From: a virus
Direction: 5' to 3' (one strand)
Virus record (IMG/VR): IMGVR_UViG_3300044939_000165
Span: 1-64,000 of that record
DNA: 64,000 nt
Part shown: piece by piece, positions 1 through 64,000 of the stretch
How the letters are laid out: every line of letters starts with the position of its first letter
Numbering within the stretch: position 1 is the stretch's first letter
The notes under the pieces: model-generated
Database searches by the model: none
What the model was told of the DNA's origin: nothing
Seen by the model: the letters and a program-made list of their open reading frames with translations, nothing else
Translations under genes and position numbers: made by a program

Positions 1-95
1 CCTCTAAAACCCCCCTCCAAAACCCTCTAAAACCCCCTCTAAAACCCTCCAGAATACCCCCTCCAAAACCCCTCTAAACTCCTAACAAAATATAT
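1..95. repeat. Degenerate C-rich short repeats at window edge
   Basis: The sequence is a run of imperfect 10-13 bp units of the form CCCTCTAAAAC / CCCCTCCAAAAC, with no ORF. A second patch of the same composition lies at about 355-395. The units vary too much to call an exact repeat. They resemble telomere-like C/A repeats only superficially. If position 1 is near a genome end they may be part of a terminus, but the window does not show this. Confidence 0.6.
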
Positions 96-112
96 TAGCT
101 AAAAAAAACACA

Positions 113-135
113 AAAAAGAGGGCCCGAAGGCCTCT
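113..135 (-). terminator. Rho-independent terminator with TTCG loop
   Basis: Read on the minus strand this is a GAGGCC-type stem closed by a TTCG tetraloop and followed by six T. It lies directly after the stop of the 47-aa gene at 139-282. A second hairpin (137-161, GGCTCAGGCT paired with AGCCTGAGCC) overlaps that stop codon. Confidence 0.7.
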
Positions 136-138
136 GGC

Positions 139-282
139 TCAGGCTCTAATAGCCTGAGCCATCACCTTGAACCCTTCCCAGGCAATGGCGCCTACAAAGG
201 CGCCAAAACCTGAAGCAGTCATAATCCGGCAGAAGCTTACCTTCTTGACCTTCTTGACCTTCTTGCCCTTCTTGACCTTCAT
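139..282 (-). CDS. Small cationic, hydrophobic-tailed protein (47 aa)
   Basis: This short gene has a strong ribosome site (AAGGAGG, 5 nt before ATG at 282) and a terminator just after its stop. The first 15 residues are a lysine-rich repeat (MKVKKGKKVKKVKKV) encoded by near-identical AAGGTCAAG-type codons. The rest (about residues 17-47) is hydrophobic, with Gly/Ala spacing (TASGFGAFVGAIAW), and could be one membrane segment. I do not recognise a family. A cationic head with one hydrophobic segment would suit a membrane-active or DNA-condensing peptide, but this is inference. A short stem (295-301 with 310-316) lies upstream of the ribosome site. Confidence 0.65.
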   Translation of the reverse strand: MKVKKGKKVKKVKKVSFCRIMTASGFGAFVGAIAWEGFKVMAQAIRA

Positions 283-407
283 AGTTTCCTCCTTGTAGCG
301 GGGGTTATTCCGCTACATGTTCTTTTACCCCTCCCCAGGGACGTTTTTATAAAATACCCCCCTCTAAACCCCTCTAGAATACCCCTCCCTTTAGAAGATT
401 AGAAACC

Positions 408-447
408 AAAAGAAAGCACCTAGGTTTTGTACCCTAGGGCTTTCTTT
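408..447. terminator. Bidirectional hairpin terminator
   Basis: AAAGAAAGC-a-CCTAGG pairs with CCTAGG-g-GCTTTCTTT around a 7-nt loop, with A/T runs at both ends. It sits at the 3' end of the leftward gene ending at 447 and touches its stop codon. Confidence 0.75.
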
Positions 448-728
448 TATGAGAGCGAAAAGAGCTGTCGAAGCTCCTCCCGCTCTCTGCCATATCGTTT
501 GAGCGCCGCTAGTGCAGCGCCCACGTCTCGCGCATATATCCGTATCGGAAATAACCCCCCTTCAACCTCGATCGTAATAGGTGTCTCACGATCGAGAAGA
601 TCAATATACGCTTCACAACGTAGGCGTCCAGAGCGCACAACAAGCACATCGTCACGGCGAACAAGACGCTTACGTGACACAGACCTAAGCGCCGCTCCAA
701 GAGCGACAAAACGTGGGTCTGTTTTCAT
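447..728 (-). CDS. Hypothetical protein (93 aa)
   Basis: No family is recognised. The protein is basic and rich in Arg/Leu/Val. The middle (residues 24-66) looks like alternating beta strands, followed by an Arg/Glu-rich helix at the C terminus. The ATG at 728 overlaps the stop of the upstream gene as ATGA, so the two are probably translated together. A hairpin terminator follows directly. This frame is preferred over the rightward ORFs on the other strand because of the coupling and the terminator placement. Confidence 0.65.
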   Translation of the reverse strand: MKTDPRFVALGAALRSVSRKRLVRRDDVLVVRSGRLRCEAYIDLLDRETPITIEVEGGLFPIRIYARDVGAALAALKRYGREREELRQLFSLS

Positions 729-1033
729 ATTGCCACCACCTGGTTTAAAGTGGCATGAAGGGCGCGCACATTGCGCGCCACGTCGATATTTCTATCTATC
801 TTCACTGCAAAACCCCCGGCTTGCACAGCCAAGTAAAGCAACGCAAGCCGTGTAGAAGACTTTGAGTCGTACAAAGCATGCGCAACGTGCGCATCGTAAG
901 CAGCGCGCACGTTGCGAACGATTTCATCGAGGCTAACAGCTTCTGCTCTAAAGGAGCGTTGTAGCTCCTGCTCCAACGCAGTAATCAATTTGTAATACCG
1001 CGCTAGAGCTCGAATTCGACCCGTCGATCGCAT
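725..1033 (-). CDS. Hypothetical protein (102 aa)
   Basis: Start chosen at ATG 1033 because AAAGGAGG lies 6 nt upstream; a longer GTG-initiated version (to 1057) would put that ribosome site inside the gene. The protein is basic and probably mostly helical (RALARYYKLITALEQELQRS), with no recognised domain. It is the first gene of a two-gene leftward operon coupled by ATGA to the 93-aa gene. It lies beside the repeat-rich, origin-like region, so a role there is possible but unsupported. Confidence 0.65.
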   Translation of the reverse strand: MRSTGRIRALARYYKLITALEQELQRSFRAEAVSLDEIVRNVRAAYDAHVAHALYDSKSSTRLALLYLAVQAGGFAVKIDRNIDVARNVRALHATLNQVVAI

Positions 1034-1164
1034 AAAAAACCTCCTTTTGGAGCCCACAGCACGCGGCTCCGCAAACTTGTACCAGTTTCCCCAAGCAATT
1101 TATGAAAATACGCTGGACTTAAAAACAACCCATACCTTGTCGCTCACAATGCACTCTTAGCAGG

Positions 1165-1430
1165 GTCTCAAACGCCGACGAGCTTGCCGTTGCACAGCGC
1201 GCACAGCGCGCGCAACGTTCGCAACGTGCGCAACGTGCGCAACGTGCGCAACGCATACCTGTAAGGTCTCAAACGCCGACGGGCTTGCCGTTGCGCAGCG
1301 CGCTCAACGCGCGCCATTCCCCATTGAGAGCACGACAAAGAGTAAGAAGGGAGTCTCAAACGCCGACGGGCTTTACGCCGTACGACGTGCGCAGCGTGCG
1401 TCAAGGTCTCAAACGCCGACGGGCTTGACG
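1165..1430. repeat. Four-copy direct repeat (GTCTCAAACGCCGACGGG core)
   Basis: Copies of GTCTCAAACGCCGACGGGC (first copy with A for one G) begin at 1165, 1266, 1353 and 1406, all in the same orientation, with spacings of 101, 87 and 53 bp. Between the first two is a run of AACGTGCGC 9-mers (about 1210-1255). Each copy is followed by short GCGC-rich self-complementary sequence. No convincing ORF crosses it. Irregularly spaced direct repeats like this are typical of initiator- or partition-protein binding sites. Confidence 0.85.
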
Positions 1431-1482
1431 TTGCGCAAAGCGCGCACTTTGCGCGCGTTGTGGGCTAAACAGAGAGTGATGT

Positions 1483-1670
1483 CCACAATGTCAGTTAGTG
1501 TGTGTTGTGTACTAAGCAGGGAGGACTAACCACAATGTCAGTTAGTGTATGTTGTGTACTAAACAGGGAGCGCTAACCACAATGTCAATTAGTGTATGTT
1601 GTGTACTAAACAGGGAGCGCTAACCACAATGTCAGTTAGTGTATGATATTGTCTACTTTGTTCTAATTGT
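1483..1670. repeat. 47-bp tandem repeat, four copies (iteron-like)
   Basis: Units starting with CCACAATGTCAGTTAGTGT begin at 1483, 1530, 1577 and 1624, an exact 47-bp period. Units 2 and 3 also share an ACTAAACAGGGAGCGCTAA tail; the fourth diverges after about 25 bp. The array is more AT-rich than the neighbouring repeat and is followed by about 300 bp of AT-rich, gene-free DNA. This matches the form of plasmid or phage origin iterons. Confidence 0.9.
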
Positions 1671-1933
1671 AATCTTATGTCTTGACAAAACAGATATAAC
1701 CTCCTATTCACACACTGTAACTTATCTTTCTTACCATATCGTACAATTTCTACATATGTGCATAAACAATACCCTAACACACATTATCCGTACATTTCAC
1801 ACTGTGTAGGACAATAACTTATTGTAATCTAAATCGATTACATTACGCACATCGTACTACACAGACATCGCTGCTTTATGGCGCACAACTGCACAAAAAT
1901 TCCAGCAAATTGGCACAGATTGACACATTTTTT
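1671..1933. other. AT-rich gene-free stretch
   Basis: No coding frame with plausible composition or ribosome site is visible here on either strand. The stretch is AT-rich and lies between the 47-bp array and the large inverted repeat. TTGACA-like words occur at 1682 and 1920, but the -10-like words near them are at unsuitable spacing (7 and 11 bp), so I do not call promoters. Confidence 0.5.
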
Positions 1934-1936
1934 CTT

Positions 1937-2343
1937 TATAATTCGAAAGTGGTTATTTGCCACTAATCGAAAATAAAAATAGACCAGATGTGTATGTGCG
2001 TGCGCGTACGCATGCGCGTACGCGTGCGCGCGCGCGAGCGCGAGCGCCCCCCCAAAGTCATGGCGGAATACGCCTAACATGTTGAAATCACACGGAAATT
2101 TGGCAGGAATATTTTTTGCAATCGCGTTCAATCTCTCCCTCTCTCTTTTCCCCACCAAAAACTATATATACGTCACTCGCGAGAAATGTAGGTAAATGTA
2201 TGACAAACACATACATGCATACTCATGCGGGCGCGTGCACACACCCGTCGCGCACGCGCGTGCGCGCACGCGCACACCCGCATGTGTATGCCTGACCTAT
2301 TTTTATTTTCGATTAGTCGAAAATAACCACTTTCGATTTATAA
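1937..2343. repeat. Large inverted repeat with alternating purine-pyrimidine arms
   Basis: The arm at 1937-1983 is the reverse complement of 2297-2343 over about 47 bp with only a few mismatches (shared core AATAACCACTTTCGA). Just inside each arm is a long GC/AC alternating purine-pyrimidine tract (about 1986-2048 and 2226-2286), a sequence type prone to Z-DNA. About 175 bp of unremarkable DNA with a TATATATA word (2163-2170) lies in the centre. ORFs through the region encode His/Ala/Arg low-complexity strings and are artefacts of the repeats. Confidence 0.8.
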
Positions 2344-2367
2344 TGAACGGCGCACGAGGTGCTCACG

Positions 2368-2763
2368 ATGCTGATCAAAGACCGCGCAATCCCCTTCTCG
2401 CTCTCGATCCCGTACACCAAGCTGGTGCGCCTGGAGCGCGTGCTAAAGCTCGCCGCGCACCAAGGGCGCCTCACAAGCGACCCGAATCGGCCTAACAAGC
2501 TCGCAGCCGAAGCGTTGATGGTGCTGTGCGCTCAGTGGGAGGCTGAGTTCCGCGCCCAAGGCTTGCTCCCCCATGAAGACCCAATCGCGCCTGGAATGGC
2601 TTCCGCAAGCGAGCAGATCGACGCCGCGCGCCTTGCTACTGACCCAGACGCACGCGCACGCGCTCGCGCTGCCCAGGGTTTCGGCCTTCCTCCCAGCAGC
2701 CCTGACACCCAACCCAATGTCTTCTCAGAACCACCGGGGATCGACTGGGACACGTTACGTTGA
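2368..2763 (+). CDS. Possible ribbon-helix-helix DNA-binding protein (131 aa)
   Basis: The start is ATG 2368, with GAGG 8 nt upstream; an in-frame GTG at 2359 would overlap that site. The N terminus (IPFSLSIPYTKLVRLERVL, then a second helix ending ALMVLCAQW, about residues 8-60) has the strand-helix-helix look of CopG/ParG-type DNA-binding proteins. The rest is Ala/Arg/Pro-rich and probably disordered. It is the only gene between two repeat clusters (1165-2343 and 2935-3310) and has its own terminator. A repeat-binding partition or initiator-type role is inferred from fold guess and position; no key residue proves it. Confidence 0.55.
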   Translation: MLIKDRAIPFSLSIPYTKLVRLERVLKLAAHQGRLTSDPNRPNKLAAEALMVLCAQWEAEFRAQGLLPHEDPIAPGMASASEQIDAARLATDPDARARARAAQGFGLPPSSPDTQPNVFSEPPGIDWDTLR

Positions 2764-2782
2764 AACCCGGGCGCCAACGAAC

Positions 2783-2807
2783 GGGAAGGGCCCTTCCGGG
2801 CTTTTTA
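2783..2807 (+). terminator. Rho-independent terminator
   Basis: GGAAG-GGCC-CTTCC, then GGG and a TTTTT run, 20 bp after the stop at 2763. Confidence 0.65.
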
Positions 2808-2934
2808 TACCCCCTCAAGCTAGGGGGGGTAGCCAGCTGGGCCTTGAGCCGCTTGTAACGCCTGCTAGAGGCCTTCATTTGCCAATCCCTCTTCCGGAGT
2901 TCGACAGCGGGCTCGCCAAAAAATCGTCTAACCC

Positions 2935-3310
2935 CCTCTTGACTTTTACACTGTTTTGTGCTTGGCCCGCGCCACTAAACAAAACCCTCTTGACTTTTAC
3001 GCCGTTTTGTGTCTAGCGCGCGTCGCTTAGCAAAGCCCAGCGGCGTTTGAGCGCCCTTCCTCGCATTTGCGCGCGTCGCTTAGCCAAGCCCAGCGGCGTT
3101 TGAGCGCCCCTCCTTGTGTGCGCACGCTGCTTAGCCAAGCCCAGCGGCGTTTGAGCGGCCTTTTCGTGTGCGCGTTGCTTAGCTAAGCCCCGCGGCGTTT
3201 GAGCGCCTTATGAGCGCCTTATGAGCGCCTTATGAGCGCCTTATGAGCGCCTTATGAGCGCCTTATGAGCGCGCTGCTTAGCAAAACCTCGCGATGTTTG
3301 CGCCCCCCTG
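2935..3310. repeat. Imperfect ~50-bp tandem array with embedded 11-mer array
   Basis: Two units begin CCTCTTGACTTTTAC (2935, 2985). Further units follow carrying CCAGCGGCGTTTGAGCG and ending in a small dyad GCTTAGCNAAGC (CTTAG at 3026, 3079, 3130, 3178, 3277; the 3178 copy is the perfect palindrome GCTTAGCTAAGC). The last interval is expanded by six exact copies of the 11-mer GAGCGCCTTAT (3201-3266). No real gene crosses the array. It mirrors the cluster at 1165-2343 on the other side of the small gene at 2368. Confidence 0.85.
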
Positions 3311-3378
3311 TGCCGAGCGCATCAAATCTTCGGGGTCTTGCATCCCCTTGTTGCGATCGGCATAATATTTTAGTTGTT

Positions 3379-3804
3379 ATGTTTCATTATCGAACAAAAC
3401 ATGCAGGTATTTCTGTGGACCTTGCAAGCAGACTTCGGCCGTCCTTGACCAAGCGCGCATTTCTTAGCGGTGTTCTGCGCCGTTTTGGAGATCTTGCTCA
3501 CAAAAATCCTGCGCGTGCGCTTACGTACACGCACGCAATTGATCAAGGTCTACGTGGTGCGCTTTATGGAGGTTTGATTGGCGGTGCGGGCGGTATGTTG
3601 CTCGCGCACCCTGGAGAGGAAGAAAATATGGCGCTTCGCGGCGCGCTTCTTGGCGCTCTTAGCGGTGGAGTGTACGGCGGGTTTACTGGGCGACAGGATG
3701 CTAAAAAGCTCCTTTCTACACGCGAGGGAATCAATGCCTTGGCTGGGCGCCTCTCGGCTCTGCACTCAGCGGGTAGACCTCTCTCGTATGCCTTTACGTC
3801 GTAA
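3379..3804 (+). CDS. Glycine-zipper protein (141 aa)
   Basis: ATG 3379 is the first Met after the repeat array; the ORF is open further upstream only through repeat DNA. No clear ribosome site is present. The centre and C-terminal half carry two Gly-rich hydrophobic segments (GLRGALYGGLIGGAGGMLL and LRGALLGALSGGVYGGFTG, about residues 55-107) separated by a charged stretch. This pattern is typical of glycine-zipper membrane-inserting proteins, including some phage minor virion proteins. Function unknown. A strong bidirectional terminator follows. A possible promoter (TTGCAT, 17 bp, CATAAT at 3361) would leave almost no leader. Confidence 0.6.
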   Translation: MFHYRTKHAGISVDLASRLRPSLTKRAFLSGVLRRFGDLAHKNPARALTYTHAIDQGLRGALYGGLIGGAGGMLLAHPGEEENMALRGALLGALSGGVYGGFTGRQDAKKLLSTREGINALAGRLSALHSAGRPLSYAFTS

Positions 3805-3825
3805 TTGTTTTTTTCTTACGGCCAA

Positions 3826-3868
3826 AATAAAGCACCACAAGGCTTTGAAGCCCTGTGGTGCTTTATTT
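3826..3868. terminator. Bidirectional hairpin terminator
   Basis: AATAAAGCACCACA(A)GGC pairs with GCCCTGTGGTGCTTTATT around a short loop, giving an AT-rich foot on both sides. It separates the convergent genes ending at 3804 (+) and 3873 (-). Confidence 0.9.
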
Positions 3869-3872
3869 CGTG

Positions 3873-4172
3873 TTAGGTTTGTGAAAATATGATTTGATTG
3901 AGGCGCTCTATATCGCCATCGGCGATAGCGTCGATAACGTCATCTGCGTGTTCGACACGGCAGTTGAGATCTCCCACCCCGGGCTCAACGTTTCCATTGC
4001 GAGTCACGTATAGATCGATGGTGACGTATCCATCTTTGGGTGGGCAGTAAGCGAACAGAGCGCCTACGTTGTCTTTGTCTGGCAGTACTTCGCGTACGCG
4101 GATGTAGTCTTGGCGTAACGCGCAGTTGAAGTTGTATTTGCGGCAAGCGTCGTCAAAGGTGAGTTCGTTCAT
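3873..4172 (-). CDS. Hypothetical protein (99 aa)
   Basis: No family recognised. The protein is acidic, with alternating strand-like segments (DGYVTIDLYVTRNG) and an acidic C-terminal helix (DDVIDAIADGDIERLN). It is the last gene of a leftward run starting near 6357 and ends at the bidirectional terminator. The ribosome site before ATG 4172 is weak. Confidence 0.6.
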   Translation of the reverse strand: MNELTFDDACRKYNFNCALRQDYIRVREVLPDKDNVGALFAYCPPKDGYVTIDLYVTRNGNVEPGVGDLNCRVEHADDVIDAIADGDIERLNQIIFSQT

Positions 4173-4193
4173 GGTTATTTTTCTTGGTGTTAG

Positions 4194-4787
4194 TTACTGT
4201 TCTTCGTCGTCATCGGAGTTTTCTGCGGGGATTTTGTGTCCGCAGTTACCACAGCTATCGCCGTAATAACGATCAGGCTCCCAGACAATGCTCCCGCAGT
4301 GCTCGCAGCGAGTGTGGTCGATCGCGAGCAGGGTTTTGCGTTCTTGCTCTAAGTGTGCGTCGAATTCACCGGGCTCCATGAAAGTTTCGGTGAACTTTAT
4401 GTATGCTTCAGTTGTTTTTGGGCATTCAGTTGCCCCAGTTAGGATGTGCGCAGCCCAAGAGAGCAGATCGTATTTGTACGCTGCGTCAATATCGCATGTA
4501 TTGTTTTCGCAGCCGTAGATGTGCTCTTCGTCCAAAGCTTGTTCCAATTTGTTACGAAGTATGTTCCGATGCTCTTTAGCGCACGTGCGCAATGTATTTT
4601 TCCATGCTATGACATAATCGGCCTCTACGCCGATTTCGATAGCGGTTGTTATGAGATTGCGTGCACGAGTCGAGGCATGCAGATATGCATCGGCAAGGTG
4701 ATTTGTATAGTCTTTGTCTAGCGGTTTTGTGAGCCACTCAATAAATGCTTCGTACAATTCGACGTCAAGATTGTTTTTGTTCTTCAT
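4194..4787 (-). CDS. Zinc-ribbon protein of unknown function (197 aa)
   Basis: A good ribosome site (AAGGAG, 8-9 nt) precedes ATG 4787. Residues 1-150 are mostly helical and acidic without a recognised domain. The C terminus has a CxxC...CxxC pair (CEHCGSIVW and SCGNCGHKIP, about residues 160-187) that should bind one zinc, followed by an acidic tail. The zinc ribbon suggests nucleic-acid or protein binding, but the target is unknown. It lies directly downstream of the deaminase gene in the same leftward run. Confidence 0.65.
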   Translation of the reverse strand: MKNKNNLDVELYEAFIEWLTKPLDKDYTNHLADAYLHASTRARNLITTAIEIGVEADYVIAWKNTLRTCAKEHRNILRNKLEQALDEEHIYGCENNTCDIDAAYKYDLLSWAAHILTGATECPKTTEAYIKFTETFMEPGEFDAHLEQERKTLLAIDHTRCEHCGSIVWEPDRYYGDSCGNCGHKIPAENSDDDEEQ

Positions 4788-4810
4788 GCGTGTTCTCCTT
4801 GTTATTTGTG

Positions 4811-5482
4811 TTATTTGACAGACTCTCGAACGAATTTTTCCAGCGGCACGCCAGCTCGGTTGAAGGCGTCAAATACGCGTGAGTCGTTGTTGTAGTCAGC
4901 GTCGTAGATGATCTTGGCGACGCGCACTGACAACAACGCTTTGGCACAATTCCAACAGGGGAAAGTGTTGACGTACACTACGGTATCTACTAAGGTCGCA
5001 CCGTACTGTGCGGCTTGGTAGATGCCATTTTGTTCGGCGTGCACAGTGCGCACGCAGTTTTCGCGGCCGTCAGTGATTATGATGTCGTGACCTACTTCAT
5101 CGCAGTGCGGGAGTCCTGGAGGGGATCCGTTGTATCCTGTGGCGATGATTCGGTTATCTTTCACGAACACTGCGCCAACGCGTTTGCGGTCGCATGTTGC
5201 GCGTTGTGCGATTAGGTGCGTTATATCTATGAAATACTCGGTCCATTCAAGTCGGGTTAGTGCCGATATCAGTTCAAAGAGAGGCACTCCAGAAGGGTGC
5301 ATCCCTTCGAATTCGGTTCGTGGTCGAACCCAGACTTTGGATCCGTGTACTTCTCGGTAGACGACGACTTCTTGTGGAGGGTTGGAGCTATCGTGAGCAA
5401 TTTGTTCGACGATGTATTCACCGCCTTGGCAGTGGCGGTAAATATGTTGAACTTTCGCGATAGTGCTCATAACACGCACCAT
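4811..5482 (-). CDS. dCMP deaminase with N-terminal DUF1653-like domain
   Basis: The C-terminal part (residues about 80-220) is a cytidine/deoxycytidylate deaminase: GYNGSPPG (116-123), HAE (148-150, zinc ligand His and catalytic Glu) and PCWNC (175-179, two Cys zinc ligands). Such enzymes convert dCMP to dUMP, which feeds the thymidylate synthase encoded at 10168. The N-terminal part (residues 12-70, IYRHCQGGEYIVE ... VVVYREV ... WVRPRTEF) matches the DUF1653 pattern usually seen as a separate small protein. The start directly follows the previous stop (TAG-ATG at 5482); ATG 5470 is an alternative. Confidence 0.88.
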   Translation of the reverse strand: MVRVMSTIAKVQHIYRHCQGGEYIVEQIAHDSSNPPQEVVVYREVHGSKVWVRPRTEFEGMHPSGVPLFELISALTRLEWTEYFIDITHLIAQRATCDRKRVGAVFVKDNRIIATGYNGSPPGLPHCDEVGHDIIITDGRENCVRTVHAEQNGIYQAAQYGATLVDTVVYVNTFPCWNCAKALLSVRVAKIIYDADYNNDSRVFDAFNRAGVPLEKFVRESVK

Positions 5483-5893
5483 CTATTTGACGATGAAGAT
5501 GATCTCGGCGTTACCCCAATTATCTGTTTTGAGTTGGATGTTCTTCAGTTGTTTGTGTTTGTTCATGAAAACATGAACGATTGTGTCTTTGCCGAGCGGT
5601 GATTTCTCACTGAGCTCGATAAGTTTGTTGATGACATCCTGCACTTTGAGGGCTGGTGCATGTTGCCAGTAAATTTGTTCTAGTGCATTTTTGTCGTTGT
5701 TTTTCAGTGCTTCCATCTCGCCTGGATAAAATTCAGTTAGCGGTTCCTTTACGGCGTTTTCGCCGAAGTTGTGTTTGATGCGTAGTTTTGTTGGTGAAAG
5801 TCGAGTGCATGCGTGCCACATTGCTTCGCCATCTTCGAGGCTGTGTGGGTGGTTGCAGTATTCTGGGATGTAAAAAGACGTTTTGGTGTTCAT
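5483..5893 (-). CDS. Hypothetical protein (136 aa)
   Basis: The start is ATG 5893, with AGGAGG 6 nt upstream; the open frame continues 61 codons further up but without coding character. There is no recognised domain. It begins TSFYIPEYCNHPHSLEDGEAMW and ends with a hydrophobic strand. The stop abuts the start of the deaminase gene, suggesting co-translation. Confidence 0.6.
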   Translation of the reverse strand: MNTKTSFYIPEYCNHPHSLEDGEAMWHACTRLSPTKLRIKHNFGENAVKEPLTEFYPGEMEALKNNDKNALEQIYWQHAPALKVQDVINKLIELSEKSPLGKDTIVHVFMNKHKQLKNIQLKTDNWGNAEIIFIVK

Positions 5894-5913
5894 TGTTGCC
5901 TCCTTGTGATTAC

Positions 5914-6357
5914 CTAAAAGGTGTAGATCGTTGCTTCCCAATGTTCTCGGGGCAACGAGGGGTCGTCGGCTAGTTGTCGCGCGAGGGCAACGAACTGGCG
6001 GGGCAGTGTGTAATCGCGCTGTGTGTGCTCGTAGCGTACTGGCGATGTTTCGCTGCGCGGGTCGCGGACAGCGCAATGAAAGCCAGTTAAGCTAACGGTA
6101 AATTCAACACGCACGATTACTGTTGTCCTGCCAGTTTGCCGAGTCGCTGCGACTTCTTGCCTCCATGAGACGGTTGAGAGGTCTTGTCCGGAGCCGGGAC
6201 CGACGCGAGATACGACTCGGGGATCGGGTAAGTTGCTTGCAAGGAGCAATTCAGTTAGAGCTACACTGTAGCGATCTAAAGCGTGCTCCATGCGGGCATA
6301 GCGTTCTTGTAGTATTGCCCGGTACTGCTTGATCAGCTCAGCTGGGGACATGTTCAT
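5914..6357 (-). CDS. Hypothetical protein (147 aa)
   Basis: First gene of the leftward run 6357-3873. The N-terminal 45 residues are helical (SPAELIKQYRAILQERYARM), followed by a beta-rich region (TTVIVRVEFTVSLTGF). Not recognised. Two close Met codons (6357, 6351) are possible starts; neither has a strong ribosome site. Confidence 0.6.
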   Translation of the reverse strand: MNMSPAELIKQYRAILQERYARMEHALDRYSVALTELLLASNLPDPRVVSRVGPGSGQDLSTVSWRQEVAATRQTGRTTVIVRVEFTVSLTGFHCAVRDPRSETSPVRYEHTQRDYTLPRQFVALARQLADDPSLPREHWEATIYTF

Positions 6358-6605
6358 TTGTTTGTTGTGGATCTGAAAAGAAAAAGCCCGTTGTCTTCAG
6401 TTCCTGACGCCGAAGACAACGGGCTTGTGGGGGTGAAGGGCTCCCGTACCGTTTACGGTATCTCAACAAGTTTTCTTGTCAAGGGAACATGTACTCGTGT
6501 GGTCTTGTGCAAGCTTCGTTTGTTGTGGGTCTTGACGGCGTTGAAGCCACATGGACCCACAACCTAATCTTGTACCTTGTTATCTGAATAATTTAGAATT
6601 TTTCC
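6358..6605. other. Divergent intergenic region with two hairpins
   Basis: This 248-bp gap between divergent genes starting at 6357 (-) and 6606 (+) contains no gene. It holds a strong hairpin at about 6382-6425 (AAGCCCGTTGTCTTC with its complement), which on the minus strand ends in TTTTTCTTTTC and so can stop leftward transcription. A second inverted repeat, GTTGTGGGTC/GACCCACAAC, lies at about 6520-6562. Promoters for both genes must lie here or nearby, but I see no clear -35/-10 pair. Confidence 0.6.
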
Positions 6606-6929
6606 ATGCGATATACGGGAGAGTCTATTGAGCGTGCAATCCGACTTGCACTTATTGAACATCGGTGCGCACCTTCGGCGTCAACTGCAACAAAGCTAGC
6701 GAAGCTGCGCGCGTTGCGCGCTCTTTATGAGACGAGCGTGTATGCGAACATTGCGCTCCCTGGGTTAGGTACAGCACAACGCTCGTTACGTGAGGCAACT
6801 GAGTGTTATCGAATACTGCGAAAGCTGCCGCCGGATGTACAGAGATCGGAGAGACGTGCGCTCAAGCGTGCGATCGCAGAGGCACGTAAAGTGCCTATGG
6901 AGTTACCTGAAGTAGATTTTACGGTGTAA
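6606..6929 (+). CDS. Hypothetical basic helical protein (107 aa)
   Basis: An isolated rightward gene among leftward ones. It is Ala/Arg/Leu-rich and probably all helical. There is no ribosome site of note before ATG 6606 and no recognised family. Its last 11 bp overlap the convergent transglycosylase-like gene (ends 6919). It could be a small DNA-binding or regulatory protein on composition alone. Confidence 0.45.
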   Translation: MRYTGESIERAIRLALIEHRCAPSASTATKLAKLRALRALYETSVYANIALPGLGTAQRSLREATECYRILRKLPPDVQRSERRALKRAIAEARKVPMELPEVDFTV

Positions 6930-7419
6930 ATGAATTGCCTTCATTCGTTTCGGTAAACGCCGCTGCGCGGCGCATGATTGCGGTCTGAAGGCGTTGTATA
7001 GTGCGCAGGTAATTTGCGGCCCGAATGCGCACAAGGGTGTTAGTAGTTTGGCGGCGTGGATTACATAGGCCCACGCGAAAACGCATGATTGCCTCATCGA
7101 TGTTGCCGCACACTGCAAGGCTACGGTGCAATGCGCCGGCTGCATGTAGATGAGTGCCGGCAGTATGTCGGCGATTACGAGAGATCGGTGCACCCCAATT
7201 GCCGCCCTCTCCCTTATCGCAACCTAAGTGCGTTTCGGCAAAGGCGACAGCAGCTAGTACCTCGCGGGGTACGTCTGGATAGCGCGCAAAGGCTTCATCG
7301 AGCTGCGCTGCAATACGTGCACGGTTTCGTTCTATGCACGTTCGATTGTTGCCAGACATATATGGAAAAAGATCGAGGATGATGGAGATAATCAGAGCTG
7401 AAGTCAAAGTTGAAGACAT
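6919..7419 (-). CDS. Lytic transglycosylase-like protein with N-terminal membrane segment (166 aa)
   Basis: Residues about 48-120 resemble the SLT/lysozyme-like fold: VPREVLAAVAFAETHLGC places a candidate catalytic Glu at residue 62, followed by GEGGNWGAP, HTAGT and FRVGLC. Such enzymes cleave the glycan strands of peptidoglycan. The N terminus (STLTSALIISIILDLFPY) is a single hydrophobic segment that could act as a signal-anchor or export signal. The start at 7419 was chosen to keep this segment N-terminal; upstream Mets (7485, 7518) extend it but show no ribosome site. It may be the lysis enzyme or a virion-associated muramidase; it is not next to the holin-like gene at 19639. Confidence 0.6.
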   Translation of the reverse strand: MSSTLTSALIISIILDLFPYMSGNNRTCIERNRARIAAQLDEAFARYPDVPREVLAAVAFAETHLGCDKGEGGNWGAPISRNRRHTAGTHLHAAGALHRSLAVCGNIDEAIMRFRVGLCNPRRQTTNTLVRIRAANYLRTIQRLQTAIMRRAAAFTETNEGNSFTP

Positions 7420-7459
7420 GGACGTGAGGCGTAGCGCAACGTAACAATCCTGACAACAC

Positions 7460-7702
7460 TCAAGTTTGTGTTTGCCTGTTGTCATAGCGTTGCATTGCTC
7501 GCTGTAGATCCATGCCAATAGCTTGAATATCTGAGTGAAGTGCTTTCACAACCTGATCAAACCATGAATGCGAAATGGTTTCGGAAGTTTCGTCATTTTC
7601 TTGCAACGCTAAACAGTAAGCATCGTGTACTAGTTGATCAGTACCTAAAACGAAACATTCATAGCACCAGCGAAGAAGAGGATGATTAGTAGTTGTGTGT
7701 CT
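7460..7702 (-). pseudogene. Open frame without a good start, possible gene remnant
   Basis: On the minus strand the frame is open for 80 codons from just after a TAG (7703-7705) to TGA (7460-7462), with protein-like composition (HPLLRWCYECFVLGTDQ ... HDAYCLALQENDETSE ... DQVVKALHSDIQAIGMDL). There is no ATG near the 5' end; the first usable start is TTG 7606, giving 48 aa without a ribosome site. It may be the 3' end of a gene truncated upstream, or a TTG-started small gene ahead of the transglycosylase-like gene. Confidence 0.35.
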
Positions 7703-7750
7703 CTACATGTTTACTTTGTATGAGTAATGTGTCCGTAAGGAGACCGTAAC

Positions 7751-8056
7751 ATGAAGAAGTTGAGTACGGGCACTTGCACCACAGTGGAGTACGTGATTGT
7801 TGACTCAAATGGTGTTCGTATTCCAAATATTGCGCCGTTTACGGATATTGTTGCTGCGTTGAAGAAGGCGCGCGCTCTAGGGACATGCAATACTGTCATG
7901 AAGGTAGCTGGCACAACGCAGATACCTATGGCACATCAAGGTCCTGGGGGTTGGTGCCCGAAAGTAAAAATTAAAGAACATAGGGGAGATCCTTGTAGTC
8001 GAGCAGCGCGTGCGCGATCACGGTTACGCCGTCGCCGTCGTCGTTGGATTTGTTGA
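7751..8056 (+). CDS. Hypothetical protein with Arg-rich tail (101 aa)
   Basis: A good ribosome site (TAAGGAG) precedes ATG 7751. The first 60 residues look like a small alpha/beta domain (VEYVIVDSNGVRIPNI), and the last 20 are very Arg-rich (RARSRLRRRRRRW), suggesting nucleic-acid binding. No family recognised. It is an isolated rightward gene followed by a bidirectional terminator. Confidence 0.6.
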   Translation: MKKLSTGTCTTVEYVIVDSNGVRIPNIAPFTDIVAALKKARALGTCNTVMKVAGTTQIPMAHQGPGGWCPKVKIKEHRGDPCSRAARARSRLRRRRRRWIC

Positions 8057-8083
8057 TGTTTGCACTATGTGATATCTAAAAAA

Positions 8084-8129
8084 GAAACCTAAACTCTATG
8101 GACACATATGCCCATAGAGTTTAGGTTTC
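8084..8129. terminator. Bidirectional hairpin terminator
   Basis: GAAACCTAAACTCTATGG pairs perfectly with CCATAGAGTTTAGGTTTC around a short loop, with A-rich and T-rich flanks. It lies between convergent genes ending at 8056 (+) and 8141 (-). Confidence 0.9.
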
Positions 8130-8140
8130 GTGTTTATTTT

Positions 8141-8692
8141 TTATTTGTTTTCACGGTATGATTTGTTTGGGCCTTTAAATTTATTTTGTTTGTAGTGTTT
8201 TACTTTTCGCTTTGGGGGCAGCTTACCAGTGCGATTAAAGTATTTCATCATGTGCTGGATCCAGCCGGCTATATTCAGTGCGCGAATTTCTTTTGCTGTA
8301 GCTACGATAGCGCCGCCACTGAATTCGTCATTTCGCAATTTGTCAATAGTTGGAGACCAACTTATTGCCCAGATGGCTGTTGGTCGAAACGTTTTTAAGA
8401 ATGCGCGTGCTAATTGACCCGCTGCCCAGGGATTGCCGTAGGCTTTAGAGTAGATATGTAGGCAGTTCTTGTTTTCTTCGTCGTAGTCAAAGTAGTACTG
8501 GAAGTTTGGGGCGAGGTAGGGGTCATTTTTATTTCGCCAGGGTTCATCGGCGATCAGCTTTTTGATCGTTTCTTCATTTTTGTCGCCAGCTAGTTGGACT
8601 GACACGTCACGGAGCGCATGCAATAACCAGCGCTCTTCATCAGCTGTGAGATGCGTGAATTTACCGGCGAATTGAGCGTAGTTGATTATCAT
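8141..8692 (-). CDS. Hypothetical phage protein (183 aa)
   Basis: The segment AFLKTFRPTAIWAISWSPT followed by FSGGAIVATAKEI (about residues 97-140) resembles a protein type common in phage genomes but without assigned function. The C terminus is Lys-rich. It is the last gene of the leftward run from about 17.2 kb and ends at the bidirectional terminator. The ribosome site is weak. Confidence 0.6.
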   Translation of the reverse strand: MIINYAQFAGKFTHLTADEERWLLHALRDVSVQLAGDKNEETIKKLIADEPWRNKNDPYLAPNFQYYFDYDEENKNCLHIYSKAYGNPWAAGQLARAFLKTFRPTAIWAISWSPTIDKLRNDEFSGGAIVATAKEIRALNIAGWIQHMMKYFNRTGKLPPKRKVKHYKQNKFKGPNKSYRENK

Positions 8693-8736
8693 GGTTTGTT
8701 TTACTTCTTATGGTGAATGGGTTGAGTAGTATATCC

Positions 8737-9468
8737 CTAGGAAGCCAGTATTTTTGGACCGAACCATCGAACCATGTCAGCTTCGAATACTGGCATAAGT
8801 CGGGGGAGACGTTCTTTTAGCCATGGAGTGATGGCGGCATCCACAGCTATTTCGCATTGTCGAACCCAGTTTCGGTGCCGTTGTCGTACAACCTTTGGTT
8901 CGTTGTAGGGGTCGTTACTATCGGGCTCGTGAGGCATTTCGGGTACTGCTGGAAGCGTGTCGTTGTCGAGCGCGCCAAAGACGATTGTTGATTTGAAGTG
9001 ATCGAGGGCTTCAGGTTCATCTTTTGAGTCCCACCACCAATCGACAGGTGGTGGGAGCACTTTTATGTGGCGTAGGTACTTTTTGTACCAGAAAAGGCTG
9101 TTGGCAATGTATTGCGATGGTCCATACTTCACATTGAACATGTGCCATCGCAGTAGTGATGGTACGATTGCGTCGCGTTCGTTGAGCAGTCCGCGTGTTG
9201 CGAGCGATACGAGTAAGTCGTGGAGACACCCAGCGGATTCTAGACAGTGTTGTCCTTGAATCCACGTTGCGCCTTTTACTCTGAAGTACGCAGGTTGAGG
9301 GTCGTTGTCGCTTGGTTTATAAAGGCTGACTTCCCAGCGTACTCGAAGCTTGCGTTGACCGGATGCGAGATCTTCTGGAACAGGGTATGTTGCTGTATAG
9401 GTGGTTTTGCTGATGTCGCGAACTGGCATTGTGATTTTTACCCAGCCTTTGAATAGGTAGAAGCGCAC
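8737..9468 (-). CDS. Hypothetical protein (243 aa)
   Basis: Trp/Pro-rich protein with no recognised domain. It has an N-terminal beta-rich part (TYTATYPVPEDLASGQ, LRVRWEVSLYKP) and a helical C-terminal part with WLKERLPRLMPVFEADM. The frame starts at GTG 9468; ATG 9429 is an alternative. Neither has a clear ribosome site. It follows the zinc-ribbon gene by 35 bp. Confidence 0.55.
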   Translation of the reverse strand: MRFYLFKGWVKITMPVRDISKTTYTATYPVPEDLASGQRKLRVRWEVSLYKPSDNDPQPAYFRVKGATWIQGQHCLESAGCLHDLLVSLATRGLLNERDAIVPSLLRWHMFNVKYGPSQYIANSLFWYKKYLRHIKVLPPPVDWWWDSKDEPEALDHFKSTIVFGALDNDTLPAVPEMPHEPDSNDPYNEPKVVRQRHRNWVRQCEIAVDAAITPWLKERLPRLMPVFEADMVRWFGPKILAS

Positions 9469-9503
9469 GATTACTTGTCGAATATTTCGACAGGCTTCGA
9501 TTT

Positions 9504-10136
9504 TTACGCGCGAGGCATTGCGACGTAAACATCGCAGACTTCATACGGCTCTTCGCGCATTACTATACCGGTGATAATGATGGCCGTTCCAAATGGCCCT
9601 GTTTCGTAGTACACGCCATCAATTTCTGCTGTGCCTCCAGGTGTGTCAGGAATAGTTTCTGTGCCTGTAATTGGCCGATAGACCATTGGCATCCCGCACC
9701 CAGGACAGTACGACGCCGAAAGCGTCGTTAGTAGTACGCGACGACATTTTTCACAGTGTGCTTCGCGTAATGGCAACGGGGATTGAAGTTTGCCATGAGG
9801 ATTTTTTGGTGTGTGTTGTGTTGTTTTTGATTCACTGTTTTTGGCTGAAGAGTGTGCGGTTTTTGGTTCGTCGTTCTTGGGTACTTCCTTCGTACTTCGC
9901 TTAGGGGATGGTATATCGATGTTTGGTGGCAACCAATCGACTGCGTCAGGCGATCCGTGCTTGGCGCATGCGTAGTTTGCTACATGCCCAGTAGATGTGA
10001 GTTGGGCATGATTGACTTTGCCACGTTTGCATTGGTGGCATGTTTGGGTTACTTCACATGGGCAGATACGCCGAATTAGGTTGTCGTCTTGATCTCGAAT
10101 TAATTTGTACTCTGTGCCGCACTTGTCGCACTTCAT
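9504..10136 (-). CDS. Multi-zinc-ribbon protein (210 aa)
   Basis: The N terminus carries CDKCGTEY ... CPC ... CHQCKRGK and a further Cys-His (CAKHG), and residues about 128-147 carry CEKCRR ... CPGCGMP, so at least two zinc-binding modules are present. A Ser/Lys/Pro-rich linker (about residues 76-118) joins them. Zinc ribbons of this kind usually bind nucleic acid or partner proteins; the role is unknown. TTTACGGCGT lies just upstream of the start (10145). Confidence 0.65.
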   Translation of the reverse strand: MKCDKCGTEYKLIRDQDDNLIRRICPCEVTQTCHQCKRGKVNHAQLTSTGHVANYACAKHGSPDAVDWLPPNIDIPSPKRSTKEVPKNDEPKTAHSSAKNSESKTTQHTPKNPHGKLQSPLPLREAHCEKCRRVLLTTLSASYCPGCGMPMVYRPITGTETIPDTPGGTAEIDGVYYETGPFGTAIIITGIVMREEPYEVCDVYVAMPRA

Positions 10137-10167
10137 GTGTGTTTTTTACGGCGTACATAGTTGTTGG

Positions 10168-11022
10168 TTAGACTTTGATGTACTTCGACGTAGCGCTGGT
10201 GCTTCCGTCTTGCAGCGTTTCAAATGAGAAGTCTGCAAACAGTTCTGGCACGGTGTTCTGAAGCACCTTGAGCACTGGCACCATTGCGCGACGTATTGCT
10301 ACGTCTGCGGATTTTGCGCAGCGCATGAAGAGCACGTGGCGCCATGCGCGAACGTTGCCTGTGATCACGATCGGTGCTTCGACCCAGTTAGGCAGCACAC
10401 GGCGCGCCGCACTTAGGAGTCGCTTTCGCCACTCCGTATTTGATTCTCCGTCTAGCTGAGGGTACTTGGTTTGGTATGCTTCAATCCAGCGCCTATAGCG
10501 GTATAGGTCGTACGCCATGTCCTCTAGGGCGTCATGGACAAGTTCTGGATCGTTCTGAATGTCGTACGGTAAACAGAAGCGCAGCTTATCTTCGCCTACG
10601 TAGCGTTGAGATACTTGTGAGTAGGCCATGCCAGCGCGGTGCCGTACAATCTCGTGAGTGACGGCGCGATCGACACCCCATATTAAGAATGTGTAGTTTG
10701 CGTGTTCTAAAATGGAACCATGACCTTGTGTCATGATGCGCGTGAAGTATTTGTCAGCTTCAGCGTGCGGGGTGTGTAGTTGGCCTAGCGAGAGGTAGCA
10801 GATCTGGCCGGAGAATTTTGACAGCAAACCTCCATCGCTGATTAAGCTTCGTTCTAGCGCGTCTACTGATTCTTCGTAGTAAGCGTCGAAACCATAGTCG
10901 TTGAGAAAAGGTTTTATTTCCTCAACGTTGACGCGTGTTTCAGCGATCATGGACACGCTCGGTGCGGTTGAGTAACGCACTCCGTTAGGAGCTTTGATAG
11001 TGGGGTATGTGATGCTTTTCAT
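10168..11022 (-). CDS. thyX: Flavin-dependent thymidylate synthase ThyX
   Basis: ThyX methylates dUMP to dTMP using methylenetetrahydrofolate and FAD/NADPH. Signature residues are HGSILEHANYTF (101-112), which supplies substrate-binding residues, and RHR (127-129) followed by SQRY. The usual signature is RHR-x7-S; here I count eight residues between Arg129 and Ser138 (RHRAGMAYSQVSQRY), a one-residue-longer spacing. Length (284 aa) is slightly long for the family. Together with the dCMP deaminase (4811) and RNR (48594) it completes a phage-encoded route to dTTP precursors. Confidence 0.93.
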   Translation of the reverse strand: MKSITYPTIKAPNGVRYSTAPSVSMIAETRVNVEEIKPFLNDYGFDAYYEESVDALERSLISDGGLLSKFSGQICYLSLGQLHTPHAEADKYFTRIMTQGHGSILEHANYTFLIWGVDRAVTHEIVRHRAGMAYSQVSQRYVGEDKLRFCLPYDIQNDPELVHDALEDMAYDLYRYRRWIEAYQTKYPQLDGESNTEWRKRLLSAARRVLPNWVEAPIVITGNVRAWRHVLFMRCAKSADVAIRRAMVPVLKVLQNTVPELFADFSFETLQDGSTSATSKYIKV

Positions 11023-11049
11023 GGTTTGTTGAATCCTTTGAAATGGTGT

Positions 11050-11508
11050 TTAGACAAACGGTTCTTTGCAGACGCAACACCGCAAGTCTTCGTCTTTGAT
11101 TGAGTACAGAGCTTTCAGTGTGATGAGTTCGGGGTGCTTATCAAAGCACTCTCCAGGATGGACAAGGGCGTAGTCTCGAAGGACGTATGCAACAGGTGCA
11201 GGGAATTTGACGCCGTATACGGCAGTACGTATCAAATTGATTTCGTGTGCGAAGCGCTCGCTCAAAGTGTGTCGTACGGATGCTTTGTCGAACTTGCCTA
11301 CGACACGAAGTGCGGAAGGATTGTTTGGTCGGATAACGGCGTATTGTCCTGTTGCAAGGGGACGCACTTGATAAAACGATTTCTCATTGATTGTGACTGT
11401 CTCCCCGTTCAGGATCACAGTCATCGTATCCGAATTTGAAAACCAGCTGCGAAACCTTTTGGGTATTTCTACGGACACTTTTGTCAGAGGAAACGGAAAC
11501 GACAGCAT
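11050..11508 (-). CDS. Hypothetical protein with C-terminal CCxC (152 aa)
   Basis: The start is ATG 11508 (MLSFPFPL), with GAGG about 8 nt upstream. Another ATG-like start at 11553 lies deeper in the upstream gene. There is no recognised family: beta-rich in the first half, and ending with DLRCCVCKEPFV, a possible metal site. It overlaps the upstream gene (11384-11779) by 125 bp in another frame, which is unusually long for this genome. Confidence 0.55.
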   Translation of the reverse strand: MLSFPFPLTKVSVEIPKRFRSWFSNSDTMTVILNGETVTINEKSFYQVRPLATGQYAVIRPNNPSALRVVGKFDKASVRHTLSERFAHEINLIRTAVYGVKFPAPVAYVLRDYALVHPGECFDKHPELITLKALYSIKDEDLRCCVCKEPFV

Positions 11509-11779
11509 GTGTTTTCCTCGGCGGTAAAGGTTTGCGTGGTTCAAATTGTTCATCTCGTTCGACGATGGCTACCCAGCTCCACGAGCCTTCTCCGAAGGCA
11601 TTGAGCTCGATGATTCGATACAGGCATTGGTGTTGTGGTTGTCCAACCACCACCCGTAGCCAGTCCCCCAAAAAGACACGGGGCCCGGTGCCCCGTATCA
11701 CACCGTCGGTGCCGTTGACATCGACTTCGTGATGCGGAGCGTCGGGCCCTGTTAAATCATGTATGACATATCGTGGCAT
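11384..11779 (-). CDS. Hypothetical protein, start codon inside a palindrome (131 aa)
   Basis: The first 95 residues look like a beta-rich domain (VRGTGPRVF-like turn, GDWLRVVV, SWSWVAIVERDE). The last 40 residues overlap the next gene and are low-complexity. ATG 11779 lies within a 22-bp perfect palindrome (11778-11799), so an mRNA hairpin could hide the start, or the site could be an operator for the Xre-type regulator just upstream. Not recognised otherwise. Confidence 0.5.
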   Translation of the reverse strand: MPRYVIHDLTGPDAPHHEVDVNGTDGVIRGTGPRVFLGDWLRVVVGQPQHQCLYRIIELNAFGEGSWSWVAIVERDEQFEPRKPLPPRKTHAVVSVSSDKSVRRNTQKVSQLVFKFGYDDCDPERGDSHNQ

Positions 11780-11817
11780 GGCAGAGTTAACTCTGCCATA
11801 CTTACCTATCTAGGTAA
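11778..11817. promoter_or_regulatory. Two adjacent perfect inverted repeats next to the Xre gene
   Basis: 11778-11799 is a 22-bp perfect palindrome centred on GTTAAC. 11802-11817 is TTACCTA-TC-TAGGTAA. The first covers the start codon of the gene at 11384-11779; the second covers the stop codon of the Xre-type gene (11806). They are candidate operators or translation-control hairpins. No T-run follows, so a terminator is unlikely. Confidence 0.6.
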
Positions 11818-12156
11818 AGTCTTTTTTTGTTTACGGCGTGAAGGCCAGTGTTCAGGATGTTGTACTAACCATGCTTCATCATAAGGAGGTAGTCGTCCCC
11901 GTAGTTGGAACAACTTTACGTATGAGTCGGAGTCAAGTTCAAGTACTTTTGCAAGCTTGTCTAGGCGTTTGGGACTGATTGCGCGTTTCCCACGTTCCAG
12001 ATCACTCAGATATGGTACTGATACTCCTGCACTTTTAGCTACTTCGCTGAGTACTTTTTCTCGTTGTTGTCGTGCTTCTCGTAACAGTTTACCAAGCGCC
12101 ACGCGGCGCATTTTCGCGTCGTCGGGGAGCCCTTCCCGTTCGGCGCGTTTGTTCAT
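11806..12156 (-). CDS. Xre-family helix-turn-helix regulator (116 aa)
   Basis: A Cro/CI-type HTH covers residues about 20-75: LGKLLREARQQ, LSEVAKSAGVSVPYLSDLERG (the recognition region) and LDKLAKVLELD. The C-terminal 40 residues are basic and Pro/Trp-containing. It should bind an inverted-repeat operator; the nearest candidates are the palindromes at 11778-11817. It has a good ribosome site (AAGGAG, 6 nt) and overlaps the preceding gene by 4 nt (ATGA), so the two are co-translated. The partner gene is not a recognisable toxin, so I do not call this a toxin-antitoxin pair. Confidence 0.85.
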   Translation of the reverse strand: MNKRAEREGLPDDAKMRRVALGKLLREARQQREKVLSEVAKSAGVSVPYLSDLERGKRAISPKRLDKLAKVLELDSDSYVKLFQLRGRLPPYDEAWLVQHPEHWPSRRKQKKTLPR

Positions 12157-12518
12157 GGTCGCTCCTTGTATGAGAACTGTCCGTTATAGAATGCTTCCCA
12201 GTCTTCGAACGAAAGAAACTCAGGTTCAGGTACTCCGTCGAGGCGCCACCATCCGCCTGCCATTTCAGATAGCTGATGCAGTTCGCCGACTTCTTCTTCA
12301 GTAAGTCTTTCAGGGCCGTTTATAATGGCATACCAAAGGGCGTAATCTAGTCCTGGCGCATTTTCAGTTTGAAGGTACTTTACGCCAAGGTAACGCATGT
12401 AATCTAATAGACGCTCACTTGCGAGGCTGCGCACAAGGTCAACAAGTTTGCGTACAATTTCGTCGTCGTGAGCTTCGAGTTTAAGTAGCTCGTCGTTGTT
12501 AAAGTAATGGTTTCGCAT
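12153..12518 (-). CDS. Hypothetical protein co-translated with Xre regulator (121 aa)
   Basis: The C-terminal half has LTEEEVGELHQLSEMAGGWWRLD ... EPEFLSFEDWEAFY (in pieces, residues about 72-110), a GGWW-x-acidic pattern that I associate with small phage proteins of unknown function. The N-terminal half is helical and Leu-rich. The stop overlaps the regulator's start as ATGA. Confidence 0.6.
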   Translation of the reverse strand: MRNHYFNNDELLKLEAHDDEIVRKLVDLVRSLASERLLDYMRYLGVKYLQTENAPGLDYALWYAIINGPERLTEEEVGELHQLSEMAGGWWRLDGVPEPEFLSFEDWEAFYNGQFSYKERP

Positions 12519-12561
12519 TACTCAAAAATAACATACGTCAGAGACTGCGTCTAAACGTAGA

Positions 12562-12933
12562 TTATTTAGTGTTGTGCTCTTGTCTTTGTGTGTCTGAGCG
12601 TCTAGTGAGTGCAGCGGCAACTTGTTCTTGATTTACAGGGCGTCGTTCAGTAGTTGTCGGAGCGACCGCTTGCACTTCGATTTCATTGTTCATGTATTTT
12701 GCTCGTTCAGCGGTCAGTTCATCAATTTGTGCTTGAAGTGCTGCAATATGTGCATCAATGGCAGCGCATCTTGCAGCGCAAGCATCCTCAAGGGAGGTGT
12801 AAAGATTACGCCGTGAAACAGGGTTGACGAGCAACCCTGGCAAAACAAGCGCTTCTTTTTCAGCGTCTTCGTCGCTTACGGTGAATTCTTTGATGCCGTT
12901 ACGTCCGTCAATGTAATAAAGCTTGGTGGCCAT
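12562..12933 (-). CDS. Hypothetical coiled-coil protein, start codon in a perfect stem (123 aa)
   Basis: Residues about 48-80 form a heptad-like helix (AAIDAHIAALQAQIDELTAERAK read in parts), and the tail is polar. The N terminus (MATKLYYIDGRNG) starts at ATG 12933, which lies in a 16-bp perfect stem (12928-12966), and no ribosome site precedes it. Either the start is structurally hidden, with translation regulated, or initiation is unusual. No family recognised. Confidence 0.55.
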   Translation of the reverse strand: MATKLYYIDGRNGIKEFTVSDEDAEKEALVLPGLLVNPVSRRNLYTSLEDACAARCAAIDAHIAALQAQIDELTAERAKYMNNEIEVQAVAPTTTERRPVNQEQVAAALTRRSDTQRQEHNTK

Positions 12934-12966
12934 ACCGGAAGTCTAATGAGGACTTCCGGTATGGCC
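12928..12966. promoter_or_regulatory. Perfect 16-bp stem-loop over a start codon
   Basis: GGCCATACCGGAAGTC (12928-12943) pairs with GACTTCCGGTATGGCC (12951-12966) around a 7-nt loop. No T-run follows on either strand, arguing against a simple terminator. The start codon of the leftward gene at 12933 lies in the stem. Confidence 0.7.
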
Positions 12967-12995
12967 AAGGGTTCTTTACGTCGTTGAATTAAAGA

Positions 12996-14006
12996 TCAGT
13001 CTACGTTGCCGCCTGCACGCCAGCTATTGACTGCACGGTTTTTTACTACTTTGAACCAGGTTTTACCGTTGCCAAGTTTGAGCGTGCTGTGATCGGCGTC
13101 ATATAGCATTCCACTAACGTATACACCATCGTCGCACACCATTCTCGTTGCGCGATGTCGGTTGTGCCGACGGTATATTAATCCGTCTACCCCTTGCATG
13201 TACTCAAACTGTATTTTAGCGTTGTCCGATAATATCGGAACTCCCTTTTTGTATTCTTTAATGTTGCTTTTTGAAATGTCTTGCCAATTTTTTATGATTT
13301 GATCTGGTTTGAATTTCTTCTCGGGCATTGAAATTAGAAACCATTCGCCCTGTCGCAGGGCATCCTTAGGCACATCTTTTGGACGCAATAATGCGAGTGC
13401 CTCGTCGACGGTTGTGGGATCAGGGCGAGCGCTTGGCAGTTGCACTAGGAAGAAATTGCGACGTTCAGGGTCGTCGTTCCGGTCCAGTCCGGATACATAA
13501 TAGACGTAGCTTGTAAAGTATTTGTTTTTAGTGTTGTCCCACGTCTCTCGTTTTATGCGAAACAGCGTTTCGCCAAGGAAATGCTTTTTTTGCAGGTGTT
13601 TATGTGGGGTGCCGGCTTGAGCACACTTTTTGTTTCGACAGGGAATAAGCGTTTCAATTTCACGATCTGGAGTGACGTCTACGAGTATGACGTCGTCTGG
13701 AATGAGTCCTGCTGCACGTAGTGCTGAGTAGGGGATGTACGCGACTTTTGACAGTCCGTGTTGCTTGATTGCTTCACGGAGTTCTTTCTGTTGTTCTCTG
13801 GTTGTCTTCGACGGACCTTCGTCTGCGTTGACGAGCAGTATGCCGTTTGGTAACCAGCGGGCAAGTTGTATAACTTCGTATGACCAGAGTACGCCGTATT
13901 CGTCATATGAGAAGCGCGCTCGGTCAGAGAGTTTTGAGAGTAAGCGCGTATTGAGTGGTTTCCCTAAAACATAATCGTTGGCGATCGCGCTGTTGAGTTT
14001 GCTCAT
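12996..14006 (-). CDS. Conserved-type phage protein of unknown function (336 aa)
   Basis: The C terminus (RHRATRMVCDDGVYVSGMLYDADHSTLKLGNGKTWF, read in parts, then NRAVNSWRAGGNVD) resembles a protein type I associate with phages, but no function is known to me. A CxxxxC motif with nearby His (CRNKKCAQAGTPHKH, about residues 122-136) may bind zinc. Good ribosome site (GAGG, about 9 nt). It overlaps the upstream gene by 4 nt (ATGA). Confidence 0.65.
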   Translation of the reverse strand: MSKLNSAIANDYVLGKPLNTRLLSKLSDRARFSYDEYGVLWSYEVIQLARWLPNGILLVNADEGPSKTTREQQKELREAIKQHGLSKVAYIPYSALRAAGLIPDDVILVDVTPDREIETLIPCRNKKCAQAGTPHKHLQKKHFLGETLFRIKRETWDNTKNKYFTSYVYYVSGLDRNDDPERRNFFLVQLPSARPDPTTVDEALALLRPKDVPKDALRQGEWFLISMPEKKFKPDQIIKNWQDISKSNIKEYKKGVPILSDNAKIQFEYMQGVDGLIYRRHNRHRATRMVCDDGVYVSGMLYDADHSTLKLGNGKTWFKVVKNRAVNSWRAGGNVD

Positions 14007-14560
14007 GGCAATGATTCCTCGTTGTCGTTGTTGTCGTCAACGTCACGGTACTCAACGGCAAGCAGATATGTCCCGTCACCTTCGCTTGGCTCTAAAGTCA
14101 GGCCTACAGCGTTGAGCGCGGTTTCTGCTGATTTGTACCATTTTTCGTCATCCCACGCTTCATGGGAGCCTAGTCCCATACAACGCGGACACCTTCCATC
14201 TCCGCGCGTGACAAGTGCGTTGAGACGCTCTGATGCTGCGCGGATGTGCGAGGGCCAGTTGAGTGCTGGACCATATTGAGAGATCCATCGTTGGCGTTGT
14301 CGCCGGCTACGATTCTCCCATTTTATGCGTACACGTCGTTTTATGCGACAACGCACTTTACCTGTGCCCTTGCAGTTAGGGCAGATGCTGAGGTTGTCGC
14401 ACGCAAATGGTGCGTAACATTTGCCGCTCGGTGTAAGGGTTGTAACAGAGCCTAGGGTTATCGAGCGGCGTTCTTGTCCTGGCTCGTCCAATATCCACCT
14501 TTCACGGTTTACGAGTTTTCGTACAATTCGTGGGTCGAATCCGAGTTTGATCTTAGCCAT
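14003..14560 (-). CDS. Protein with DnaJ-like CxxCxGxG zinc motifs (185 aa)
   Basis: Residues about 60-72 read CPNCKGTGKVRC, and about 123-130 read CPRCMGLG, the CxxCxGxG pattern of DnaJ-type zinc fingers; an upstream CACD may add a ligand. A basic stretch (RIKRRVRIKW) follows the first motif. The C terminus ends in an acidic tail. There is no J domain, so it is not a DnaJ co-chaperone; RNA or protein binding is more likely. Co-translated with the 336-aa gene. Confidence 0.65.
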   Translation of the reverse strand: MAKIKLGFDPRIVRKLVNRERWILDEPGQERRSITLGSVTTLTPSGKCYAPFACDNLSICPNCKGTGKVRCRIKRRVRIKWENRSRRQRQRWISQYGPALNWPSHIRAASERLNALVTRGDGRCPRCMGLGSHEAWDDEKWYKSAETALNAVGLTLEPSEGDGTYLLAVEYRDVDDNNDNEESLP

Positions 14561-14600
14561 GGTTACCTATTAGGGGTTAGAGTTGAAATGAATATGGAAC

Positions 14601-14981
14601 TCAGGCTGCGAATTTTTTGAGTTGTCGTTCAAACAAGTCGAGTGCAGCGATCAGTGCGCCGGTGCCGGCTTTTTTGCCGATGGCGTACAGTGTGTTGCTT
14701 GCCCTCGCTGCTAATACGAGTTGCTCACTTTGAGCATGTGAAACCAGTTCGTTGAGAATGATCATGGCTACATAGCGACCGTTACGCAGCTGTCGGCATG
14801 CATTTGCGCATTCGACGTCGCCTGAGCCATTTCTTTCATTAGAAATCCATTCGAACTTTAGCCCTGTGCGACGTTCTATCGCGTTTTGTTTCTTAGGTAT
14901 CGCAAACCCCCCGAACAACATGATTGGACGACCGTCTCGTTTGAGACTGGCGTATGTGTCAGTAGTTTTCGGCAACAACAT
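14601..14981 (-). CDS. Hypothetical protein (126 aa)
   Basis: The start is ATG 14981, with GAGG about 8 nt upstream; the longer ORF to 15035 would run through the terminator hairpin. It contains a basic N-terminal domain (KTTDTYASLKRDGRP, FAIPKKQNAIERRTG) and an Ala/Leu-rich helical C terminus. No family recognised. It is preceded by a terminator, so it is probably read from its own promoter near 14985-15000. Confidence 0.6.
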   Translation of the reverse strand: MLLPKTTDTYASLKRDGRPIMLFGGFAIPKKQNAIERRTGLKFEWISNERNGSGDVECANACRQLRNGRYVAMIILNELVSHAQSEQLVLAARASNTLYAIGKKAGTGALIAALDLFERQLKKFAA

Positions 14982-15002
14982 GATAACTTCCTCACAAAAA
15001 AA

Positions 15003-15056
15003 CTCCTCCCTTGTTCTCTGCGATCGCTGGGGCAATCACAGGGAACAAGGGAGGAG
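15003..15056 (-). terminator. Rho-independent terminator after helicase gene
   Basis: CTCCTCCCTTGTTC (15003-15016) is complementary to 15043-15056. On the minus strand the stem is followed by seven T. It ends the transcript of the helicase gene (15098-16594). Confidence 0.85.
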
Positions 15057-15097
15057 CACAGACAACAGTATCCTCCCCCTTTTACCTCAATTCGTTT

Positions 15098-16594
15098 TTA
15101 CTTTATCACTGCGTCTTTTTCGAACGCTTTGAGTTGCTCTAACGCGATGCTCTTTGGAACTACGCCGTCTGAACGCGGAATTTGTACGAGATATAGTTCT
15201 CGTTGTGCGCGTGTTACGGCTACATAATATAGATTTTCACCTTCGGTAGAGTCCACACGGAATGTGGATTCAAACATCCACACGCGTTCGAATTCAAGGC
15301 CTTTTGCTTTGTGGACTGTCATGAAGGGAATAATCCCTTTGTCAGCGACGCTTTCGTCGTCATCAAATAGTTCTGCAACTTTACGACGTAGTGTTTCGAC
15401 GCTGTTAGTGTCTTCACTGATAGCTCGTAGCGCTTCTAAATTGTCTTTTAGTTCTTCAGCTTTGTCGTCTTTGCCCGCTGCGATCAAGCGGTCAGATTCT
15501 TCGGCTACGTATTCACTTAGCTCTTCGAGAGCGACCCGCACGTTGTTAGTGCGTGTGCGGGCTAATAGTGCATCGAGTTTGGAGTTAAGATCGCGTCCGA
15601 TAATGCGGGCGCGGCGACCTTTTCCTAATAAGAGCATGCAATATTTCGAAAGTGCTGCGTTGGTACGACTGATTACTGCGTCGCCTTCAGTAACTTTTGT
15701 TAGGAATTCTTTTTCAGATACACATGCTACAGTACCTTCGATTGCGTTGGGTGCTGCTTCGAAGTCGTTCACGATGCGCCGTGCGAGGTTGACGACTGCA
15801 CGAGGGCATCGGTACGTTACCGATAGTGGCAGCACGGTAGCGTTGAGGTCCGCTTGAAATTTTGCCAGCGCGTTTGCGTCTGCGCCTCGGAAAGCGTAGA
15901 TCGCTTGACGATCATCGCCGACAGCAAATATCCGTCCGGTCGCGGGCTTTACGGCGTTCATAACGATGCGATATTGGCATGCGTTGAGATCTTGCGCTTC
16001 GTCGACGATAACGATGTCGTATGAGCCAGTAGTGAGATTGAATCGTGCGGGCAGATAGACTTGTTCGTCGAAGCTGATCGTCAGTGACGGACGTTCTGAA
16101 AAAGCTAGCGTTGCTTCTGTCCACTTGCGATACAGATCTTCTTGTTTTGGATCTACTGGGCGCAGGTCATAGTAATACATAGTTTGCATGATGCTTTCGG
16201 CATCTACTGCAAGATTTGCCATGCACATTGTGACGAGTTTTATTACGTCACTGCGTGCTTCTTTGTATTCATCTGGGATCAATCGTCGGACGAAGTCGCG
16301 TATCCTGTAGCGATCGACTTTTAGTTTTTGTCCCCGAAAACGTATCATTGCGCCAAAGCCAATTTGATTCAGACCTTTGACTTGTACGTGGCGCAAGTTT
16401 TGTAGCTTTTGCGATAGTTCGTCACGGATTTTGTTATTGAATGCGCAAACGAGGATGCGTGAACGCGACAAGCGTCGGCATAGTTCTTTGATTGTAGTTG
16501 TTTTACCGCATCCGGCGCGTGCGATGACTACGAGGTGACCACGCTCTTTTTCGCCGAAGCGAAAAATATCTTCTTGGTAACGACTCCAGACCAT
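15098..16594 (-). CDS. UvrD/Rep-like superfamily 1 DNA helicase (498 aa)
   Basis: An ATP-driven DNA helicase, probably 3'-5' like UvrD/Rep. Motifs in order: I (ARAGCGKTTT, 25-34), II (DEAQD, 198-202), III (GDDRQAIYAFRGAD, 226-239), IV-V region with TVHKAKGLEF near residue 430, and VI (VAVTRAQRELYLV near 465). It is shorter than cellular UvrD (about 720 aa), lacking much of the 1B/2B insertions, as is common in phages. Good ribosome site (GAGG, 7 nt) and 1-bp gap from the upstream gene. Role: replication or repair. Confidence 0.92.
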   Translation of the reverse strand: MVWSRYQEDIFRFGEKERGHLVVIARAGCGKTTTIKELCRRLSRSRILVCAFNNKIRDELSQKLQNLRHVQVKGLNQIGFGAMIRFRGQKLKVDRYRIRDFVRRLIPDEYKEARSDVIKLVTMCMANLAVDAESIMQTMYYYDLRPVDPKQEDLYRKWTEATLAFSERPSLTISFDEQVYLPARFNLTTGSYDIVIVDEAQDLNACQYRIVMNAVKPATGRIFAVGDDRQAIYAFRGADANALAKFQADLNATVLPLSVTYRCPRAVVNLARRIVNDFEAAPNAIEGTVACVSEKEFLTKVTEGDAVISRTNAALSKYCMLLLGKGRRARIIGRDLNSKLDALLARTRTNNVRVALEELSEYVAEESDRLIAAGKDDKAEELKDNLEALRAISEDTNSVETLRRKVAELFDDDESVADKGIIPFMTVHKAKGLEFERVWMFESTFRVDSTEGENLYYVAVTRAQRELYLVQIPRSDGVVPKSIALEQLKAFEKDAVIK

Positions 16595-16595
16595 T

Positions 16596-17219
16596 TTAGC
16601 CCTCTTGTAGTAGTTCTAGTGCTGTGCTGGCGTCGGGTAGTTGGCGTATGACTGTGCTGAATGCAGTGTGTACATTCGTTCGATTTGTGGGTGTGTCTTC
16701 ACATATCAGTGAGAGCACAGCTGCGCACAATTCGACTATTTCGGTTAGGCGCACGGCTTCAGGGGTAGGCGCGTCTTTGAGTTTTTCGAGTTCAGCGCCA
16801 ATGCGTGTTGCTAGGTCTATGATCTCAGGATCATCTTGTGTGATCCGTTCTGTACTGTTGGGGTTTTGTCCGATTTCAATAGCGCGTTTAAGTTGTGCAT
16901 AAATGGCTTCGTAGACGCCTCCATGTAAATTCAAGTACTTGTACAGAAGTACGTGTGTTAGAGCAGCCAGTTTCCATGGTGCGTCGTGTTCAATACGGTT
17001 GTTTAAGACTAGTTGGACGAGCTGTTGTCCAAGCGAGATAATGCTCGGGACGATTTGCTGTAGATCGGCGTGTTGTTGGTAAACTGTCGAGCGCAACACG
17101 TCCCAGTCTTCTTTGTCGAGCGCGTTGGCCATTGTATCGAGATGACCAACGAGCATCTTGGCGTCGAATTGGATGTGTGCGATTTTGCGGCGTAGATCTT
17201 CTTTTGTTTTCTTGTCCAT
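16596..17219 (-). CDS. Hypothetical helical protein (207 aa)
   Basis: Almost entirely helical in appearance, with hydrophobic segments that look like helix-bundle packing (VPSIISLGQQLVQLVL). No family recognised. It directly precedes the helicase gene and may be co-expressed as an accessory factor, which is inference from position only. No ribosome site before ATG 17219; a strong hairpin sits 12 nt upstream. Confidence 0.6.
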   Translation of the reverse strand: MDKKTKEDLRRKIAHIQFDAKMLVGHLDTMANALDKEDWDVLRSTVYQQHADLQQIVPSIISLGQQLVQLVLNNRIEHDAPWKLAALTHVLLYKYLNLHGGVYEAIYAQLKRAIEIGQNPNSTERITQDDPEIIDLATRIGAELEKLKDAPTPEAVRLTEIVELCAAVLSLICEDTPTNRTNVHTAFSTVIRQLPDASTALELLQEG

Positions 17220-17231
17220 GTTTAAATAGTT

Positions 17232-17263
17232 GCGGGCGCCGAGACTGTTATCTCGGCGCCCGC
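17232..17263. terminator. GC-rich hairpin without T-run
   Basis: GCGGGCGCCGAGA pairs perfectly with TCTCGGCGCCCGC around a 6-nt loop. It lies between the stop at 17308 and the start at 17219 on the minus strand. There is no T-run, so it could be a weak terminator, an RNA-processing site or a translation-control element. Confidence 0.5.
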
Positions 17264-17307
17264 ATTGTATACAGAGCTAGAGGTGCGAAGTTAATTTTGA
17301 AAGTTTA

Positions 17308-17484
17308 CTAGACCTTTTCATCGAAGAGGCCCAGTTCACGGGCGATGTCCGGGTGAGCCTCTGTAAGCATACGAAGCTTCTTCATTGTATACTTGTAATC
17401 CATATTAGCCATGTCTCGCATGGCTTTGTGATTCTTTGCTTCAGCGATCAGCGCTTGCATCTTGGCTTTGATTGCGTCAGTCAT
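17308..17484 (-). CDS. Small helical protein (58 aa)
   Basis: A short gene with a strong ribosome site (AAAGGAGG, about 9 nt before ATG 17484). The product is a Met/Lys/Ala-rich helix pair: MTDAIKAKMQALIAEAKNHK at the N terminus, then a basic middle (YTMKKLRML) and HPDIARELGLFDEKV at the end. No family recognised. It is the upstream neighbour of the 207-aa gene, separated by a GC-rich hairpin. Confidence 0.7.
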   Translation of the reverse strand: MTDAIKAKMQALIAEAKNHKAMRDMANMDYKYTMKKLRMLTEAHPDIARELGLFDEKV

Positions 17485-17532
17485 GGCAGTGAATCCTCCT
17501 TTGTTTTTTGTTTACTACTGTGGGTAAAGAAG

Positions 17533-17730
17533 TCAAGGTTTAAGAACAGATTGGAGCCATACAATCACTTTGCGCTCCAAAGACTGAAGTAAGACTTCTT
17601 CGTGCTCAGGGAAGTGCCCTTCTTCGTTGCGAGGTGTACGCATCGCTTCGTCGTATACGCGGTAAGCTTCGACTACTTCGCGGAACTTAGCAAGCGACAC
17701 GCGTCCAGGCGCTATTTTTATTTCTGCCAT
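17533..17730 (-). CDS. Hypothetical small protein (65 aa)
   Basis: The start is ATG 17730 (MAEIKIAPGRVSLAKF), with a GGGAAG-type site upstream; the longer ORF to 17805 would run into the opposite gene. Helical, with VVEAYRVYDEAM and a hydrophobic C-terminal helix. Its start codon overlaps the start of the rightward gene at 17729 on the CATG tetranucleotide. Confidence 0.6.
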   Translation of the reverse strand: MAEIKIAPGRVSLAKFREVVEAYRVYDEAMRTPRNEEGHFPEHEEVLLQSLERKVIVWLQSVLKP

Positions 17731-18433
17731 GGGCGTTACTTCCCTTGTGTTGATCAACCATACAACAGATCTTATTAGTGAGCATGATCTTGCGCGTTTT
17801 GTCAATGCTTTGGATGTACAATTTCGGCACGATGTTACCCCTGTTTGGGGGCGCTACTTATTGCCGTGGGTTGCGCGCGACACTCAGAACCTAGATCCTA
17901 AGGTGTGGCAGCTTCATCTTTGGCGAAGTCCGCGTGAAGCATCTGAAGCTGGATTCTTAGGGCGCCACTCGACTCAAGGTGCTGATTATGTACCGATCGG
18001 ACATGTTTTCATTGAAAACTGTTTGATCAACAAGGTGCCTTGGACGCGTGTTGCTTCACACGAGGCCATTGAAATGGCTGGCAACGAATGGCTCAACTTG
18101 GAGGTAGTACGCGTTCTTGATGACAGCACTGTGGAGCTGTGGCCTAGGGAGCTGTGTGACGCTGTTCAGGGAGTGGGTTACGCCGTAAACGGCGTTGAGC
18201 TTTCTGACTTTGTATACCCTGAGTTTTTCATTGAAAAAGCAGACGGTCCGTATGATCACTGCCGCGTGCTTGATAAGCCCTTTTCGATACATAAGACTGG
18301 GTACGCTTCTATCCTATTTATCAAAAATGGCTACGCACGGCGGCGTGATTATTATGGTGCTGCCTGCCCTGAATGGTGTCGGACTACGCATTCTCTAACA
18401 CGTAAACACGCACATTGGAGAGCTGTCAAATGA
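17729..18433 (+). CDS. Putative metallopeptidase-like phage protein (234 aa)
   Basis: The layout matches a phage/bacterial family with an N-terminal ALDVQFRHDVTPVWG segment (27-41), a central SHEAIEMAGN motif (110-119, His111-Glu112 and Glu115 as candidate metal or catalytic residues), LCDAVQ (142-147) and VELSDFVYPEFF (156-167). I infer a zinc-peptidase-like fold; the motif is HExxE, not HExxH, so activity is uncertain. Its ATG shares CATG with the divergent gene at 17730. The gene after it starts at ATGA, so lipoprotein synthesis is coupled. Confidence 0.6.
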   Translation: MGVTSLVLINHTTDLISEHDLARFVNALDVQFRHDVTPVWGRYLLPWVARDTQNLDPKVWQLHLWRSPREASEAGFLGRHSTQGADYVPIGHVFIENCLINKVPWTRVASHEAIEMAGNEWLNLEVVRVLDDSTVELWPRELCDAVQGVGYAVNGVELSDFVYPEFFIEKADGPYDHCRVLDKPFSIHKTGYASILFIKNGYARRRDYYGAACPEWCRTTHSLTRKHAHWRAVK

Positions 18434-18897
18434 AAATGAAAAAACTACTGTATGGAGTATTGTTTGTTCTTGTTGTTTCAACTAGCGGTTGCGCTGCATG
18501 GTTTGAACAGCTGCGCACTAATCCAGTAGCTGGAATTTTGACTAGTGTGAATTACATCCAAACTGCGCTTTCTTTGGCTCGCAGCGCCTTTGAAATTTGG
18601 GCGACTACGAGTGGAGCGCCTGATGTAGAACTCACGCGTGCGCGTTTCAATGCGCTCGTAACTAATGTAGATCGTGCGTTGTTTGTTGTGCAGGATGGAC
18701 TGCGTCTTGCGGCGCATGCAGGGAGTCCTGCTCCAGATGTTCGTACGGTGTTGCGCGATGCACAACAAGCTATTGGTACAGTTCACGCATTCCTTGCTGG
18801 GCTTCCCGGTAATGGCCCTGGACGTGCATCGCATCCATCAATGCGTGACGCCCTCGACGCGACTGAACTCGCGTCGAGGGCGTCGTTTACTAATTAA
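18430..18897 (+). CDS. Putative lipoprotein (155 aa)
   Basis: ATG 18430 overlaps the previous stop (ATGA) and has GGAGAG 8 nt upstream. Residues 1-22 form a lipoprotein signal: basic MKMKK, hydrophobic LLYGVLFVLVV, then STSGC with the lipid-accepting Cys at residue 21. The mature part is helical and Ala-rich. A phage lipoprotein could be an outer-membrane spanin (Rz1/u-spanin type) or a superinfection-blocking protein; no Rz partner is visible next to it. The last 15 codons form a strong hairpin. Confidence 0.65.
   Translation: MKMKKLLYGVLFVLVVSTSGCAAWFEQLRTNPVAGILTSVNYIQTALSLARSAFEIWATTSGAPDVELTRARFNALVTNVDRALFVVQDGLRLAAHAGSPAPDVRTVLRDAQQAIGTVHAFLAGLPGNGPGRASHPSMRDALDATELASRASFTN
18847..18884. 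terminator. Hairpin inside the 3' end of the lipoprotein gene
   Basis: GACGCCCTCGACGCGA pairs with TCGCGTCGAGGGCGTC around CTGAAC. The whole stem is coding and precedes the stop by 10 bp. The convergent gene's stop shares TTAA at 18894-18897. No T-run. Confidence 0.65.
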
Positions 18898-19127
18898 GGA
18901 AGATTGCGTACATCGCGGATCATATCGCGTAGTTGTTTACCTAATGTAAGTGCGCTCAAAAACAATTTTACCCATTCTAAAGGGTTTGTTGTTTTGCGCA
19001 TTTCTTCAATATCGCGATCGCTGAGCTTTTCTAGCTCTTTTTTGATTTGTTCGATTTGAGGGTCTAGTTGCCCGTCAAGCGATGCGTTCGCATATTCTTC
19101 AATAGCATTGAGTACTTCGTCCAGCAT
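18894..19127 (-). CDS. Hypothetical acidic helical protein (77 aa)
   Basis: Starts MLDEVLNAIEEY, very acidic and helical in the first half (IKKELEKLSDRDIEEM), with a hydrophobic segment VKLFLSALTLGKQL near the C terminus. Not recognised. It shares a 3-bp overlap of stop codons with the convergent lipoprotein gene. Upstream, 19152-19184 contains an inverted repeat (TGTACTA/TAGTACA) that may be an operator. Confidence 0.5.
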   Translation of the reverse strand: MLDEVLNAIEEYANASLDGQLDPQIEQIKKELEKLSDRDIEEMRKTTNPLEWVKLFLSALTLGKQLRDMIRDVRNLP

Positions 19128-19185
19128 GATTTTGCCCCGCTGCTGATAATTCCGCGCTGTACTATAACTTAGTACATGGCGCGGG

Positions 19186-19224
19186 AGAACAAGCCCGCCG
19201 CTTACGCTGCGACGGGCTTGTTCC
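19186..19224. terminator. Hairpin overlapping a stop codon
   Basis: GAACAAGCCCG (19187-19197) pairs with CGGGCTTGTTC (19213-19223). It includes the 3' end of the leftward gene ending at 19202. No T-run follows. Confidence 0.6.
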
Positions 19225-19621
19225 TAAGCGCGGAGCTTTTCTGGAAAAACTGAATGAGTGCGTTGCTGACGCGTCGTAACTCAGCGCGTGTCATTGCGCT
19301 ATCGAGCATACGCAGTGTGAAGCGTCGTTCTGCACGTACTGTGCTTGGCCAGCTATACCAGCTGATGCCGGCAAGCTGGTCATGCACATGCAAGAACGCG
19401 TCTGCAATGCGTTCAAGTGCAAGACGAGCTTTTTTGCTATCTGTTTCGTCAATCGCTGCGATCGCTGTATTTGCATATAGTAAAGCACGGCAGCGCATTG
19501 CGGTTAGAGGATCGAGTCCGATGAGCACTACCCCAGAGCGGCAGCGCTTTCGGCAGATTGAGACGAGCTTCGGGAAACTAACTGTCGGTTTGATTACAGG
19601 CAGTTTGACGAGGTTGCTCAT
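19202..19621 (-). CDS. Hypothetical protein (139 aa)
   Basis: Basic, helical protein with an N-terminal beta segment (NLVKLPVIKPTVSFPKL) and Ala/Arg-rich helices. Good ribosome site (AAAGGA, about 8 nt). No family recognised. It starts only 17 bp from the divergent gene at 19639. Confidence 0.55.
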   Translation of the reverse strand: MSNLVKLPVIKPTVSFPKLVSICRKRCRSGVVLIGLDPLTAMRCRALLYANTAIAAIDETDSKKARLALERIADAFLHVHDQLAGISWYSWPSTVRAERRFTLRMLDSAMTRAELRRVSNALIQFFQKSSALRNKPVAA

Positions 19622-19638
19622 GTGACTATCCTTTCGGT

Positions 19639-20049
19639 ATGGAACATTCGTGTACGTCAGTTGGTGCTTTCCTGATTCGTAATCAGGACTTGATCATGGG
19701 CCTACTTGTTTGGCCATTTATTACGGCCATTCTAAATGTGGCCCTGCGAAAAAAGACGCCCGAGCAGTGGGAGGCCTGGGCGTTGTCGAAACCAGCGCTC
19801 GCATTTGTGTTTGAAGTAATGCGTGCGAGCGGTGTCGATTTGTTTAAGGTGTTGCAAGCATTTCACCGCTTTGCGCAGCGTCGAGCTGGAATGATTCCAG
19901 CAGATGCGGTGCGAGTATCAAGCTTGCCGGAACCCTTGAAGGCGGCGCTGCGCAATCCGGAGACGGTTAAGTTATTGGTTGAAGCAGCTGCTAAGTTCCA
20001 AGAGGCACAGACGTCTGATTCGATGATGCCCGAGCCCACAGAGAATTGA
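19639..20049 (+). CDS. Holin-like single-membrane-segment protein (136 aa)
   Basis: Residues about 18-35 (LIMGLLVWPFITAILNVAL) are a clear membrane segment, followed by KKTPEQWEAW and a long amphipathic helix with DLFKVLQAFHRFAQRR. This resembles small phage membrane proteins often annotated as holin-like. The lysis role is inferred from topology and from the lipoprotein gene nearby; there is no endolysin directly next to it. Its 3' end overlaps the convergent ATPase/peptidase gene by 59 bp. Confidence 0.5.
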   Translation: MEHSCTSVGAFLIRNQDLIMGLLVWPFITAILNVALRKKTPEQWEAWALSKPALAFVFEVMRASGVDLFKVLQAFHRFAQRRAGMIPADAVRVSSLPEPLKAALRNPETVKLLVEAAAKFQEAQTSDSMMPEPTEN

Positions 20050-21325
20050 TCACGGCTTCGTTGATTTTGTGAATGGCTGCGATATGCGAGACTGTTCCAT
20101 CTTCGCCGAAGTCGTGTGCGAATTCATGCACAAGTAATGTGACTAGCTTACCGAAGTTGCTGAGCGTGGACCGTGCAATGGAGATTTGATTTCCGTTGTG
20201 CAGGCCCTCGACTTTTTCTGACGCAAAACGCACAATTGCAACGCGATTTATGGCGTCTTTGACGTATGGTCGAATAAGGTCTAGTGCAGCGAATAGATTG
20301 CTGCGTTCGTTTTCCGTTAGAGCATACAGAGGGAAACGTGTTTCGATTTTTTCGCTGTATTCTTTACTTATTTGTTCAGGTGTTGGCAGTCGATAGCGCA
20401 GTAAGTTCACCAATTTGGGGGCTAGAGGGACGGGTGTGTATCCGAGGTGTTCTAAGCTAGATCCCTCAGCTGTGCCAACAACTGGTACGGCGTTTTCACC
20501 GTATTCTTTTCGAAATTGACTGAGCATTGCGTCAATAAGACTTTCTGGTGCGATGTATGCAAAAACTTCTTGTTCGGCTGCTTCTTGTTCGAAGCTCTTA
20601 TACATGCGCGCGATGAGTTTACTGTCTTCGCGCTTTGCTATTTCGTTCCACATTTTGCTGATCGCTAAGTTAATGTCGTAATTCGACGGTATACGTCGAT
20701 CGCGACCAGTATCAACGTTGAAGAAATTGTATCCGAAGGTGTATTTGTTGCGTGTAGTGACGTAAACACCTCGGACATAAACTTTTCCGATGAAGCGCGG
20801 GTCGTCGATTAGCTCCCCCGCTGACGTTTTGTGTACGCTGTTTGGCGGATTCAAACGTAAAAACCAACTTTGAATCATCTCCCAAAATTCTTTATTGATT
20901 CCTTGGATGATGACTTCGAAGTTGTTGGTTGTCCGTTTAGTTTTGGTGATGTTGATACAAAGTGTCTCAACGCCAAGGTTGTCTTTCTCAATTAAAGGTT
21001 TCCATGTTTCGTCGCCGTTTTTGATCGTGACGTCGATACCATCGCGCGCAAATACTAGCATTGCTAGTTTGAGACCTTCACCGTACTGCCCGATGTAGTG
21101 CACATTTCCTCGTTTTGAGGATTCACCGAAGTACAGTGATTTAGGGTTTATTTTTATATTTTCGTTACGTACTGTGAGCTGGGATTTGTCAGCGTCGTAT
21201 TTTACGCTGAAGTTTGCGCCGTGCTCAGTTTCTGAGTCAATGGCGTTAGCTATTATCTCGCGCACCGCGTGCGCTAGTTTCCATTCAGCAACATAGTTGC
21301 TTGTGATGGGGTAGCGGAATTTCAT
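19991..21325 (-). CDS. GHKL ATPase fused to an HExxH metalloprotease-like domain (444 aa)
   Basis: The N terminus has the Bergerat (GHKL) ATP-binding signature: Glu23 and Asn27 in VREIIANAID (N-box) and the glycine lid GQYGEGLKLAML (79-90). The C terminus has HEFAH (400-404), the zinc-metallopeptidase HExxH, with a further His at 414 in GTVSH as possible third ligand. The middle (about 130-330) is unrecognised. A plausible reading is an ATP-gated protease or a phage rIIA-like ATPase that gained a peptidase domain; the fusion is seen directly, the activity is inferred. Good ribosome site (GGGAGG, about 8 nt). Confidence 0.75.
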   Translation of the reverse strand: MKFRYPITSNYVAEWKLAHAVREIIANAIDSETEHGANFSVKYDADKSQLTVRNENIKINPKSLYFGESSKRGNVHYIGQYGEGLKLAMLVFARDGIDVTIKNGDETWKPLIEKDNLGVETLCINITKTKRTTNNFEVIIQGINKEFWEMIQSWFLRLNPPNSVHKTSAGELIDDPRFIGKVYVRGVYVTTRNKYTFGYNFFNVDTGRDRRIPSNYDINLAISKMWNEIAKREDSKLIARMYKSFEQEAAEQEVFAYIAPESLIDAMLSQFRKEYGENAVPVVGTAEGSSLEHLGYTPVPLAPKLVNLLRYRLPTPEQISKEYSEKIETRFPLYALTENERSNLFAALDLIRPYVKDAINRVAIVRFASEKVEGLHNGNQISIARSTLSNFGKLVTLLVHEFAHDFGEDGTVSHIAAIHKINEAVINSLWARASSNQTSVPLGT

Positions 21326-21395
21326 GGCAAAACCTCCCGTGTTGAACCCACAATGGGTCCAACAACAGAGGCTTTTACCACTTAATAACGAATCT

Positions 21396-21761
21396 TTACG
21401 ACGTACGAAGTGCTCCTGGTATTTCAGGAGCAGGTTCGGCGTAGGCGAGGTATTCGCACCATCCGCGTTCGCGGATTACGGCGGGTACAACGGTGTATGT
21501 GCCAGGGAAAAAGATGTGTTGCGTGCGCCGTACAAGATCAGTTCGATCGACGCCATCATCGCGGTGGCGTAGCCGCAGTATCAGTGCATCAGTACCATTA
21601 GGCTGTATAGGACGGAGTACAGCTTGCGCTTCAAGCCCCGAAGATAACGGCGTAAATGTGTCAGCTGGAAAAAATTCTTCGCCTTCTTCAGCTGCACGGC
21701 GCGACATTTTCTGAATTTCTTGTGCGCGCAATAGGAGATAAAGGTATTCTGAATGTTCCAT
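21396..21761 (-). CDS. Hypothetical protein (121 aa)
   Basis: Last gene of the leftward operon 23413-21396. N-terminal helix (YLYLLLRAQEIQKMSRRAAEE), then a beta-rich region. Not recognised. The start overlaps the previous stop as TAATG. It contains one copy of the overrepresented 10-mer (21647). Confidence 0.6.
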   Translation of the reverse strand: MEHSEYLYLLLRAQEIQKMSRRAAEEGEEFFPADTFTPLSSGLEAQAVLRPIQPNGTDALILRLRHRDDGVDRTDLVRRTQHIFFPGTYTVVPAVIRERGWCEYLAYAEPAPEIPGALRTS

Positions 21762-22171
21762 TAGCGTACAGGTTTTGGATCAGGCACAAGAGGAAGTGAT
21801 GCTACGAAGTATTCGTATGCTGCTTTACGCGCATCATTAATTTCTTCGGCTGAAGCTGGGATGTCCTTAGCATTGAAGATGTTGAGTGCCATCAGCTCAG
21901 CAGCGAACATCGCAGCGCGTGGTGAAAGCCTGTAGTCCTGTACACAGAGAGCAAAGAACTTTGTAAGTTTTACAGCTACGTGTTTGGCGACATCATAATC
22001 TTCAGTGAGTTCATACGGCTCATTGAAGCCAAAGGGGTCGTTTGGGTCGCGTTCAACACGTTCAGCAGTACGTTCAGCGAACGTTGAACCATTGAGCTGT
22101 TCATATAGCTCGTTGAGCTTGTCTGCTTCTCGGTTTTGCCCTGGAACATAAATTTTGGGTTGGACTGTCAT
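21761..22171 (-). CDS. Hypothetical protein (136 aa)
   Basis: Helical protein with an acidic middle (DPNDPFGFNEPYELTEDYD) and a helix with FFALCVQDYRLSPRAAMFAAEL. No family recognised. Overlaps the upstream gene by 4 nt (ATGA). Confidence 0.6.
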   Translation of the reverse strand: MTVQPKIYVPGQNREADKLNELYEQLNGSTFAERTAERVERDPNDPFGFNEPYELTEDYDVAKHVAVKLTKFFALCVQDYRLSPRAAMFAAELMALNIFNAKDIPASAEEINDARKAAYEYFVASLPLVPDPKPVR

Positions 22172-22425
22172 GGTGCGTTATTTTTTACAGCATCAGTACA
22201 AGAAATTAGTACTTTCGAGCCATCAACAATGAATGGTTTGGCAATTGGTTCGTCTTCATTTACACGATGCACGCCTTCAGGAATGATTTGTCCGTCGGGT
22301 GTTTTATGTGGGTAGATTGATTTTTTGGTGCACCAGCCATACCACGCTTCTTTGAAGCCTTTGGGCGTAAATTTAAATTGAGGGTCGTAGTAGATGCAGT
22401 CTCGGCATTTAATGGTGTTGCTCAT
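22168..22425 (-). CDS. Small Cys-rich protein (85 aa)
   Basis: Cys at CRDCIYYD (near the N terminus), WCTKK (about residue 32) and SCTDA (about 75) suggest a metal site or zinc-ribbon-like fold. Not recognised. ATGA overlap at both ends places it firmly in the operon. Confidence 0.6.
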   Translation of the reverse strand: MSNTIKCRDCIYYDPQFKFTPKGFKEAWYGWCTKKSIYPHKTPDGQIIPEGVHRVNEDEPIAKPFIVDGSKVLISCTDAVKNNAP

Positions 22426-22928
22426 GTAGTGTTCCTTACGATCTCAAGGTAATGCTCAGCCATGAGCTTATCAAAATTTGGGATTGTGAGTCGAGCTTGT
22501 GTAAGTACAAGGGCAAGTCGATCAACTGCCATTGCTTGTGCAAGTTTGGCATCATGTGAACTTGCGGCAGCATATAGCTTGACTGGTCCGAGCTCAAATA
22601 TGACGCGTGGGCCGAGGATTGCTTCTTCTTTGAGTGAAAGTTTTTGCTTTGCGAGCAGTTCTACGAATTCTCTGGTTGCAGCTCGCGATAAAAACTCACC
22701 AAACACGTGCATTGCTGCCGTTTTAGCGTTGTTAACGGCAGAGTCATCGCGTTTGAAGCTAATGGGCAGCGTTATGAGTAAGTGATATTGACGCCCTTGT
22801 ATTGCAACTGGCGTTCGGCCGGGGCGCATCTTTTCGCGCAGCTGTTCCTCAACAGTTTGCGCGGGCTCTTCACGCGTGAGGCTCCATGGGCTGAGAATGC
22901 CTTTTGGTGTTTCTCTTTCGCGTGTCAT
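22422..22928 (-). CDS. Hypothetical protein (168 aa)
   Basis: Mixed alpha/beta composition. A strand (QYHLLITLPISF) follows a charged N terminus, and a helical C-terminal half contains LAQAMAVDRLALVLTQA. No recognised family. Overlaps both neighbours by 4 nt. Confidence 0.6.
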   Translation of the reverse strand: MTRERETPKGILSPWSLTREEPAQTVEEQLREKMRPGRTPVAIQGRQYHLLITLPISFKRDDSAVNNAKTAAMHVFGEFLSRAATREFVELLAKQKLSLKEEAILGPRVIFELGPVKLYAAASSHDAKLAQAMAVDRLALVLTQARLTIPNFDKLMAEHYLEIVRNTT

Positions 22929-23413
22929 GTCGAATTATTGCCACTACTCATGATGATGAGTGGAGCGCCGCCATTGAGACCTTTTGGATCATTGCAGTCT
23001 TTGTGTGCGGTTTCATAACCTGCACTGCATCGCATTGCTGGGATTTTGTCGGAGTCTAAGGCGGGTCCTTCGGTGCGCAGGATTTCAACAATCCGGTCAC
23101 CACGTTCATAAACCTTACCGCAAAATAGACACTGGTAATCTGGGGCTCGGGCTGGCACGAAATCTGGATCTCCAACTTTGAGTTTACTGCGAGGGATTTC
23201 ACGATGCATCCATTTTACATCGGGGGTTGCACAGCGTGCATGCGCTAATTCAATTACTTCGTTTATATAAACGGTGCGAGCCAAACCAGCGCCTGGTCCT
23301 ATGCCGGCAACCGTTAGGACTTTGATCACAGCGTGACCAGGACCTAACGGTTGCCGGCAAGTAACGCAGTGTGTGGTTGGGACGCGATCGGGGACGTCAG
23401 GAAACACAAACAA
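22925..23413 (-). CDS. Two-module zinc-binding protein (162 aa)
   Basis: Two Cys-rich modules: THCVTCRQPLGPGHAVIK with HARC further on, and YQCLFCGKVYERGDRIVE with C/H residues near CSAGYETAHKDC. Each looks like one zinc site. The first usable start is TTG 23413 (or GTG 23407); no ribosome site is evident, so the start is uncertain. First gene of the operon. Confidence 0.55.
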   Translation of the reverse strand: MFVFPDVPDRVPTTHCVTCRQPLGPGHAVIKVLTVAGIGPGAGLARTVYINEVIELAHARCATPDVKWMHREIPRSKLKVGDPDFVPARAPDYQCLFCGKVYERGDRIVEILRTEGPALDSDKIPAMRCSAGYETAHKDCNDPKGLNGGAPLIIMSSGNNST

Positions 23414-23464
23414 ACGTAATTCTACGCAAGGTACGGCGTCAATATTTGAGGAACTTTACGCCGT

Positions 23465-25540
23465 TTACAATGCGTTAGGATAATCACGTTTCTTTACGAT
23501 GGGTACGATCGTAGAGGAAGTTGTGTTCTCAGGCGTTACTTTATCGGCAAGCATTGTGAGAAAGCGGAGCACTTTGTCTTTTTCGTAGGTTGTGGGCATT
23601 GGTAAGGCGTTGCGCACCTTACTAGAGTATTTTTTGGTATTCCTGTAAGCGCGTTTGTCAAGCAGGGCGACGACACCCATATCTGTCTCAGTGCGGATTA
23701 GGCGACCAGCACCTTGTTTCAGATCCATGATTGCTTCTTGTAAATCGAAGTCTTCCCATGTTTGGATCTGAGCACGGCCCTGTTCATAGCCTTGCTCTAT
23801 GAGATGTTCAACAACTGCTTCTTTGCGCGCTTGTAGTACGACGTCACTTGCGTTTGGGAACGGTAGTCGAGGAATGATGACTAGACGTAGAGCAAGACCT
23901 GGTTGGTCGACGCCCTCCCAAAATGTTTTCACTGCAAATAGCGCTCCTCGCGGTGTTTTACGAAACCACTCTAACATCGATTCGGGAGAGCTTGTTTGTG
24001 TTGCAATAATGTATGGTGTTGTTCCGTTTTTTGGTTCTTGGCGTAACAGCTCACGGCATCCATCTGCTAGGTTATTCATGTCGTCGTAAGATGCGCAAAG
24101 TACAAATGCGCCTCCTCGTGACGCGACGAGTAGTTCGTGGATTTCGCTGCTCAGGGCCGCGTAGTATTCGTCTCCGCGAGACGAAGGATCTGGTGCCGTA
24201 GGTGAAATGTACGCTGTTGAGCGAGATTTGTAATCAAATGGAGATGGCAGTGTAGTTTTGATGGTGATTTGACTAGCATGAAGACCGTATTCACGGGCCA
24301 TGTAGTCCATTCCGTTAGCTGTTGCGAGAGTCGCGCTCGTTATAACGACTCGCTTAATTCCAATGAGCGCGGGTGCAATTATCGGTCCTATTTCAATTGG
24401 TGTGACGACAATTTCTGGTACTTCGCTACGACCGCGTTTCTCAACGTAGCATAAGTAGTCGGTTTCATCGCCGTCGATGATATCGCCTTCTTCGTTACGT
24501 ATTACATGCTTCCCAAGCACAATCTTGACGAGTTTGCGGCATTTTTCGATTAGTACTGCACCAGCTTTAAGTTTTGCGCGTGCTGTCGCTATAATGCTGT
24601 CTGTTGTGTCGGCTGCGTCGTCTTCATTAAGTAATCCTTTTATAGCCAACCTTTCGTAGATGCGTTCAAGTTCTTCGTGTAAATCTTCAAATACCTGTAT
24701 TAACTCAGGAGTTAAATTGAGCTTATCGTTCTTTACCGGCACCTTTGTAAAAATTGTGTTATAGATGTTGTCGAGGATTTCGTGCGGTTCATATTCAGTG
24801 CCGTTGAACAAACGCCGGAGCATTTCAGGGTGTTTGTGATGCAGTTTTAGTGAGACTGCTTCGCGAAAATATTTTGGTGCTTGATGCGCTTCGTCGATTA
24901 CTAGTGCGTCGTATTTGCCAAGGATTTTGCCACCACCAACCGAAAGATCATAAGCAAGGAGTGCGTGGTTTACGACGACAATTTGAGCATTAAGCGCAGC
25001 ATCTCGTGCAGCGATATAGCCGCACGCGTTTTCAGCGTATGGGCAACTTTTACGTACACACTCAGCGACGCGTATAAGATTTTCTAATGTGAATGGTGGG
25101 CTCAGTTCTGAGAGATCGTTAGCTGCGCTTTGCTCTATCCACTCTTCGATGGTGTTGCGCTCATACTGCGGTAACTGTTTGTATGCGTCGGTTGTGATCA
25201 ACTCCTTGAAACGGAGCATGCAAGCGTAGTTGTTTTTGCCTTTTAGCAAAGCGTATGTTGTGGGCTTGATCTTGCTGGTAAGAAATGGCAGATCTTTTTC
25301 TATGAGCTGAGTTTGAAGCGTTTTCTTTGCGGTTGAGATGACTACGCGCTTGTTGCTTAACAGAGTAGGGATTAGATATGCGAAGCTTTTGCCTGTTCCG
25401 GTGCCGGCTTCTAGAAACGCGATACCTCCTGCTTCGCTTGTCAAAATCTCTTCTACGAGGCGCGTCATTGTGATTTGTCCTGGACGGACTGTGCGTACGA
25501 CGCCGGCTTGAGGGTTGTTCAACCAATCAGTTGCTGCCAT
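23465..25540 (-). CDS. DinG/XPD-type superfamily 2 helicase with Fe-S cysteines (691 aa)
   Basis: ATP-dependent 5'-3' DNA helicase of the DinG/XPD type. In the 700-aa open frame the Walker A is EAGTGTGKS (53-61), DEAH box 225-228, Cys116, Cys170, Cys175 and Cys182 in the 4Fe-4S position, and the late motif QGAGRLIRTETD. The start at ATG 25540 (MAATDWL, residue 10 of that frame) is preferred because of GGGGAG upstream. Fe-S helicases of this kind unwind forked DNA, D-loops and R-loops. The gene faces away from the tail operon across an 80-bp gap. Confidence 0.9.
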   Translation of the reverse strand: MAATDWLNNPQAGVVRTVRPGQITMTRLVEEILTSEAGGIAFLEAGTGTGKSFAYLIPTLLSNKRVVISTAKKTLQTQLIEKDLPFLTSKIKPTTYALLKGKNNYACMLRFKELITTDAYKQLPQYERNTIEEWIEQSAANDLSELSPPFTLENLIRVAECVRKSCPYAENACGYIAARDAALNAQIVVVNHALLAYDLSVGGGKILGKYDALVIDEAHQAPKYFREAVSLKLHHKHPEMLRRLFNGTEYEPHEILDNIYNTIFTKVPVKNDKLNLTPELIQVFEDLHEELERIYERLAIKGLLNEDDAADTTDSIIATARAKLKAGAVLIEKCRKLVKIVLGKHVIRNEEGDIIDGDETDYLCYVEKRGRSEVPEIVVTPIEIGPIIAPALIGIKRVVITSATLATANGMDYMAREYGLHASQITIKTTLPSPFDYKSRSTAYISPTAPDPSSRGDEYYAALSSEIHELLVASRGGAFVLCASYDDMNNLADGCRELLRQEPKNGTTPYIIATQTSSPESMLEWFRKTPRGALFAVKTFWEGVDQPGLALRLVIIPRLPFPNASDVVLQARKEAVVEHLIEQGYEQGRAQIQTWEDFDLQEAIMDLKQGAGRLIRTETDMGVVALLDKRAYRNTKKYSSKVRNALPMPTTYEKDKVLRFLTMLADKVTPENTTSSTIVPIVKKRDYPNAL

Positions 25541-25620
25541 CTTGGGCTTCTCCCCGGTTACATACAAACTTGGTACGATTTATATCTATATACCATTATT
25601 AGGTAAAGGAGTTAGACAAA
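25541..25620. promoter_or_regulatory. AT-rich divergent promoter region
   Basis: This 80-bp gap between the DinG-like gene (-) and the first tail gene (+) contains TATATCTATATACC (about 25581-25594), TAGGTAA and the ribosome site AAAGGAG for the gene at 25621. It must hold promoters for both directions or read-through sites; no canonical -35/-10 with 17-bp spacing is seen. Confidence 0.5.
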
Positions 25621-26355
25621 ATGGCTGAAGAGATCCGTCGCCCTGGTGAATACGGCGTAAAGACCTCAACGTCATCTTCAACAACTTCATCTGCGACAAC
25701 GTCGCCGGCAACTATGCCTGGTGTACCCCCCGCACCACCTTTGCCACCGTCTGCACCGGTGTTTGATCCACGCAATCCTGCTGATCAACTTGCACAAGAA
25801 ATACTCAATGCGGCGCCACCAGCGGCGACACCTGAAGAGCGCCTAAAGCAGATTGAAGAAGCGCGAGCCAAAGCTAAGGAGTATTTAAGTCTGACACCCG
25901 CTGAGCGGTGGTTGCGCAATATCAAGAACGCAGGCCTGACCGAAGCTGAGGCTAACGAAATTCTCGATAAGGTGTTGGAACAGGGTTATTGGGAAAAAGA
26001 GTACGCGCTTTACAACGGGCGACTTAAGATCACGCTTCGATCGCGTGACGCTGCTGCCAATCAACGTGTTGCTAACGCGCTTGATGAAGTACGTTCATTC
26101 GATCAACGTGTGCTTGATCAAGCGCGGCTGCGTGTGCAGCTTGCGTGTTCGCTTGTTCGTTTTCGGGATAAAATTCTCCCAACTGCTGCGCCGGATGAGG
26201 ATCCGGCGAAACATGAAGCCGCTTTTCGCGCACGATTGACATTTTGTGATCAGTACATTGCGGGGCCAATTGTTGAAGCTGTTTATCGTGCGTTGATCGA
26301 CTTCGATGCTAAAACCTACGCTGCGTTGAGTGAGGGTGCTCCAGCGGGTTTTTGA
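25621..26355 (+). CDS. Tail assembly chaperone, upstream frame (244 aa)
   Basis: First gene of the tail operon, strong ribosome site. The N-terminal 60 residues are Ser/Thr/Pro-rich and disordered. Residues about 90-245 resemble phage tail assembly chaperones: LTEAEANEILDKVLEQGYWEKEYALYNGRL (read in parts), then LKITLRSRDAAANQRV. It lies two genes before the tape measure, the classic position of the lambda G/GT pair. It ends at a -1 slippery heptamer G-GGT-TTT directly before its TGA stop. Confidence 0.75.
   Translation: MAEEIRRPGEYGVKTSTSSSTTSSATTSPATMPGVPPAPPLPPSAPVFDPRNPADQLAQEILNAAPPAATPEERLKQIEEARAKAKEYLSLTPAERWLRNIKNAGLTEAEANEILDKVLEQGYWEKEYALYNGRLKITLRSRDAAANQRVANALDEVRSFDQRVLDQARLRVQLACSLVRFRDKILPTAAPDEDPAKHEAAFRARLTFCDQYIAGPIVEAVYRALIDFDAKTYAALSEGAPAGF
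26346..26352 (+). promoter_or_regulatory. Predicted -1 ribosomal frameshift site (GGGTTTT)
   Basis: The last two sense codons are GGT TTT before TGA; with the preceding G they form X-XXY-YYZ (GGG TTT T). Slipping back one base re-pairs both tRNAs well (GGG, TTT) and continues as TTG ATC CGC into the ORF at 26352-26777, giving a 385-aa fusion. Confidence 0.75.
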
Positions 26356-26777
26356 TCCGCCCGTCGGGGATTGTACGCGCCAAAGCGGTGGCAGCAGGTG
26401 TGCCGCTTCCTCGGGCGGGCTCGTTTCAAGACGCAGTGCTCCAGGAAATGCTTTTTCGTGAACAAAATCTTAGATATTCAGAAGTAACACTTTTTACACG
26501 GCTTCTTGAGTTAGTGATTTGGCAACTCGTAGAATTAACGACAGCGCCGGATAAAATCGCTAAGCGTAAAGCATTACTACACGAGGACATCAACGTCTGG
26601 TTACGTCTTTACGAAGCGGAGCTGTATCAGGACCGTTACACACCTGAGCACCAGCGTGCTGAGCGAGAACGTTTACGCCGTGAGGCGCAAGCTGAAGCTG
26701 AGCGCAAGGTGCGCGAGGCGCAGGCTATTAAAAAAGTTGCGAGTTTTAGTGACGACGGAGCTCCGCGTAAGCGATAG
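26352..26777 (+). CDS. Tail assembly chaperone, frameshift extension (141 aa)
   Basis: This frame has no ATG and no ribosome site; its first possible start is TTG overlapping the previous stop (TTGA). It is best read as the C-terminal part of a -1 frameshift product with the preceding gene (lambda gpGT logic). The protein has helices with EVTLFTRLLELVIWQLVEL and a strongly charged C-terminal coiled coil (RERLRREAQAEAERK). The tape-measure gene follows after 9 bp. Confidence 0.75.
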   Translation: MIRPSGIVRAKAVAAGVPLPRAGSFQDAVLQEMLFREQNLRYSEVTLFTRLLELVIWQLVELTTAPDKIAKRKALLHEDINVWLRLYEAELYQDRYTPEHQRAERERLRREAQAEAERKVREAQAIKKVASFSDDGAPRKR

Positions 26778-26786
26778 ACTTCTTGT

Positions 26787-29700
26787 ATGCCCTCGAACGA
26801 GGATTTGTCTCCGTTTGATCTACAGTACAACTCAATGCAACAGCAGGCCGGGCTTCTTCCGGCTGTAGCGGTTCCTCCTCCCGTAATTTTTCCGGGACAA
26901 GTTAGCGCTATGCTCGCTGCTGGTGGTCCTGGTGCGGCGATGAGTGCGCTGTCGCAGACGTTTCCAGGCAGCACTTATCAAACGGTTACGGGAATGCCCC
27001 CGATGTACCAGGGGCCCACTGGCGTGCTACAGCCACAGATGCCAAGCGCGCCATATAACCCTTATCCTAGCCCTAATCCTTATGCAAGTTTTAGTAATGT
27101 AGGGCCGCCGTCAATCTTCTCGCCGCCATATGCGTCGCCTCCTCCCATTTACGCCGGGTTACAGGGTGGACATGTTGTGCCATTTGGGCCGGCGGCGCCG
27201 CCTTCGATGTTCGATACACCATATGCCAATCAGATTGCGCAAGCGCAAGCTGCTGAGGAACGTGCGTTTTCTTTACATACGGCTAGCCGCGGAATCTTTG
27301 CGCGTATTGGTACCAATGCTCTTGCAGGTCTTGTAGGAGCTACGATAGGTGGAAATTTGGGCGGTGGCTGGGGCGCAGCGATTGGTGGCGCGCTTGGCTT
27401 TTTCGGCTCGGAGTTCGGTGGCCTCGGACAAGCTGGGCAGAATGCATACATGAATTATGTCATGGGGCCGTCTATTCAGCAGCGTGCATTTGCAGGTGGC
27501 ATTGAGCACCTTTCGACGCATTTTGTGCCGTTTGGTAGTAGTCTGCACGCTTCAGGCGCCGGTTTCAGCCATCATGCTGCATTAGAAGCGGCGACTGCTC
27601 TGGTTGACCTTGGTAACTCGGCGGCGTTTCGTCGTGAAACCTTTGATCGGTTTAACACACAAGATCTGGCCAAAATTACGCAAATTAGTGCGCATGCTGG
27701 TTTGATGACAGGGGTTACTAACCCTGAGGACATGGTCAGCCGTGTGCGAGACATTGCAAAGAGTGTCAATGCATTTATGGAGCTGGCCAAAGAGCCTGAT
27801 ATTCAGCGCGCAATTGAGACAATGGGCTCGCTTCGTGTGAGTGGGTTGAATCTAAGCGAAACCCTCAGCGCAGTACAAAGCGGGCGTTTGTTTGCGCGCA
27901 TGGCAGGCATGACGTTTCAAGAACTTTCGGAAGCGGGCGGTGGCATGGGCTCAGCGACATTTCAGTCAATGGGATTGAGCCAAGGCCTTGGTTTCCGACT
28001 CGGCGAGGCCAACTTTGGTATCGCGATGGCGTCTCAAAATGCTGGCATTCTGAGCCCGCAGATGTTGTCATTAGTTGGCGGGGTACAAGGGCTTGCGAAT
28101 CTCAATAACATGTTCAGCGCAGGCCTACTCCAGTTGCCAATGTTGGCGCCTGGTATGATGTCTGTGAGTGGCGGCCTTAATCAGCGCGCGATCGAAAATT
28201 TGCTGGCGGGTCGTGCAGATCTGTTTTCGATGACTGGACGTGGTTCAAATGTGTTGACGGGTATGTCTGGTCGCTATGGCATTGAAGGTCTTGGAATGGC
28301 TATTGCGATGCAGCCATTTCTTCAGGATCAGATTGGCCGTCTTATTGCTGCTCAAGGTCCGTTCTCTCAGCGCAACGTGGAGGACATCCAAATCATAAAC
28401 CTCATGCGACAGATGAACATGCGGGGGTCAGCTGGTTTCATGACAGCTGCGCAAGCGTTGGGTATGTCTCAGTCGCAAGCTTTGGCCCGTGCACAAGAGT
28501 TGTCTTCTGCGGGGTATTTTGAAGGGCAACGACAGCAGATCAATGTAATGCGTCGCGAAGCGCGCGCAGCAGAACTGCGGCAACGAGAAGCAGAGGCACC
28601 AGGTATATTTGACACTCTTGCTCGTGAAACGGGAGTTGAAGAAGGCCTTTACGGCATACGATCGGGGATCAAAAAAGCTCGTCTAGGCATTGAGCATGCC
28701 CTGCACATTGAGCATTTGATTGATGCTGCGCCCTTGACTGATGCAGAACGTCGGCGTGTACGGCGTCGACGAGCGTCCGCGCAGTTCGATACATTTATGG
28801 AGATGGTGGGGCAAGAGGCTGTAGAGCGCAACAAAAATACAGGCGGCGTTATGAATGCGTTGCGCGATAGCTACGACCTAGCAGAAATGCGAGGAGGGTC
28901 GAGTCTGCTAAATGTGTTTGCAGCTCCGATTATTGCAGCGACTACTTCACGTGCAGAACGACGAGGAGAGCTTCGTGATTACGCAGAAGGGCGCCGTTTG
29001 TCAGGCTTGGTTGTGAGTACGACAGACCTAGAACGGCAGCGTCTTGGCGCATCGGTATCTTGGCTGTTTGGTCAAGGCGAAGCTGGTATTCGTGCGCAAC
29101 AAGAATTTGGTCAAGCTTTGGCTGACCTTGCAAGTGGTGCAGGACGAACGCCCGTAGGTAGTTTGGGAATAAGTATCAACGCAGGGTTCCGTATTGGAAC
29201 AATGGCCCTGACACGTGGCATTATTGACTCTGGAAATATTCTTGGATCTGGCGCTACTTCAGGAGAGCAGATCAGAAATGCGTATATCAATGCTCTTCGA
29301 CGCGCTGGAATGTCTCAAGCTGAAATTGAAGCGCGATTGGCTCAAGGTGGTTTGTCGCTTGCGGTGCAGGCAAGTTCTGGTGCTGCACTTGACGTGATGA
29401 CGCCCGAGCAGCGACAACGGCTATATCAGGATTTGGAACGCACAAATACTGGTGGTCGTGGAGGGGGCTTCAATGCAGTCCTAAAAGAGCGCGAAACTGC
29501 TGCGGTATCTAGACTTCTTGGTACTAGTGCGTCGGTAGAAGATGCAACGAAGTTTTTGCATCAATTTGAAAACATCGAAGGGATTGGGCGAGAAGGCACA
29601 GCAAAGCATGAGTTTTCTCGCCGTTATATGATGGTACGTGCGCAACTTGTTGCAGTCGCTGGTCTAGGTGGGGAGCGAGGGCAACGCGCACGGCGTTACC

Positions 29701-30485
29701 TACGAGAACTATCTGTCGAAGCTATAAGAAATGGGCTTAGTCCAACGGAATTGGCTCAGTTGGATAACCGCGCAAGAGGGATGGCTTCTTTGATGACAGA
29801 TGAAGATAGAGATAATGCTCGTAGGTTTGTAGATGCAGCAGGTCGGAGTTCAGCGCGAGATATGCTGACTACGCTTGAGCAATCAATAGGCACATTGCAA
29901 GATGCACGTAGTGCTCGCAATATACGGTTTGGTGTGCTCGCTATGGCACAAGGCGGGGGCGCTATGGCACACATTCTACGAGGGATTACTGGCGAAAACT
30001 TTTCTGAGGCTGAAGTACGCGATCGACTTTTGGGTGCTTATCGGGAAGATATTGATCGGCTTGCTGAAAGTAATCCAGAGTTGGCTCGTGCAATTCGTAG
30101 ATATCAACAGAGTAGTGGACTGGATACTCGTGCTTACGCCGTAATTCGCGAATATTTTGCACGACGAGGTGAGCGAGGAGAAGAAGAGCGACGGCGATAT
30201 CGCGAAGAACGTGGAGTTATGGGTACAATTTTGGATGCGTTGTTTTCTGGTCGTGAGGACGAACAAGTTCTTGCAAGACTTCGTCGAACAACGCGAGCAG
30301 ATACTGTCGCAGATATACAAGAAGACCAAAATATAAACATGGAAGACACTGCACGTCGTTCAGGGATTGGAGCAAGTGCAGATGCACTGCTAGATGCAAG
30401 TAGGGAGCTTCGACAAGTTTCTGCGAATTTGCGCGATGTAGTGCAAGGCTATAGTTTAGATAATCTTGTTGGAGGAATGCGATGA
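26787..30485 (+). CDS. Tape measure protein (1232 aa)
   Basis: Identified by position directly after the frameshift chaperone pair, by size and by layout. It has a Pro/Tyr/Gly-rich N terminus (about 65-145), a glycine-zipper membrane-like segment (about 175-215, AGLVGATIGGNLGGGWGAAIGG), then long helical, Ala/Gly/Arg-rich sequence. Tape measures set tail length and travel into the host membrane at injection. At about 0.15 nm per helical residue, 1232 aa would correspond to a tail up to roughly 180 nm (inference). The start ATG 26787 has no strong ribosome site. The stop overlaps the next start by ATGA. Confidence 0.8.
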   Translation: MPSNEDLSPFDLQYNSMQQQAGLLPAVAVPPPVIFPGQVSAMLAAGGPGAAMSALSQTFPGSTYQTVTGMPPMYQGPTGVLQPQMPSAPYNPYPSPNPYASFSNVGPPSIFSPPYASPPPIYAGLQGGHVVPFGPAAPPSMFDTPYANQIAQAQAAEERAFSLHTASRGIFARIGTNALAGLVGATIGGNLGGGWGAAIGGALGFFGSEFGGLGQAGQNAYMNYVMGPSIQQRAFAGGIEHLSTHFVPFGSSLHASGAGFSHHAALEAATALVDLGNSAAFRRETFDRFNTQDLAKITQISAHAGLMTGVTNPEDMVSRVRDIAKSVNAFMELAKEPDIQRAIETMGSLRVSGLNLSETLSAVQSGRLFARMAGMTFQELSEAGGGMGSATFQSMGLSQGLGFRLGEANFGIAMASQNAGILSPQMLSLVGGVQGLANLNNMFSAGLLQLPMLAPGMMSVSGGLNQRAIENLLAGRADLFSMTGRGSNVLTGMSGRYGIEGLGMAIAMQPFLQDQIGRLIAAQGPFSQRNVEDIQIINLMRQMNMRGSAGFMTAAQALGMSQSQALARAQELSSAGYFEGQRQQINVMRREARAAELRQREAEAPGIFDTLARETGVEEGLYGIRSGIKKARLGIEHALHIEHLIDAAPLTDAERRRVRRRRASAQFDTFMEMVGQEAVERNKNTGGVMNALRDSYDLAEMRGGSSLLNVFAAPIIAATTSRAERRGELRDYAEGRRLSGLVVSTTDLERQRLGASVSWLFGQGEAGIRAQQEFGQALADLASGAGRTPVGSLGISINAGFRIGTMALTRGIIDSGNILGSGATSGEQIRNAYINALRRAGMSQAEIEARLAQGGLSLAVQASSGAALDVMTPEQRQRLYQDLERTNTGGRGGGFNAVLKERETAAVSRLLGTSASVEDATKFLHQFENIEGIGREGTAKHEFSRRYMMVRAQLVAVAGLGGERGQRARRYLRELSVEAIRNGLSPTELAQLDNRARGMASLMTDEDRDNARRFVDAAGRSSARDMLTTLEQSIGTLQDARSARNIRFGVLAMAQGGGAMAHILRGITGENFSEAEVRDRLLGAYREDIDRLAESNPELARAIRRYQQSSGLDTRAYAVIREYFARRGERGEEERRRYREERGVMGTILDALFSGREDEQVLARLRRTTRADTVADIQEDQNINMEDTARRSGIGASADALLDASRELRQVSANLRDVVQGYSLDNLVGGMR

Positions 30486-30736
30486 ATGCGCCGTTTACAG
30501 CCTTCAGTCCAACTGATCCGCCAGTCAGAGAGTTACCGCCATTGCGTTTGAGTGTTATTCCTGGCACTGCGTTTGATGTGCTCAACGCAATGCATGAGAA
30601 TATCATCGAAAACTTTCGTAACGCGACGGCGCCTAACCTTGTTTTTCCATCGCTTTGGCGTCTCGCTAAGCACGTATGCAATGAGCGAGGACCCTTGTTC
30701 GTTTATCGTTATTTTGAGGAACCGCATACCACATGA
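30482..30736 (+). CDS. Small tail-operon protein (84 aa)
   Basis: Overlaps both neighbours with ATGA. N-terminal Pro-rich stretch, then a helix (TAFDVLNAMHENIIENFRNAT) and FPSLWRLAKHVCNERG. No recognised family. Position between tape measure and tip proteins suggests a small tail or tip adaptor. Confidence 0.6.
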   Translation: MNAPFTAFSPTDPPVRELPPLRLSVIPGTAFDVLNAMHENIIENFRNATAPNLVFPSLWRLAKHVCNERGPLFVYRYFEEPHTT

Positions 30737-31908
30737 CTACTATCTACGCTCCTGGTCGTGATCGCCCTCCGTCTTCAGGTAGCAGGGGTGGTACATCGTA
30801 TTCACCGTCCCGCGGTGCGGGCGGTGTGTTTGCTGAGTACCTTCAAGGCTTTACGCCAAAATATGCTGTTAATCGTGGTTTTCGTAGCGACCTGTTTCGC
30901 AATACACTTGCGCGTATTTTTGTTCGTGTTGATGCGTCAGAGATGAACCTTTTTCTTGCGTCGATCGCGGATGTACATACGCAGCAACAGCTTGCTCCGC
31001 GTATTGCTGGTGATCCGACGCAGCGTCAACGTAATCGTACACGCGGTGGAGCGGGTGCGCAGGATTCGCATGTCCGCGCTAATCAGACATTTGCGACGAA
31101 TGGGTATCTTGATTTTTTCATTTCACAAGCGTCGATGCCGCTTCAGGAAAAGGTCGATATTAAGGACACACTTGCTGATAACTATGTTGCATTTTTCTTT
31201 GGGCAACAACCTCCGGTTTGGTCGTTTACGGGGTGGTTGCTAAATACTGTGCAGGATGATCAAACAACTAATTTTCTACGTCTTTATTTAGAGATTCTGC
31301 GTGGTACGCAGCTCGCGCGTCGACAAAAGATTATCAATTTGAAGATTGATTCGTATGTAATTACCGGCGCGATGATTGGTGTGAGTTTCACACTAAATGC
31401 AGCGTCTGAAATATATGTTCCATTTGCGTTTCAGTTATTGGTCAAGCGCATTGATTTCGTAAATTACACTATTGGGTGGGTACCTACTCGTGTCTTTACG
31501 CCGTTTGCTGCCGATCCAAATGCGATTCCGTATGATGGACGCCCGCGCAATTCCGGTGCACGTATTGCTATAGCAGGACGTATCCCACCTGACACTGAAG
31601 AGGTTACGCCAGTACCGGACCGTACAGTGGACCCACGTGTCAATCAGGCTGCTGTTAGTTCCGATCCACTGGCTTCAGTACCGCCATTGTTGCGGCGTTT
31701 GGATCCTAACGATCCTTCGTTAAATCAGTCGTACGTTGAGTCAGTTATAAACGGCATTCCTGGACTCGCTCAAAGTAGCACAGTTCGTGTACCGTTGCGC
31801 GATCCTCAGCCCCCTGAAGCTTCGGTTTACTCCTCTCAGCCCGAGACGCTCAATTACACTCCAATCGACCAAAATCAGTCACGTATGCCCCTTCCTGTGA
31901 GTCGCTAA
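30733..31908 (+). CDS. Tail tip/hub structural protein (391 aa)
   Basis: The N terminus is Gly/Ser/Arg-rich and disordered. Residues about 115-250 form a compact alpha/beta region (NGYLDFFISQASMPLQEK, NLKIDSYVITGAMIG), and the C-terminal 130 residues are Pro-rich. Not recognised by sequence. Virion role inferred from the operon. It contains one TTTACGCCGT (31495). Confidence 0.55.
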   Translation: MTTIYAPGRDRPPSSGSRGGTSYSPSRGAGGVFAEYLQGFTPKYAVNRGFRSDLFRNTLARIFVRVDASEMNLFLASIADVHTQQQLAPRIAGDPTQRQRNRTRGGAGAQDSHVRANQTFATNGYLDFFISQASMPLQEKVDIKDTLADNYVAFFFGQQPPVWSFTGWLLNTVQDDQTTNFLRLYLEILRGTQLARRQKIINLKIDSYVITGAMIGVSFTLNAASEIYVPFAFQLLVKRIDFVNYTIGWVPTRVFTPFAADPNAIPYDGRPRNSGARIAIAGRIPPDTEEVTPVPDRTVDPRVNQAAVSSDPLASVPPLLRRLDPNDPSLNQSYVESVINGIPGLAQSSTVRVPLRDPQPPEASVYSSQPETLNYTPIDQNQSRMPLPVSR

Positions 31909-33023
31909 TGACTACACTTACGGTTTCATTACAGGACAAGGAGCTATGGAGTGCGCCGTATCGATTTACGGTGCGCGTAGATGGCATTGACTTCTCTGTA
32001 CCGAATAAATCGCTTGTCATTTTTAGTGGACAATCGTTGTTTTATTCATGGATTGACAACACGATTTTTACGCAATCGGGCATTGAGCAAGAGACTGTCG
32101 TAGGTAATGATTATTTGTTTATAACGATTACGGTTATCGACGCACCTCCTCCTGGCGTTGTCATCAAGTTATTCGTTATTTACAAAGATGACGAGACGTC
32201 CGACATTGTTGTTACGCGCGAGGTGTGTGTTGGTAACATCGTGATTTTTGCACAGAGTCCAACACCTAATCAAATCGATGTTCCTGTAATTGCTCCACTT
32301 ATTCTTGCTGCCCGAGTTGATCCTGGTTTACAGTTTGTAAATAGTGCGTTGACGCTCAACAGCATACTAATCAATGATTCTATTACTGGTGCGTTTTTGA
32401 GACCTGACTTTACAGGCTACAGTAACATTGTTGGCAATGCGCTATCAGTTAAAGTTGTTCCACGACGCGCTTACGATAATGACGCATCTGTTAGTGTAAA
32501 TTGGAAAATTGAAGTTAGTCCTGATTCTGAGCGTCGCTTTGCTTCGGTGTTTACATGGACGTTCTATACTGTGAAACGCGCTACGCGCGTACTGAATCCT
32601 GCGCTACAGCGCACAGCACTTGATCGTCCGGCAGCAGTAGATATCGTAGAAATCTTTCGGCAGGCAGCACTTGACGCCCTTGTACCGCCGCGCTCAACAG
32701 CACCTACAGCTGTTGTGTTTTACGCTGCTGTGCAACAGTCAAGTCTTGCGTCGCTTGCACCGATGCTACCTGGTACTGCTGTTCTCGCTGTTGAGACGCC
32801 GCACTTACTTGCGCATGACATAGCGTCGCCAGTTGAGGTAGCGGCTAAGCTTGACGCTGTAAAGATTTTTTGGCCTGGCTTACTTCAAGTTCTTGTGCGT
32901 GATGCGAATATATCACCGCAAATTGCGGAGTTGCTCGATCGCGCGTGGCATTCAGAGTATCCCGCCGATCGAGGCGGTGCCATTGCTGCGGCACTGCTGT
33001 ACGCCGTACACATTGCTATTTAA
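31908..33023 (+). CDS. Tail-associated structural protein (371 aa)
   Basis: Starts at TAATG with the previous stop. The first 220 residues are strongly beta (LTVSLQDKELWSAPYRFTVRV, DYLFITITVID), ending with VNWKIEVSPDSERRF and FTWTFYTV; the C terminus is helical and Ala-rich. This is the look of a beta-sandwich virion protein. Function within the tail is not identified. Confidence 0.55.
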   Translation: MTTLTVSLQDKELWSAPYRFTVRVDGIDFSVPNKSLVIFSGQSLFYSWIDNTIFTQSGIEQETVVGNDYLFITITVIDAPPPGVVIKLFVIYKDDETSDIVVTREVCVGNIVIFAQSPTPNQIDVPVIAPLILAARVDPGLQFVNSALTLNSILINDSITGAFLRPDFTGYSNIVGNALSVKVVPRRAYDNDASVSVNWKIEVSPDSERRFASVFTWTFYTVKRATRVLNPALQRTALDRPAAVDIVEIFRQAALDALVPPRSTAPTAVVFYAAVQQSSLASLAPMLPGTAVLAVETPHLLAHDIASPVEVAAKLDAVKIFWPGLLQVLVRDANISPQIAELLDRAWHSEYPADRGGAIAAALLYAVHIAI

Positions 33024-33035
33024 GATCAAAGAGCA

Positions 33036-36000
33036 ATGACTTTTGATCCTACGGCCACACGTTCTGGCAGTATTTTCTCTGATGTTCCTAATTACGCTGC
33101 TGCGTGGGTTTGCTACATCAACGGACGCGAAGTCCCAATCCTCGGTTTCGAAGTTTCGTATGGTGTTTGGCAAATTCCAACATTTCGCATTCACTGCGTT
33201 CCGGATGTAACGATCCAGCGTCTTGGTCATGAGGATCGTGTACCGGTACAGATTTTTTATTTAGATGAATGGGCTAACGATACACCGACGTTCCGTTTAC
33301 TTGTTGATGGTGAGATTGTAGGTTGGAGTTTTTCATCGTCGTCGGGTTCTCGTGCAATTGTATTTAGTTGCATTGCAAACATTCATATATTTCAGCAATT
33401 GTACTTTTTCTACATGACGAACGTTGATGACATCGTTGCGTCGCGTTCGCCAGAAGTACTTGCGCAAGGGTTTTCAACGCCAGGGCTACTCTATCCATAT
33501 GCGATCTTCCACCAAGGTTTACTCACGACCGCTGCGCAAGCTGAAGCAGTTACGCCCCGTACGCAAGATCAGCAAGCTGCGTCTAATGCTTTAGCTACAA
33601 GTGAAGACGCGGCTGATACGCAGGAAGCGACGGCACTTATCAAAGCGCCGTATGAATTGGTTACTAACGTTATTAAGGGATGTATTTCATCGGATGTACC
33701 GAACGATCGGCGTGCCGTGCCTATGATGAATTTTTTTGCACGCTACATCCGCAAGATGCGTTTTCATAATCGTTGGGTGCGATTGCCGATCTTTGAAGAT
33801 GCTGCAACGCTAGTTGATCGTCAGGGAGTTTTCCCTATTTTCAATGCTGCACGTAGTGATCAAGCTTTGATTGCAATGCAGCGACAAGTTGTGTCGCAAG
33901 TTGGCAACTCGGGGCCTGTTTGGAATCTCTTCCAGCAAGTGCTTGGACTTGTCTACATGGACATTGCGATGATTCCAAACCCTGCGTGCGTACAAGTGCA
34001 ACTTGCACCAGCTGGACCTAATCAGCCTGAGGAAGGCAAAATTTTGCGTTTGTTAGATGACCGCGCAGCAACGATAACGACACGAAGAAGCGTAAATCAA
34101 CAGCAGTTGCGTGAACGCGCCAATCAAATTGCTAACGAATTGCGCCGTGTGCTTGACTCCCAGGTCGAAATTGGACCAAATCTCCCTATTGATTCAGCAT
34201 TACTTGAAGAAGCTGGATTAACTTCAACGCCAGCTAATTCGTCTGTAATTGATGAAGAACAGATTTTTCAAACGTTACTTCGACGTGCAAATGAAGCTGC
34301 GGCTCGCAATGGCGATACCGATAGAACGATAGTAAACCCAATGGAGCCGATTCGATTGGCTCAATACGCCGTAAAGCCACAGTTCCTATTTGGTGAGGTT
34401 CCGGCGTGTAACGTTATTATGCCGTCGATGATCGACTCGTGGACGTATGACGAGTCGTATATCAATCAGCCAACGCGAATCTACGTTAATGACAGTGTTA
34501 TGACGCGATTGCTGCGTGCACAAGGTAGCAATCGCGAATTCATGCTTCATGCGCTCACTGTAGGCTACCCTGAGGAGGCCGATGCCTTAATGCACCATCG
34601 TGTTGCATCAAGTGCAAATGAGGGTGCAGGAGGTGCACCAGGTGCGACTGAATCGGGACGTAATTTGTTGATTTGGCCAGAAGAGTTTTACAAGGGTCCT
34701 GTTACGGCGCGTATGTCACTGCCGTCATGGTTTCAAATGCTTCGGCAGTTTGCAAACAGCCAAGGTGCTGAGGAGAATTCGACACCGCAGTCAACGACGA
34801 GTGGTCAGAGTGCACAGTTACCTGCGAACATTGTTCCACTTACAACGCGTTCTGTTGAAATTCCGCGATCGACAACTTACGACATTAACAACGCGTTGAT
34901 TGCGTCAACAACTGATCAAACGCAGGCAACTTATGCGTCCCGAGTATCTTTAGGTAACATTGTTCGCGTTTCACTTAATGGTTCACCCGCACCCCGTTTT
35001 TGGCTACAAACTGGTGGTGGCCTTGATCCAGCGAATTACGTGATTGCACAGCAAACGGCCCTTTGGCCATTGCCTCCTCCACGCACTACAAACAGACGTG
35101 GACGGCAAGCACAGAGTGATACGGCGTTTGAACGCCGTTCAACAGTGCAAAAGATGGCGCAAATGATGCGTCTGTTGTTACCTATTTGTCGACAAGCGTT
35201 TAGTGGTTTAACTGAAGATCAGCTTTTTGCAGTTACGTTTGCTCTGTACTGGGTATCATTCAACGAGCAGGGCGTTACAGGCTACGTTTCATGGGCTCTT
35301 GGTAATCAAAAGCAGTACGCTACTTCACCAGTCGGACATTGGACAATTAATCCGTGGGATCGGCAGCCCTATGTCGCTGCTACGAGTCCACAAGAAGGTG
35401 CGCAGCGATTTGTCAATTGGCTGCTTCATAATCAGCAGATGGCGTTGCGTGTACTGCTTACAGGGCGTGGTAGCGCAGAATTTAACGCTTTTGCTGCATC
35501 GCGCGGTTATACAACTAATCCGTTTTGGCAGGATTATGCACCTATCCGTCCGGATCTTTATTACATCGCGCTTGGTTATGGCGGTTACTACAACACAGAA
35601 AAAGTGTCAGATCCTGAACAACGGGGCGATATAGGCTTTGCGCGCACGCGATCGCAAGCAAGTTTCTTTACACGCATTCGTTCGCTGTTTCGCGAAAATA
35701 AGATTCCTCCTGATGTCATTTCGGAACGACCTTTTGCAGGTGCCGTTTACCGCCCATTGATTCGAGAAGAGGATCGCCCGTTGTTGAATTGGGGCCGTCC
35801 GCGTGCGCAGGAAACTGTTGTTACGCGTCGTATTCCAAGAATTGCTGCAAGTGGGCAAACAGCGCTACCTGGCACGGCTAACGTAGGTGCTACACAGCCT
35901 AATCGTGAAGGTGTTCCTAGTGGCACTGCACAGCAAACTGTGCAGGGAGTGACATACGGGGACGTAGTCAACGCGCAAGAAGAAACTGAAGGCAACCAGT

Positions 36001-37160
36001 TTGCCAGACTTTTTCGGCTATATGCGCAATACGAGTATCTCAAACAACGCTATTCACAGCGTAATGCAGGAGCGAATCTGCGTTTCAATCCATATCTTGT
36101 TCCTGGCTTTCCTGCAATGCTGTTTGATTCAATGCGTACACGTATGCATTGTGTTGGATACATCCAAACGATTGTGCATACTGGTTTTGCTACGTCTGGT
36201 GGAGTATCGATGGCAACGACTGTGCAAATGTCGTTTTGCCGTACGATACATGAATTTATCAATGATGTACGCAATGATGCTAATCGCTTTGCTGGACGTG
36301 TTACATCAGCGCCAGCTGAAATTATCGATGAAATCCGCGTAATCATTCAAGACGAAAATCGCGCCGAAGAATTCTATCAGCGATTCTTTTACGGTGGCGC
36401 GCGACCTAACCGCGTGCCAGCGGTGTTTCGCTGGGATCGTGTTTTGGGTTACGCGCGCGGCCTTGACGTTGAAGAGATTCAGATCATTGGAGACTCTGTT
36501 GAAACTCTTGTGGCGCGTCAGCAAGCTGTTGATGCCGCTATACGTGCACAAGCCAATGAAGAAGCCACAGCTGGTGCTGAGAATACGCAGCCGAATCCGG
36601 CAAGCGCAAATTCGTCAGCGCGAGCTGGAGGTGTTTCATCTGAGGGTCAACAAACAGTGCGACATAATCTTGACCCAAATGAAGAACTTGCACCTAATCC
36701 TCGCACTGTTTACGCCGATGCGTTTGACAATTATCACGTGGCAATGCAGCTCGCAGCGCGTCCTGTGTGCACGTTAGAGCAGTACATTCGCTTTTGGCAT
36801 GGTGGTCGGACAATTAACGACTTGCTTGTGACTGGTGACGTTGAAACGCCAAAATTTGATTTTGCGTACTATAACGAAACCGTTAACGACGTAGTTGCAA
36901 CTGGACAGGCAGGCACTGAGATTCGTGCGCCGACAAGTCGCGCGTCTGCTGTGTACTACGAGCGAATATTTCGGCTGCGACCTGGTCCTGGTTCTGAACC
37001 GACTGTTGAGCAACGTGGTTATACTGATCCTCCCAATATACAACCAAGCTCAACAACGGCAGGTGTACCTGCTGATTATCCGCAGACCCGTGCCGATTGG
37101 GACAGCGTGCTTGAACTTTACGTCCAAAAGGTACGTCGCATGCTTAGTCCAGGAACATGA
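33036..37160 (+). CDS. Large baseplate hub protein with possible embedded lysin domain (1374 aa)
   Basis: The N terminus (REVPILGFEVSYGVWQIPTF, YLDEW, LLVDGEIVGWSF, about residues 25-115) resembles hub/late-control-type beta domains of contractile tails, where a small beta module contacts the tube. Residues about 735-860 form a distinct compact region (SFNEQGVTGYVSWALGN, WTINPWDRQPYVAATSPQEG, RFVNWLL) that may be a muramidase-like insert; this is a low-confidence reading. Long disordered, Ala/Gln/Asn-rich linkers separate the parts. The size is large for a hub. It is followed by the sigma-like gene. Confidence 0.6.
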   Translation: MTFDPTATRSGSIFSDVPNYAAAWVCYINGREVPILGFEVSYGVWQIPTFRIHCVPDVTIQRLGHEDRVPVQIFYLDEWANDTPTFRLLVDGEIVGWSFSSSSGSRAIVFSCIANIHIFQQLYFFYMTNVDDIVASRSPEVLAQGFSTPGLLYPYAIFHQGLLTTAAQAEAVTPRTQDQQAASNALATSEDAADTQEATALIKAPYELVTNVIKGCISSDVPNDRRAVPMMNFFARYIRKMRFHNRWVRLPIFEDAATLVDRQGVFPIFNAARSDQALIAMQRQVVSQVGNSGPVWNLFQQVLGLVYMDIAMIPNPACVQVQLAPAGPNQPEEGKILRLLDDRAATITTRRSVNQQQLRERANQIANELRRVLDSQVEIGPNLPIDSALLEEAGLTSTPANSSVIDEEQIFQTLLRRANEAAARNGDTDRTIVNPMEPIRLAQYAVKPQFLFGEVPACNVIMPSMIDSWTYDESYINQPTRIYVNDSVMTRLLRAQGSNREFMLHALTVGYPEEADALMHHRVASSANEGAGGAPGATESGRNLLIWPEEFYKGPVTARMSLPSWFQMLRQFANSQGAEENSTPQSTTSGQSAQLPANIVPLTTRSVEIPRSTTYDINNALIASTTDQTQATYASRVSLGNIVRVSLNGSPAPRFWLQTGGGLDPANYVIAQQTALWPLPPPRTTNRRGRQAQSDTAFERRSTVQKMAQMMRLLLPICRQAFSGLTEDQLFAVTFALYWVSFNEQGVTGYVSWALGNQKQYATSPVGHWTINPWDRQPYVAATSPQEGAQRFVNWLLHNQQMALRVLLTGRGSAEFNAFAASRGYTTNPFWQDYAPIRPDLYYIALGYGGYYNTEKVSDPEQRGDIGFARTRSQASFFTRIRSLFRENKIPPDVISERPFAGAVYRPLIREEDRPLLNWGRPRAQETVVTRRIPRIAASGQTALPGTANVGATQPNREGVPSGTAQQTVQGVTYGDVVNAQEETEGNQFARLFRLYAQYEYLKQRYSQRNAGANLRFNPYLVPGFPAMLFDSMRTRMHCVGYIQTIVHTGFATSGGVSMATTVQMSFCRTIHEFINDVRNDANRFAGRVTSAPAEIIDEIRVIIQDENRAEEFYQRFFYGGARPNRVPAVFRWDRVLGYARGLDVEEIQIIGDSVETLVARQQAVDAAIRAQANEEATAGAENTQPNPASANSSARAGGVSSEGQQTVRHNLDPNEELAPNPRTVYADAFDNYHVAMQLAARPVCTLEQYIRFWHGGRTINDLLVTGDVETPKFDFAYYNETVNDVVATGQAGTEIRAPTSRASAVYYERIFRLRPGPGSEPTVEQRGYTDPPNIQPSSTTAGVPADYPQTRADWDSVLELYVQKVRRMLSPGT

Positions 37161-37169
37161 GTTATTGCT

Positions 37170-37868
37170 ATGGACGACACAAAGAATCGTGATTTAGAAC
37201 TGTGGCGGCAGTGGAAACGAACGCAGTCTCCAGCTGATCTTGAAGCTCTGATCAAGCAGATGTGGCCGGTAATTCGACGGGAGACTATGCGCTGGTCTGC
37301 CGTTGTACCACAGACAATGCTTGAAAATGAAGCAAAGCTGTTAGCTATCAAAGCGTTTCAAACTTATAGCCCAACAGCAGGAGCGTCACTTTCAACGCAT
37401 TTGACTAATCAACTTCAAAAACTTTCACGTACGGCGTACGCGAGGCAGTCGACGCTTGGTGTGCCTGAGCAAAAACGATTGCTGTTTAACAACTACAACA
37501 GGGCATACCGTGAGCTCGAAGATTTACATGGTAGGCCTCCATCACTCAACGATATCGCCGATTACATGAGGGTACCTCCATCAAAGCTTCGTGAAGTTGT
37601 AGATTTGGTGGGCAAAAAAGAGTTCATGGAATCAGGTGAAGGGCCTACCTTCATACAATATATGGACGACCCTGAGGTCGTACACCTCGCTTATCACGAT
37701 ATGACGCCAATACAGAAAAAAATATTCGAGATGCGCACTGGGTACGGAGGTAGTGCCGTAAAAAGCGGTAAGGAAATCATGCGCGCCACAGGATTGACGC
37801 AAGGACAGCTTTCGTATCAGCTTAATCAAATCAAAGCGTTGCTAGAGAAAGCGCAGCGGTTACGATAA
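37170..37868 (+). CDS. Sigma-factor-like protein within the tail operon (232 aa)
   Basis: Residues about 117-142 (GRPPSLNDIADYMRVPPSKL) match the sigma-70 region 3 helix-turn-helix pattern, and residues about 175-230 (MTPIQKKIFEMRTGYGG ... GKEIMRATGLTQGQLSYQLNQIK) match a region 4-type HTH. The N-terminal 100 residues contain a region 2-like helix bundle (EALIKQMWPVIRRE, STHLTNQLQKLSRTAY). It could redirect host RNA polymerase to late promoters. Its position inside the tail operon, between hub and amidase-like genes, is unusual. Confidence 0.75.
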   Translation: MDDTKNRDLELWRQWKRTQSPADLEALIKQMWPVIRRETMRWSAVVPQTMLENEAKLLAIKAFQTYSPTAGASLSTHLTNQLQKLSRTAYARQSTLGVPEQKRLLFNNYNRAYRELEDLHGRPPSLNDIADYMRVPPSKLREVVDLVGKKEFMESGEGPTFIQYMDDPEVVHLAYHDMTPIQKKIFEMRTGYGGSAVKSGKEIMRATGLTQGQLSYQLNQIKALLEKAQRLR

Positions 37869-37871
37869 GGT

Positions 37872-39119
37872 ATGCCCACACCTGCTGATGTACTTAGCGG
37901 CGCTCTTACGCGCCTTGCCAATGATCGTCGTCGCCGCGTTACGCAGTATGCTAACCTAACGCCTCGTCCGGGCTCTGGAACAATTCCTCAGCGCCTATTG
38001 AGTGACATAGGTTTTTTAGAGGCGCTTCAGTTTAGCTATATCAACGCTAACCCAGCGCATGTTACGCCTCCAGACGATGACAATCCGCGGGATATACGTC
38101 AAATTGTATTGTGTGCATATGGGCTTCAGCTCGACGCTGCTCGTTTCTCTGCTCGCAACACAGTTATACGCACGGTGAGGGGACCAGGAATTAGTGGTCT
38201 TGCGCCGTTTGCTGCGTTGCCTGATGTACTTGTTTCGGCAGAACTAACGGAGGAGACTTACTCAGTACAAAAGAATGACGTTGTTCGTCGCAATATGACG
38301 CAGCGTCGTAATGGTCCAGCGTACCATTTCTTGATTGATCGCAACGGGGGGATTGCTGTCGGACCTGCGTTGGACTATCGTACGAGTGTCGTGCCTGCGC
38401 GCAGTGAACACGGCATTTTTATTGGACTTGAAGGCGCGCTTGGCATTGCACGTACAGATTTTGAAGCTGGGCGTACTGACGCATTTTTCGAGTTGCCTTA
38501 CACGAGTCTTCAGTTGCTTACGTTGGCAATTCTCTTGGCGAAACTCTTTACGGCGTATCCAACTATACCACGCACTATCAGTACACCGACTGATGGTACT
38601 ACACCAGCTTTAATCTATACCGCGTCGACTCTAGCTGGTGAACTGACTCATCGTAATTTTTCAAATGGTGCATGGAAAAACACTGAACACAATGGTTTCG
38701 ATTATAGCGCGACCGACGATAGTGCGCTTTCAGTTTCTATCATGAACGAAGGGAACTTTGATCTTGCAACTGAGATCTTTCGTCCTGCGCAGGCTCCACG
38801 TGCCATTGCTGCACGTGACGTAGCACGTACTGCGATCGGGACTGTTGACACAGCTGGTGCGCAGTCACTTTTTCTTGGTGCGTATATTTCGTTGGCTGCG
38901 CCTGAGCGTGCTAACGATATAGAGACGCAGACACGCAGGCAGATTTTTATCGAGCGACTACGTTCGACTCATACTGAAGCTGACGACACTGGGGCTTTAG
39001 CTGCGGAAGTTGCTGAGGGCGGAGTGTCACTCACACCCATCCATCCCACAGTTACGAATATTGAGCCTCACACATACAATTACACAACAGGTTTGTGGGG
39101 TGACGGAGAGGTGTATTGA
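37872..39119 (+). CDS. Amidase/PGRP-like virion protein, probably degenerate (415 aa)
   Basis: Residues about 148-190 (AYHFLIDRNGGIAVGPALDYR ... GIFIGLEGALG, read in parts) look like the core strands of N-acetylmuramoyl-L-alanine amidase/PGRP domains. The usual first zinc ligand (a His before this region) is not visible; a later LTHRNF (about 257) might supply one. So either it is a divergent amidase or an inactive wall-binding version. N- and C-terminal parts are not recognised. The stop overlaps the next start by 1 nt (TGATG). Confidence 0.5.
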   Translation: MPTPADVLSGALTRLANDRRRRVTQYANLTPRPGSGTIPQRLLSDIGFLEALQFSYINANPAHVTPPDDDNPRDIRQIVLCAYGLQLDAARFSARNTVIRTVRGPGISGLAPFAALPDVLVSAELTEETYSVQKNDVVRRNMTQRRNGPAYHFLIDRNGGIAVGPALDYRTSVVPARSEHGIFIGLEGALGIARTDFEAGRTDAFFELPYTSLQLLTLAILLAKLFTAYPTIPRTISTPTDGTTPALIYTASTLAGELTHRNFSNGAWKNTEHNGFDYSATDDSALSVSIMNEGNFDLATEIFRPAQAPRAIAARDVARTAIGTVDTAGAQSLFLGAYISLAAPERANDIETQTRRQIFIERLRSTHTEADDTGALAAEVAEGGVSLTPIHPTVTNIEPHTYNYTTGLWGDGEVY

Positions 39120-39565
39120 TGGCGAAAGATTTACACATTCAGCTAATTGACCCTACCGAACAGCGGTATGGCGCCAACTTTACTTTTGGATTCAAATCAC
39201 CGATTCTCGTTGATGGAATTCAAAAGCTTGCCAATCAGTGGCTTAAGATTTTTTTGACGCCAAAAGGATCGCATCCTTGGCGTCGTCTTGAAGGGACTAA
39301 CTTTGCATATCTTATTGGTGGCAATGTTGATGATGTGGACACTATTCAGACAGCTATCTTGGAATACATCGAAGACGCTACAACTCAACTAAAAGCTATT
39401 CAAAGTCGTCAACTGTCATTACCTGACACTGAACGTTTATTTACTGTGAATTTACTTCAGTTTACACAAGTTGATACTCTTTCATTCGATATCTGGGTGC
39501 GCATCGTCAACGTGGCACGAAGCACGCTTTCAGTTTTGATTCCGTACGCTAAGGTGAAAAGCTGA
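39119..39565 (+). CDS. gp25/W-like baseplate wedge protein (148 aa)
   Basis: The motif GIQKLANQWLKIFLTPKGSHPW (about residues 31-53, read in parts) is characteristic of the GPW/gp25 family: a helix ending in an LLT-x-KGS-x-P turn. These proteins form the baseplate wedge core in contractile tails and have a lysozyme-like ancestor fold. ATG 39119 follows GAGG by 8 nt; a TTG at 39116 is the longer alternative. It is directly upstream of the J-like gene, as in other contractile systems. Confidence 0.8.
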   Translation: MAKDLHIQLIDPTEQRYGANFTFGFKSPILVDGIQKLANQWLKIFLTPKGSHPWRRLEGTNFAYLIGGNVDDVDTIQTAILEYIEDATTQLKAIQSRQLSLPDTERLFTVNLLQFTQVDTLSFDIWVRIVNVARSTLSVLIPYAKVKS

Positions 39566-39566
39566 C

Positions 39567-41636
39567 ATGTCGACGGATTATAAAATCAACGAGCGGGACG
39601 TTGAGGAGAGTGCGATTCTACTCCGAGACGTTCTTACAACGCGTAGTCAACAGCGGGGTACTGACAACGATTACAGTGAAGGCTCAGTACTTGGCAGTAC
39701 GCTGATTGATGGTCATGCGACTGTGTTTGCGTTGCTACGCAATCAGATTCGAGAAATTAAAAATCGTTTGTCGCTCCGAGATATTCAGAAGTTGCCTGAT
39801 ACCGAGAGCGTGCGTGATGCAGCTGACGCAATCTTGTCGAATTTTTATAGAACACGTAAGCAAGGCCGTTTTGCTAAAGGCGTTGCAACGTTACATTTTA
39901 CACAACGAGTTGATGCGCTGATCCCACGCCGTACACGCTTTTTCAAAACACCGCAACTGGTGTTTTATATCGATAGCGACGCTGACATTCTTATCAGTGC
40001 AAACAGTTTGCGGCCAAATATTGATGCGAGTGGCCGTGTAATTGATTACGTTACTCAAGTTAACCTCACCGCTGCGCGTGTGGGTAAAGCGTATAATCAG
40101 CCAGCTGGGCGTTTTGTTGCTGTCGATCCATTCAGTCCGTTTTTTAGTTATGCGGAGAATGTGACGGCATTTGCGTTTGGAGATGATCTTCAATCAACAG
40201 CAGAGTTTATTGCAACTAGTGAGAATGCTCTTTCACTACGTGCTATTGTCAATGCGCGATCAAATGATGCATTGCTGCGTGGTGAGCTATTTCCTGAGAT
40301 TCAAACGTTGCTTACGGTAAATTACGGCGATCCAGAAATGCAACGAGACATCGCGAGTGATCCTGCGACAGGCGTTGAGTTGCATGTTGGAGGGCACGCC
40401 GACATCTATATCCGACTTCAAACTCAAGAAGTCGTGGAGCGCGTTGTTGTACAAGATTTGACACCTCGTCCTGATGATCTTGTTACAATTTTGCGTGATC
40501 CAGCACCTCCAACTGGGTCTTTTATTACGGCAGGTGTTGTGCCTGGAGATATACTTGTGTTGGTCTCAGGTACGCCCAACGCACCGTTTCAATACGTAGT
40601 GAGAGAAGTACGCGCGACTGAGTTAGAGATTTCGTCTCGCGTGCCGTTTGAAATTGCGACTGATGAGCAAACACCGGTACCAGCGATTGCATACACAGTT
40701 GGCAACAACTATCCAGCATTTAACAACAAAGTAATTCATGGGCCGCTCAACACGATTACAACTTCGCGCCGTATTGCGGAATTCAATCGTGCGATGTTAC
40801 CTGGTGTACCGGTATACCGTGTAAAGCAGGTTGAGGTGCTCAATGCGCCACCAGCGCTTGACCCGTACCGTGATCCAGTTACAGGCAACGTCGTATTTAC
40901 TAATCGCCTCAATTCCTCTGTTGTTAATACTCCTACACCAGGTACTGCGCTCGGTTTTCGTGTAATTTGTAAAAATCCACTAGAAGCTCAATCGCAGCGA
41001 GCTGTAACGCTTATCGAAATTGGCTGGCCTGCGTTCAATTTTGGAGGTCTGACGTTAGAAGTTACGTACGAAACTCTCGCTGGATTTGGACCAATTGCTA
41101 ATTACGTAAAGGACGACTTTAACCGTACACTTGGCGCTAATCCACTCGTTAGAGCTTTTCATCCAGTGTACTTGTCGTTTTCGCTACCATACCGTGCGAG
41201 GATCGTTCCGCGTAACACACTTGATGTATTCAATGCAAACGGCACATTTACTGTAAATACTGATGCCGTACAGCGAGCGATTATTGATTACATTGTTAAG
41301 ACGCCATTCGGTACGCGTCCCGATACAGGTGGCATCGGGCAGGCGGCCAAAAACGCGGACAGTAATATTGCTGCGACGTATCCGTTTACAATCAAGTATG
41401 AGTTGCTAGCACCTGACGGGCGAGTCTATCGTTATGCCACTGATGATATCGTTTCAGTTGTACCAGATGGCGTGACAACTTCAGCGCGTTTACTTAACCC
41501 TGAGGATTTTGGTTTACCTACTACGGGATATTATGCTGCGTTAGCCCGACAGCTTGTGCGTCAAGGTGTTAGCGACCGTACTGTACGTTATCTTGCAGTT
41601 GCTGATCAAGTAGCGTTGGAGCAGCGAGGCGTCTAA
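39567..41636 (+). CDS. Baseplate J/gp6-like wedge protein (689 aa)
   Basis: The N terminus (EGSVLGSTLIDGHATVFALLRNQIREIK, read in parts, residues about 38-65) and the following ATLHFTQRVDALIPRRTRFFKT region (about 105-130) match the baseplate J/gp6 layout: a helical start, then the beta domain with the 'IPRGTxF' type turn (here IPRRTRF). Length 689 aa is typical of larger myovirus versions. Adjacent gp25-like gene supports the call. Confidence 0.8.
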   Translation: MSTDYKINERDVEESAILLRDVLTTRSQQRGTDNDYSEGSVLGSTLIDGHATVFALLRNQIREIKNRLSLRDIQKLPDTESVRDAADAILSNFYRTRKQGRFAKGVATLHFTQRVDALIPRRTRFFKTPQLVFYIDSDADILISANSLRPNIDASGRVIDYVTQVNLTAARVGKAYNQPAGRFVAVDPFSPFFSYAENVTAFAFGDDLQSTAEFIATSENALSLRAIVNARSNDALLRGELFPEIQTLLTVNYGDPEMQRDIASDPATGVELHVGGHADIYIRLQTQEVVERVVVQDLTPRPDDLVTILRDPAPPTGSFITAGVVPGDILVLVSGTPNAPFQYVVREVRATELEISSRVPFEIATDEQTPVPAIAYTVGNNYPAFNNKVIHGPLNTITTSRRIAEFNRAMLPGVPVYRVKQVEVLNAPPALDPYRDPVTGNVVFTNRLNSSVVNTPTPGTALGFRVICKNPLEAQSQRAVTLIEIGWPAFNFGGLTLEVTYETLAGFGPIANYVKDDFNRTLGANPLVRAFHPVYLSFSLPYRARIVPRNTLDVFNANGTFTVNTDAVQRAIIDYIVKTPFGTRPDTGGIGQAAKNADSNIAATYPFTIKYELLAPDGRVYRYATDDIVSVVPDGVTTSARLLNPEDFGLPTTGYYAALARQLVRQGVSDRTVRYLAVADQVALEQRGV

Positions 41637-41637
41637 G

Positions 41638-44600
41638 ATGCCGCTTATTCCTGATTCTTCTCGTAATTTTATCAATGCACTTTCGGGATTTTGGACAGCG
41701 TTTTTCCGTGATGCTGATGAGCTGACTGCATATTATGAAGGCGTACAGCTCAATCTTGGGCAAATTTACTTAGAAATGCTTCAGACGATCCTCGGCACGA
41801 GTCTTAAAGACATGCCGCTGTTTAGCCGATATTACTATAAGTACTTAGAATTGCGACGGGATCGTCTGTTTTACGTCGAGGGGGCATCGCCGTCTGAAGA
41901 TACTTATGAATTTTCACCACCAGATCTTACGCTAGCTGACGTTTCCAGCATTCTAAATCGTGTTGTAGCGCCCACTGCGACGCTAGTTCGAACCCGCGAT
42001 TATTATGTGCGTGACGGCGCAATTAGATTCAGACGCGATTTATTCAATGTTGACGGTAATGGCACAACAGAACCGTTATTTCCAGTTCGTGCATTGTCGG
42101 TTGTTGAGCCTGCACAGTTTACTGATCCAGTTGGGCGTAATTGGGCGGCAGCTGGTGTAAAAATTGGTGATTGGTTTCGTCTACGTGTACTTGGTGGCGG
42201 TTCACCGATTCTTGTGCGTATTGTTGGCGTTGATGGTTCTAAATTACTGCTAGGAGATACTGCACCAGAATTTGAGCAAAATTTTGCGCGACGTAATGTA
42301 CGCATTAGTGTTGTACGTACACCTTTTGATCGTGAGAAAATAGGTGTTTTGTTACCTGCCAACCCACGACTTACGGTTCGCGCATCAAATAATCTTACTG
42401 ACGCCGCAATCAATCCTGGCACTATGGAGGTAGTTTTCACCACTGAACCGTATTTCAAGGGCTTTTGGACGCCGGCAACATCATACACAGCTGGTGACCT
42501 TGTACACAACGGAGTTTGGCTACTTTACCGTGCAAAGGTCGATCACGTCTCGGGCCCTGTTTTTGACCCCACGATGTGGGATCAAATCACGAATTGTTAT
42601 ATCTATGTAGACGACCCTGAATCTTTTGAGAATAGTGGACTATTTTACTGTTTTGGAGGTTCGAACTTCGGCACAGTAACTCTATGGCGTCCGCGTAATT
42701 TTATTGCGACGCTGAACAACCGTGTGCGCATAACGTTCGTCTTTTACTCGGGTACGTTCACTGCGAATATGCAGCCTGAATTGCTGCTACCGCAAACGTT
42801 TATTGATGTTGGTAGCCTTTCGATTATCGCACGTCGTGCCACGCCTGTTGTAATAATGAATTCTGATGGTTCGACGACTACGTACCCTGCTGGTGAAAAC
42901 GTCATTGAAGGCGTTGATTATGTTGTCGATTATGAGGCTGGCAAAATTATTGTGCGCTCAGCGTGGAGTGATACATTGCCGGCGCGCGCTAATTACACTT
43001 GGATGCGTGCTGTTGCTGTCTACGATTACGTCGATCGCGGTGAATGGACCGCTTTTGCGGCGTATAACGTCGGTGATATCGTAACTCATGGAGGTACAGT
43101 TTATATCTGTTTTGCACCGGACCCAGGTAGCCCGGTATTCAGCATAGCTTTCTTTCGACCATATGTCCCTCCATTTGAATTCAATGTTACAGCTAGCGTG
43201 CCAGTTATGGCACTATGGGGTGCGAATACATTAGTAGACGAAGAAGCGCTTTATAATAATTTTGGGTACTTACTCGGTTACAAAAAACCGACGAGCGAAC
43301 AGTATCGTACGTTTTTGCGTGGCGTCGCGCAGCTTTTTTTGCTTGGTCCGACGTTGGAACGATTTGAGAGCGCGATGAATGTCATGGCGGGTTTCCCCGT
43401 TGTTCGCGACGACGATGAAGTTTTGCGCGGTTATGACAACGGTATCGTAGCATCAGGTGTAGACGGACAGTTGATTGATTCTGCTGAGGGGCGCGACGGT
43501 GTACTAAACGCAGCGCTTGAACAGTTTTATTCACCTACGGCAGGATTTTTTCCGTCGGACATTGGTGCAGTAATTCGTGTGCAAAATGGCACATCAGTTG
43601 ATGAATATACTGTTACTGCTGTACTTTCACCGACAACGGTCGTTGTAGCGCCAACACCGCCGGATGCAGTTAACGTTACTTGGTCGTATACTCACGTTGC
43701 GCTTACTACGCGTTTTCGCGTGACAGCGGGATCGTATCTTTTTGGGCAAGAGGACGTTAACGGCTCGATTATTGTGCAAGGTTCCGGCTTTGCGCGCAAC
43801 AATGGCGTCTTTCGCATTCTTGCTGTCGAGAACAACACAACTGTCATTTTAGAGACGCCATATGGTTTCACTGATCAGTCAGGTCTTACATGGGCTCTTT
43901 CACGAACTAATCAACAGCGTGTTATAACGTCACGTGCTACGTATAACTTTCCATTGTTAGTTGCGATGCGGCCGGATATAGTTGATCCAGCTAGCGTCAA
44001 TGTACTCAAGTTTCGTGCATTTGAGGCGTTAACTGACGCTTTTCGAGTTGTTGACTACTTGCGTGACCCAACGTGGTGGCACAACGTCGTTATTCCTAGC
44101 GATGTTCTCAAGCTTGATGTTGATGTATCAAGTCGACGCAAAGTATCGCCAACGCTGATTGAACATATCTATGGAGCACTAGACACACCTGTTTATGGTG
44201 ATTTTGGCCTTGCGTACGACGTTGACGACGAAGGTCAGCCTGGCGAAGATCGCGCCGGTAAAGCATGGTGGTACGGCGCGAACAGTATTGTGCTTTCATT
44301 TGACCCTGGTGTACCAACTGCGCGGACGCGGGACATCGGTCAGCATATTATCGTTTCGACGCCTGGTTTTAAGGGATATTTCCCTATTGAAGCAGTACAA
44401 CCTGATGGCGTTACTCTTACACTTGGTCGTTTTCCCCCGCCCGAAGCGGAGGGTACAATCCCTCCGGTGCAGATCGATGTAAAGCTGCCACCACTGCTTT
44501 ATCGTCGTACTGTCGCATTTGTTATGATGGACCGCTTTTTGAAGTATCATGCGGTTTTGATTCGCATTGATAAAAACACGCCGTTACCAAGCGAATTTAT

Positions 44601-45204
44601 TCCTGATGTAGTACGCCTAATTAACGAGGCGAAGCCATCACATACCTATATCTATCTTGATTCATTGACGGATTTTGTCGATAAGGTCCATTTGAATGAG
44701 AATTTTACGCTAGGTTATGGCCCATTTGTGCCTGAGACTATAAGGATAGTGCATAACAACCTGATCTTTGGACCTCCTGGCATTGTACGACATGGCGACG
44801 CATTTCAATACACTGAGACTACGACGGGAGTGCCAGGCGCGCCTGGTACATACACATTGCCAGCTACACTACCACCTGGAGATGTGCAGACTACGCTGGT
44901 CAAAGCGCGTTTTGACCCCACTGTATTGATCGGTGGTGTACGACGACCCGCTGAAGGGGTGGATTACATCGTTAACTACAATACGATGGAAATTACGATC
45001 CTTGGCGGTTTTCCGGCTGGTCCTAACATCTTGCACTACGTTTACTGTATCCGACGCCATCGCAACGATGGGGACCCTCTGGATCCAGGAGAAACGCGCC
45101 TTGCGCATGGCGGTACCGATCCAACGATTTATCGCGCAGCGACTCAATCTGCGAATGAATTGGGCTTGGTTGATCGAGCAGTGCAGATTACTCTTGGTGC
45201 GTGA
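41638..45204 (+). CDS. Giant baseplate/tail protein with carbohydrate-binding-like modules (1188 aa)
   Basis: The N terminus (LSGFWTAFFRDADEL, IYLEMLQTILGTSL) is helical. Two stretches resemble CBM5/12-like sugar-binding modules: FWTPATSYTAGDLVHNG with VWLLYRA (about 275-313) and GEWTAFAAYNVGDIVTHGG with TVYIC (about 468-507), each with the W-x-Y-x-x-GD-x-V pattern. A later pair of DVNGSIIVQGSG/NNGVFRIL-type beta segments (about 700) recurs in the protein at 51554. Likely part of the baseplate periphery or a receptor-binding complex. Confidence 0.6.
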   Translation: MPLIPDSSRNFINALSGFWTAFFRDADELTAYYEGVQLNLGQIYLEMLQTILGTSLKDMPLFSRYYYKYLELRRDRLFYVEGASPSEDTYEFSPPDLTLADVSSILNRVVAPTATLVRTRDYYVRDGAIRFRRDLFNVDGNGTTEPLFPVRALSVVEPAQFTDPVGRNWAAAGVKIGDWFRLRVLGGGSPILVRIVGVDGSKLLLGDTAPEFEQNFARRNVRISVVRTPFDREKIGVLLPANPRLTVRASNNLTDAAINPGTMEVVFTTEPYFKGFWTPATSYTAGDLVHNGVWLLYRAKVDHVSGPVFDPTMWDQITNCYIYVDDPESFENSGLFYCFGGSNFGTVTLWRPRNFIATLNNRVRITFVFYSGTFTANMQPELLLPQTFIDVGSLSIIARRATPVVIMNSDGSTTTYPAGENVIEGVDYVVDYEAGKIIVRSAWSDTLPARANYTWMRAVAVYDYVDRGEWTAFAAYNVGDIVTHGGTVYICFAPDPGSPVFSIAFFRPYVPPFEFNVTASVPVMALWGANTLVDEEALYNNFGYLLGYKKPTSEQYRTFLRGVAQLFLLGPTLERFESAMNVMAGFPVVRDDDEVLRGYDNGIVASGVDGQLIDSAEGRDGVLNAALEQFYSPTAGFFPSDIGAVIRVQNGTSVDEYTVTAVLSPTTVVVAPTPPDAVNVTWSYTHVALTTRFRVTAGSYLFGQEDVNGSIIVQGSGFARNNGVFRILAVENNTTVILETPYGFTDQSGLTWALSRTNQQRVITSRATYNFPLLVAMRPDIVDPASVNVLKFRAFEALTDAFRVVDYLRDPTWWHNVVIPSDVLKLDVDVSSRRKVSPTLIEHIYGALDTPVYGDFGLAYDVDDEGQPGEDRAGKAWWYGANSIVLSFDPGVPTARTRDIGQHIIVSTPGFKGYFPIEAVQPDGVTLTLGRFPPPEAEGTIPPVQIDVKLPPLLYRRTVAFVMMDRFLKYHAVLIRIDKNTPLPSEFIPDVVRLINEAKPSHTYIYLDSLTDFVDKVHLNENFTLGYGPFVPETIRIVHNNLIFGPPGIVRHGDAFQYTETTTGVPGAPGTYTLPATLPPGDVQTTLVKARFDPTVLIGGVRRPAEGVDYIVNYNTMEITILGGFPAGPNILHYVYCIRRHRNDGDPLDPGETRLAHGGTDPTIYRAATQSANELGLVDRAVQITLGA

Positions 45205-45710
45205 ACACGTATATCCAGCATCTTCATACCCCAACACTCAAACCTGAATTCAAACTCCGCGGAGATCTCCAAATTGAGACATGGCGACCTGGGGATAAAC
45301 GACCTTTACGGCGTTATGCGCTTCGAAATCAAATCACGTATAATGGTTTCAATTCACCGCTATATCTCTGGTCGCAAGATTCGGGTGATCCGTCTGACTG
45401 GCGCATAGTCAAATTAGTGCCTGGTACTAACGGAACACCGCCGACGATCGGGGATCTTGCGCTCGGTAGTCCACTTGGTCCGGCTGATGAAATTCATCTT
45501 ACTGCGGCGAATCGTACTGTCGTACCTGCGTCTGGGGAACTCATTATTACAGGTACGCTTACTACGCTCCAAGCTAACGGACATTCTCTGCGAGAGGTGG
45601 GGTTGTTTTTAGGTAACGGCCAGCTCTTCGCTCGACAAGTCTATCCTGTAATCGCTAAGACTGGCGCCATTACTGTCACGTATACGTGGCGTATCGCTGT
45701 AACTGCATAA
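45201..45710 (+). CDS. Phage tail protein (169 aa)
   Basis: Starts at GTG overlapping the previous stop (GTGA). The C-terminal half (LREVGLFLGNGQLFARQVYP, then IAKTGAITVTYTWRIAV) is a pattern seen in many phage tail proteins adjacent to fibres, with beta strands making a collar-like domain. It probably links the giant protein at 41638 and the fibre at 45723. Confidence 0.65.
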   Translation: MNTYIQHLHTPTLKPEFKLRGDLQIETWRPGDKRPLRRYALRNQITYNGFNSPLYLWSQDSGDPSDWRIVKLVPGTNGTPPTIGDLALGSPLGPADEIHLTAANRTVVPASGELIITGTLTTLQANGHSLREVGLFLGNGQLFARQVYPVIAKTGAITVTYTWRIAVTA

Positions 45711-45722
45711 GGATCTAAAACC

Positions 45723-48515
45723 ATGGCGAACTTTGACGAGAACGTAAACTTCAAACAAGGCTCTGATACTGGGCAGGCCGACGCTGCATCAATCCAACCC
45801 ATTGCCCCAGCGGAAGTAGTTTGGAGTGGCACTACTAACCGACCACTCGAAAATTTACGGGCTCGCACGGAGATTCTCCGGCGCTACATGCAGAACGTAC
45901 TGTACTACTTGGACTATGACCGCTGTTTAATCATTCGTTCAAATGCGGCTTTTACGCTGACTGAACCGACACCGGGTAACTTTGCACTATCAATGGTTGG
46001 AGATGATCTATGGATCTATCCATCGCTTACACCTGGTAGGAATAGTGGGGGTCGCCCGCGCGGTGGGCGCGTTTTTGTCGGGGGCTTGCCATACTCCGGT
46101 ACGCCTCTCGTCAACGACCTGATATTAACGGCGAGCTCGCAGTATACAGGACAGCGTGGCTATTTTGACGCTGACGACTTTGCGATCGCTAACAGCCTTT
46201 CGCTCGGTGCTAACCGCATACAAGTCGATCTCATTGCCGACCCTACACTAGCAACCAACGTTGTTCAGTTCTCTGTTACTGAAATTCCGAAGACAAAATG
46301 GACGATCCGTTATGGCACTAACGGTGGTGTAACGACGTTGGCTGCATTAATCAATGCGATTAACACTGACTATACGTCGCAAGGGACATACGGTATTGCA
46401 AACTTTTTGCGAGCATCAACAACAGCGGCGTCTCCAGCAGCGGTGTTTCCGACACCTTTCACCGGTGGCATCGTGCAAGGCGCGTATGATGCAGAAGCAC
46501 ATCAAGTTACAGCAGCACAAATGGCAGCATTCTTTGCTGCTACTGAGAACGGCGTACAGGTAAATCTTTTGCGTGAGGGTGAAGGCCTCGCCATTGGCTA
46601 TCCAAAAGGGCCAGTTGAGAGCGGTGTACCTACCCCACGCGGAGGACGGCGACAATCGATTTGGGATTTGCCTATTGATCGTGTTGGTGGCAATACACCG
46701 AATATTACGCCAACTGTCGGTTGGTCGCTTTTCTCAACTGGTCGAGAGCCTGAAAAGATTCCAGGAGCAGTGCCAATTGGTAAAATAATCAACGGCGAAT
46801 TTGTTTTCATTGACGGTACGCGAGTCGCAGTCGGTGAAACAATTCGGTTGGGGGAGAGTCGCGTCATGAGGGCCGCGCTTGCAAGTACTGTATTCGGGTC
46901 CTCGGGTGCCACGCTTGTAGGATATGATGGGTCTGGTCTTTGGCACGCTGATGCTGCGGCTTCGCCTAATCCAAGCATTCCATCTGGCACTGTTGAAGCT
47001 GCTATTGATGCGGTTGTTTCGCACCTTGGATCCTCGGTGGCTGGAAATAGCGGTGCCCGACGAGTTGGCGTCGAAAGCGTTACAGGCAACGCAACAATTG
47101 GCAATCGAGCTTTGGGTCGCACAGCAGGTTCACTTCGGCAAGCGTTGGATGCGTTGCTTAACGCCGCACCTACTGCCACAACTGGTGGCGGTCTGAATTT
47201 CCGCGTAAACGAAGATGGACATGAACTGAAAGGACAAAACCCAATTAACAAAGATTTTACATTGTTGTCGAACGGTGCGCGGCGTTTCTCAGCTTATTTG
47301 CGTAGCACCAATAACACTTCTTTGCCTCGTTCTGGCAATATTGACTGGGCGGATATCCAGTTTATGCCTTTTTGGTTTGGTTCAGGTTCAGGGCTTAATG
47401 CCACAGAACCAGTTAGTGCTGGTACTACGCCGTCTCGCTTGAAATTGAGTGCAAGCGATATTGCAGTACGATTCCCGTTTATTTGGCCATTTTTGCCGGC
47501 GTACATTTCGTACAGCCTTGTCGACCCTGCTGATGGAGCTCTAATTCCGTTGATTTTCGTGCGAGTTCAAGGGCTAATTTCGCCTACGGGTGAGGAAAAT
47601 ACGATTTATATTTTTGAACGCTTTACGAGCGACACAGGCCCTACGCTCGGTGAATTCGTTTTGCGAAAACTTGACAACACGCCCGCTGATTTTTCTTCAG
47701 TTACAAGCTATGCTGGGGCAACAGTAAGTTTTCTTACAGGGCAATATACTGGTAGTACGAATTCACTAACAAAATTTGGTTTCCATCAACCTCCTTCACG
47801 CTATCCCGGTATAGTGATTGGCTCGGCGACGAACAACACGCCTTGGCTCGAAGTACTCACTAACGCTGCACCTGGTTTCACGCCAAATTTTGGTCAACAG
47901 ACTAAGAAAGGAACCATTTTTTGTGGCGATCGTGCGCGTTGGCGTGTTGGGGAGGTTAATGAACGTAATACTGAGAACATTCTTATCACTGCTGATAAAC
48001 AGTTACTTGATGGTCTTGAAACTGGTACTCCTGTTGACGCAACGAATAACCATCATCATGGGGGTACATATACGCGTACGTATCTTTTTACTAAAGAAGT
48101 ACAGTTGGTTGATCGCACTGATTTGGATACTTTGCCTCTTGATACTTCGTTCTTTTTACCTAATCCAGTGGCCGTTGATCCCGTAACCGCTGCAATCCCT
48201 TCTGGATATACAGTTGAGGGCTGGATTTGCCGTATACGAATTGTGGTGGGAACTAGTGCCGGTGCGCTGATCGCAGGAACGTGCCGTGTACCATTTCGCT
48301 CTGATGCGGCTGATCCAAGTCCAATTATTGATGCTGAAGGCTATGTTCAGTCATGGAATTCAACAGGTGCTAATTATAGTTACTCGGATTATACTCCGAT
48401 CTTGAAACCAAGTTTGACGTTCGGCGATGTTGAATATCGTGTTTCTTTTAGATTGTTTATTACGTATGGACGTTTGACGGTCTGGTGTTCAGGCTATATT
48501 TTACGTCGTAGCTAA
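45723..48515 (+). CDS. Putative tail fibre (930 aa)
   Basis: Last gene of the tail operon, with a good ribosome site (AAGGA). The N terminus (FDENVNFKQGSDTGQADAAS) is polar, followed by a short helix (LENLRARTEILRRYMQNVLYYL) and long beta-rich, Gly/Thr/Asn-rich sequence typical of fibres. Near residue 775 there is NNHHHGGTYTRTYLF, reminiscent of metal-binding HxH repeats in fibre tips. Receptor-binding role inferred from position and composition. Confidence 0.6.
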   Translation: MANFDENVNFKQGSDTGQADAASIQPIAPAEVVWSGTTNRPLENLRARTEILRRYMQNVLYYLDYDRCLIIRSNAAFTLTEPTPGNFALSMVGDDLWIYPSLTPGRNSGGRPRGGRVFVGGLPYSGTPLVNDLILTASSQYTGQRGYFDADDFAIANSLSLGANRIQVDLIADPTLATNVVQFSVTEIPKTKWTIRYGTNGGVTTLAALINAINTDYTSQGTYGIANFLRASTTAASPAAVFPTPFTGGIVQGAYDAEAHQVTAAQMAAFFAATENGVQVNLLREGEGLAIGYPKGPVESGVPTPRGGRRQSIWDLPIDRVGGNTPNITPTVGWSLFSTGREPEKIPGAVPIGKIINGEFVFIDGTRVAVGETIRLGESRVMRAALASTVFGSSGATLVGYDGSGLWHADAAASPNPSIPSGTVEAAIDAVVSHLGSSVAGNSGARRVGVESVTGNATIGNRALGRTAGSLRQALDALLNAAPTATTGGGLNFRVNEDGHELKGQNPINKDFTLLSNGARRFSAYLRSTNNTSLPRSGNIDWADIQFMPFWFGSGSGLNATEPVSAGTTPSRLKLSASDIAVRFPFIWPFLPAYISYSLVDPADGALIPLIFVRVQGLISPTGEENTIYIFERFTSDTGPTLGEFVLRKLDNTPADFSSVTSYAGATVSFLTGQYTGSTNSLTKFGFHQPPSRYPGIVIGSATNNTPWLEVLTNAAPGFTPNFGQQTKKGTIFCGDRARWRVGEVNERNTENILITADKQLLDGLETGTPVDATNNHHHGGTYTRTYLFTKEVQLVDRTDLDTLPLDTSFFLPNPVAVDPVTAAIPSGYTVEGWICRIRIVVGTSAGALIAGTCRVPFRSDAADPSPIIDAEGYVQSWNSTGANYSYSDYTPILKPSLTFGDVEYRVSFRLFITYGRLTVWCSGYILRRS

Positions 48516-48532
48516 TTGCCATATAATGCACT

Positions 48533-48580
48533 AACGTAAAACGGCCTCGGAAGACAACGCTTTCGAGGCCGTTTTACGTT
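48533..48580. terminator. Bidirectional hairpin terminator
   Basis: AACGTAAAACGGCCTCG pairs with CGAGGCCGTTTTACGTT around a loop with a short internal mismatch. It lies between the convergent fibre (+) and RNR (-) genes. Confidence 0.9.
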
Positions 48581-48593
48581 ATTTACGTGTTGA

Positions 48594-50972
48594 TTACTGA
48601 CTAATAGGCAGTTCGCAAATGCCGCCGGAGCACCACTTATCGTCGGTGTCGTGTTTAACGGTCAGTTCATCCACTTCTGAAATTTTAGCGATTGCTTCTT
48701 CGTATTGTTCTTTAGTGCATGGAATATATGGTGCTTGAAGGAAACCGTGGTTCAAAAGCGGCAGAAATGAAACACATTTCCATTGTCCTTCGAAGCACTT
48801 GAGCAAGCGAGCTAACGTATTGGCTTCATGAGGTTGGAAAGTAAGTGTTGCAGAAACCATGTTATCACTCCAGTAACGTTGGAGCGCTGTAAAAATTTGT
48901 GCTTGCTCCCACAAACTCAGTTCTTCAGCTATTAGTACACCGGGCTTAGTCTTACATGGGAAATACACAACCATTGTGCGAGGCGTTGTACGATCCTTTT
49001 CGACACGGTAGCCCGCTTTAGCGAGTTGTTTGACTAGTGGCGAACGGTAATCAAACCGAACGGTTCGCATATAGTAACGTGCGGTCGGAGCTTTCATACC
49101 CCCTTCAACGCCTGCAAGTAATGGCGTTGTACCCCCTGGTTTAATCGATGTGCGTTTGATTGATGTATTGACACCAAGCCAACTTGAATACTCAATATCC
49201 CATTTACAAATTTCGCGGTAACCCGCGTCCCACCAACGGATGCACTCTTGCAAACCTAATTTAGAATACTGCTCAATTATACCCGCCATCGACGTACCGA
49301 TGCGCCTATTGCGCACCATAACGGCGTTAGTGCGCTTATTGTGTGTCGGTACCAAAGTTACAGCTTTGGCATAACGGTACGCATATTTCAGTGTCATCAA
49401 GTAATCATCAAGATTTTCGTGCCTTGTTGGGTAAGTTTCGACAAGACAACAAAGCTCCATATCGTGCAATGTTTGTTCACCACATGGATTGAAACCTTTA
49501 GCGTTTTGATCTTTCCAGTCCGGCGGATCAACCAATCGTCCGTAGGCGCGAATTACGTCGAGCCATGCGTAACCTGGCTCCCCGTTGAGCACCGTACTGG
49601 CGGCAAGTTTTTCATAGTTGTAATTTAGAGGACAAAGTGCAGTGTTGTTCGAAGCCCAGAGATAAGACATCAGTGGGTGCGCATCGATCTCAGCATTAAG
49701 TGCCTTCCATGCAGGATCACGCTCCAGCAGTGCTTTTTGCTTTTTTTCTAGTTTATCAATTTTGGCCTGAATAGCAGCGAATTCGGGATCAAGTACGCTG
49801 AGCCCTTTGGCTGCACGTTTTTGGCGAAGTTTGTCGATCTTTTTTTGTAGAGCGCACCACTCTGGGTTAGCTTTTTCAATTTCAGCCAGGCGCGCACGCA
49901 TAGCATTGAGCTCAGTAGGATCCTTGAGCGTGATAAAATCAGTGTCCTCTGGATCGCCGAGAGCGATTTCTGAGCTACGGCGCACATTACCAGCAACGAC
50001 ACATTTGCCAATCATGTTCATGATTGACGTAATGGTCTTGCCACTAATAGGCTGCCCAACAACGCTGTACAACATGGTTGTAAGCGTGGTTAGCAACTGC
50101 TCCAGCGGTTTTGATCCGCTTGCGGTGCCTCCAAAAGTCTTGAGAGGAGTGCCTTCTTTTCGAATCTGCGAATAATCCCATGCGCGTGGTAGGGCACCTC
50201 GCCCGACAAATGCATTGAGTACGATGCGCACGCACTCAATCCATCCTTCGCGCGAATCTTCAACAACATGTGTGTCAAGCGACGTAGCTGGAGAAACAAG
50301 TGTGACACGACCTGCGCCACGCAGATCGAATCCCATGCCGACCCCAAGCATGGAATAGTCCATGAGCACGCAGAAAGGTTCGGCGAAATCTTGATCGATG
50401 TTTTCAGTTGAGACGAAGCCGCAGTTATTTAGGGCCGCGCCACCTTTGATCTCCATAGCTTCAGTACCCATAAACCACAGCCCACGACCAGGGGGCGTGA
50501 ACTTAAAAAGCCATATACGTTTGAACATCTCTTGTGCGTGATGTTGCTCTTCGTCGTCACTCCATGGCTGCCCTGTATCGCGTACTTGTTGTTTGAGAAT
50601 TGAGCTAACACCTTCAACTACACGTAGTACTGTTTGCCAATATTGCTCGTGTGTTTGTTTACTCCTCTTCGCGTATTCATTCGCAGCCTGCTCATTCATA
50701 CCTCGGTACAACATGGCTTGCTCTTTAAGGAGCTTTTTCGATACAGGCCGCGCGTAGGTGCGTTCGTAGATGATTCGGCTGAGAAGCCCAAAACCCCATG
50801 GGGGTTGCTTGTCGACGTAATTAGCGACGAACGCGGGGTCGAGGCGAAAACGATTTTCATCACGAATGACGAAGACCTGGTCTTCTTTCTTACTCACGCG
50901 ATGTTGTGATGTTTTAGATACCGAGTTGATTGGAGTTGAAACAATAGACGATGTTGTGAGAGACCCTTCCAT
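48594..50972 (-). CDS. nrdJ: Class II (B12-dependent) ribonucleoside triphosphate reductase (792 aa)
   Basis: Reduces NTPs to dNTPs with adenosylcobalamin, monomeric Lactobacillus-type. Key residues: Cys184 (LNNCGFVST) and Cys508/509 (ELCC) as the redox pair, FNPCGE with Cys497 (thiyl radical) and Glu499, and C-terminal CSGGIC (Cys781, Cys786) that re-reduces the active site. Between KDP (about 352) and HPLMSYLWASNN (432-443) there is an extra ~80-residue, Lys/Glu/Leu-rich helical hairpin not expected in this family. Good ribosome site (GAGGGG, 6 nt). It supplies deoxynucleotides without needing a second subunit. Confidence 0.93.
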   Translation of the reverse strand: MEGSLTTSSIVSTPINSVSKTSQHRVSKKEDQVFVIRDENRFRLDPAFVANYVDKQPPWGFGLLSRIIYERTYARPVSKKLLKEQAMLYRGMNEQAANEYAKRSKQTHEQYWQTVLRVVEGVSSILKQQVRDTGQPWSDDEEQHHAQEMFKRIWLFKFTPPGRGLWFMGTEAMEIKGGAALNNCGFVSTENIDQDFAEPFCVLMDYSMLGVGMGFDLRGAGRVTLVSPATSLDTHVVEDSREGWIECVRIVLNAFVGRGALPRAWDYSQIRKEGTPLKTFGGTASGSKPLEQLLTTLTTMLYSVVGQPISGKTITSIMNMIGKCVVAGNVRRSSEIALGDPEDTDFITLKDPTELNAMRARLAEIEKANPEWCALQKKIDKLRQKRAAKGLSVLDPEFAAIQAKIDKLEKKQKALLERDPAWKALNAEIDAHPLMSYLWASNNTALCPLNYNYEKLAASTVLNGEPGYAWLDVIRAYGRLVDPPDWKDQNAKGFNPCGEQTLHDMELCCLVETYPTRHENLDDYLMTLKYAYRYAKAVTLVPTHNKRTNAVMVRNRRIGTSMAGIIEQYSKLGLQECIRWWDAGYREICKWDIEYSSWLGVNTSIKRTSIKPGGTTPLLAGVEGGMKAPTARYYMRTVRFDYRSPLVKQLAKAGYRVEKDRTTPRTMVVYFPCKTKPGVLIAEELSLWEQAQIFTALQRYWSDNMVSATLTFQPHEANTLARLLKCFEGQWKCVSFLPLLNHGFLQAPYIPCTKEQYEEAIAKISEVDELTVKHDTDDKWCSGGICELPISQ

Positions 50973-50982
50973 ATGACCCCTC

Positions 50983-51555
50983 TTAGATGTTGGTAGTGGA
51001 TTTACGCCGTGTCCGTTGCGTACGCGGCCTCGAAGACGACGTAACTAATGCGTGCACAACTTCAGCTTGCGCTCGTGTTGGACAGCGAATGCGCTGATGA
51101 ACGGCGCGAGCGATTTGTGCTAAGACTACTGCGTCGGCTTCGTTATCATCTGTAAGCGCCGTACCCCATTGCCGATTTACGGCGTTTAGTACATCATCTT
51201 TGTTAGCGGCGCCGTAACCGGAGGCGAAAAGCTTAAGCTGAGACGGCGCGACGATAAGAGGTTCCACGGCGGATAAATGATAGATTGTAAAGCGAACGAC
51301 CCCACTTACCTCGCCGAGGGCAAATTCACGATGCACGCTGCCAAAGCTCGGACCTTCGATCGCAGCATGGAGAACGCGCCCGTTGCGCGAGGTGAGCGTG
51401 TCGGCGATAAAGCGATAGATCGCACCTAAGCGTTCGGCACCTCGGAGTTTTTCGCCTACCTTAGTGATAGCAGTGTACACTACAGTACCATCAGGTGCTA
51501 CAAGCGCAAGGCCTGGTCGCTGAAGCGATTGATCGACGCCAAGGTAGAGTTGCAT
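50983..51555 (-). CDS. RuvC-like Holliday junction resolvase (190 aa)
   Basis: An RNase H-fold endonuclease. Acidic residues line up with RuvC: Asp8 (LGVDQS), Glu67 (AAIEGPS) and the Asp136-Asp141 cluster (TDDNEADAVVLA). It should cut four-way DNA junctions to resolve recombination or packaging intermediates. Start ATG 51555 chosen because the family begins near the first strand; its ATG shares CATG with the divergent gene at 51554. The gene holds two TTTACGSCGT copies (51001, 51176). Confidence 0.85.
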   Translation of the reverse strand: MQLYLGVDQSLQRPGLALVAPDGTVVYTAITKVGEKLRGAERLGAIYRFIADTLTSRNGRVLHAAIEGPSFGSVHREFALGEVSGVVRFTIYHLSAVEPLIVAPSQLKLFASGYGAANKDDVLNAVNRQWGTALTDDNEADAVVLAQIARAVHQRIRCPTRAQAEVVHALVTSSSRPRTQRTRRKSTTNI

Positions 51556-52465
51556 GTCTATACCTGTGACCATACGCATCCGCCAACAAGGCTATGTCCG
51601 CATCACTGGGTACCAAGCTACGCAGTGGGCTGTCACGGTGCCGGTAAGTGATCCACCATCTGATCCACCAATCGCTACGGATCCGATATCATATGCACAG
51701 CTCTTCGTTGTGCGCAACGTTGGTGGATTTGACAGCTTTGAACGTATTGCGACTCTCGCCGACTTCGCCACATTGCCAGTTAGTGAGTTGAAGTACTTCG
51801 ATGTACGCGGTGCTGGTGGAGACTCCTTCTTTTTAGGAGCATTGCCTGGAGATACACTACGCATTACAACTTCACTTCCGCATTGGCTTCAAAATCAAGC
51901 GCCGTACACGGATCAAGACTTCATCATTGCACAAATTGAAAATCGTGTACAAGGAACTGCTGCAAGTTGTTTTACAGGGGCTCAGCTACAACTGCCTGGC
52001 TATACGTTCACTAACGATGATATTGGGCGGTGGATTTTACTGAGTGGTTTTGCGAACCCTGCAAACAACGGTTACGCTCAGATCCTTGGTTACACAGGGT
52101 CTACAGCGCGAGTTAACAAGACGTTTACTAACGACACTGGCGGTACATGGGCTTTCCCGTGGGTGCGTGTGCAGGAAAGCTTTGCTGGGTTAGAGCCCCG
52201 CTATTTTCCGACGCGAGAACGAGGTCTTTCGTGGGAACTACGGCGGGGCGGTGCTCTAATAGTGGCTGGAGGTGGCGGTGCGACGATGCGTGAGATCGAA
52301 GCACCATTAGTCCGTAGTGTGCGCAATACAACCGTTTCACCTACACTTGATGCAGCACTTGATTTGTTCAACGTTGTGCGCCACGAAGTTGCAAATCTTC
52401 AACGTGCTGCGACGCGAAACAATACTGCGTTCACCGTTTTGATTACTACTACTGTGGGGCCTTGA
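51554..52465 (+). CDS. Putative virion protein (303 aa)
   Basis: AAGGTAGAG precedes ATG 51554. Beta-rich; the middle (TNDDIGRWILLSGFANPANNG, read in parts, then TGGTWAFPW) recalls a module in the protein at 41638, including the DIG-x-x-I and NNG-x-x-x-I pattern. No assigned function. It starts the second rightward block, which ends in the terminase and methyltransferase genes. Confidence 0.55.
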   Translation: MSIPVTIRIRQQGYVRITGYQATQWAVTVPVSDPPSDPPIATDPISYAQLFVVRNVGGFDSFERIATLADFATLPVSELKYFDVRGAGGDSFFLGALPGDTLRITTSLPHWLQNQAPYTDQDFIIAQIENRVQGTAASCFTGAQLQLPGYTFTNDDIGRWILLSGFANPANNGYAQILGYTGSTARVNKTFTNDTGGTWAFPWVRVQESFAGLEPRYFPTRERGLSWELRRGGALIVAGGGGATMREIEAPLVRSVRNTTVSPTLDAALDLFNVVRHEVANLQRAATRNNTAFTVLITTTVGP

Positions 52466-52467
52466 AG

Positions 52468-52860
52468 ATGTCTTGGATTGTTGTCACTCAAAAAGAGATT
52501 GTAGTGCCGCGTATTCCACCTGAAGTTACGACCTATATAGTGACAACGACGATTGATCAAGCAAGTGTTATCCCACGTGAATTATTTGTTTTTGCAACTG
52601 ATACTGACGAATTTAGTAACGTTGCTCTCGTACGCGACATTGAAAGTTGGCCTGCCACTAAAGAAGAAGCTATTGCACGATATCTTGATTTTTATCGGAA
52701 GGCAGAGGTTACGCGTGAATTTACGATTAAAGAAAAGGCCGCTGCATTTGCTACCGATGTGAGGCGACGTTTAAAAGCCGTTAACCGTGATTATGCAGGT
52801 GAAACTGGTGTGTTATTCGGTGGACAACATACTTTTGTATACTCTACAGAAAGCCGATGA
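52468..52860 (+). CDS. Hypothetical protein, paralogous to next gene's N terminus (130 aa)
   Basis: ATG 52468 is preferred over TTG 52462. VTTTIDQASVIPRELFVFAT (about 27-46) parallels ITTIVVDKGDLPFKDLFVLS in the next gene, suggesting tandem duplication. The C terminus is helical and basic. ATGA overlap with the next gene. Confidence 0.55.
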   Translation: MSWIVVTQKEIVVPRIPPEVTTYIVTTTIDQASVIPRELFVFATDTDEFSNVALVRDIESWPATKEEAIARYLDFYRKAEVTREFTIKEKAAAFATDVRRRLKAVNRDYAGETGVLFGGQHTFVYSTESR

Positions 52861-53864
52861 GCACTATTCCACAAGTTGTACAACAACGGCGTCCGATCAC
52901 TCTAGTTGACGGTACACAAAAATTTGAAATCACAACGATTGTTGTTGATAAAGGAGATTTGCCTTTCAAAGATTTATTTGTCTTATCGATCTCCGACGCC
53001 AATGATCCAAAAGATGATGTGCTCGCGCGTGTTGCAACTCCATATGACATACGGCAGACTGATCCTAATTCACCAAAATATGTAAAAGTCAAAGCTAATG
53101 ATTTAATTGTGATTCCACCCGATACGTTCGCGCGAGTTGCTAATATCGATGAACTTACGGGTTTATTTCGCGACCGCACCGCTGCTGTGCGTAACGGTCG
53201 CACTGAATATCTTTCGTCAGTTATGACAGTCGTTTACGATACGCTTACAACGGCTGACGCAGCGTACAAGCAAATTCTGGCTCGGCTTTCAGCGCTAGTT
53301 GAAGACTGGCGTGCAGTCTTTACGCCGTTTGCCACTAATCCGACGCAATCTTACGACTTGCCTGTACCTGGTGTTTCTGTTGAAGATGAGCGCAAAAGAG
53401 CATACATCGCTGCGCGCAACGCACGTATTAAAGCTGAAGCAGACCGTGATGCAGCACAAGCCGCTGCAAACGCGTGTGAATCTGCTTGTGCAACAGACAA
53501 AGCAATTTACGATTTTTTAGTTGCTGACGTAGCGTTTCTCGAAGCTGCGCGCACAATCGTTGTTAATCTTCAGGATACGAGCATTCCGCCTGGTACACCA
53601 CTTACGACTAATGTAAAAGATTTTGTACTCCAACAAGGAGCATTTGCTGGCGACAATCGTTCATACCAAGCACTGCTTACTGCCAAAAAAGCCGCGCGCG
53701 ATGAGTATGCAGCAAAAATCGCAGCATGCAGCGCTAACTGCGAACGCCTTGCAGCGGCTGTACTTGAAGCACAACGCATCGTTGATAACGCACGCGCTGC
53801 TGAGCGTGATGCGCTTTCTCGTGTTTATGAGGTCTGTCCCACATTCGATCCTAACAGCGTATGA
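52857..53864 (+). CDS. Hypothetical protein with twin CX3C helical hairpin (335 aa)
   Basis: The N terminus is related to the previous gene. Residues about 175-320 are long Ala-rich helices carrying CESAC (207-211) and CSANC (291-295). Two CX3C motifs on antiparallel helices are the pattern of disulfide-stapled helical hairpins (CHCH-like); in a cytoplasmic phage protein this would be unusual and suggests oxidation in the virion, or metal binding. Function unknown; virion role inferred from position. TTTACGCCGT at 53319. Confidence 0.6.
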   Translation: MSTIPQVVQQRRPITLVDGTQKFEITTIVVDKGDLPFKDLFVLSISDANDPKDDVLARVATPYDIRQTDPNSPKYVKVKANDLIVIPPDTFARVANIDELTGLFRDRTAAVRNGRTEYLSSVMTVVYDTLTTADAAYKQILARLSALVEDWRAVFTPFATNPTQSYDLPVPGVSVEDERKRAYIAARNARIKAEADRDAAQAAANACESACATDKAIYDFLVADVAFLEAARTIVVNLQDTSIPPGTPLTTNVKDFVLQQGAFAGDNRSYQALLTAKKAARDEYAAKIAACSANCERLAAAVLEAQRIVDNARAAERDALSRVYEVCPTFDPNSV

Positions 53865-54922
53865 TTGAGGGCGTCATGTGCGACCTGTACAACGATCCCG
53901 GCCATAGTTTGCTTTCTTATCTGCTTGATCGCCACCCAGGTGCGGTAGCATTTGTTAAGGGCGCAGAATTTGAAGATAGACGCGACCAAATACCAGCTAC
54001 AGCATTTGCGTGGCCTGAACGCGAAATGTTTCCGGTGCACACTCCAGCACATGCGGTGGTTTCATACCTGTACGCCAAACATGGCGCAGCGCAGACAAAG
54101 GTTGCGGCGTCAGGACGCATTGTGCCCCTCGTACCGTCGACTGTTGTAGCAGCGATTGAAGAGGCGCTCGATGCTTACGGTATTAAACGTTCAAAGCTTG
54201 CTGCCGTTCAAGAGAAGGTAGCTGAACTTCGTGAAGAGGATTGTCTATTTCCAGAGACTAAGTCTTATCCTGTGCGCGACGCTAATGAAATTAAGATTGC
54301 TGAAGAACGTTTGTTGGAGCAAATCCGTAAGCTACGTCCTGAAACACGTGCCGCTGCATTCAGTAAGCTTGCAGCAGCAGCTGATGCGCACGGAGTAGAA
54401 CTACGTACCGAGTCGTATCGCTGGGCAGGCCGAGCTTCAACGGATCCGTACGCACTAGCTTCGACATTGGAAGTTCGTGCGATGCTTGCTAATGATGAGG
54501 AAGTGAAATCTGGTTATAGCAAGTTAGCTGAAGCTGTGATCACTGATCGGCATGGGCTGCGTAATTATGAAACGCGAGTGAAAATTGCAGCAGCAATCAA
54601 TGAGCTCGATGAACTCGCTGGGCTCGCTAAATACTACGATCGCAAAATCCCTGATCCAATAGCGACTGTTTTTAACGCTGAGAAAGTTGCTGACGATGCG
54701 ATCGATCTTGGTGGTGTATTTGTTCGTCCGATTCATTTGGAGCGTTTGCCCTTGACATTCTATTCCGATGCACTTGGTTCAGACGTGATCCGTGAAATTG
54801 CTCCAAATGGGCAACTAGATATTCAAAAAGTAGTAGAGATTGTCAACACGTTACCAGCTGACATGAAAGCAGATTTTGCTAGGCAGCTTCGCGCAGCAGG
54901 TGTACCTGTTACTCAAGGCTGA
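53861..54922 (+). CDS. Virion-associated protein of unknown function (353 aa)
   Basis: Recognisable stretches are MFPVHTPAHAVVSYLY (about 55-70), reminiscent of proteins seen in other large phages, and DCLFPETKSYPVRDANEIK (about 125-145). The rest is helical. Two starts are possible: ATG 53861 (ATGA overlap) or ATG 53876 with GAGG just upstream. A scaffold, prohead or portal-linked role is possible but not shown. Confidence 0.5.
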   Translation: MIEGVMCDLYNDPGHSLLSYLLDRHPGAVAFVKGAEFEDRRDQIPATAFAWPEREMFPVHTPAHAVVSYLYAKHGAAQTKVAASGRIVPLVPSTVVAAIEEALDAYGIKRSKLAAVQEKVAELREEDCLFPETKSYPVRDANEIKIAEERLLEQIRKLRPETRAAAFSKLAAAADAHGVELRTESYRWAGRASTDPYALASTLEVRAMLANDEEVKSGYSKLAEAVITDRHGLRNYETRVKIAAAINELDELAGLAKYYDRKIPDPIATVFNAEKVADDAIDLGGVFVRPIHLERLPLTFYSDALGSDVIREIAPNGQLDIQKVVEIVNTLPADMKADFARQLRAAGVPVTQG

Positions 54923-54924
54923 AA

Positions 54925-55608
54925 ATGTCACATGCGATAGAGTTGCTCCGGAATCCTGAAGTTGAGCTGAGTGTAGCATGGCAAGCTGCAATGCATGCAC
55001 TTGGCACTACGATTGGAGTTTGGGAACCAGATACTATTCGCATTGAACTAGAACGGCACAAAGTACCTGCGACTGACTCGTTGATGGCGAAGCTATTAGC
55101 TGCGCAGACTATTGTGACGGGGTCTGTTTGGACTTACGACCATGATGTGTTTTTTTCTATGGCGTTGGCTTGCGACGGGATCCCAGCTGCTGCTAACGCA
55201 ATTCCTCATCCGACACCTGAGCAACTTTGCTGGGCTGTTTTGGAGATTGAGCGATTAACGGGTGAGCGTATCACTGAGGATCACGGCTTTGATCCAGATA
55301 CAATCGATCCTGCTGTTGCCGCTGTGCTACATGATGAAGGTATGGTATTGGCGCCGGATCCGTTGAGCTTTGCTCAAGATGTGCTTGATAAATTTACAAA
55401 ACTTGACTGGGACTTCGTAAATCGCGTCGAGCAAGTGTGGCTTGAAAAGAAAAAGCTGCCTTACGAGGCTTTACAGCGTATACTACGTGAAGAGCCGACT
55501 ACAGCGCTCGACGTACAAATTCATCATTTGGCCATGTGCCGTGTACATTGCGACGAGCGTACGGAACGGCGTGTGCGTCAAAATGCAATCTTACAATACT
55601 CCGTCTAA
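54925..55608 (+). CDS. Hypothetical protein before large terminase (227 aa)
   Basis: Helical, acidic protein with TIGVWEPDTIRIELERHKVP (about 29-48). It immediately precedes TerL and overlaps its start by 26 bp, so it is the best position-based candidate for a small terminase or packaging adaptor, but no terminase-small HTH is recognised. C terminus is basic. Confidence 0.5.
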   Translation: MSHAIELLRNPEVELSVAWQAAMHALGTTIGVWEPDTIRIELERHKVPATDSLMAKLLAAQTIVTGSVWTYDHDVFFSMALACDGIPAAANAIPHPTPEQLCWAVLEIERLTGERITEDHGFDPDTIDPAVAAVLHDEGMVLAPDPLSFAQDVLDKFTKLDWDFVNRVEQVWLEKKKLPYEALQRILREEPTTALDVQIHHLAMCRVHCDERTERRVRQNAILQYSV

Positions 55609-57316
55609 TCAGCCGAAGCGTTGTATTGAAGGGACACGTTCATACTTTGCCGAACGTCTCCTAATGTGGGAGGGGAAACCATTTAGCCTGGAAGACTACC
55701 CAATGTTCCGGGCGATCTATGATGAGTCCCCTCAAAAAATGCTACTCAAAACTTGCCGGCAAGTCGGCAAGAGCATGACGCTCGCGACATTTGCAATTAG
55801 TGAGTGCGTTGTGATTCCGCACTTTAAAACATTTTTTATTGCGCCGACTAAAGAACAAACTCAAATTTTTTCAGTTTCTCGTGTCGGCAAATTAATGCAG
55901 TTTTCGCCGCTTATTCGTGACATATTTGTCAATGAGGAAACCACAAATCGTGTGTTAGCGCGTTACTTTGCGCATGGGTCACAAATTGAATTTAGCTATG
56001 CCTCTGACGATGCTGATCGTTGTCGTGGCCGTTCTTGTGATCGTCTGATGCTAGACGAAGTACAAGATATGCTGCTTGATGTTGTTCGCCCCGTTATCAA
56101 AGAATGTCTTGCGATGTCAAAAAAGGGGGGCTACCTCGTCCTTTGCGGTACACCGAAAACGATGGAGAACGGCATTGAGCAGATGTTCCAAGAATCAACG
56201 CAAACTGAGTGGGCGATTAAATGCGACAGTTGCGGCAGATACTCCATTTTGTTGAGTGAAACTCAGTGCGGTAAGCGGGGCCCAATCTGCACGAAGTGTA
56301 AATCATATTTGAATCCTCGTAATGGTGTTTGGGTTGATATGAATCCACAGCCACCAGATGAGGATGGGCACATTCGTCAAACCAAAGGTTACCACATATC
56401 ACGGCCAATGATGCCTCAGTTTGTGCCTGCGGCATGGCCCATAGGACCATTGCGTGATGCAGCGCTTGAAAAATGGAAAACTGATGTCTTATACAATCTC
56501 GAAGGACCTGAAGCTTACCCAATCTCAGTTTTTAGGAATGAGGTTATGGGGGTAAGTGACTCTCAAGGTCGTCGACTTGTTACTAAAGAAGTACTTCAAG
56601 CTGCGTGCGATGGTCCGCTAATTAGTCGAACGCCGACACGCGATAATCTCACAGGAGTTACTAAGATTGCTGCGGGTATTGATTGGTCTGGCGGCGGTAT
56701 GGCAACAAAGTCGGGACCTGAAGGCGCAGTTACAATCAAATCCCGCACAGTGCTCACAATCATCGGTAAGCTTGGTCTTGGCCGTACACGTTTACTTTAC
56801 TACAAGATTTTTCCAGGCACATCGCCACTTCAAGAATTTGAAGAGATCTTTGATACCTTGATGCTCTACGATAAGGTTACTCACTACCGTATGTTTATCG
56901 GTGGCGATGCGGGTGAAGGTAATATGTCGATGGACATGTTACGCAATAAAATCCAAAACCCGCAGCGTGTAATAAAGTTTCGCTACTCAGGTACGGCAGC
57001 AACGTATCTATCGTGGAATAACAAAGGTAAGTTTGTAACGGTAAACCGTACAGTTTCTATTGACTCTCTTATGACAGCTCTCCTTCGCAAGGAGTTTCAA
57101 TTTCCGCGTGAGTCTGACACGATCATGGAACAGCCCTTCAAGGACATCCTCGCGGAGTATGAAGAAGTGATCGGGCAAACGGGAGCAACGCGTAAGGTTT
57201 GGCGCCACGCACCGAATCAACCCGATGACTTCTTGCACTCACTGAACTTTGCACGTATGGCTCTACAAATTGGTAATCAAGAGGTGAATTTGACGTCATC
57301 TATTGACGATGACTAA
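55583..57316 (+). CDS. Terminase large subunit (577 aa)
   Basis: The packaging motor and nuclease. The ATPase has Walker A CRQVGKS (58-64), Walker B LMLDE (155-159) and motif III LCGTP. A four-Cys zinc site (CDSC 214-217, CTKC 236-239) sits between ATPase and nuclease. The RNase H-type nuclease shows GIDWSGGG (366-372) and later GGDAGEG and PDDFLHSLNFA. Start at ATG 55583 lies within the previous gene without a ribosome site, so translation is probably coupled; the frame is open further upstream. Confidence 0.9.
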   Translation: MQSYNTPSNQPKRCIEGTRSYFAERLLMWEGKPFSLEDYPMFRAIYDESPQKMLLKTCRQVGKSMTLATFAISECVVIPHFKTFFIAPTKEQTQIFSVSRVGKLMQFSPLIRDIFVNEETTNRVLARYFAHGSQIEFSYASDDADRCRGRSCDRLMLDEVQDMLLDVVRPVIKECLAMSKKGGYLVLCGTPKTMENGIEQMFQESTQTEWAIKCDSCGRYSILLSETQCGKRGPICTKCKSYLNPRNGVWVDMNPQPPDEDGHIRQTKGYHISRPMMPQFVPAAWPIGPLRDAALEKWKTDVLYNLEGPEAYPISVFRNEVMGVSDSQGRRLVTKEVLQAACDGPLISRTPTRDNLTGVTKIAAGIDWSGGGMATKSGPEGAVTIKSRTVLTIIGKLGLGRTRLLYYKIFPGTSPLQEFEEIFDTLMLYDKVTHYRMFIGGDAGEGNMSMDMLRNKIQNPQRVIKFRYSGTAATYLSWNNKGKFVTVNRTVSIDSLMTALLRKEFQFPRESDTIMEQPFKDILAEYEEVIGQTGATRKVWRHAPNQPDDFLHSLNFARMALQIGNQEVNLTSSIDDD

Positions 57317-57355
57317 GAAGGTGTTTGAATAAGAACCTGTACAAGGTTCTCTAGC

Positions 57356-58264
57356 ATGAACACCACACGGTTTACTAACGGAACACGCACAACTGGAAGC
57401 ATTCACTTCGCTGAGAATCTTGAGTTTATTCGAACACTACCGTCAGCCTCTGTAGATCTCATTTACATCGATCCCCCATTTAATACAGGGAAGATCCAGC
57501 AACGAACGCAACTTAAGACAGTAAGCTCCGTTGAAGGTGATCGCACAGGATTTCAAGGTCGTCGCTATAAGAGCATCGTTGTCGGCACAAAATGCTTCAG
57601 CGACATCTTCGACGACTATCTAGCCTTCTTAGAGCCACGACTTGTTGAAGCGCATCGCGTTCTAGCCCCTCATGGATGTCTCTATTTCCATATAGATTAC
57701 CGTGAAGTTCATTATTGCAAAATACTACTAGACGGTATTTTTGGACGTAATTCGTTTCTTAACGAAATTATTTGGGCGTACGATTATGGCGGTCGGCCAA
57801 AAAACAAATGGCCTCCAAAACACGATAATATTTTGCTCTACGCTAAGGATCCATCCAACTATATTTTCAATGTCGATGAAATTGAGCGTATCCCGTATAT
57901 GACTCCAGGACTTGTTGGACCGGAAAAGGCTGCGCGCGGAAAGCTCCCAACCGATACGTGGTGGCATACGATTGTTCCAACGAACGGTTCAGAAAAAACG
58001 GGCTATCCAACGCAAAAACCTCTCGGTATTCTTCGTCGAATAATTCAAGCATCAACACGACCAGACGCCTTAGTACTAGACTTTTTTGCTGGAAGTGGGA
58101 CTACAGGCGTTGCGGCACTTGAACTGGGTCGCCGATTTATTCTTGTCGACAATAATTTAGATGCTTTAGTAGTAATGGCTAAGCGGTTTGAAAATGTTGA
58201 AGGTATTGAGTGGGTAGGATTTAATCCTGAACCATACCAAAAAAACAAAAAGGAGCATAAATAA
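57356..58264 (+). CDS. DNA methyltransferase, beta-type N4/N6 (302 aa)
   Basis: Adenine-N6 or cytosine-N4 methyltransferase. Motif IV DPPF (39-42) comes before motif I FAGSGTT (about 242-248), the beta-class order, with the target-recognition region between. It has no restriction partner in the window, so it is an orphan methylase that may protect phage DNA from host restriction or mark replication/packaging sites. Target sequence cannot be read from the protein. Confidence 0.88.
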   Translation: MNTTRFTNGTRTTGSIHFAENLEFIRTLPSASVDLIYIDPPFNTGKIQQRTQLKTVSSVEGDRTGFQGRRYKSIVVGTKCFSDIFDDYLAFLEPRLVEAHRVLAPHGCLYFHIDYREVHYCKILLDGIFGRNSFLNEIIWAYDYGGRPKNKWPPKHDNILLYAKDPSNYIFNVDEIERIPYMTPGLVGPEKAARGKLPTDTWWHTIVPTNGSEKTGYPTQKPLGILRRIIQASTRPDALVLDFFAGSGTTGVAALELGRRFILVDNNLDALVVMAKRFENVEGIEWVGFNPEPYQKNKKEHK

Positions 58265-58280
58265 TCAAAGCCAAAAAAAA

Positions 58281-58334
58281 CGCCCCGTTTACTCCGTAAA
58301 CCTTCTAATTTTACGAAGCGTAACTACGGGGCGT
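58281..58334. terminator. Long-stem hairpin between convergent genes
   Basis: ACGCCCCGT (from 58280) pairs with ACGGGGCGT, flanking a 36-nt region with a second internal hairpin. It overlaps the last codons of the leftward PcfJ-like gene (stop at 58324). Preceded by eight A on the + strand, giving T on the - strand. Confidence 0.75.
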
Positions 58335-59949
58335 CAGTTGTGTTTTCGCCGTGGCCGTATATCACGGCGAGAACTTGATCGAGAAGAGCTTGGCAGCTCT
58401 TCGAAGGCGCCGTGTTCCGACGCCCGTAATGTTGAGCAACGGTGTACGTACCGTTGCCCATAGGACGGAGTTCGACAGTACTCCGCGTACCGTCGTCTGA
58501 TCGCAACGCAAGGATTATTGATTCCTTGCGCTGCACGTACGGAGCATAGCCCCCCACACAATGCTCCATGTCTTTGCCCTCTTCTACGAGGGCGCGAGAG
58601 GTGCGCAACACGCGCACCCCTTTCGGGAGCTTCGCCTCCCACGGAGGCGCAGGGGCGAGCTCCCTGTTCTCCTCCGCGAGGGCGGCAAGACGTGCCGCCG
58701 TCACACGCGCAATTGCGCGCCGCATGACGGCATCCACACCTGTGCCACCCTCGCCGGTAAGGTCCTCAGGCGCTACCTCGCCGAGGTAATCGAGATAGCG
58801 CCCGTGGACAACTTCGCCGTGCGGCCCGCGAAATTCGCGGTACCGCACAAGCGCATTTTCCTGTTCCGGTCGCCGCGCAATTTTTAGGATCCAGCGCGCA
58901 ACCGGAACAGACCGTACAAGCCGTGCCGCGGGTCCTAACTGAGACTCGCGGAAGGCTTCATCGCTTTCCAAGAGCCAGCGTGGCAGCCGGCTCTCGGAAA
59001 TTCCCTCTTTGAGGGAGGCGACCGCCTCCCCCCGCGTAAGCCCTGGGCGAACGACTTCAGGTGCCTCGCCCAGGACGAGCCGCGCAATCGTGCGCGGCTC
59101 TAAGTACGGAGAGAAGGCAGGGCAAAGGGCCCCGCCTTTTGCGATGGCGTAGTTGCGCAAACGCGCAACAAAACGCACATCAAGATCAAAAACCTCGGCG
59201 AGCGCCCAGGCGATCGCCGGGCGGCGCTCAGGTGGCGCCGCCGAGATCTTTCTGTCCGCCTCAATCGCGGCATTAAGGTTAAGATGCCGCGTGCGGACAG
59301 TGGTGATGTGGTCCGGATCGGACACCTCCCGTGCCCGATCCTCCTGTCGGGCGCGATCTAGCGCGCCCTGGAGCGCGATTGCTCGCGGCACTGCCGCAAG
59401 CCGACCTAGCGCCGCAAGTGCTCTTGCGGCGACAAGGTATGTACCCGCGTGGGCCGCACGAAGAGCCCACGCGGCCTGGGAGGCACTAAGGCCTCCGACG
59501 TCTGGCAACGGTGCACCGGGGTGGCGCTTGTACCATAGAAGCAGCGCCACAAACCGACGCACCGACCCTGCTGAACGCCGCCAAGCGTTCAGCAGAACTC
59601 GCCCTGATGGGCCGTAATGGCCCATCGCGTCCCAGCCCCCACGCTTGGCGTGGGGGCCACCCTGCCGCTCCGCGTCGCGAGCGAGCGCAACAGCGGCGGC
59701 GGCCAATGCCCTCGCAGGCACCTCCCGCGGGGGCATAAAAGGCGGTATCCGCAGCTTATGCTGCGGCGCATACCGCCGAAAGATCGCGCGCCATCGCGCG
59801 ATCCGTTCACTCCGGTCAGTGACCGGAATGCCGCGGGGCTCAAGGCCCCGCCGTGCTCTTTCGGCGACGCATCGGAAGGCGCGCGCCGTTGGCGCGCACC
59901 CCCACTCGTCGGCCGCTTGCGAAATTATGTTCTTGGTTTCGACGTTCAT
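58324..59949 (-). CDS. PcfJ-like protein (541 aa), GC-rich
   Basis: The C-terminal 90 residues carry the PcfJ-type core: GKDMEHCVGGYAPYV (about 458-472), IILALRS, TVELRPMGNGTYTVAQHYG and RRNTAPS. PcfJ-type proteins occur on conjugative plasmids and phages; their function is unknown. The N-terminal 400 residues are Ala/Arg-rich helices. Base composition is much more GC-rich than every neighbour, with different codon choice, which suggests recent transfer. Good ribosome site (GGAG, 6 nt). Three domains of unknown boundaries are likely. Confidence 0.75.
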   Translation of the reverse strand: MNVETKNIISQAADEWGCAPTARAFRCVAERARRGLEPRGIPVTDRSERIARWRAIFRRYAPQHKLRIPPFMPPREVPARALAAAAVALARDAERQGGPHAKRGGWDAMGHYGPSGRVLLNAWRRSAGSVRRFVALLLWYKRHPGAPLPDVGGLSASQAAWALRAAHAGTYLVAARALAALGRLAAVPRAIALQGALDRARQEDRAREVSDPDHITTVRTRHLNLNAAIEADRKISAAPPERRPAIAWALAEVFDLDVRFVARLRNYAIAKGGALCPAFSPYLEPRTIARLVLGEAPEVVRPGLTRGEAVASLKEGISESRLPRWLLESDEAFRESQLGPAARLVRSVPVARWILKIARRPEQENALVRYREFRGPHGEVVHGRYLDYLGEVAPEDLTGEGGTGVDAVMRRAIARVTAARLAALAEENRELAPAPPWEAKLPKGVRVLRTSRALVEEGKDMEHCVGGYAPYVQRKESIILALRSDDGTRSTVELRPMGNGTYTVAQHYGRRNTAPSKSCQALLDQVLAVIYGHGENTTDAP

Positions 59950-60018
59950 GTCGTCTCCACGTACTTATACCGTGGAGTATCTGTTTTTTATTTGTTCATA
60001 TAGATGAGTCTACATTTT

Positions 60019-63000
60019 TCATAAGTCGCTTGTATCGCTCGTGTACAAAGATGCTCTTTTTGACTTAGTTACCGGCGAGAGTTCGTGTTCATCTGGATCA
60101 CGCAAATCTTCGAAGATTTCTTCTTCGGTGTAACCGTCTAGCTCAGCGATTGGAAGCGGTGGCGGAAGTTGAGCAAGATATTTATCTGCGCTCATCAATT
60201 CACCATAGTTTGGGCCAAGCTCAACATCCCATCGATATGGCACGGGAAGCCATGGACACTCACGTGCCACACGTTCGGTACCGTACTTTTTGAAAATTTC
60301 TGGTACTTGATGCGCGTACTTTTTCGGTACTTGAAAACCAATTGAGTCATGTACGGTGAGTAGAATCCTCCCCTTGAGATCACGTTCAATTACGTCAGCA
60401 ACCCAACACAGCACTGTCAAAACAATATCGCTGTTAGTCGCTTGTATTTTGAAGTTGACAGCTTGCCTTTCCGCTTTGGCGCGAAGAGCACTAGGAGCAT
60501 ACTTACCGAGCGAAAAACGGCGACGCCGTCCATGGTAAGTTTCTACAATGCCGAAAGTACGCATCTCCCAGATTGTCTGGTTGATGAACGTCTCTAATGT
60601 TGGAAACTTAGTAAATAGTAATTTCTTGATTTGCTGCGCCAAATTGAGGTTGATGCCAGCAATTTCAGCGATTTTCTTCACACCGGCACCGTAAAGCAGC
60701 CCAAAGACAAGACGTTTGATATTGTCACGTAAAGCTTTGAGCCGCCTACCATACGCTTTATCTTCCAGCAAATCATCTTTGCCTTTGAGGAAATCGTCGT
60801 ACGACCACGCATGTTCATCGTCAATGGCAGCGTTCGCCAATGCGATGCGTCGTTCTTCTCCGTGTAATCCGGCGGCAACGAGATCAGGATTAAGGCATTG
60901 TGATGCGAAAAAGCAGTGCGGATCCATGCCTTCAAGCAGGGCGTTGATCAATTCAGTATCTTTGGCATAACCCGCAAAAATTGAAATTTCAGCGCCTTTA
61001 GCGTCAGCATTACCAAAACAATAACTGTCATCGTCAGGAATGAAGAGCTTTTTACATTTCACACCTTCAAAGACAGGTTTGCCATCTGAGCCGAGCACAA
61101 GATTTCCGCGCATATTGCGCAGAGCTCCAATTTGGCCCTTGATAATGTTTTGATTGTTGAAGCCGATGCCTTCAACGCCCGAGGACGATGAGAGGCGTCC
61201 AGTGGACGTACCTGTAATGTTGTAACCAGGATGAATGTGTCCATCCCCGAACATATTAGACAAGATGCCGATGTTTTTGAAAAAGCTGTTTTTGGCTTTA
61301 TCAGCTTTCTTCAGTGTCATCAGCAAATTCGCAAGCGGGCACTTGTACCGCGTAACGAGACTCTTGAGTACAGCTTCGCTAGTTTGCATCTGCCCCTTTA
61401 CGGTGTAATGCTCGGGGCGATACATGATTCGTCCGCCGACATAGCGAACAGTATCAGGGTTTTCACGCGCAATTTGTTCAGCGAGCTCTGGATCTGGATG
61501 CTTGTAACCTACGCCTCCATAGAAAAGGTAGTGAGATAATTTCTTCGGGCTATTCAATGGAAACTTCTCACCGCACAATTCGAAAATTTTTTCAGTAGTT
61601 GCAGTGATTGTGTTATCCAGCGCGCGGTTGCCCCATTCTAAGTAATCTTGGTCAATGTTGATGCCTAGATATTCGATCTTCGCAAGCTGTGTTTGTCGTG
61701 GAAGGTAGTCCTCTTTTACCAATCGGTGTAACGGCGCAGGATGATTGCACAGAACTTCAACGCGATATTTTGACAGCTCACTATTTGGCGGCCCTGAAAC
61801 AATTTCTTCATGGACTTGACGACGCCAGCGATCAAACTTGTCATCTTCATCATACATACGTGCACTTTGTTTGATGGCAAGGCGTCGTGTAGCGTCAGCG
61901 TCAACAGCGGCGTAGAAGTAAAGCTCATCAAGAGAGATATTTTCGAAACCTCCTTTATGCTTACGCTCCTTAGCGGCTTCGCGCTCAGCCTTACCTGTAA
62001 ATTCGCCGTTAGTTTTGGCGGCGAGCAACAAATTTAGATCGTCTAATTGCTGCTGAATGTGAGCTTGGTCAACTTTTCCTAAGGGTAGTTGTTTGAGCTT
62101 TTCTATGGCTTTCTTAATTGTTTCAGTACGAAAGCGGGCATTCTTAACGTGTCCAGCAGCAATGGCACGTTCAAGTGCTGCCGCAACCGTAGCTGGTAGT
62201 TTAACTGCACGTTTCGTCGAAACTTGCACTTCCGTAAAGCGCGCAACGTCAGTTTTTACTAGTTCATCATGCAAGCGGTCTTCATAACCAGCGAGAAAGG
62301 GCAAGAATTGTTTAGTCAAATACTTGAGGTTGTATTGCCCTTTTTTGTCTTCTTCGAGCACATGTTCAGCACAAAATACATCCCACGCAATTTTTCCTAC
62401 CTCACCAAGAGGCCAACCCAAACGCCAGAAAACTTTGAAATCGTACTTGGCATTGAACCAAATACACGGTTTACCACTTCGCAATAGCCAAACAATGTGT
62501 TCGTATGCTGCGGATGGATCATACGGCGTATCTTTGTGCCAAAGAGGCACTGTAGCCGCTTTACCATCATCCCATGCGAATGAAACGGCGATCAGTTTAG
62601 TGCCAGTCCAATGTGGATGTAGTGTATTAGTTTCGGTATCGAACGAAATTTTCCAATCAAGAGGATCGATGCCAGGTCGCGTATAATCAAAAACATGCCG
62701 TACGAGATCTTTCACCTCAGCAATGGTTTTTGGATAGATGTAATCTTTTTCAATTTCTGCTCGCGTAAGTACACGAATTTCGGCGTGTGCCGCAATTCGC
62801 ATAGCCCGCTCAACGTCGGCTAATACAGAACTATATTTGCCGACCGCAGCGGCGAGGGACTTAAGCGACTGTGTAAAGACAACTGTGAGATACGCATCAC
62901 CAAATTTCACATTTTCGAAAACGCGCCCAATAGCTTCTTTTTCAGACCGCACTGGGATACCAAGCGCATGAAGCGATGGTACACCACACGCGATAACTGT

Positions 63001-63468
63001 AATCGAACGCTCTGGCGCGTTAGCCTGACGCATAGCCGCTAACCGAGTAACTTCAGTCTTGAGCGGTGTGCGACATGCTGTGATGATTGCTTTACTAGGT
63101 GCGTCGACAGCACACTTTACGGCGTACACATATCGAAAGTTCAGCACAGCAAATTCTGGATGCCGGCGCTGTACTTCTTTGATCGCGTTCTTCAGAACGC
63201 GTGCACCGTCCTCACGGAACGGTTGATGAAACAGCGAGTTGTCTGGAATGGTTTGACCGCCGACAATTGACAGACGAGGTGCAATCGGCGCGTCACCAAT
63301 AACGAGGATGTCCGCGTAATCTGGGCCATCCGAGTAGGGAAAGTAGTGTGTACCCTTAAAGGCAGGGCACGACGTACACCCCGGACCTGCTTTGTAAGCA
63401 AATTCGGGGCGCGCGCAAATATCACAGTGAAACGGAGGGGGCGCTTCCGATAGCGAGATTGACGCCAT
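60019..63468 (-). CDS. DNA polymerase A with N-terminal UDG-like domain (1149 aa)
   Basis: Replicative family A polymerase. N-terminal domain (1-225) resembles Fe-S family uracil-DNA glycosylases: Cys15/18, Cys31/34, then GDAP (58-61) and KCAVD; its Cys positions fit a metal cluster. Exonuclease: Exo I DTET (277-280), Exo II NAKYD (339-343), Exo III YAAVDADATRR (519-529) after a ~120-residue insertion. Polymerase: motif A NADAKGAEIS (820-829), motif B RDNIKRLVFGLLYGAG (914-929), motif C HDS (1040-1042) where HDE is usual. Good ribosome site (GGAG, 8 nt). Confidence 0.92.
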   Translation of the reverse strand: MASISLSEAPPPFHCDICARPEFAYKAGPGCTSCPAFKGTHYFPYSDGPDYADILVIGDAPIAPRLSIVGGQTIPDNSLFHQPFREDGARVLKNAIKEVQRRHPEFAVLNFRYVYAVKCAVDAPSKAIITACRTPLKTEVTRLAAMRQANAPERSITVIACGVPSLHALGIPVRSEKEAIGRVFENVKFGDAYLTVVFTQSLKSLAAAVGKYSSVLADVERAMRIAAHAEIRVLTRAEIEKDYIYPKTIAEVKDLVRHVFDYTRPGIDPLDWKISFDTETNTLHPHWTGTKLIAVSFAWDDGKAATVPLWHKDTPYDPSAAYEHIVWLLRSGKPCIWFNAKYDFKVFWRLGWPLGEVGKIAWDVFCAEHVLEEDKKGQYNLKYLTKQFLPFLAGYEDRLHDELVKTDVARFTEVQVSTKRAVKLPATVAAALERAIAAGHVKNARFRTETIKKAIEKLKQLPLGKVDQAHIQQQLDDLNLLLAAKTNGEFTGKAEREAAKERKHKGGFENISLDELYFYAAVDADATRRLAIKQSARMYDEDDKFDRWRRQVHEEIVSGPPNSELSKYRVEVLCNHPAPLHRLVKEDYLPRQTQLAKIEYLGINIDQDYLEWGNRALDNTITATTEKIFELCGEKFPLNSPKKLSHYLFYGGVGYKHPDPELAEQIARENPDTVRYVGGRIMYRPEHYTVKGQMQTSEAVLKSLVTRYKCPLANLLMTLKKADKAKNSFFKNIGILSNMFGDGHIHPGYNITGTSTGRLSSSSGVEGIGFNNQNIIKGQIGALRNMRGNLVLGSDGKPVFEGVKCKKLFIPDDDSYCFGNADAKGAEISIFAGYAKDTELINALLEGMDPHCFFASQCLNPDLVAAGLHGEERRIALANAAIDDEHAWSYDDFLKGKDDLLEDKAYGRRLKALRDNIKRLVFGLLYGAGVKKIAEIAGINLNLAQQIKKLLFTKFPTLETFINQTIWEMRTFGIVETYHGRRRRFSLGKYAPSALRAKAERQAVNFKIQATNSDIVLTVLCWVADVIERDLKGRILLTVHDSIGFQVPKKYAHQVPEIFKKYGTERVARECPWLPVPYRWDVELGPNYGELMSADKYLAQLPPPLPIAELDGYTEEEIFEDLRDPDEHELSPVTKSKRASLYTSDTSDL

Positions 63469-63558
63469 TTAACAGCTCCATTTCGGAAAGGGTTTGAGTT
63501 CGACCGTTTTGTAATACTGGAACTTAGATGTTCGTTTGTCTTTCAGTATCTACGGCTT

Positions 63559-63993
63559 TTATAAGTTGTTATTGAGAATATGATTGCGACGTACTAGTCC
63601 AGGTGGACCATCGTCGACTGAACCATTGGACTGATTACGGTCAATGTTGGGTTGCCGTTCGACAAACGATTTACGAAGATCAGAAACGACCTTTGAAACA
63701 TCTATAACGGTAATTTCGTCAGTCCGCATTACACCGCCAAAAGAGCGCAAAGCGGACAAAACTTTAGCTGTGTCATATTGATGTTCGCGTTTAGAAAGAG
63801 GGTGCTGATCAAGCTGGTGCTTAAGTAAGTTTGGCGGAGTACGATAATATGGCTCAACACGATGAAGTAAGCCGCCGGGTGCAACTATTGAAATCCAATC
63901 AACGACAAGATATCCAAGATCTTCAAAGTAATACACTCCAGCTTGCGCATGGTTTAGTGCAAGCCAGCGAGCTGGATCTTTTGATCCAAGCAT
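63559..63993 (-). CDS. Partial hypothetical protein at window edge
   Basis: Open to within 7 bp of the window end; the Met at 63993 has no ribosome site visible, so the true start may lie outside. Mixed composition (YYFEDLGYLVVDWISIVAPGG) with a basic, Asn-rich C terminus. Not recognised. It is upstream of the polymerase gene and probably in the same transcript. Confidence 0.45.
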   Translation of the reverse strand: MLGSKDPARWLALNHAQAGVYYFEDLGYLVVDWISIVAPGGLLHRVEPYYRTPPNLLKHQLDQHPLSKREHQYDTAKVLSALRSFGGVMRTDEITVIDVSKVVSDLRKSFVERQPNIDRNQSNGSVDDGPPGLVRRNHILNNNL

Positions 63994-64000
63994 TACAGCT

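What the first reader, a model, noticed from the sequence alone, without database searches (positions are those of the whole stretch)
19991..21325. GHKL ATPase and HExxH peptidase in one polypeptide
The N-box, glycine lid and HEFAH motif are all in one 444-aa frame. GHKL ATPases with a zinc-peptidase domain suggest ATP-controlled proteolysis, which is how several anti-phage and counter-defence proteins work. The neighbouring genes are five small unknown proteins in one operon, so this could be part of a counter-defence or host-takeover module.
Basis: partly seen in the sequence, partly recalled or inferred. Interest (0 to 1): 0.65.

Follow-up and report, generated by a model that had tools for sequence, protein, structure and literature searches.

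The report
Phage chaperone-like ATPase fused to protease
This phage gene makes one protein that joins an Hsp90-type nucleotide-switch domain to a zinc-protease domain; the same fusion turns up in other viruses and on bacterial and archaeal plasmids, often among anti-virus defence genes, so it probably cuts chosen proteins when a nucleotide switch is thrown.

Summary
The minus-strand ORF 19991-21325 encodes 444 aa with an N-terminal GHKL (Bergerat/Hsp90-type) module and a C-terminal HEFAH zincin. E23, the lid GxxGEGxK and HExxH are invariant in all 42 aligned peptidase-bearing homologues, mostly 20-31% identical. AlphaFold2 plus Foldseek and profile searches support the Hsp90-like half firmly and the zincin half moderately.

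This is a member of a wider GHKL-zincin family for which I found no description in the papers searchable here. Full-length members occur in many phages and on bacterial and archaeal plasmids or contigs. One sits inside a type I restriction-modification operon, others beside Argonaute/SIR2/PLD genes or dprA. In the tree a large phage clade without the peptidase (59 rows) nests among peptidase carriers, which suggests loss. All 97 rows of the main phage clade lack the G1 aspartate that recognises adenine, so nucleotide specificity may have shifted. A covarying hairpin sequesters the gene's Shine-Dalgarno.

Best reading: a nucleotide-gated metalloprotease. A counter-defence or anti-restriction role is plausible but unproven; DNA-roadblock removal is the main rival. 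New variant of a known kind. Activity, ligand and substrate are untested.

The parts
19991..21325 (-). GHKL-zincin protein gene, 444 aa
   Evidence: PHROG 6077 (unknown function) E=1.7e-62; AF2 pLDDT 87
20951..21325 (-). N-terminal GHKL (Bergerat/Hsp90-like) module, residues about 1-125
   Evidence: HATPase_c E=7e-4, below its curated cut-off; P_loop_sacsin matched by 18 of 19 members, best 3.3e-8; Foldseek Hsp90/TRAP1 E=5.6e-10
21236..21259 (-). N-box E23..N27..D30
   Evidence: E23 42/42, N27 40/42, D30 41/42
21149..21166 (-). Degenerate G1 motif (N54-E-N-I-K-I59 in place of DxGxG)
   Evidence: Asp 0/97 in the main phage clade against 20/22 in the deep set
21068..21091 (-). Glycine lid G79-QYGEGL-K86
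   Evidence: G79, G82, E83, G84, K86 42/42; residues 70-79 low confidence in the model
20558..20950 (-). Middle (transducer, S5/Hsp90-M-like) region, residues about 126-256, with R208-D209-R210
   Evidence: Foldseek alignments extend over Hsp90 N and M domains; R210 42/42
20021..20347 (-). C-terminal zincin domain, residues about 327-435
   Evidence: domain model pLDDT 94.5, pTM 0.84; all 9 profile hits in the PDB are zincins; Foldseek best selecase/jannalysin/Wss1, weak
20114..20128 (-). HEFAH, H400 E401 H404
   Evidence: 42/42
20084..20086 (-). H414, candidate third zinc ligand (D-G-x-x-x-H motif)
   Evidence: H in 32/42; other lineages carry DxTxxFE; ligand role is inferred
21324..21381 (-). 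Leader RNA hairpin pairing the Shine-Dalgarno GGAGG and, in the window, the AU of the start codon; core CCAUUGUGG
   Evidence: MFE -35.1, z -6.9; 5 pairs with two-sided changes in 3 sequences; most stable of 39 gene leaders folded
21396..23413 (-). Five small genes without Pfam or PHROG matches (21396-21761, 21761-22171, 22168-22425, 22422-22928, 22925-23413), mostly overlapping start to stop
   Evidence: relatives of them lie in the same order in L093, L094, L095 with some members missing or not detected
23465..25567 (-). DinG/XPD-type helicase at the head of the same run
   Evidence: Helicase_C_2 2.9e-34; phrog_2488 3e-57

Best explanation
The protein is a nucleotide-gated metalloprotease. 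SHOWN by sequence and predicted structure: an Hsp90/RIIA/sacsin-type GHKL plus transducer module followed by a small zincin (HExxH, candidate third ligand H414). INFERRED: nucleotide binding closes the lid and pairs two N-terminal modules, as in Hsp90, MutL and MORC; this brings or uncovers the zincin over a bound client, which is cut; hydrolysis via E23 resets the switch. INFERRED, less sure: in the phage it is turned on the host, most likely against defence proteins such as restriction complexes, while relatives on plasmids serve in or regulate defence loci. Its translation is probably held back by the leader hairpin, as would suit a protease needed in limited amount or at a set time. The protease architecture I hold at about 0.75, nucleotide gating at about 0.6, the counter-defence role at about 0.35; the figure below is for a nucleotide-gated metalloprotease.
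For: Invariant E23, lid and HExxH together over 42 homologues mostly 20-31% identical. AF2 model with Foldseek to Hsp90 N+M at E=5.6e-10 and then viral RIIA proteins. C-terminal profile hits only zincins in the PDB; Pfam SprT-like the commonest weak hit, 14 of 41. Plasmid homologues with the same two ends: Salinibacter ruber pSR56 within hsdM-hsdS-[gene]-hsdR, followed by a separate YgjP/SprT-type metalloprotease; Natrinema near SIR2, Piwi and PLD genes; Halorussus near a type I R-M cluster; Streptomyces and Euzebya directly after dprA. Precedents: GHKL paraMORCs fused to HEPN effectors in R-M loci (PMC3710099); RIIA orthologues, N-terminal GHKL with variable C-terminus, listed as poorly understood counter-defence (PMC7824862); HsdR is a natural protease target through ClpXP (PMC4231737).
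Against: No biochemistry. The G1 Asp that recognises adenine is missing in all 97 rows of the main phage clade, so ATP itself may not be the ligand. Foldseek support for the zincin domain alone is weak (best E=0.18). Catalytic-residue geometry was not measured. Many phage relatives do well without the peptidase (59-row clade), so proteolysis is not needed for the family's core function. No known anti-defence gene was recognised next to it in the window.
Confidence: 0.6

Rival explanations
1. DNA-roadblock protease: the GHKL module acts as a DNA clamp, as in MutL and MORC, and the SprT/Wss1-like zincin removes proteins cross-linked to or stalled on DNA ahead of phage replication.
For: The window gene lies in a run headed by a DinG/XPD-type helicase and near a UvrD-type helicase; UvrD-type genes are adjacent in two divergent relatives, L126 and L129; SNF2 helicases lie nearby in L133 (read from its translation) and in Moorella phage MTATph1. 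The weak zincin hits include Wss1, WLM and Spartan.
Against: Hits to Wss1/SprT are no better than those to other zincins; neighbours vary and phage early regions are rich in helicases anyway; plasmid members lie in defence loci.
Confidence: 0.22
2. Hsp90/RIIA-like chaperone or scaffold, with the zincin as a substrate-binding or auxiliary part; proteolysis is minor.
For: A large phage clade has lost the peptidase; some members keep the domain but have lost HExxH (Halorussus L158, L130); the best fold matches are Hsp90.
Against: HExxH is retained in the whole 34-row phage peptidase clade and over a very wide range of sequences.
Confidence: 0.15
3. Regulator of its own partners: the protease matures or removes phage proteins (virion or operon products) and does not act on the host.
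For: Gene order with five small unknown genes is largely kept in three relatives; phage zincins with suspected maturation roles are known (PMC7824862).
Against: The gene is not in the structural region; neighbours differ completely in other phages and on plasmids.
Confidence: 0.12

Closest known systems
Exiguobacterium phage vB_EalM-132 AYP68649 (hypothetical protein)
   Same: Same two domains end to end, 25% identity, HETIH at 402; best BFVD hit by rank is a 437-aa protein, TM 0.72, probably the same one
   Different: No function assigned; the letters at the D-G-x-x-x-H position differ
T4 RIIA family
   Same: N-terminal GHKL plus transducer; many RIIA entries are the next BFVD hits (TMq 0.35-0.42)
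   Different: RIIA is about 640-1050 aa with another C-terminus and no zincin match seen here; aligned only over the N-terminal part
Hsp90/TRAP1 and sacsin SRR modules
   Same: Fold of GHKL plus middle region; NCBIfam P_loop_sacsin in 18 of 19 members; some plasmid homologues have three tandem modules, as sacsin does
   Different: No protease in those; the G1 Asp is lost in the phage clade
paraMORC-HEPN (Ymh) proteins in R-M loci (PMC3710099)
   Same: GHKL ATPase joined to an effector domain in restriction loci
   Different: The effector is an RNase fold, not a protease; different GHKL branch
SprT/WLM (Spartan, Wss1) and minigluzincins (selecase, jannalysin, proabylysin)
   Same: HExxH helix, small strands, following ligand helix; weak profile and fold hits
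   Different: No member scored convincingly against one family; fused to GHKL
TmtA (PADLOC; from memory the Tiamat defence protein)
   Same: 11 of 19 relatives hit TmtA models in their GHKL part, best 6.6e-8
   Different: The window protein itself has no hit at E 0.1; the system name is recalled, not verified

Membership tests
GHKL (Bergerat-fold) ATPases | N-box E..N | tested here: met
   E23, N27, D30 nearly invariant
GHKL (Bergerat-fold) ATPases | G1 motif DxGxG with adenine-binding Asp | tested here: not met
   N54 in the window; Asp 0/97 in the main phage clade, 20/22 in the deep homologues. It is therefore called a derived, GHKL-like relative, not a canonical member
GHKL (Bergerat-fold) ATPases | G2 lid GxxGxG and the Bergerat fold | tested here: met
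GHKL (Bergerat-fold) ATPases | ATP binding and hydrolysis | not testable with these tools
   needs protein
Zincin metallopeptidases | HExxH | tested here: met
   42/42
Zincin metallopeptidases | third zinc ligand downstream | tested here: inconclusive
   DGxxxH (H414), D....H or DxTxxFE in 39 of 42 rows; 3 rows fit none; ligand role not measured
Zincin metallopeptidases | zincin fold | tested here: inconclusive
   confident model; profile hits all zincins; Foldseek weak, prob 0.89 or less
SprT-like/WLM family | match to the family profile | tested here: inconclusive
   14 of 41 weak hits to SprT-like, best 6.4e-4; none for the window domain
T4 RIIA | RIIA architecture (N-terminal GHKL, own long C-terminal part) | tested here: not met
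   N-terminal resemblance only
T4 RIIA | RIIB partner gene next door | not tested
   no RIIB hit among the neighbours scanned, but RIIB was not sought as such
TmtA (Tiamat) | match to PADLOC TmtA models | tested here: not met
   no hit for the window protein; relatives match weakly

The most novel reading that the evidence does not exclude
An undescribed family of nucleotide-gated proteases shared by viruses and by defence loci of bacteria and archaea. In the main phage clade the switch no longer reads adenine as other GHKL proteins do, and may respond to another nucleotide, possibly a signal made during infection. The phage form would be a captured defence-locus protease turned against restriction complexes.
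Probability: 0.18. Interest if true: 0.82.

Novelty: new variant of a known kind. Interest (0 to 1): 0.6.

Why it matters
GHKL switches are known to drive DNA clamps, chaperones, kinases and, in R-M loci, RNase effectors; a GHKL switch wired to a protease adds an effector type. The family has cultured carriers (Exiguobacterium phage vB_EalM-132, Moorella phage MTATph1, plasmid-bearing strains), so it can be tested. It also bears on the old question of what RIIA-type phage GHKL proteins do, because the peptidase-less phage proteins annotated 'RIIA' or 'histidine kinase' appear to descend from a protease-bearing form.

Tried and rejected
(1) HExxH as a chance motif: rejected by conservation and composition. 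(2) Literature on a GHKL-metallopeptidase fusion: 'GHKL'+'metallopeptidase'+'phage' and 'GHKL'+'zincin' each gave one paper (PMC7824862), which does not describe the fusion; only open-access papers are held. (3) TmtA/RmrA meaning: not found in the library. (4) A constant functional partner gene: neighbour clustering found none across the family; only close relatives share the small-gene run. (5) Known RNA family in the leader: no Rfam hit in window 19000-26000. (6) Host or taxonomy of the phage: no tRNA in the window; its 1374-aa protein has no match in 50,697 phage records, so host unknown. (8) A second profile scan with two sequences found nothing new.

Full report
WHAT IS THERE. The frame at 19991-21325 is on the minus strand, 444 aa, ATG start, in a virus record of 123,104 bases. 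The third GHKL motif, G1, is degenerate (N54-E-N-I). HExxH is expected 0.018 times in a protein of this make-up, and only one other occurs among 383 open stretches of the window.

HOMOLOGUES. PHROG 6077 (unknown function) matches at 1.7e-62. tblastn finds 111 phage records, most covering only residues 1-320. Scans of viral contigs and genome contigs gave further homologues. They fall into short proteins of about 330-435 aa without HExxH and longer ones, mostly 424-522 aa, with HExxH about 35-50 residues from the C-terminus in most. In an alignment of 42 long ones, mostly 20-31% identical to the window protein, HExxH, E23, G67, G79, G82, E83, G84 and K86 are invariant and N27 is in 40. After HExxH comes either D-G-x-x-x-H (the window type), D....H, or D-x-T-x-x-F-E; three rows fit none.

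STRUCTURE. AlphaFold2 on 19 sequences gave mean pLDDT 87 and pTM 0.68 with a disordered ATP lid. Foldseek against the PDB returns Hsp90/TRAP1 N plus M domains (E 5.6e-10); against viral models a 437-aa protein at TM 0.72 (probably the Exiguobacterium phage homologue), then peptidase-less phage proteins and RIIA. The C-terminal 133 aa alone modelled at pLDDT 94.5. Foldseek for it is weak but points one way (selecase, Wss1, jannalysin; best E 0.18), and a profile search of the PDB returned nine hits, all zincins.

BEYOND PHAGES. tblastn in plasmids and genome contigs shows the same architecture in Salinibacter, haloarchaea, Croceicoccus, Streptomyces, Desulfofundulus, a Dojkabacteria contig and a Thermoproteota contig. 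Alkaliphilus carries three GHKL modules and Aneurinibacillus at least two plus a partial one, each before one peptidase. A few have the domain but have lost the motif (Halorussus L158, L130). Contexts: inside the type I R-M operon of S. ruber pSR56, followed by a YgjP/SprT-type metalloprotease gene; a Natrinema stretch with SIR2, ADP-ribosylglycohydrolase, Piwi and PLD genes; near a type I R-M cluster in Halorussus; directly after dprA in Streptomyces and Euzebya. These are single cases on seven or so plasmids, not a statistic. In 150 genomes of one phylum only three had a member, so the family is rare in cells.

EVOLUTION. On a tree of 119 N-terminal modules (peptidase columns left out; quick method, unrooted) the label 'with HExxH' needs 5 changes (shuffled mean 39); one of these, L134, is a frameshifted contig whose HExxH lies in another frame. 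The 59 short phage proteins form one starred branch among peptidase carriers. The simplest reading is one main loss in phages, but the tree is not rooted and the sampling started from this protein. In the main phage clade (97 rows, with and without peptidase) the G1 Asp is gone in every row (N 64, S 26, T 6, K 1) while E23, N27 and D30 are kept in all 97 and the lid in all but one residue of one row; in the 22 deeper rows Asp is present in 20. The clean split suggests a changed nucleotide pocket; what it binds is unknown.

NEIGHBOURHOOD AND CONTROL. The gene ends a run: DinG/XPD-type helicase, five small genes without Pfam or PHROG matches, then this gene. Relatives of these genes keep the order in L093-L095, with some members missing or undetected. 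Just upstream lies a hairpin with a UUG loop whose stem takes in the Shine-Dalgarno and, in the window, the AU of AUG (MFE -35.1, z -6.9). Homologous hairpins in L009 (z -5.4) and L010 (z -2.2) have different stems and the same CCAUUGUGG core, with two-sided changes at 5 of 16 pairs. It is the most stable of 39 leaders folded in this window. Three sequences are few, so this is a strong lead, not proof.

MECHANISM. Shown: two domains and their conservation. Inferred: nucleotide-driven closure controls a protease. Role: the plasmid contexts, the RIIA resemblance and the precedent of GHKL-effector fusions in R-M loci (PMC3710099) favour a conflict role; ClpXP control of HsdR (PMC4231737) shows why a protease in or against an hsd operon makes sense. 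The rival of a DNA-roadblock protease rests on helicase neighbours and on Wss1/SprT resemblance.

VERDICT. Observation confirmed; interpretation partly supported; a new variant of a known kind, interest 0.6.

Noticed in passing
window 21324-21381, minus strand; L009 and L010 upstream of the gene: Covarying hairpin that sequesters the Shine-Dalgarno of this gene; the most stable of 39 leaders folded in the window; no Rfam match. Possible new translational control element.
   Followed up: partly
L100:7429-8943 (also L107, L137, LR745208.1): A second, distinct GHKL protein encoded a few kilobases away in some of the same phages; the L100 copy ends in HELAH. Related genes in L107 and L137 by clustering and in an uncultured 485-kb phage.
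   Followed up: partly
G004:C26 (Omnitrophota MAG), L092/L150/L152: GHKL-zincin-like modules, the second with EEIAH in place of HExxH, lie in an open frame reported as 48,300 aa.
   Followed up: no
L125:6406-8687: The gene after the GHKL-zincin is a MoxR-like AAA ATPase followed by a DUF2201_N putative metallopeptidase protein.
   Followed up: no
L143 and L159 (Streptomyces and Euzebya plasmids): dprA directly upstream of the GHKL-zincin gene in two distant actinobacterial plasmids with different subfamilies of it.
   Followed up: no
L158:7980-9422 and L130: Members that keep the C-terminal domain but have lost HExxH, probable pseudo-enzymes.
   Followed up: partly
window 17219, minus strand leader: A perfect 15-bp GC-rich hairpin just upstream of the 207-aa gene at 16596-17219 (MFE -32.9).
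   Followed up: no
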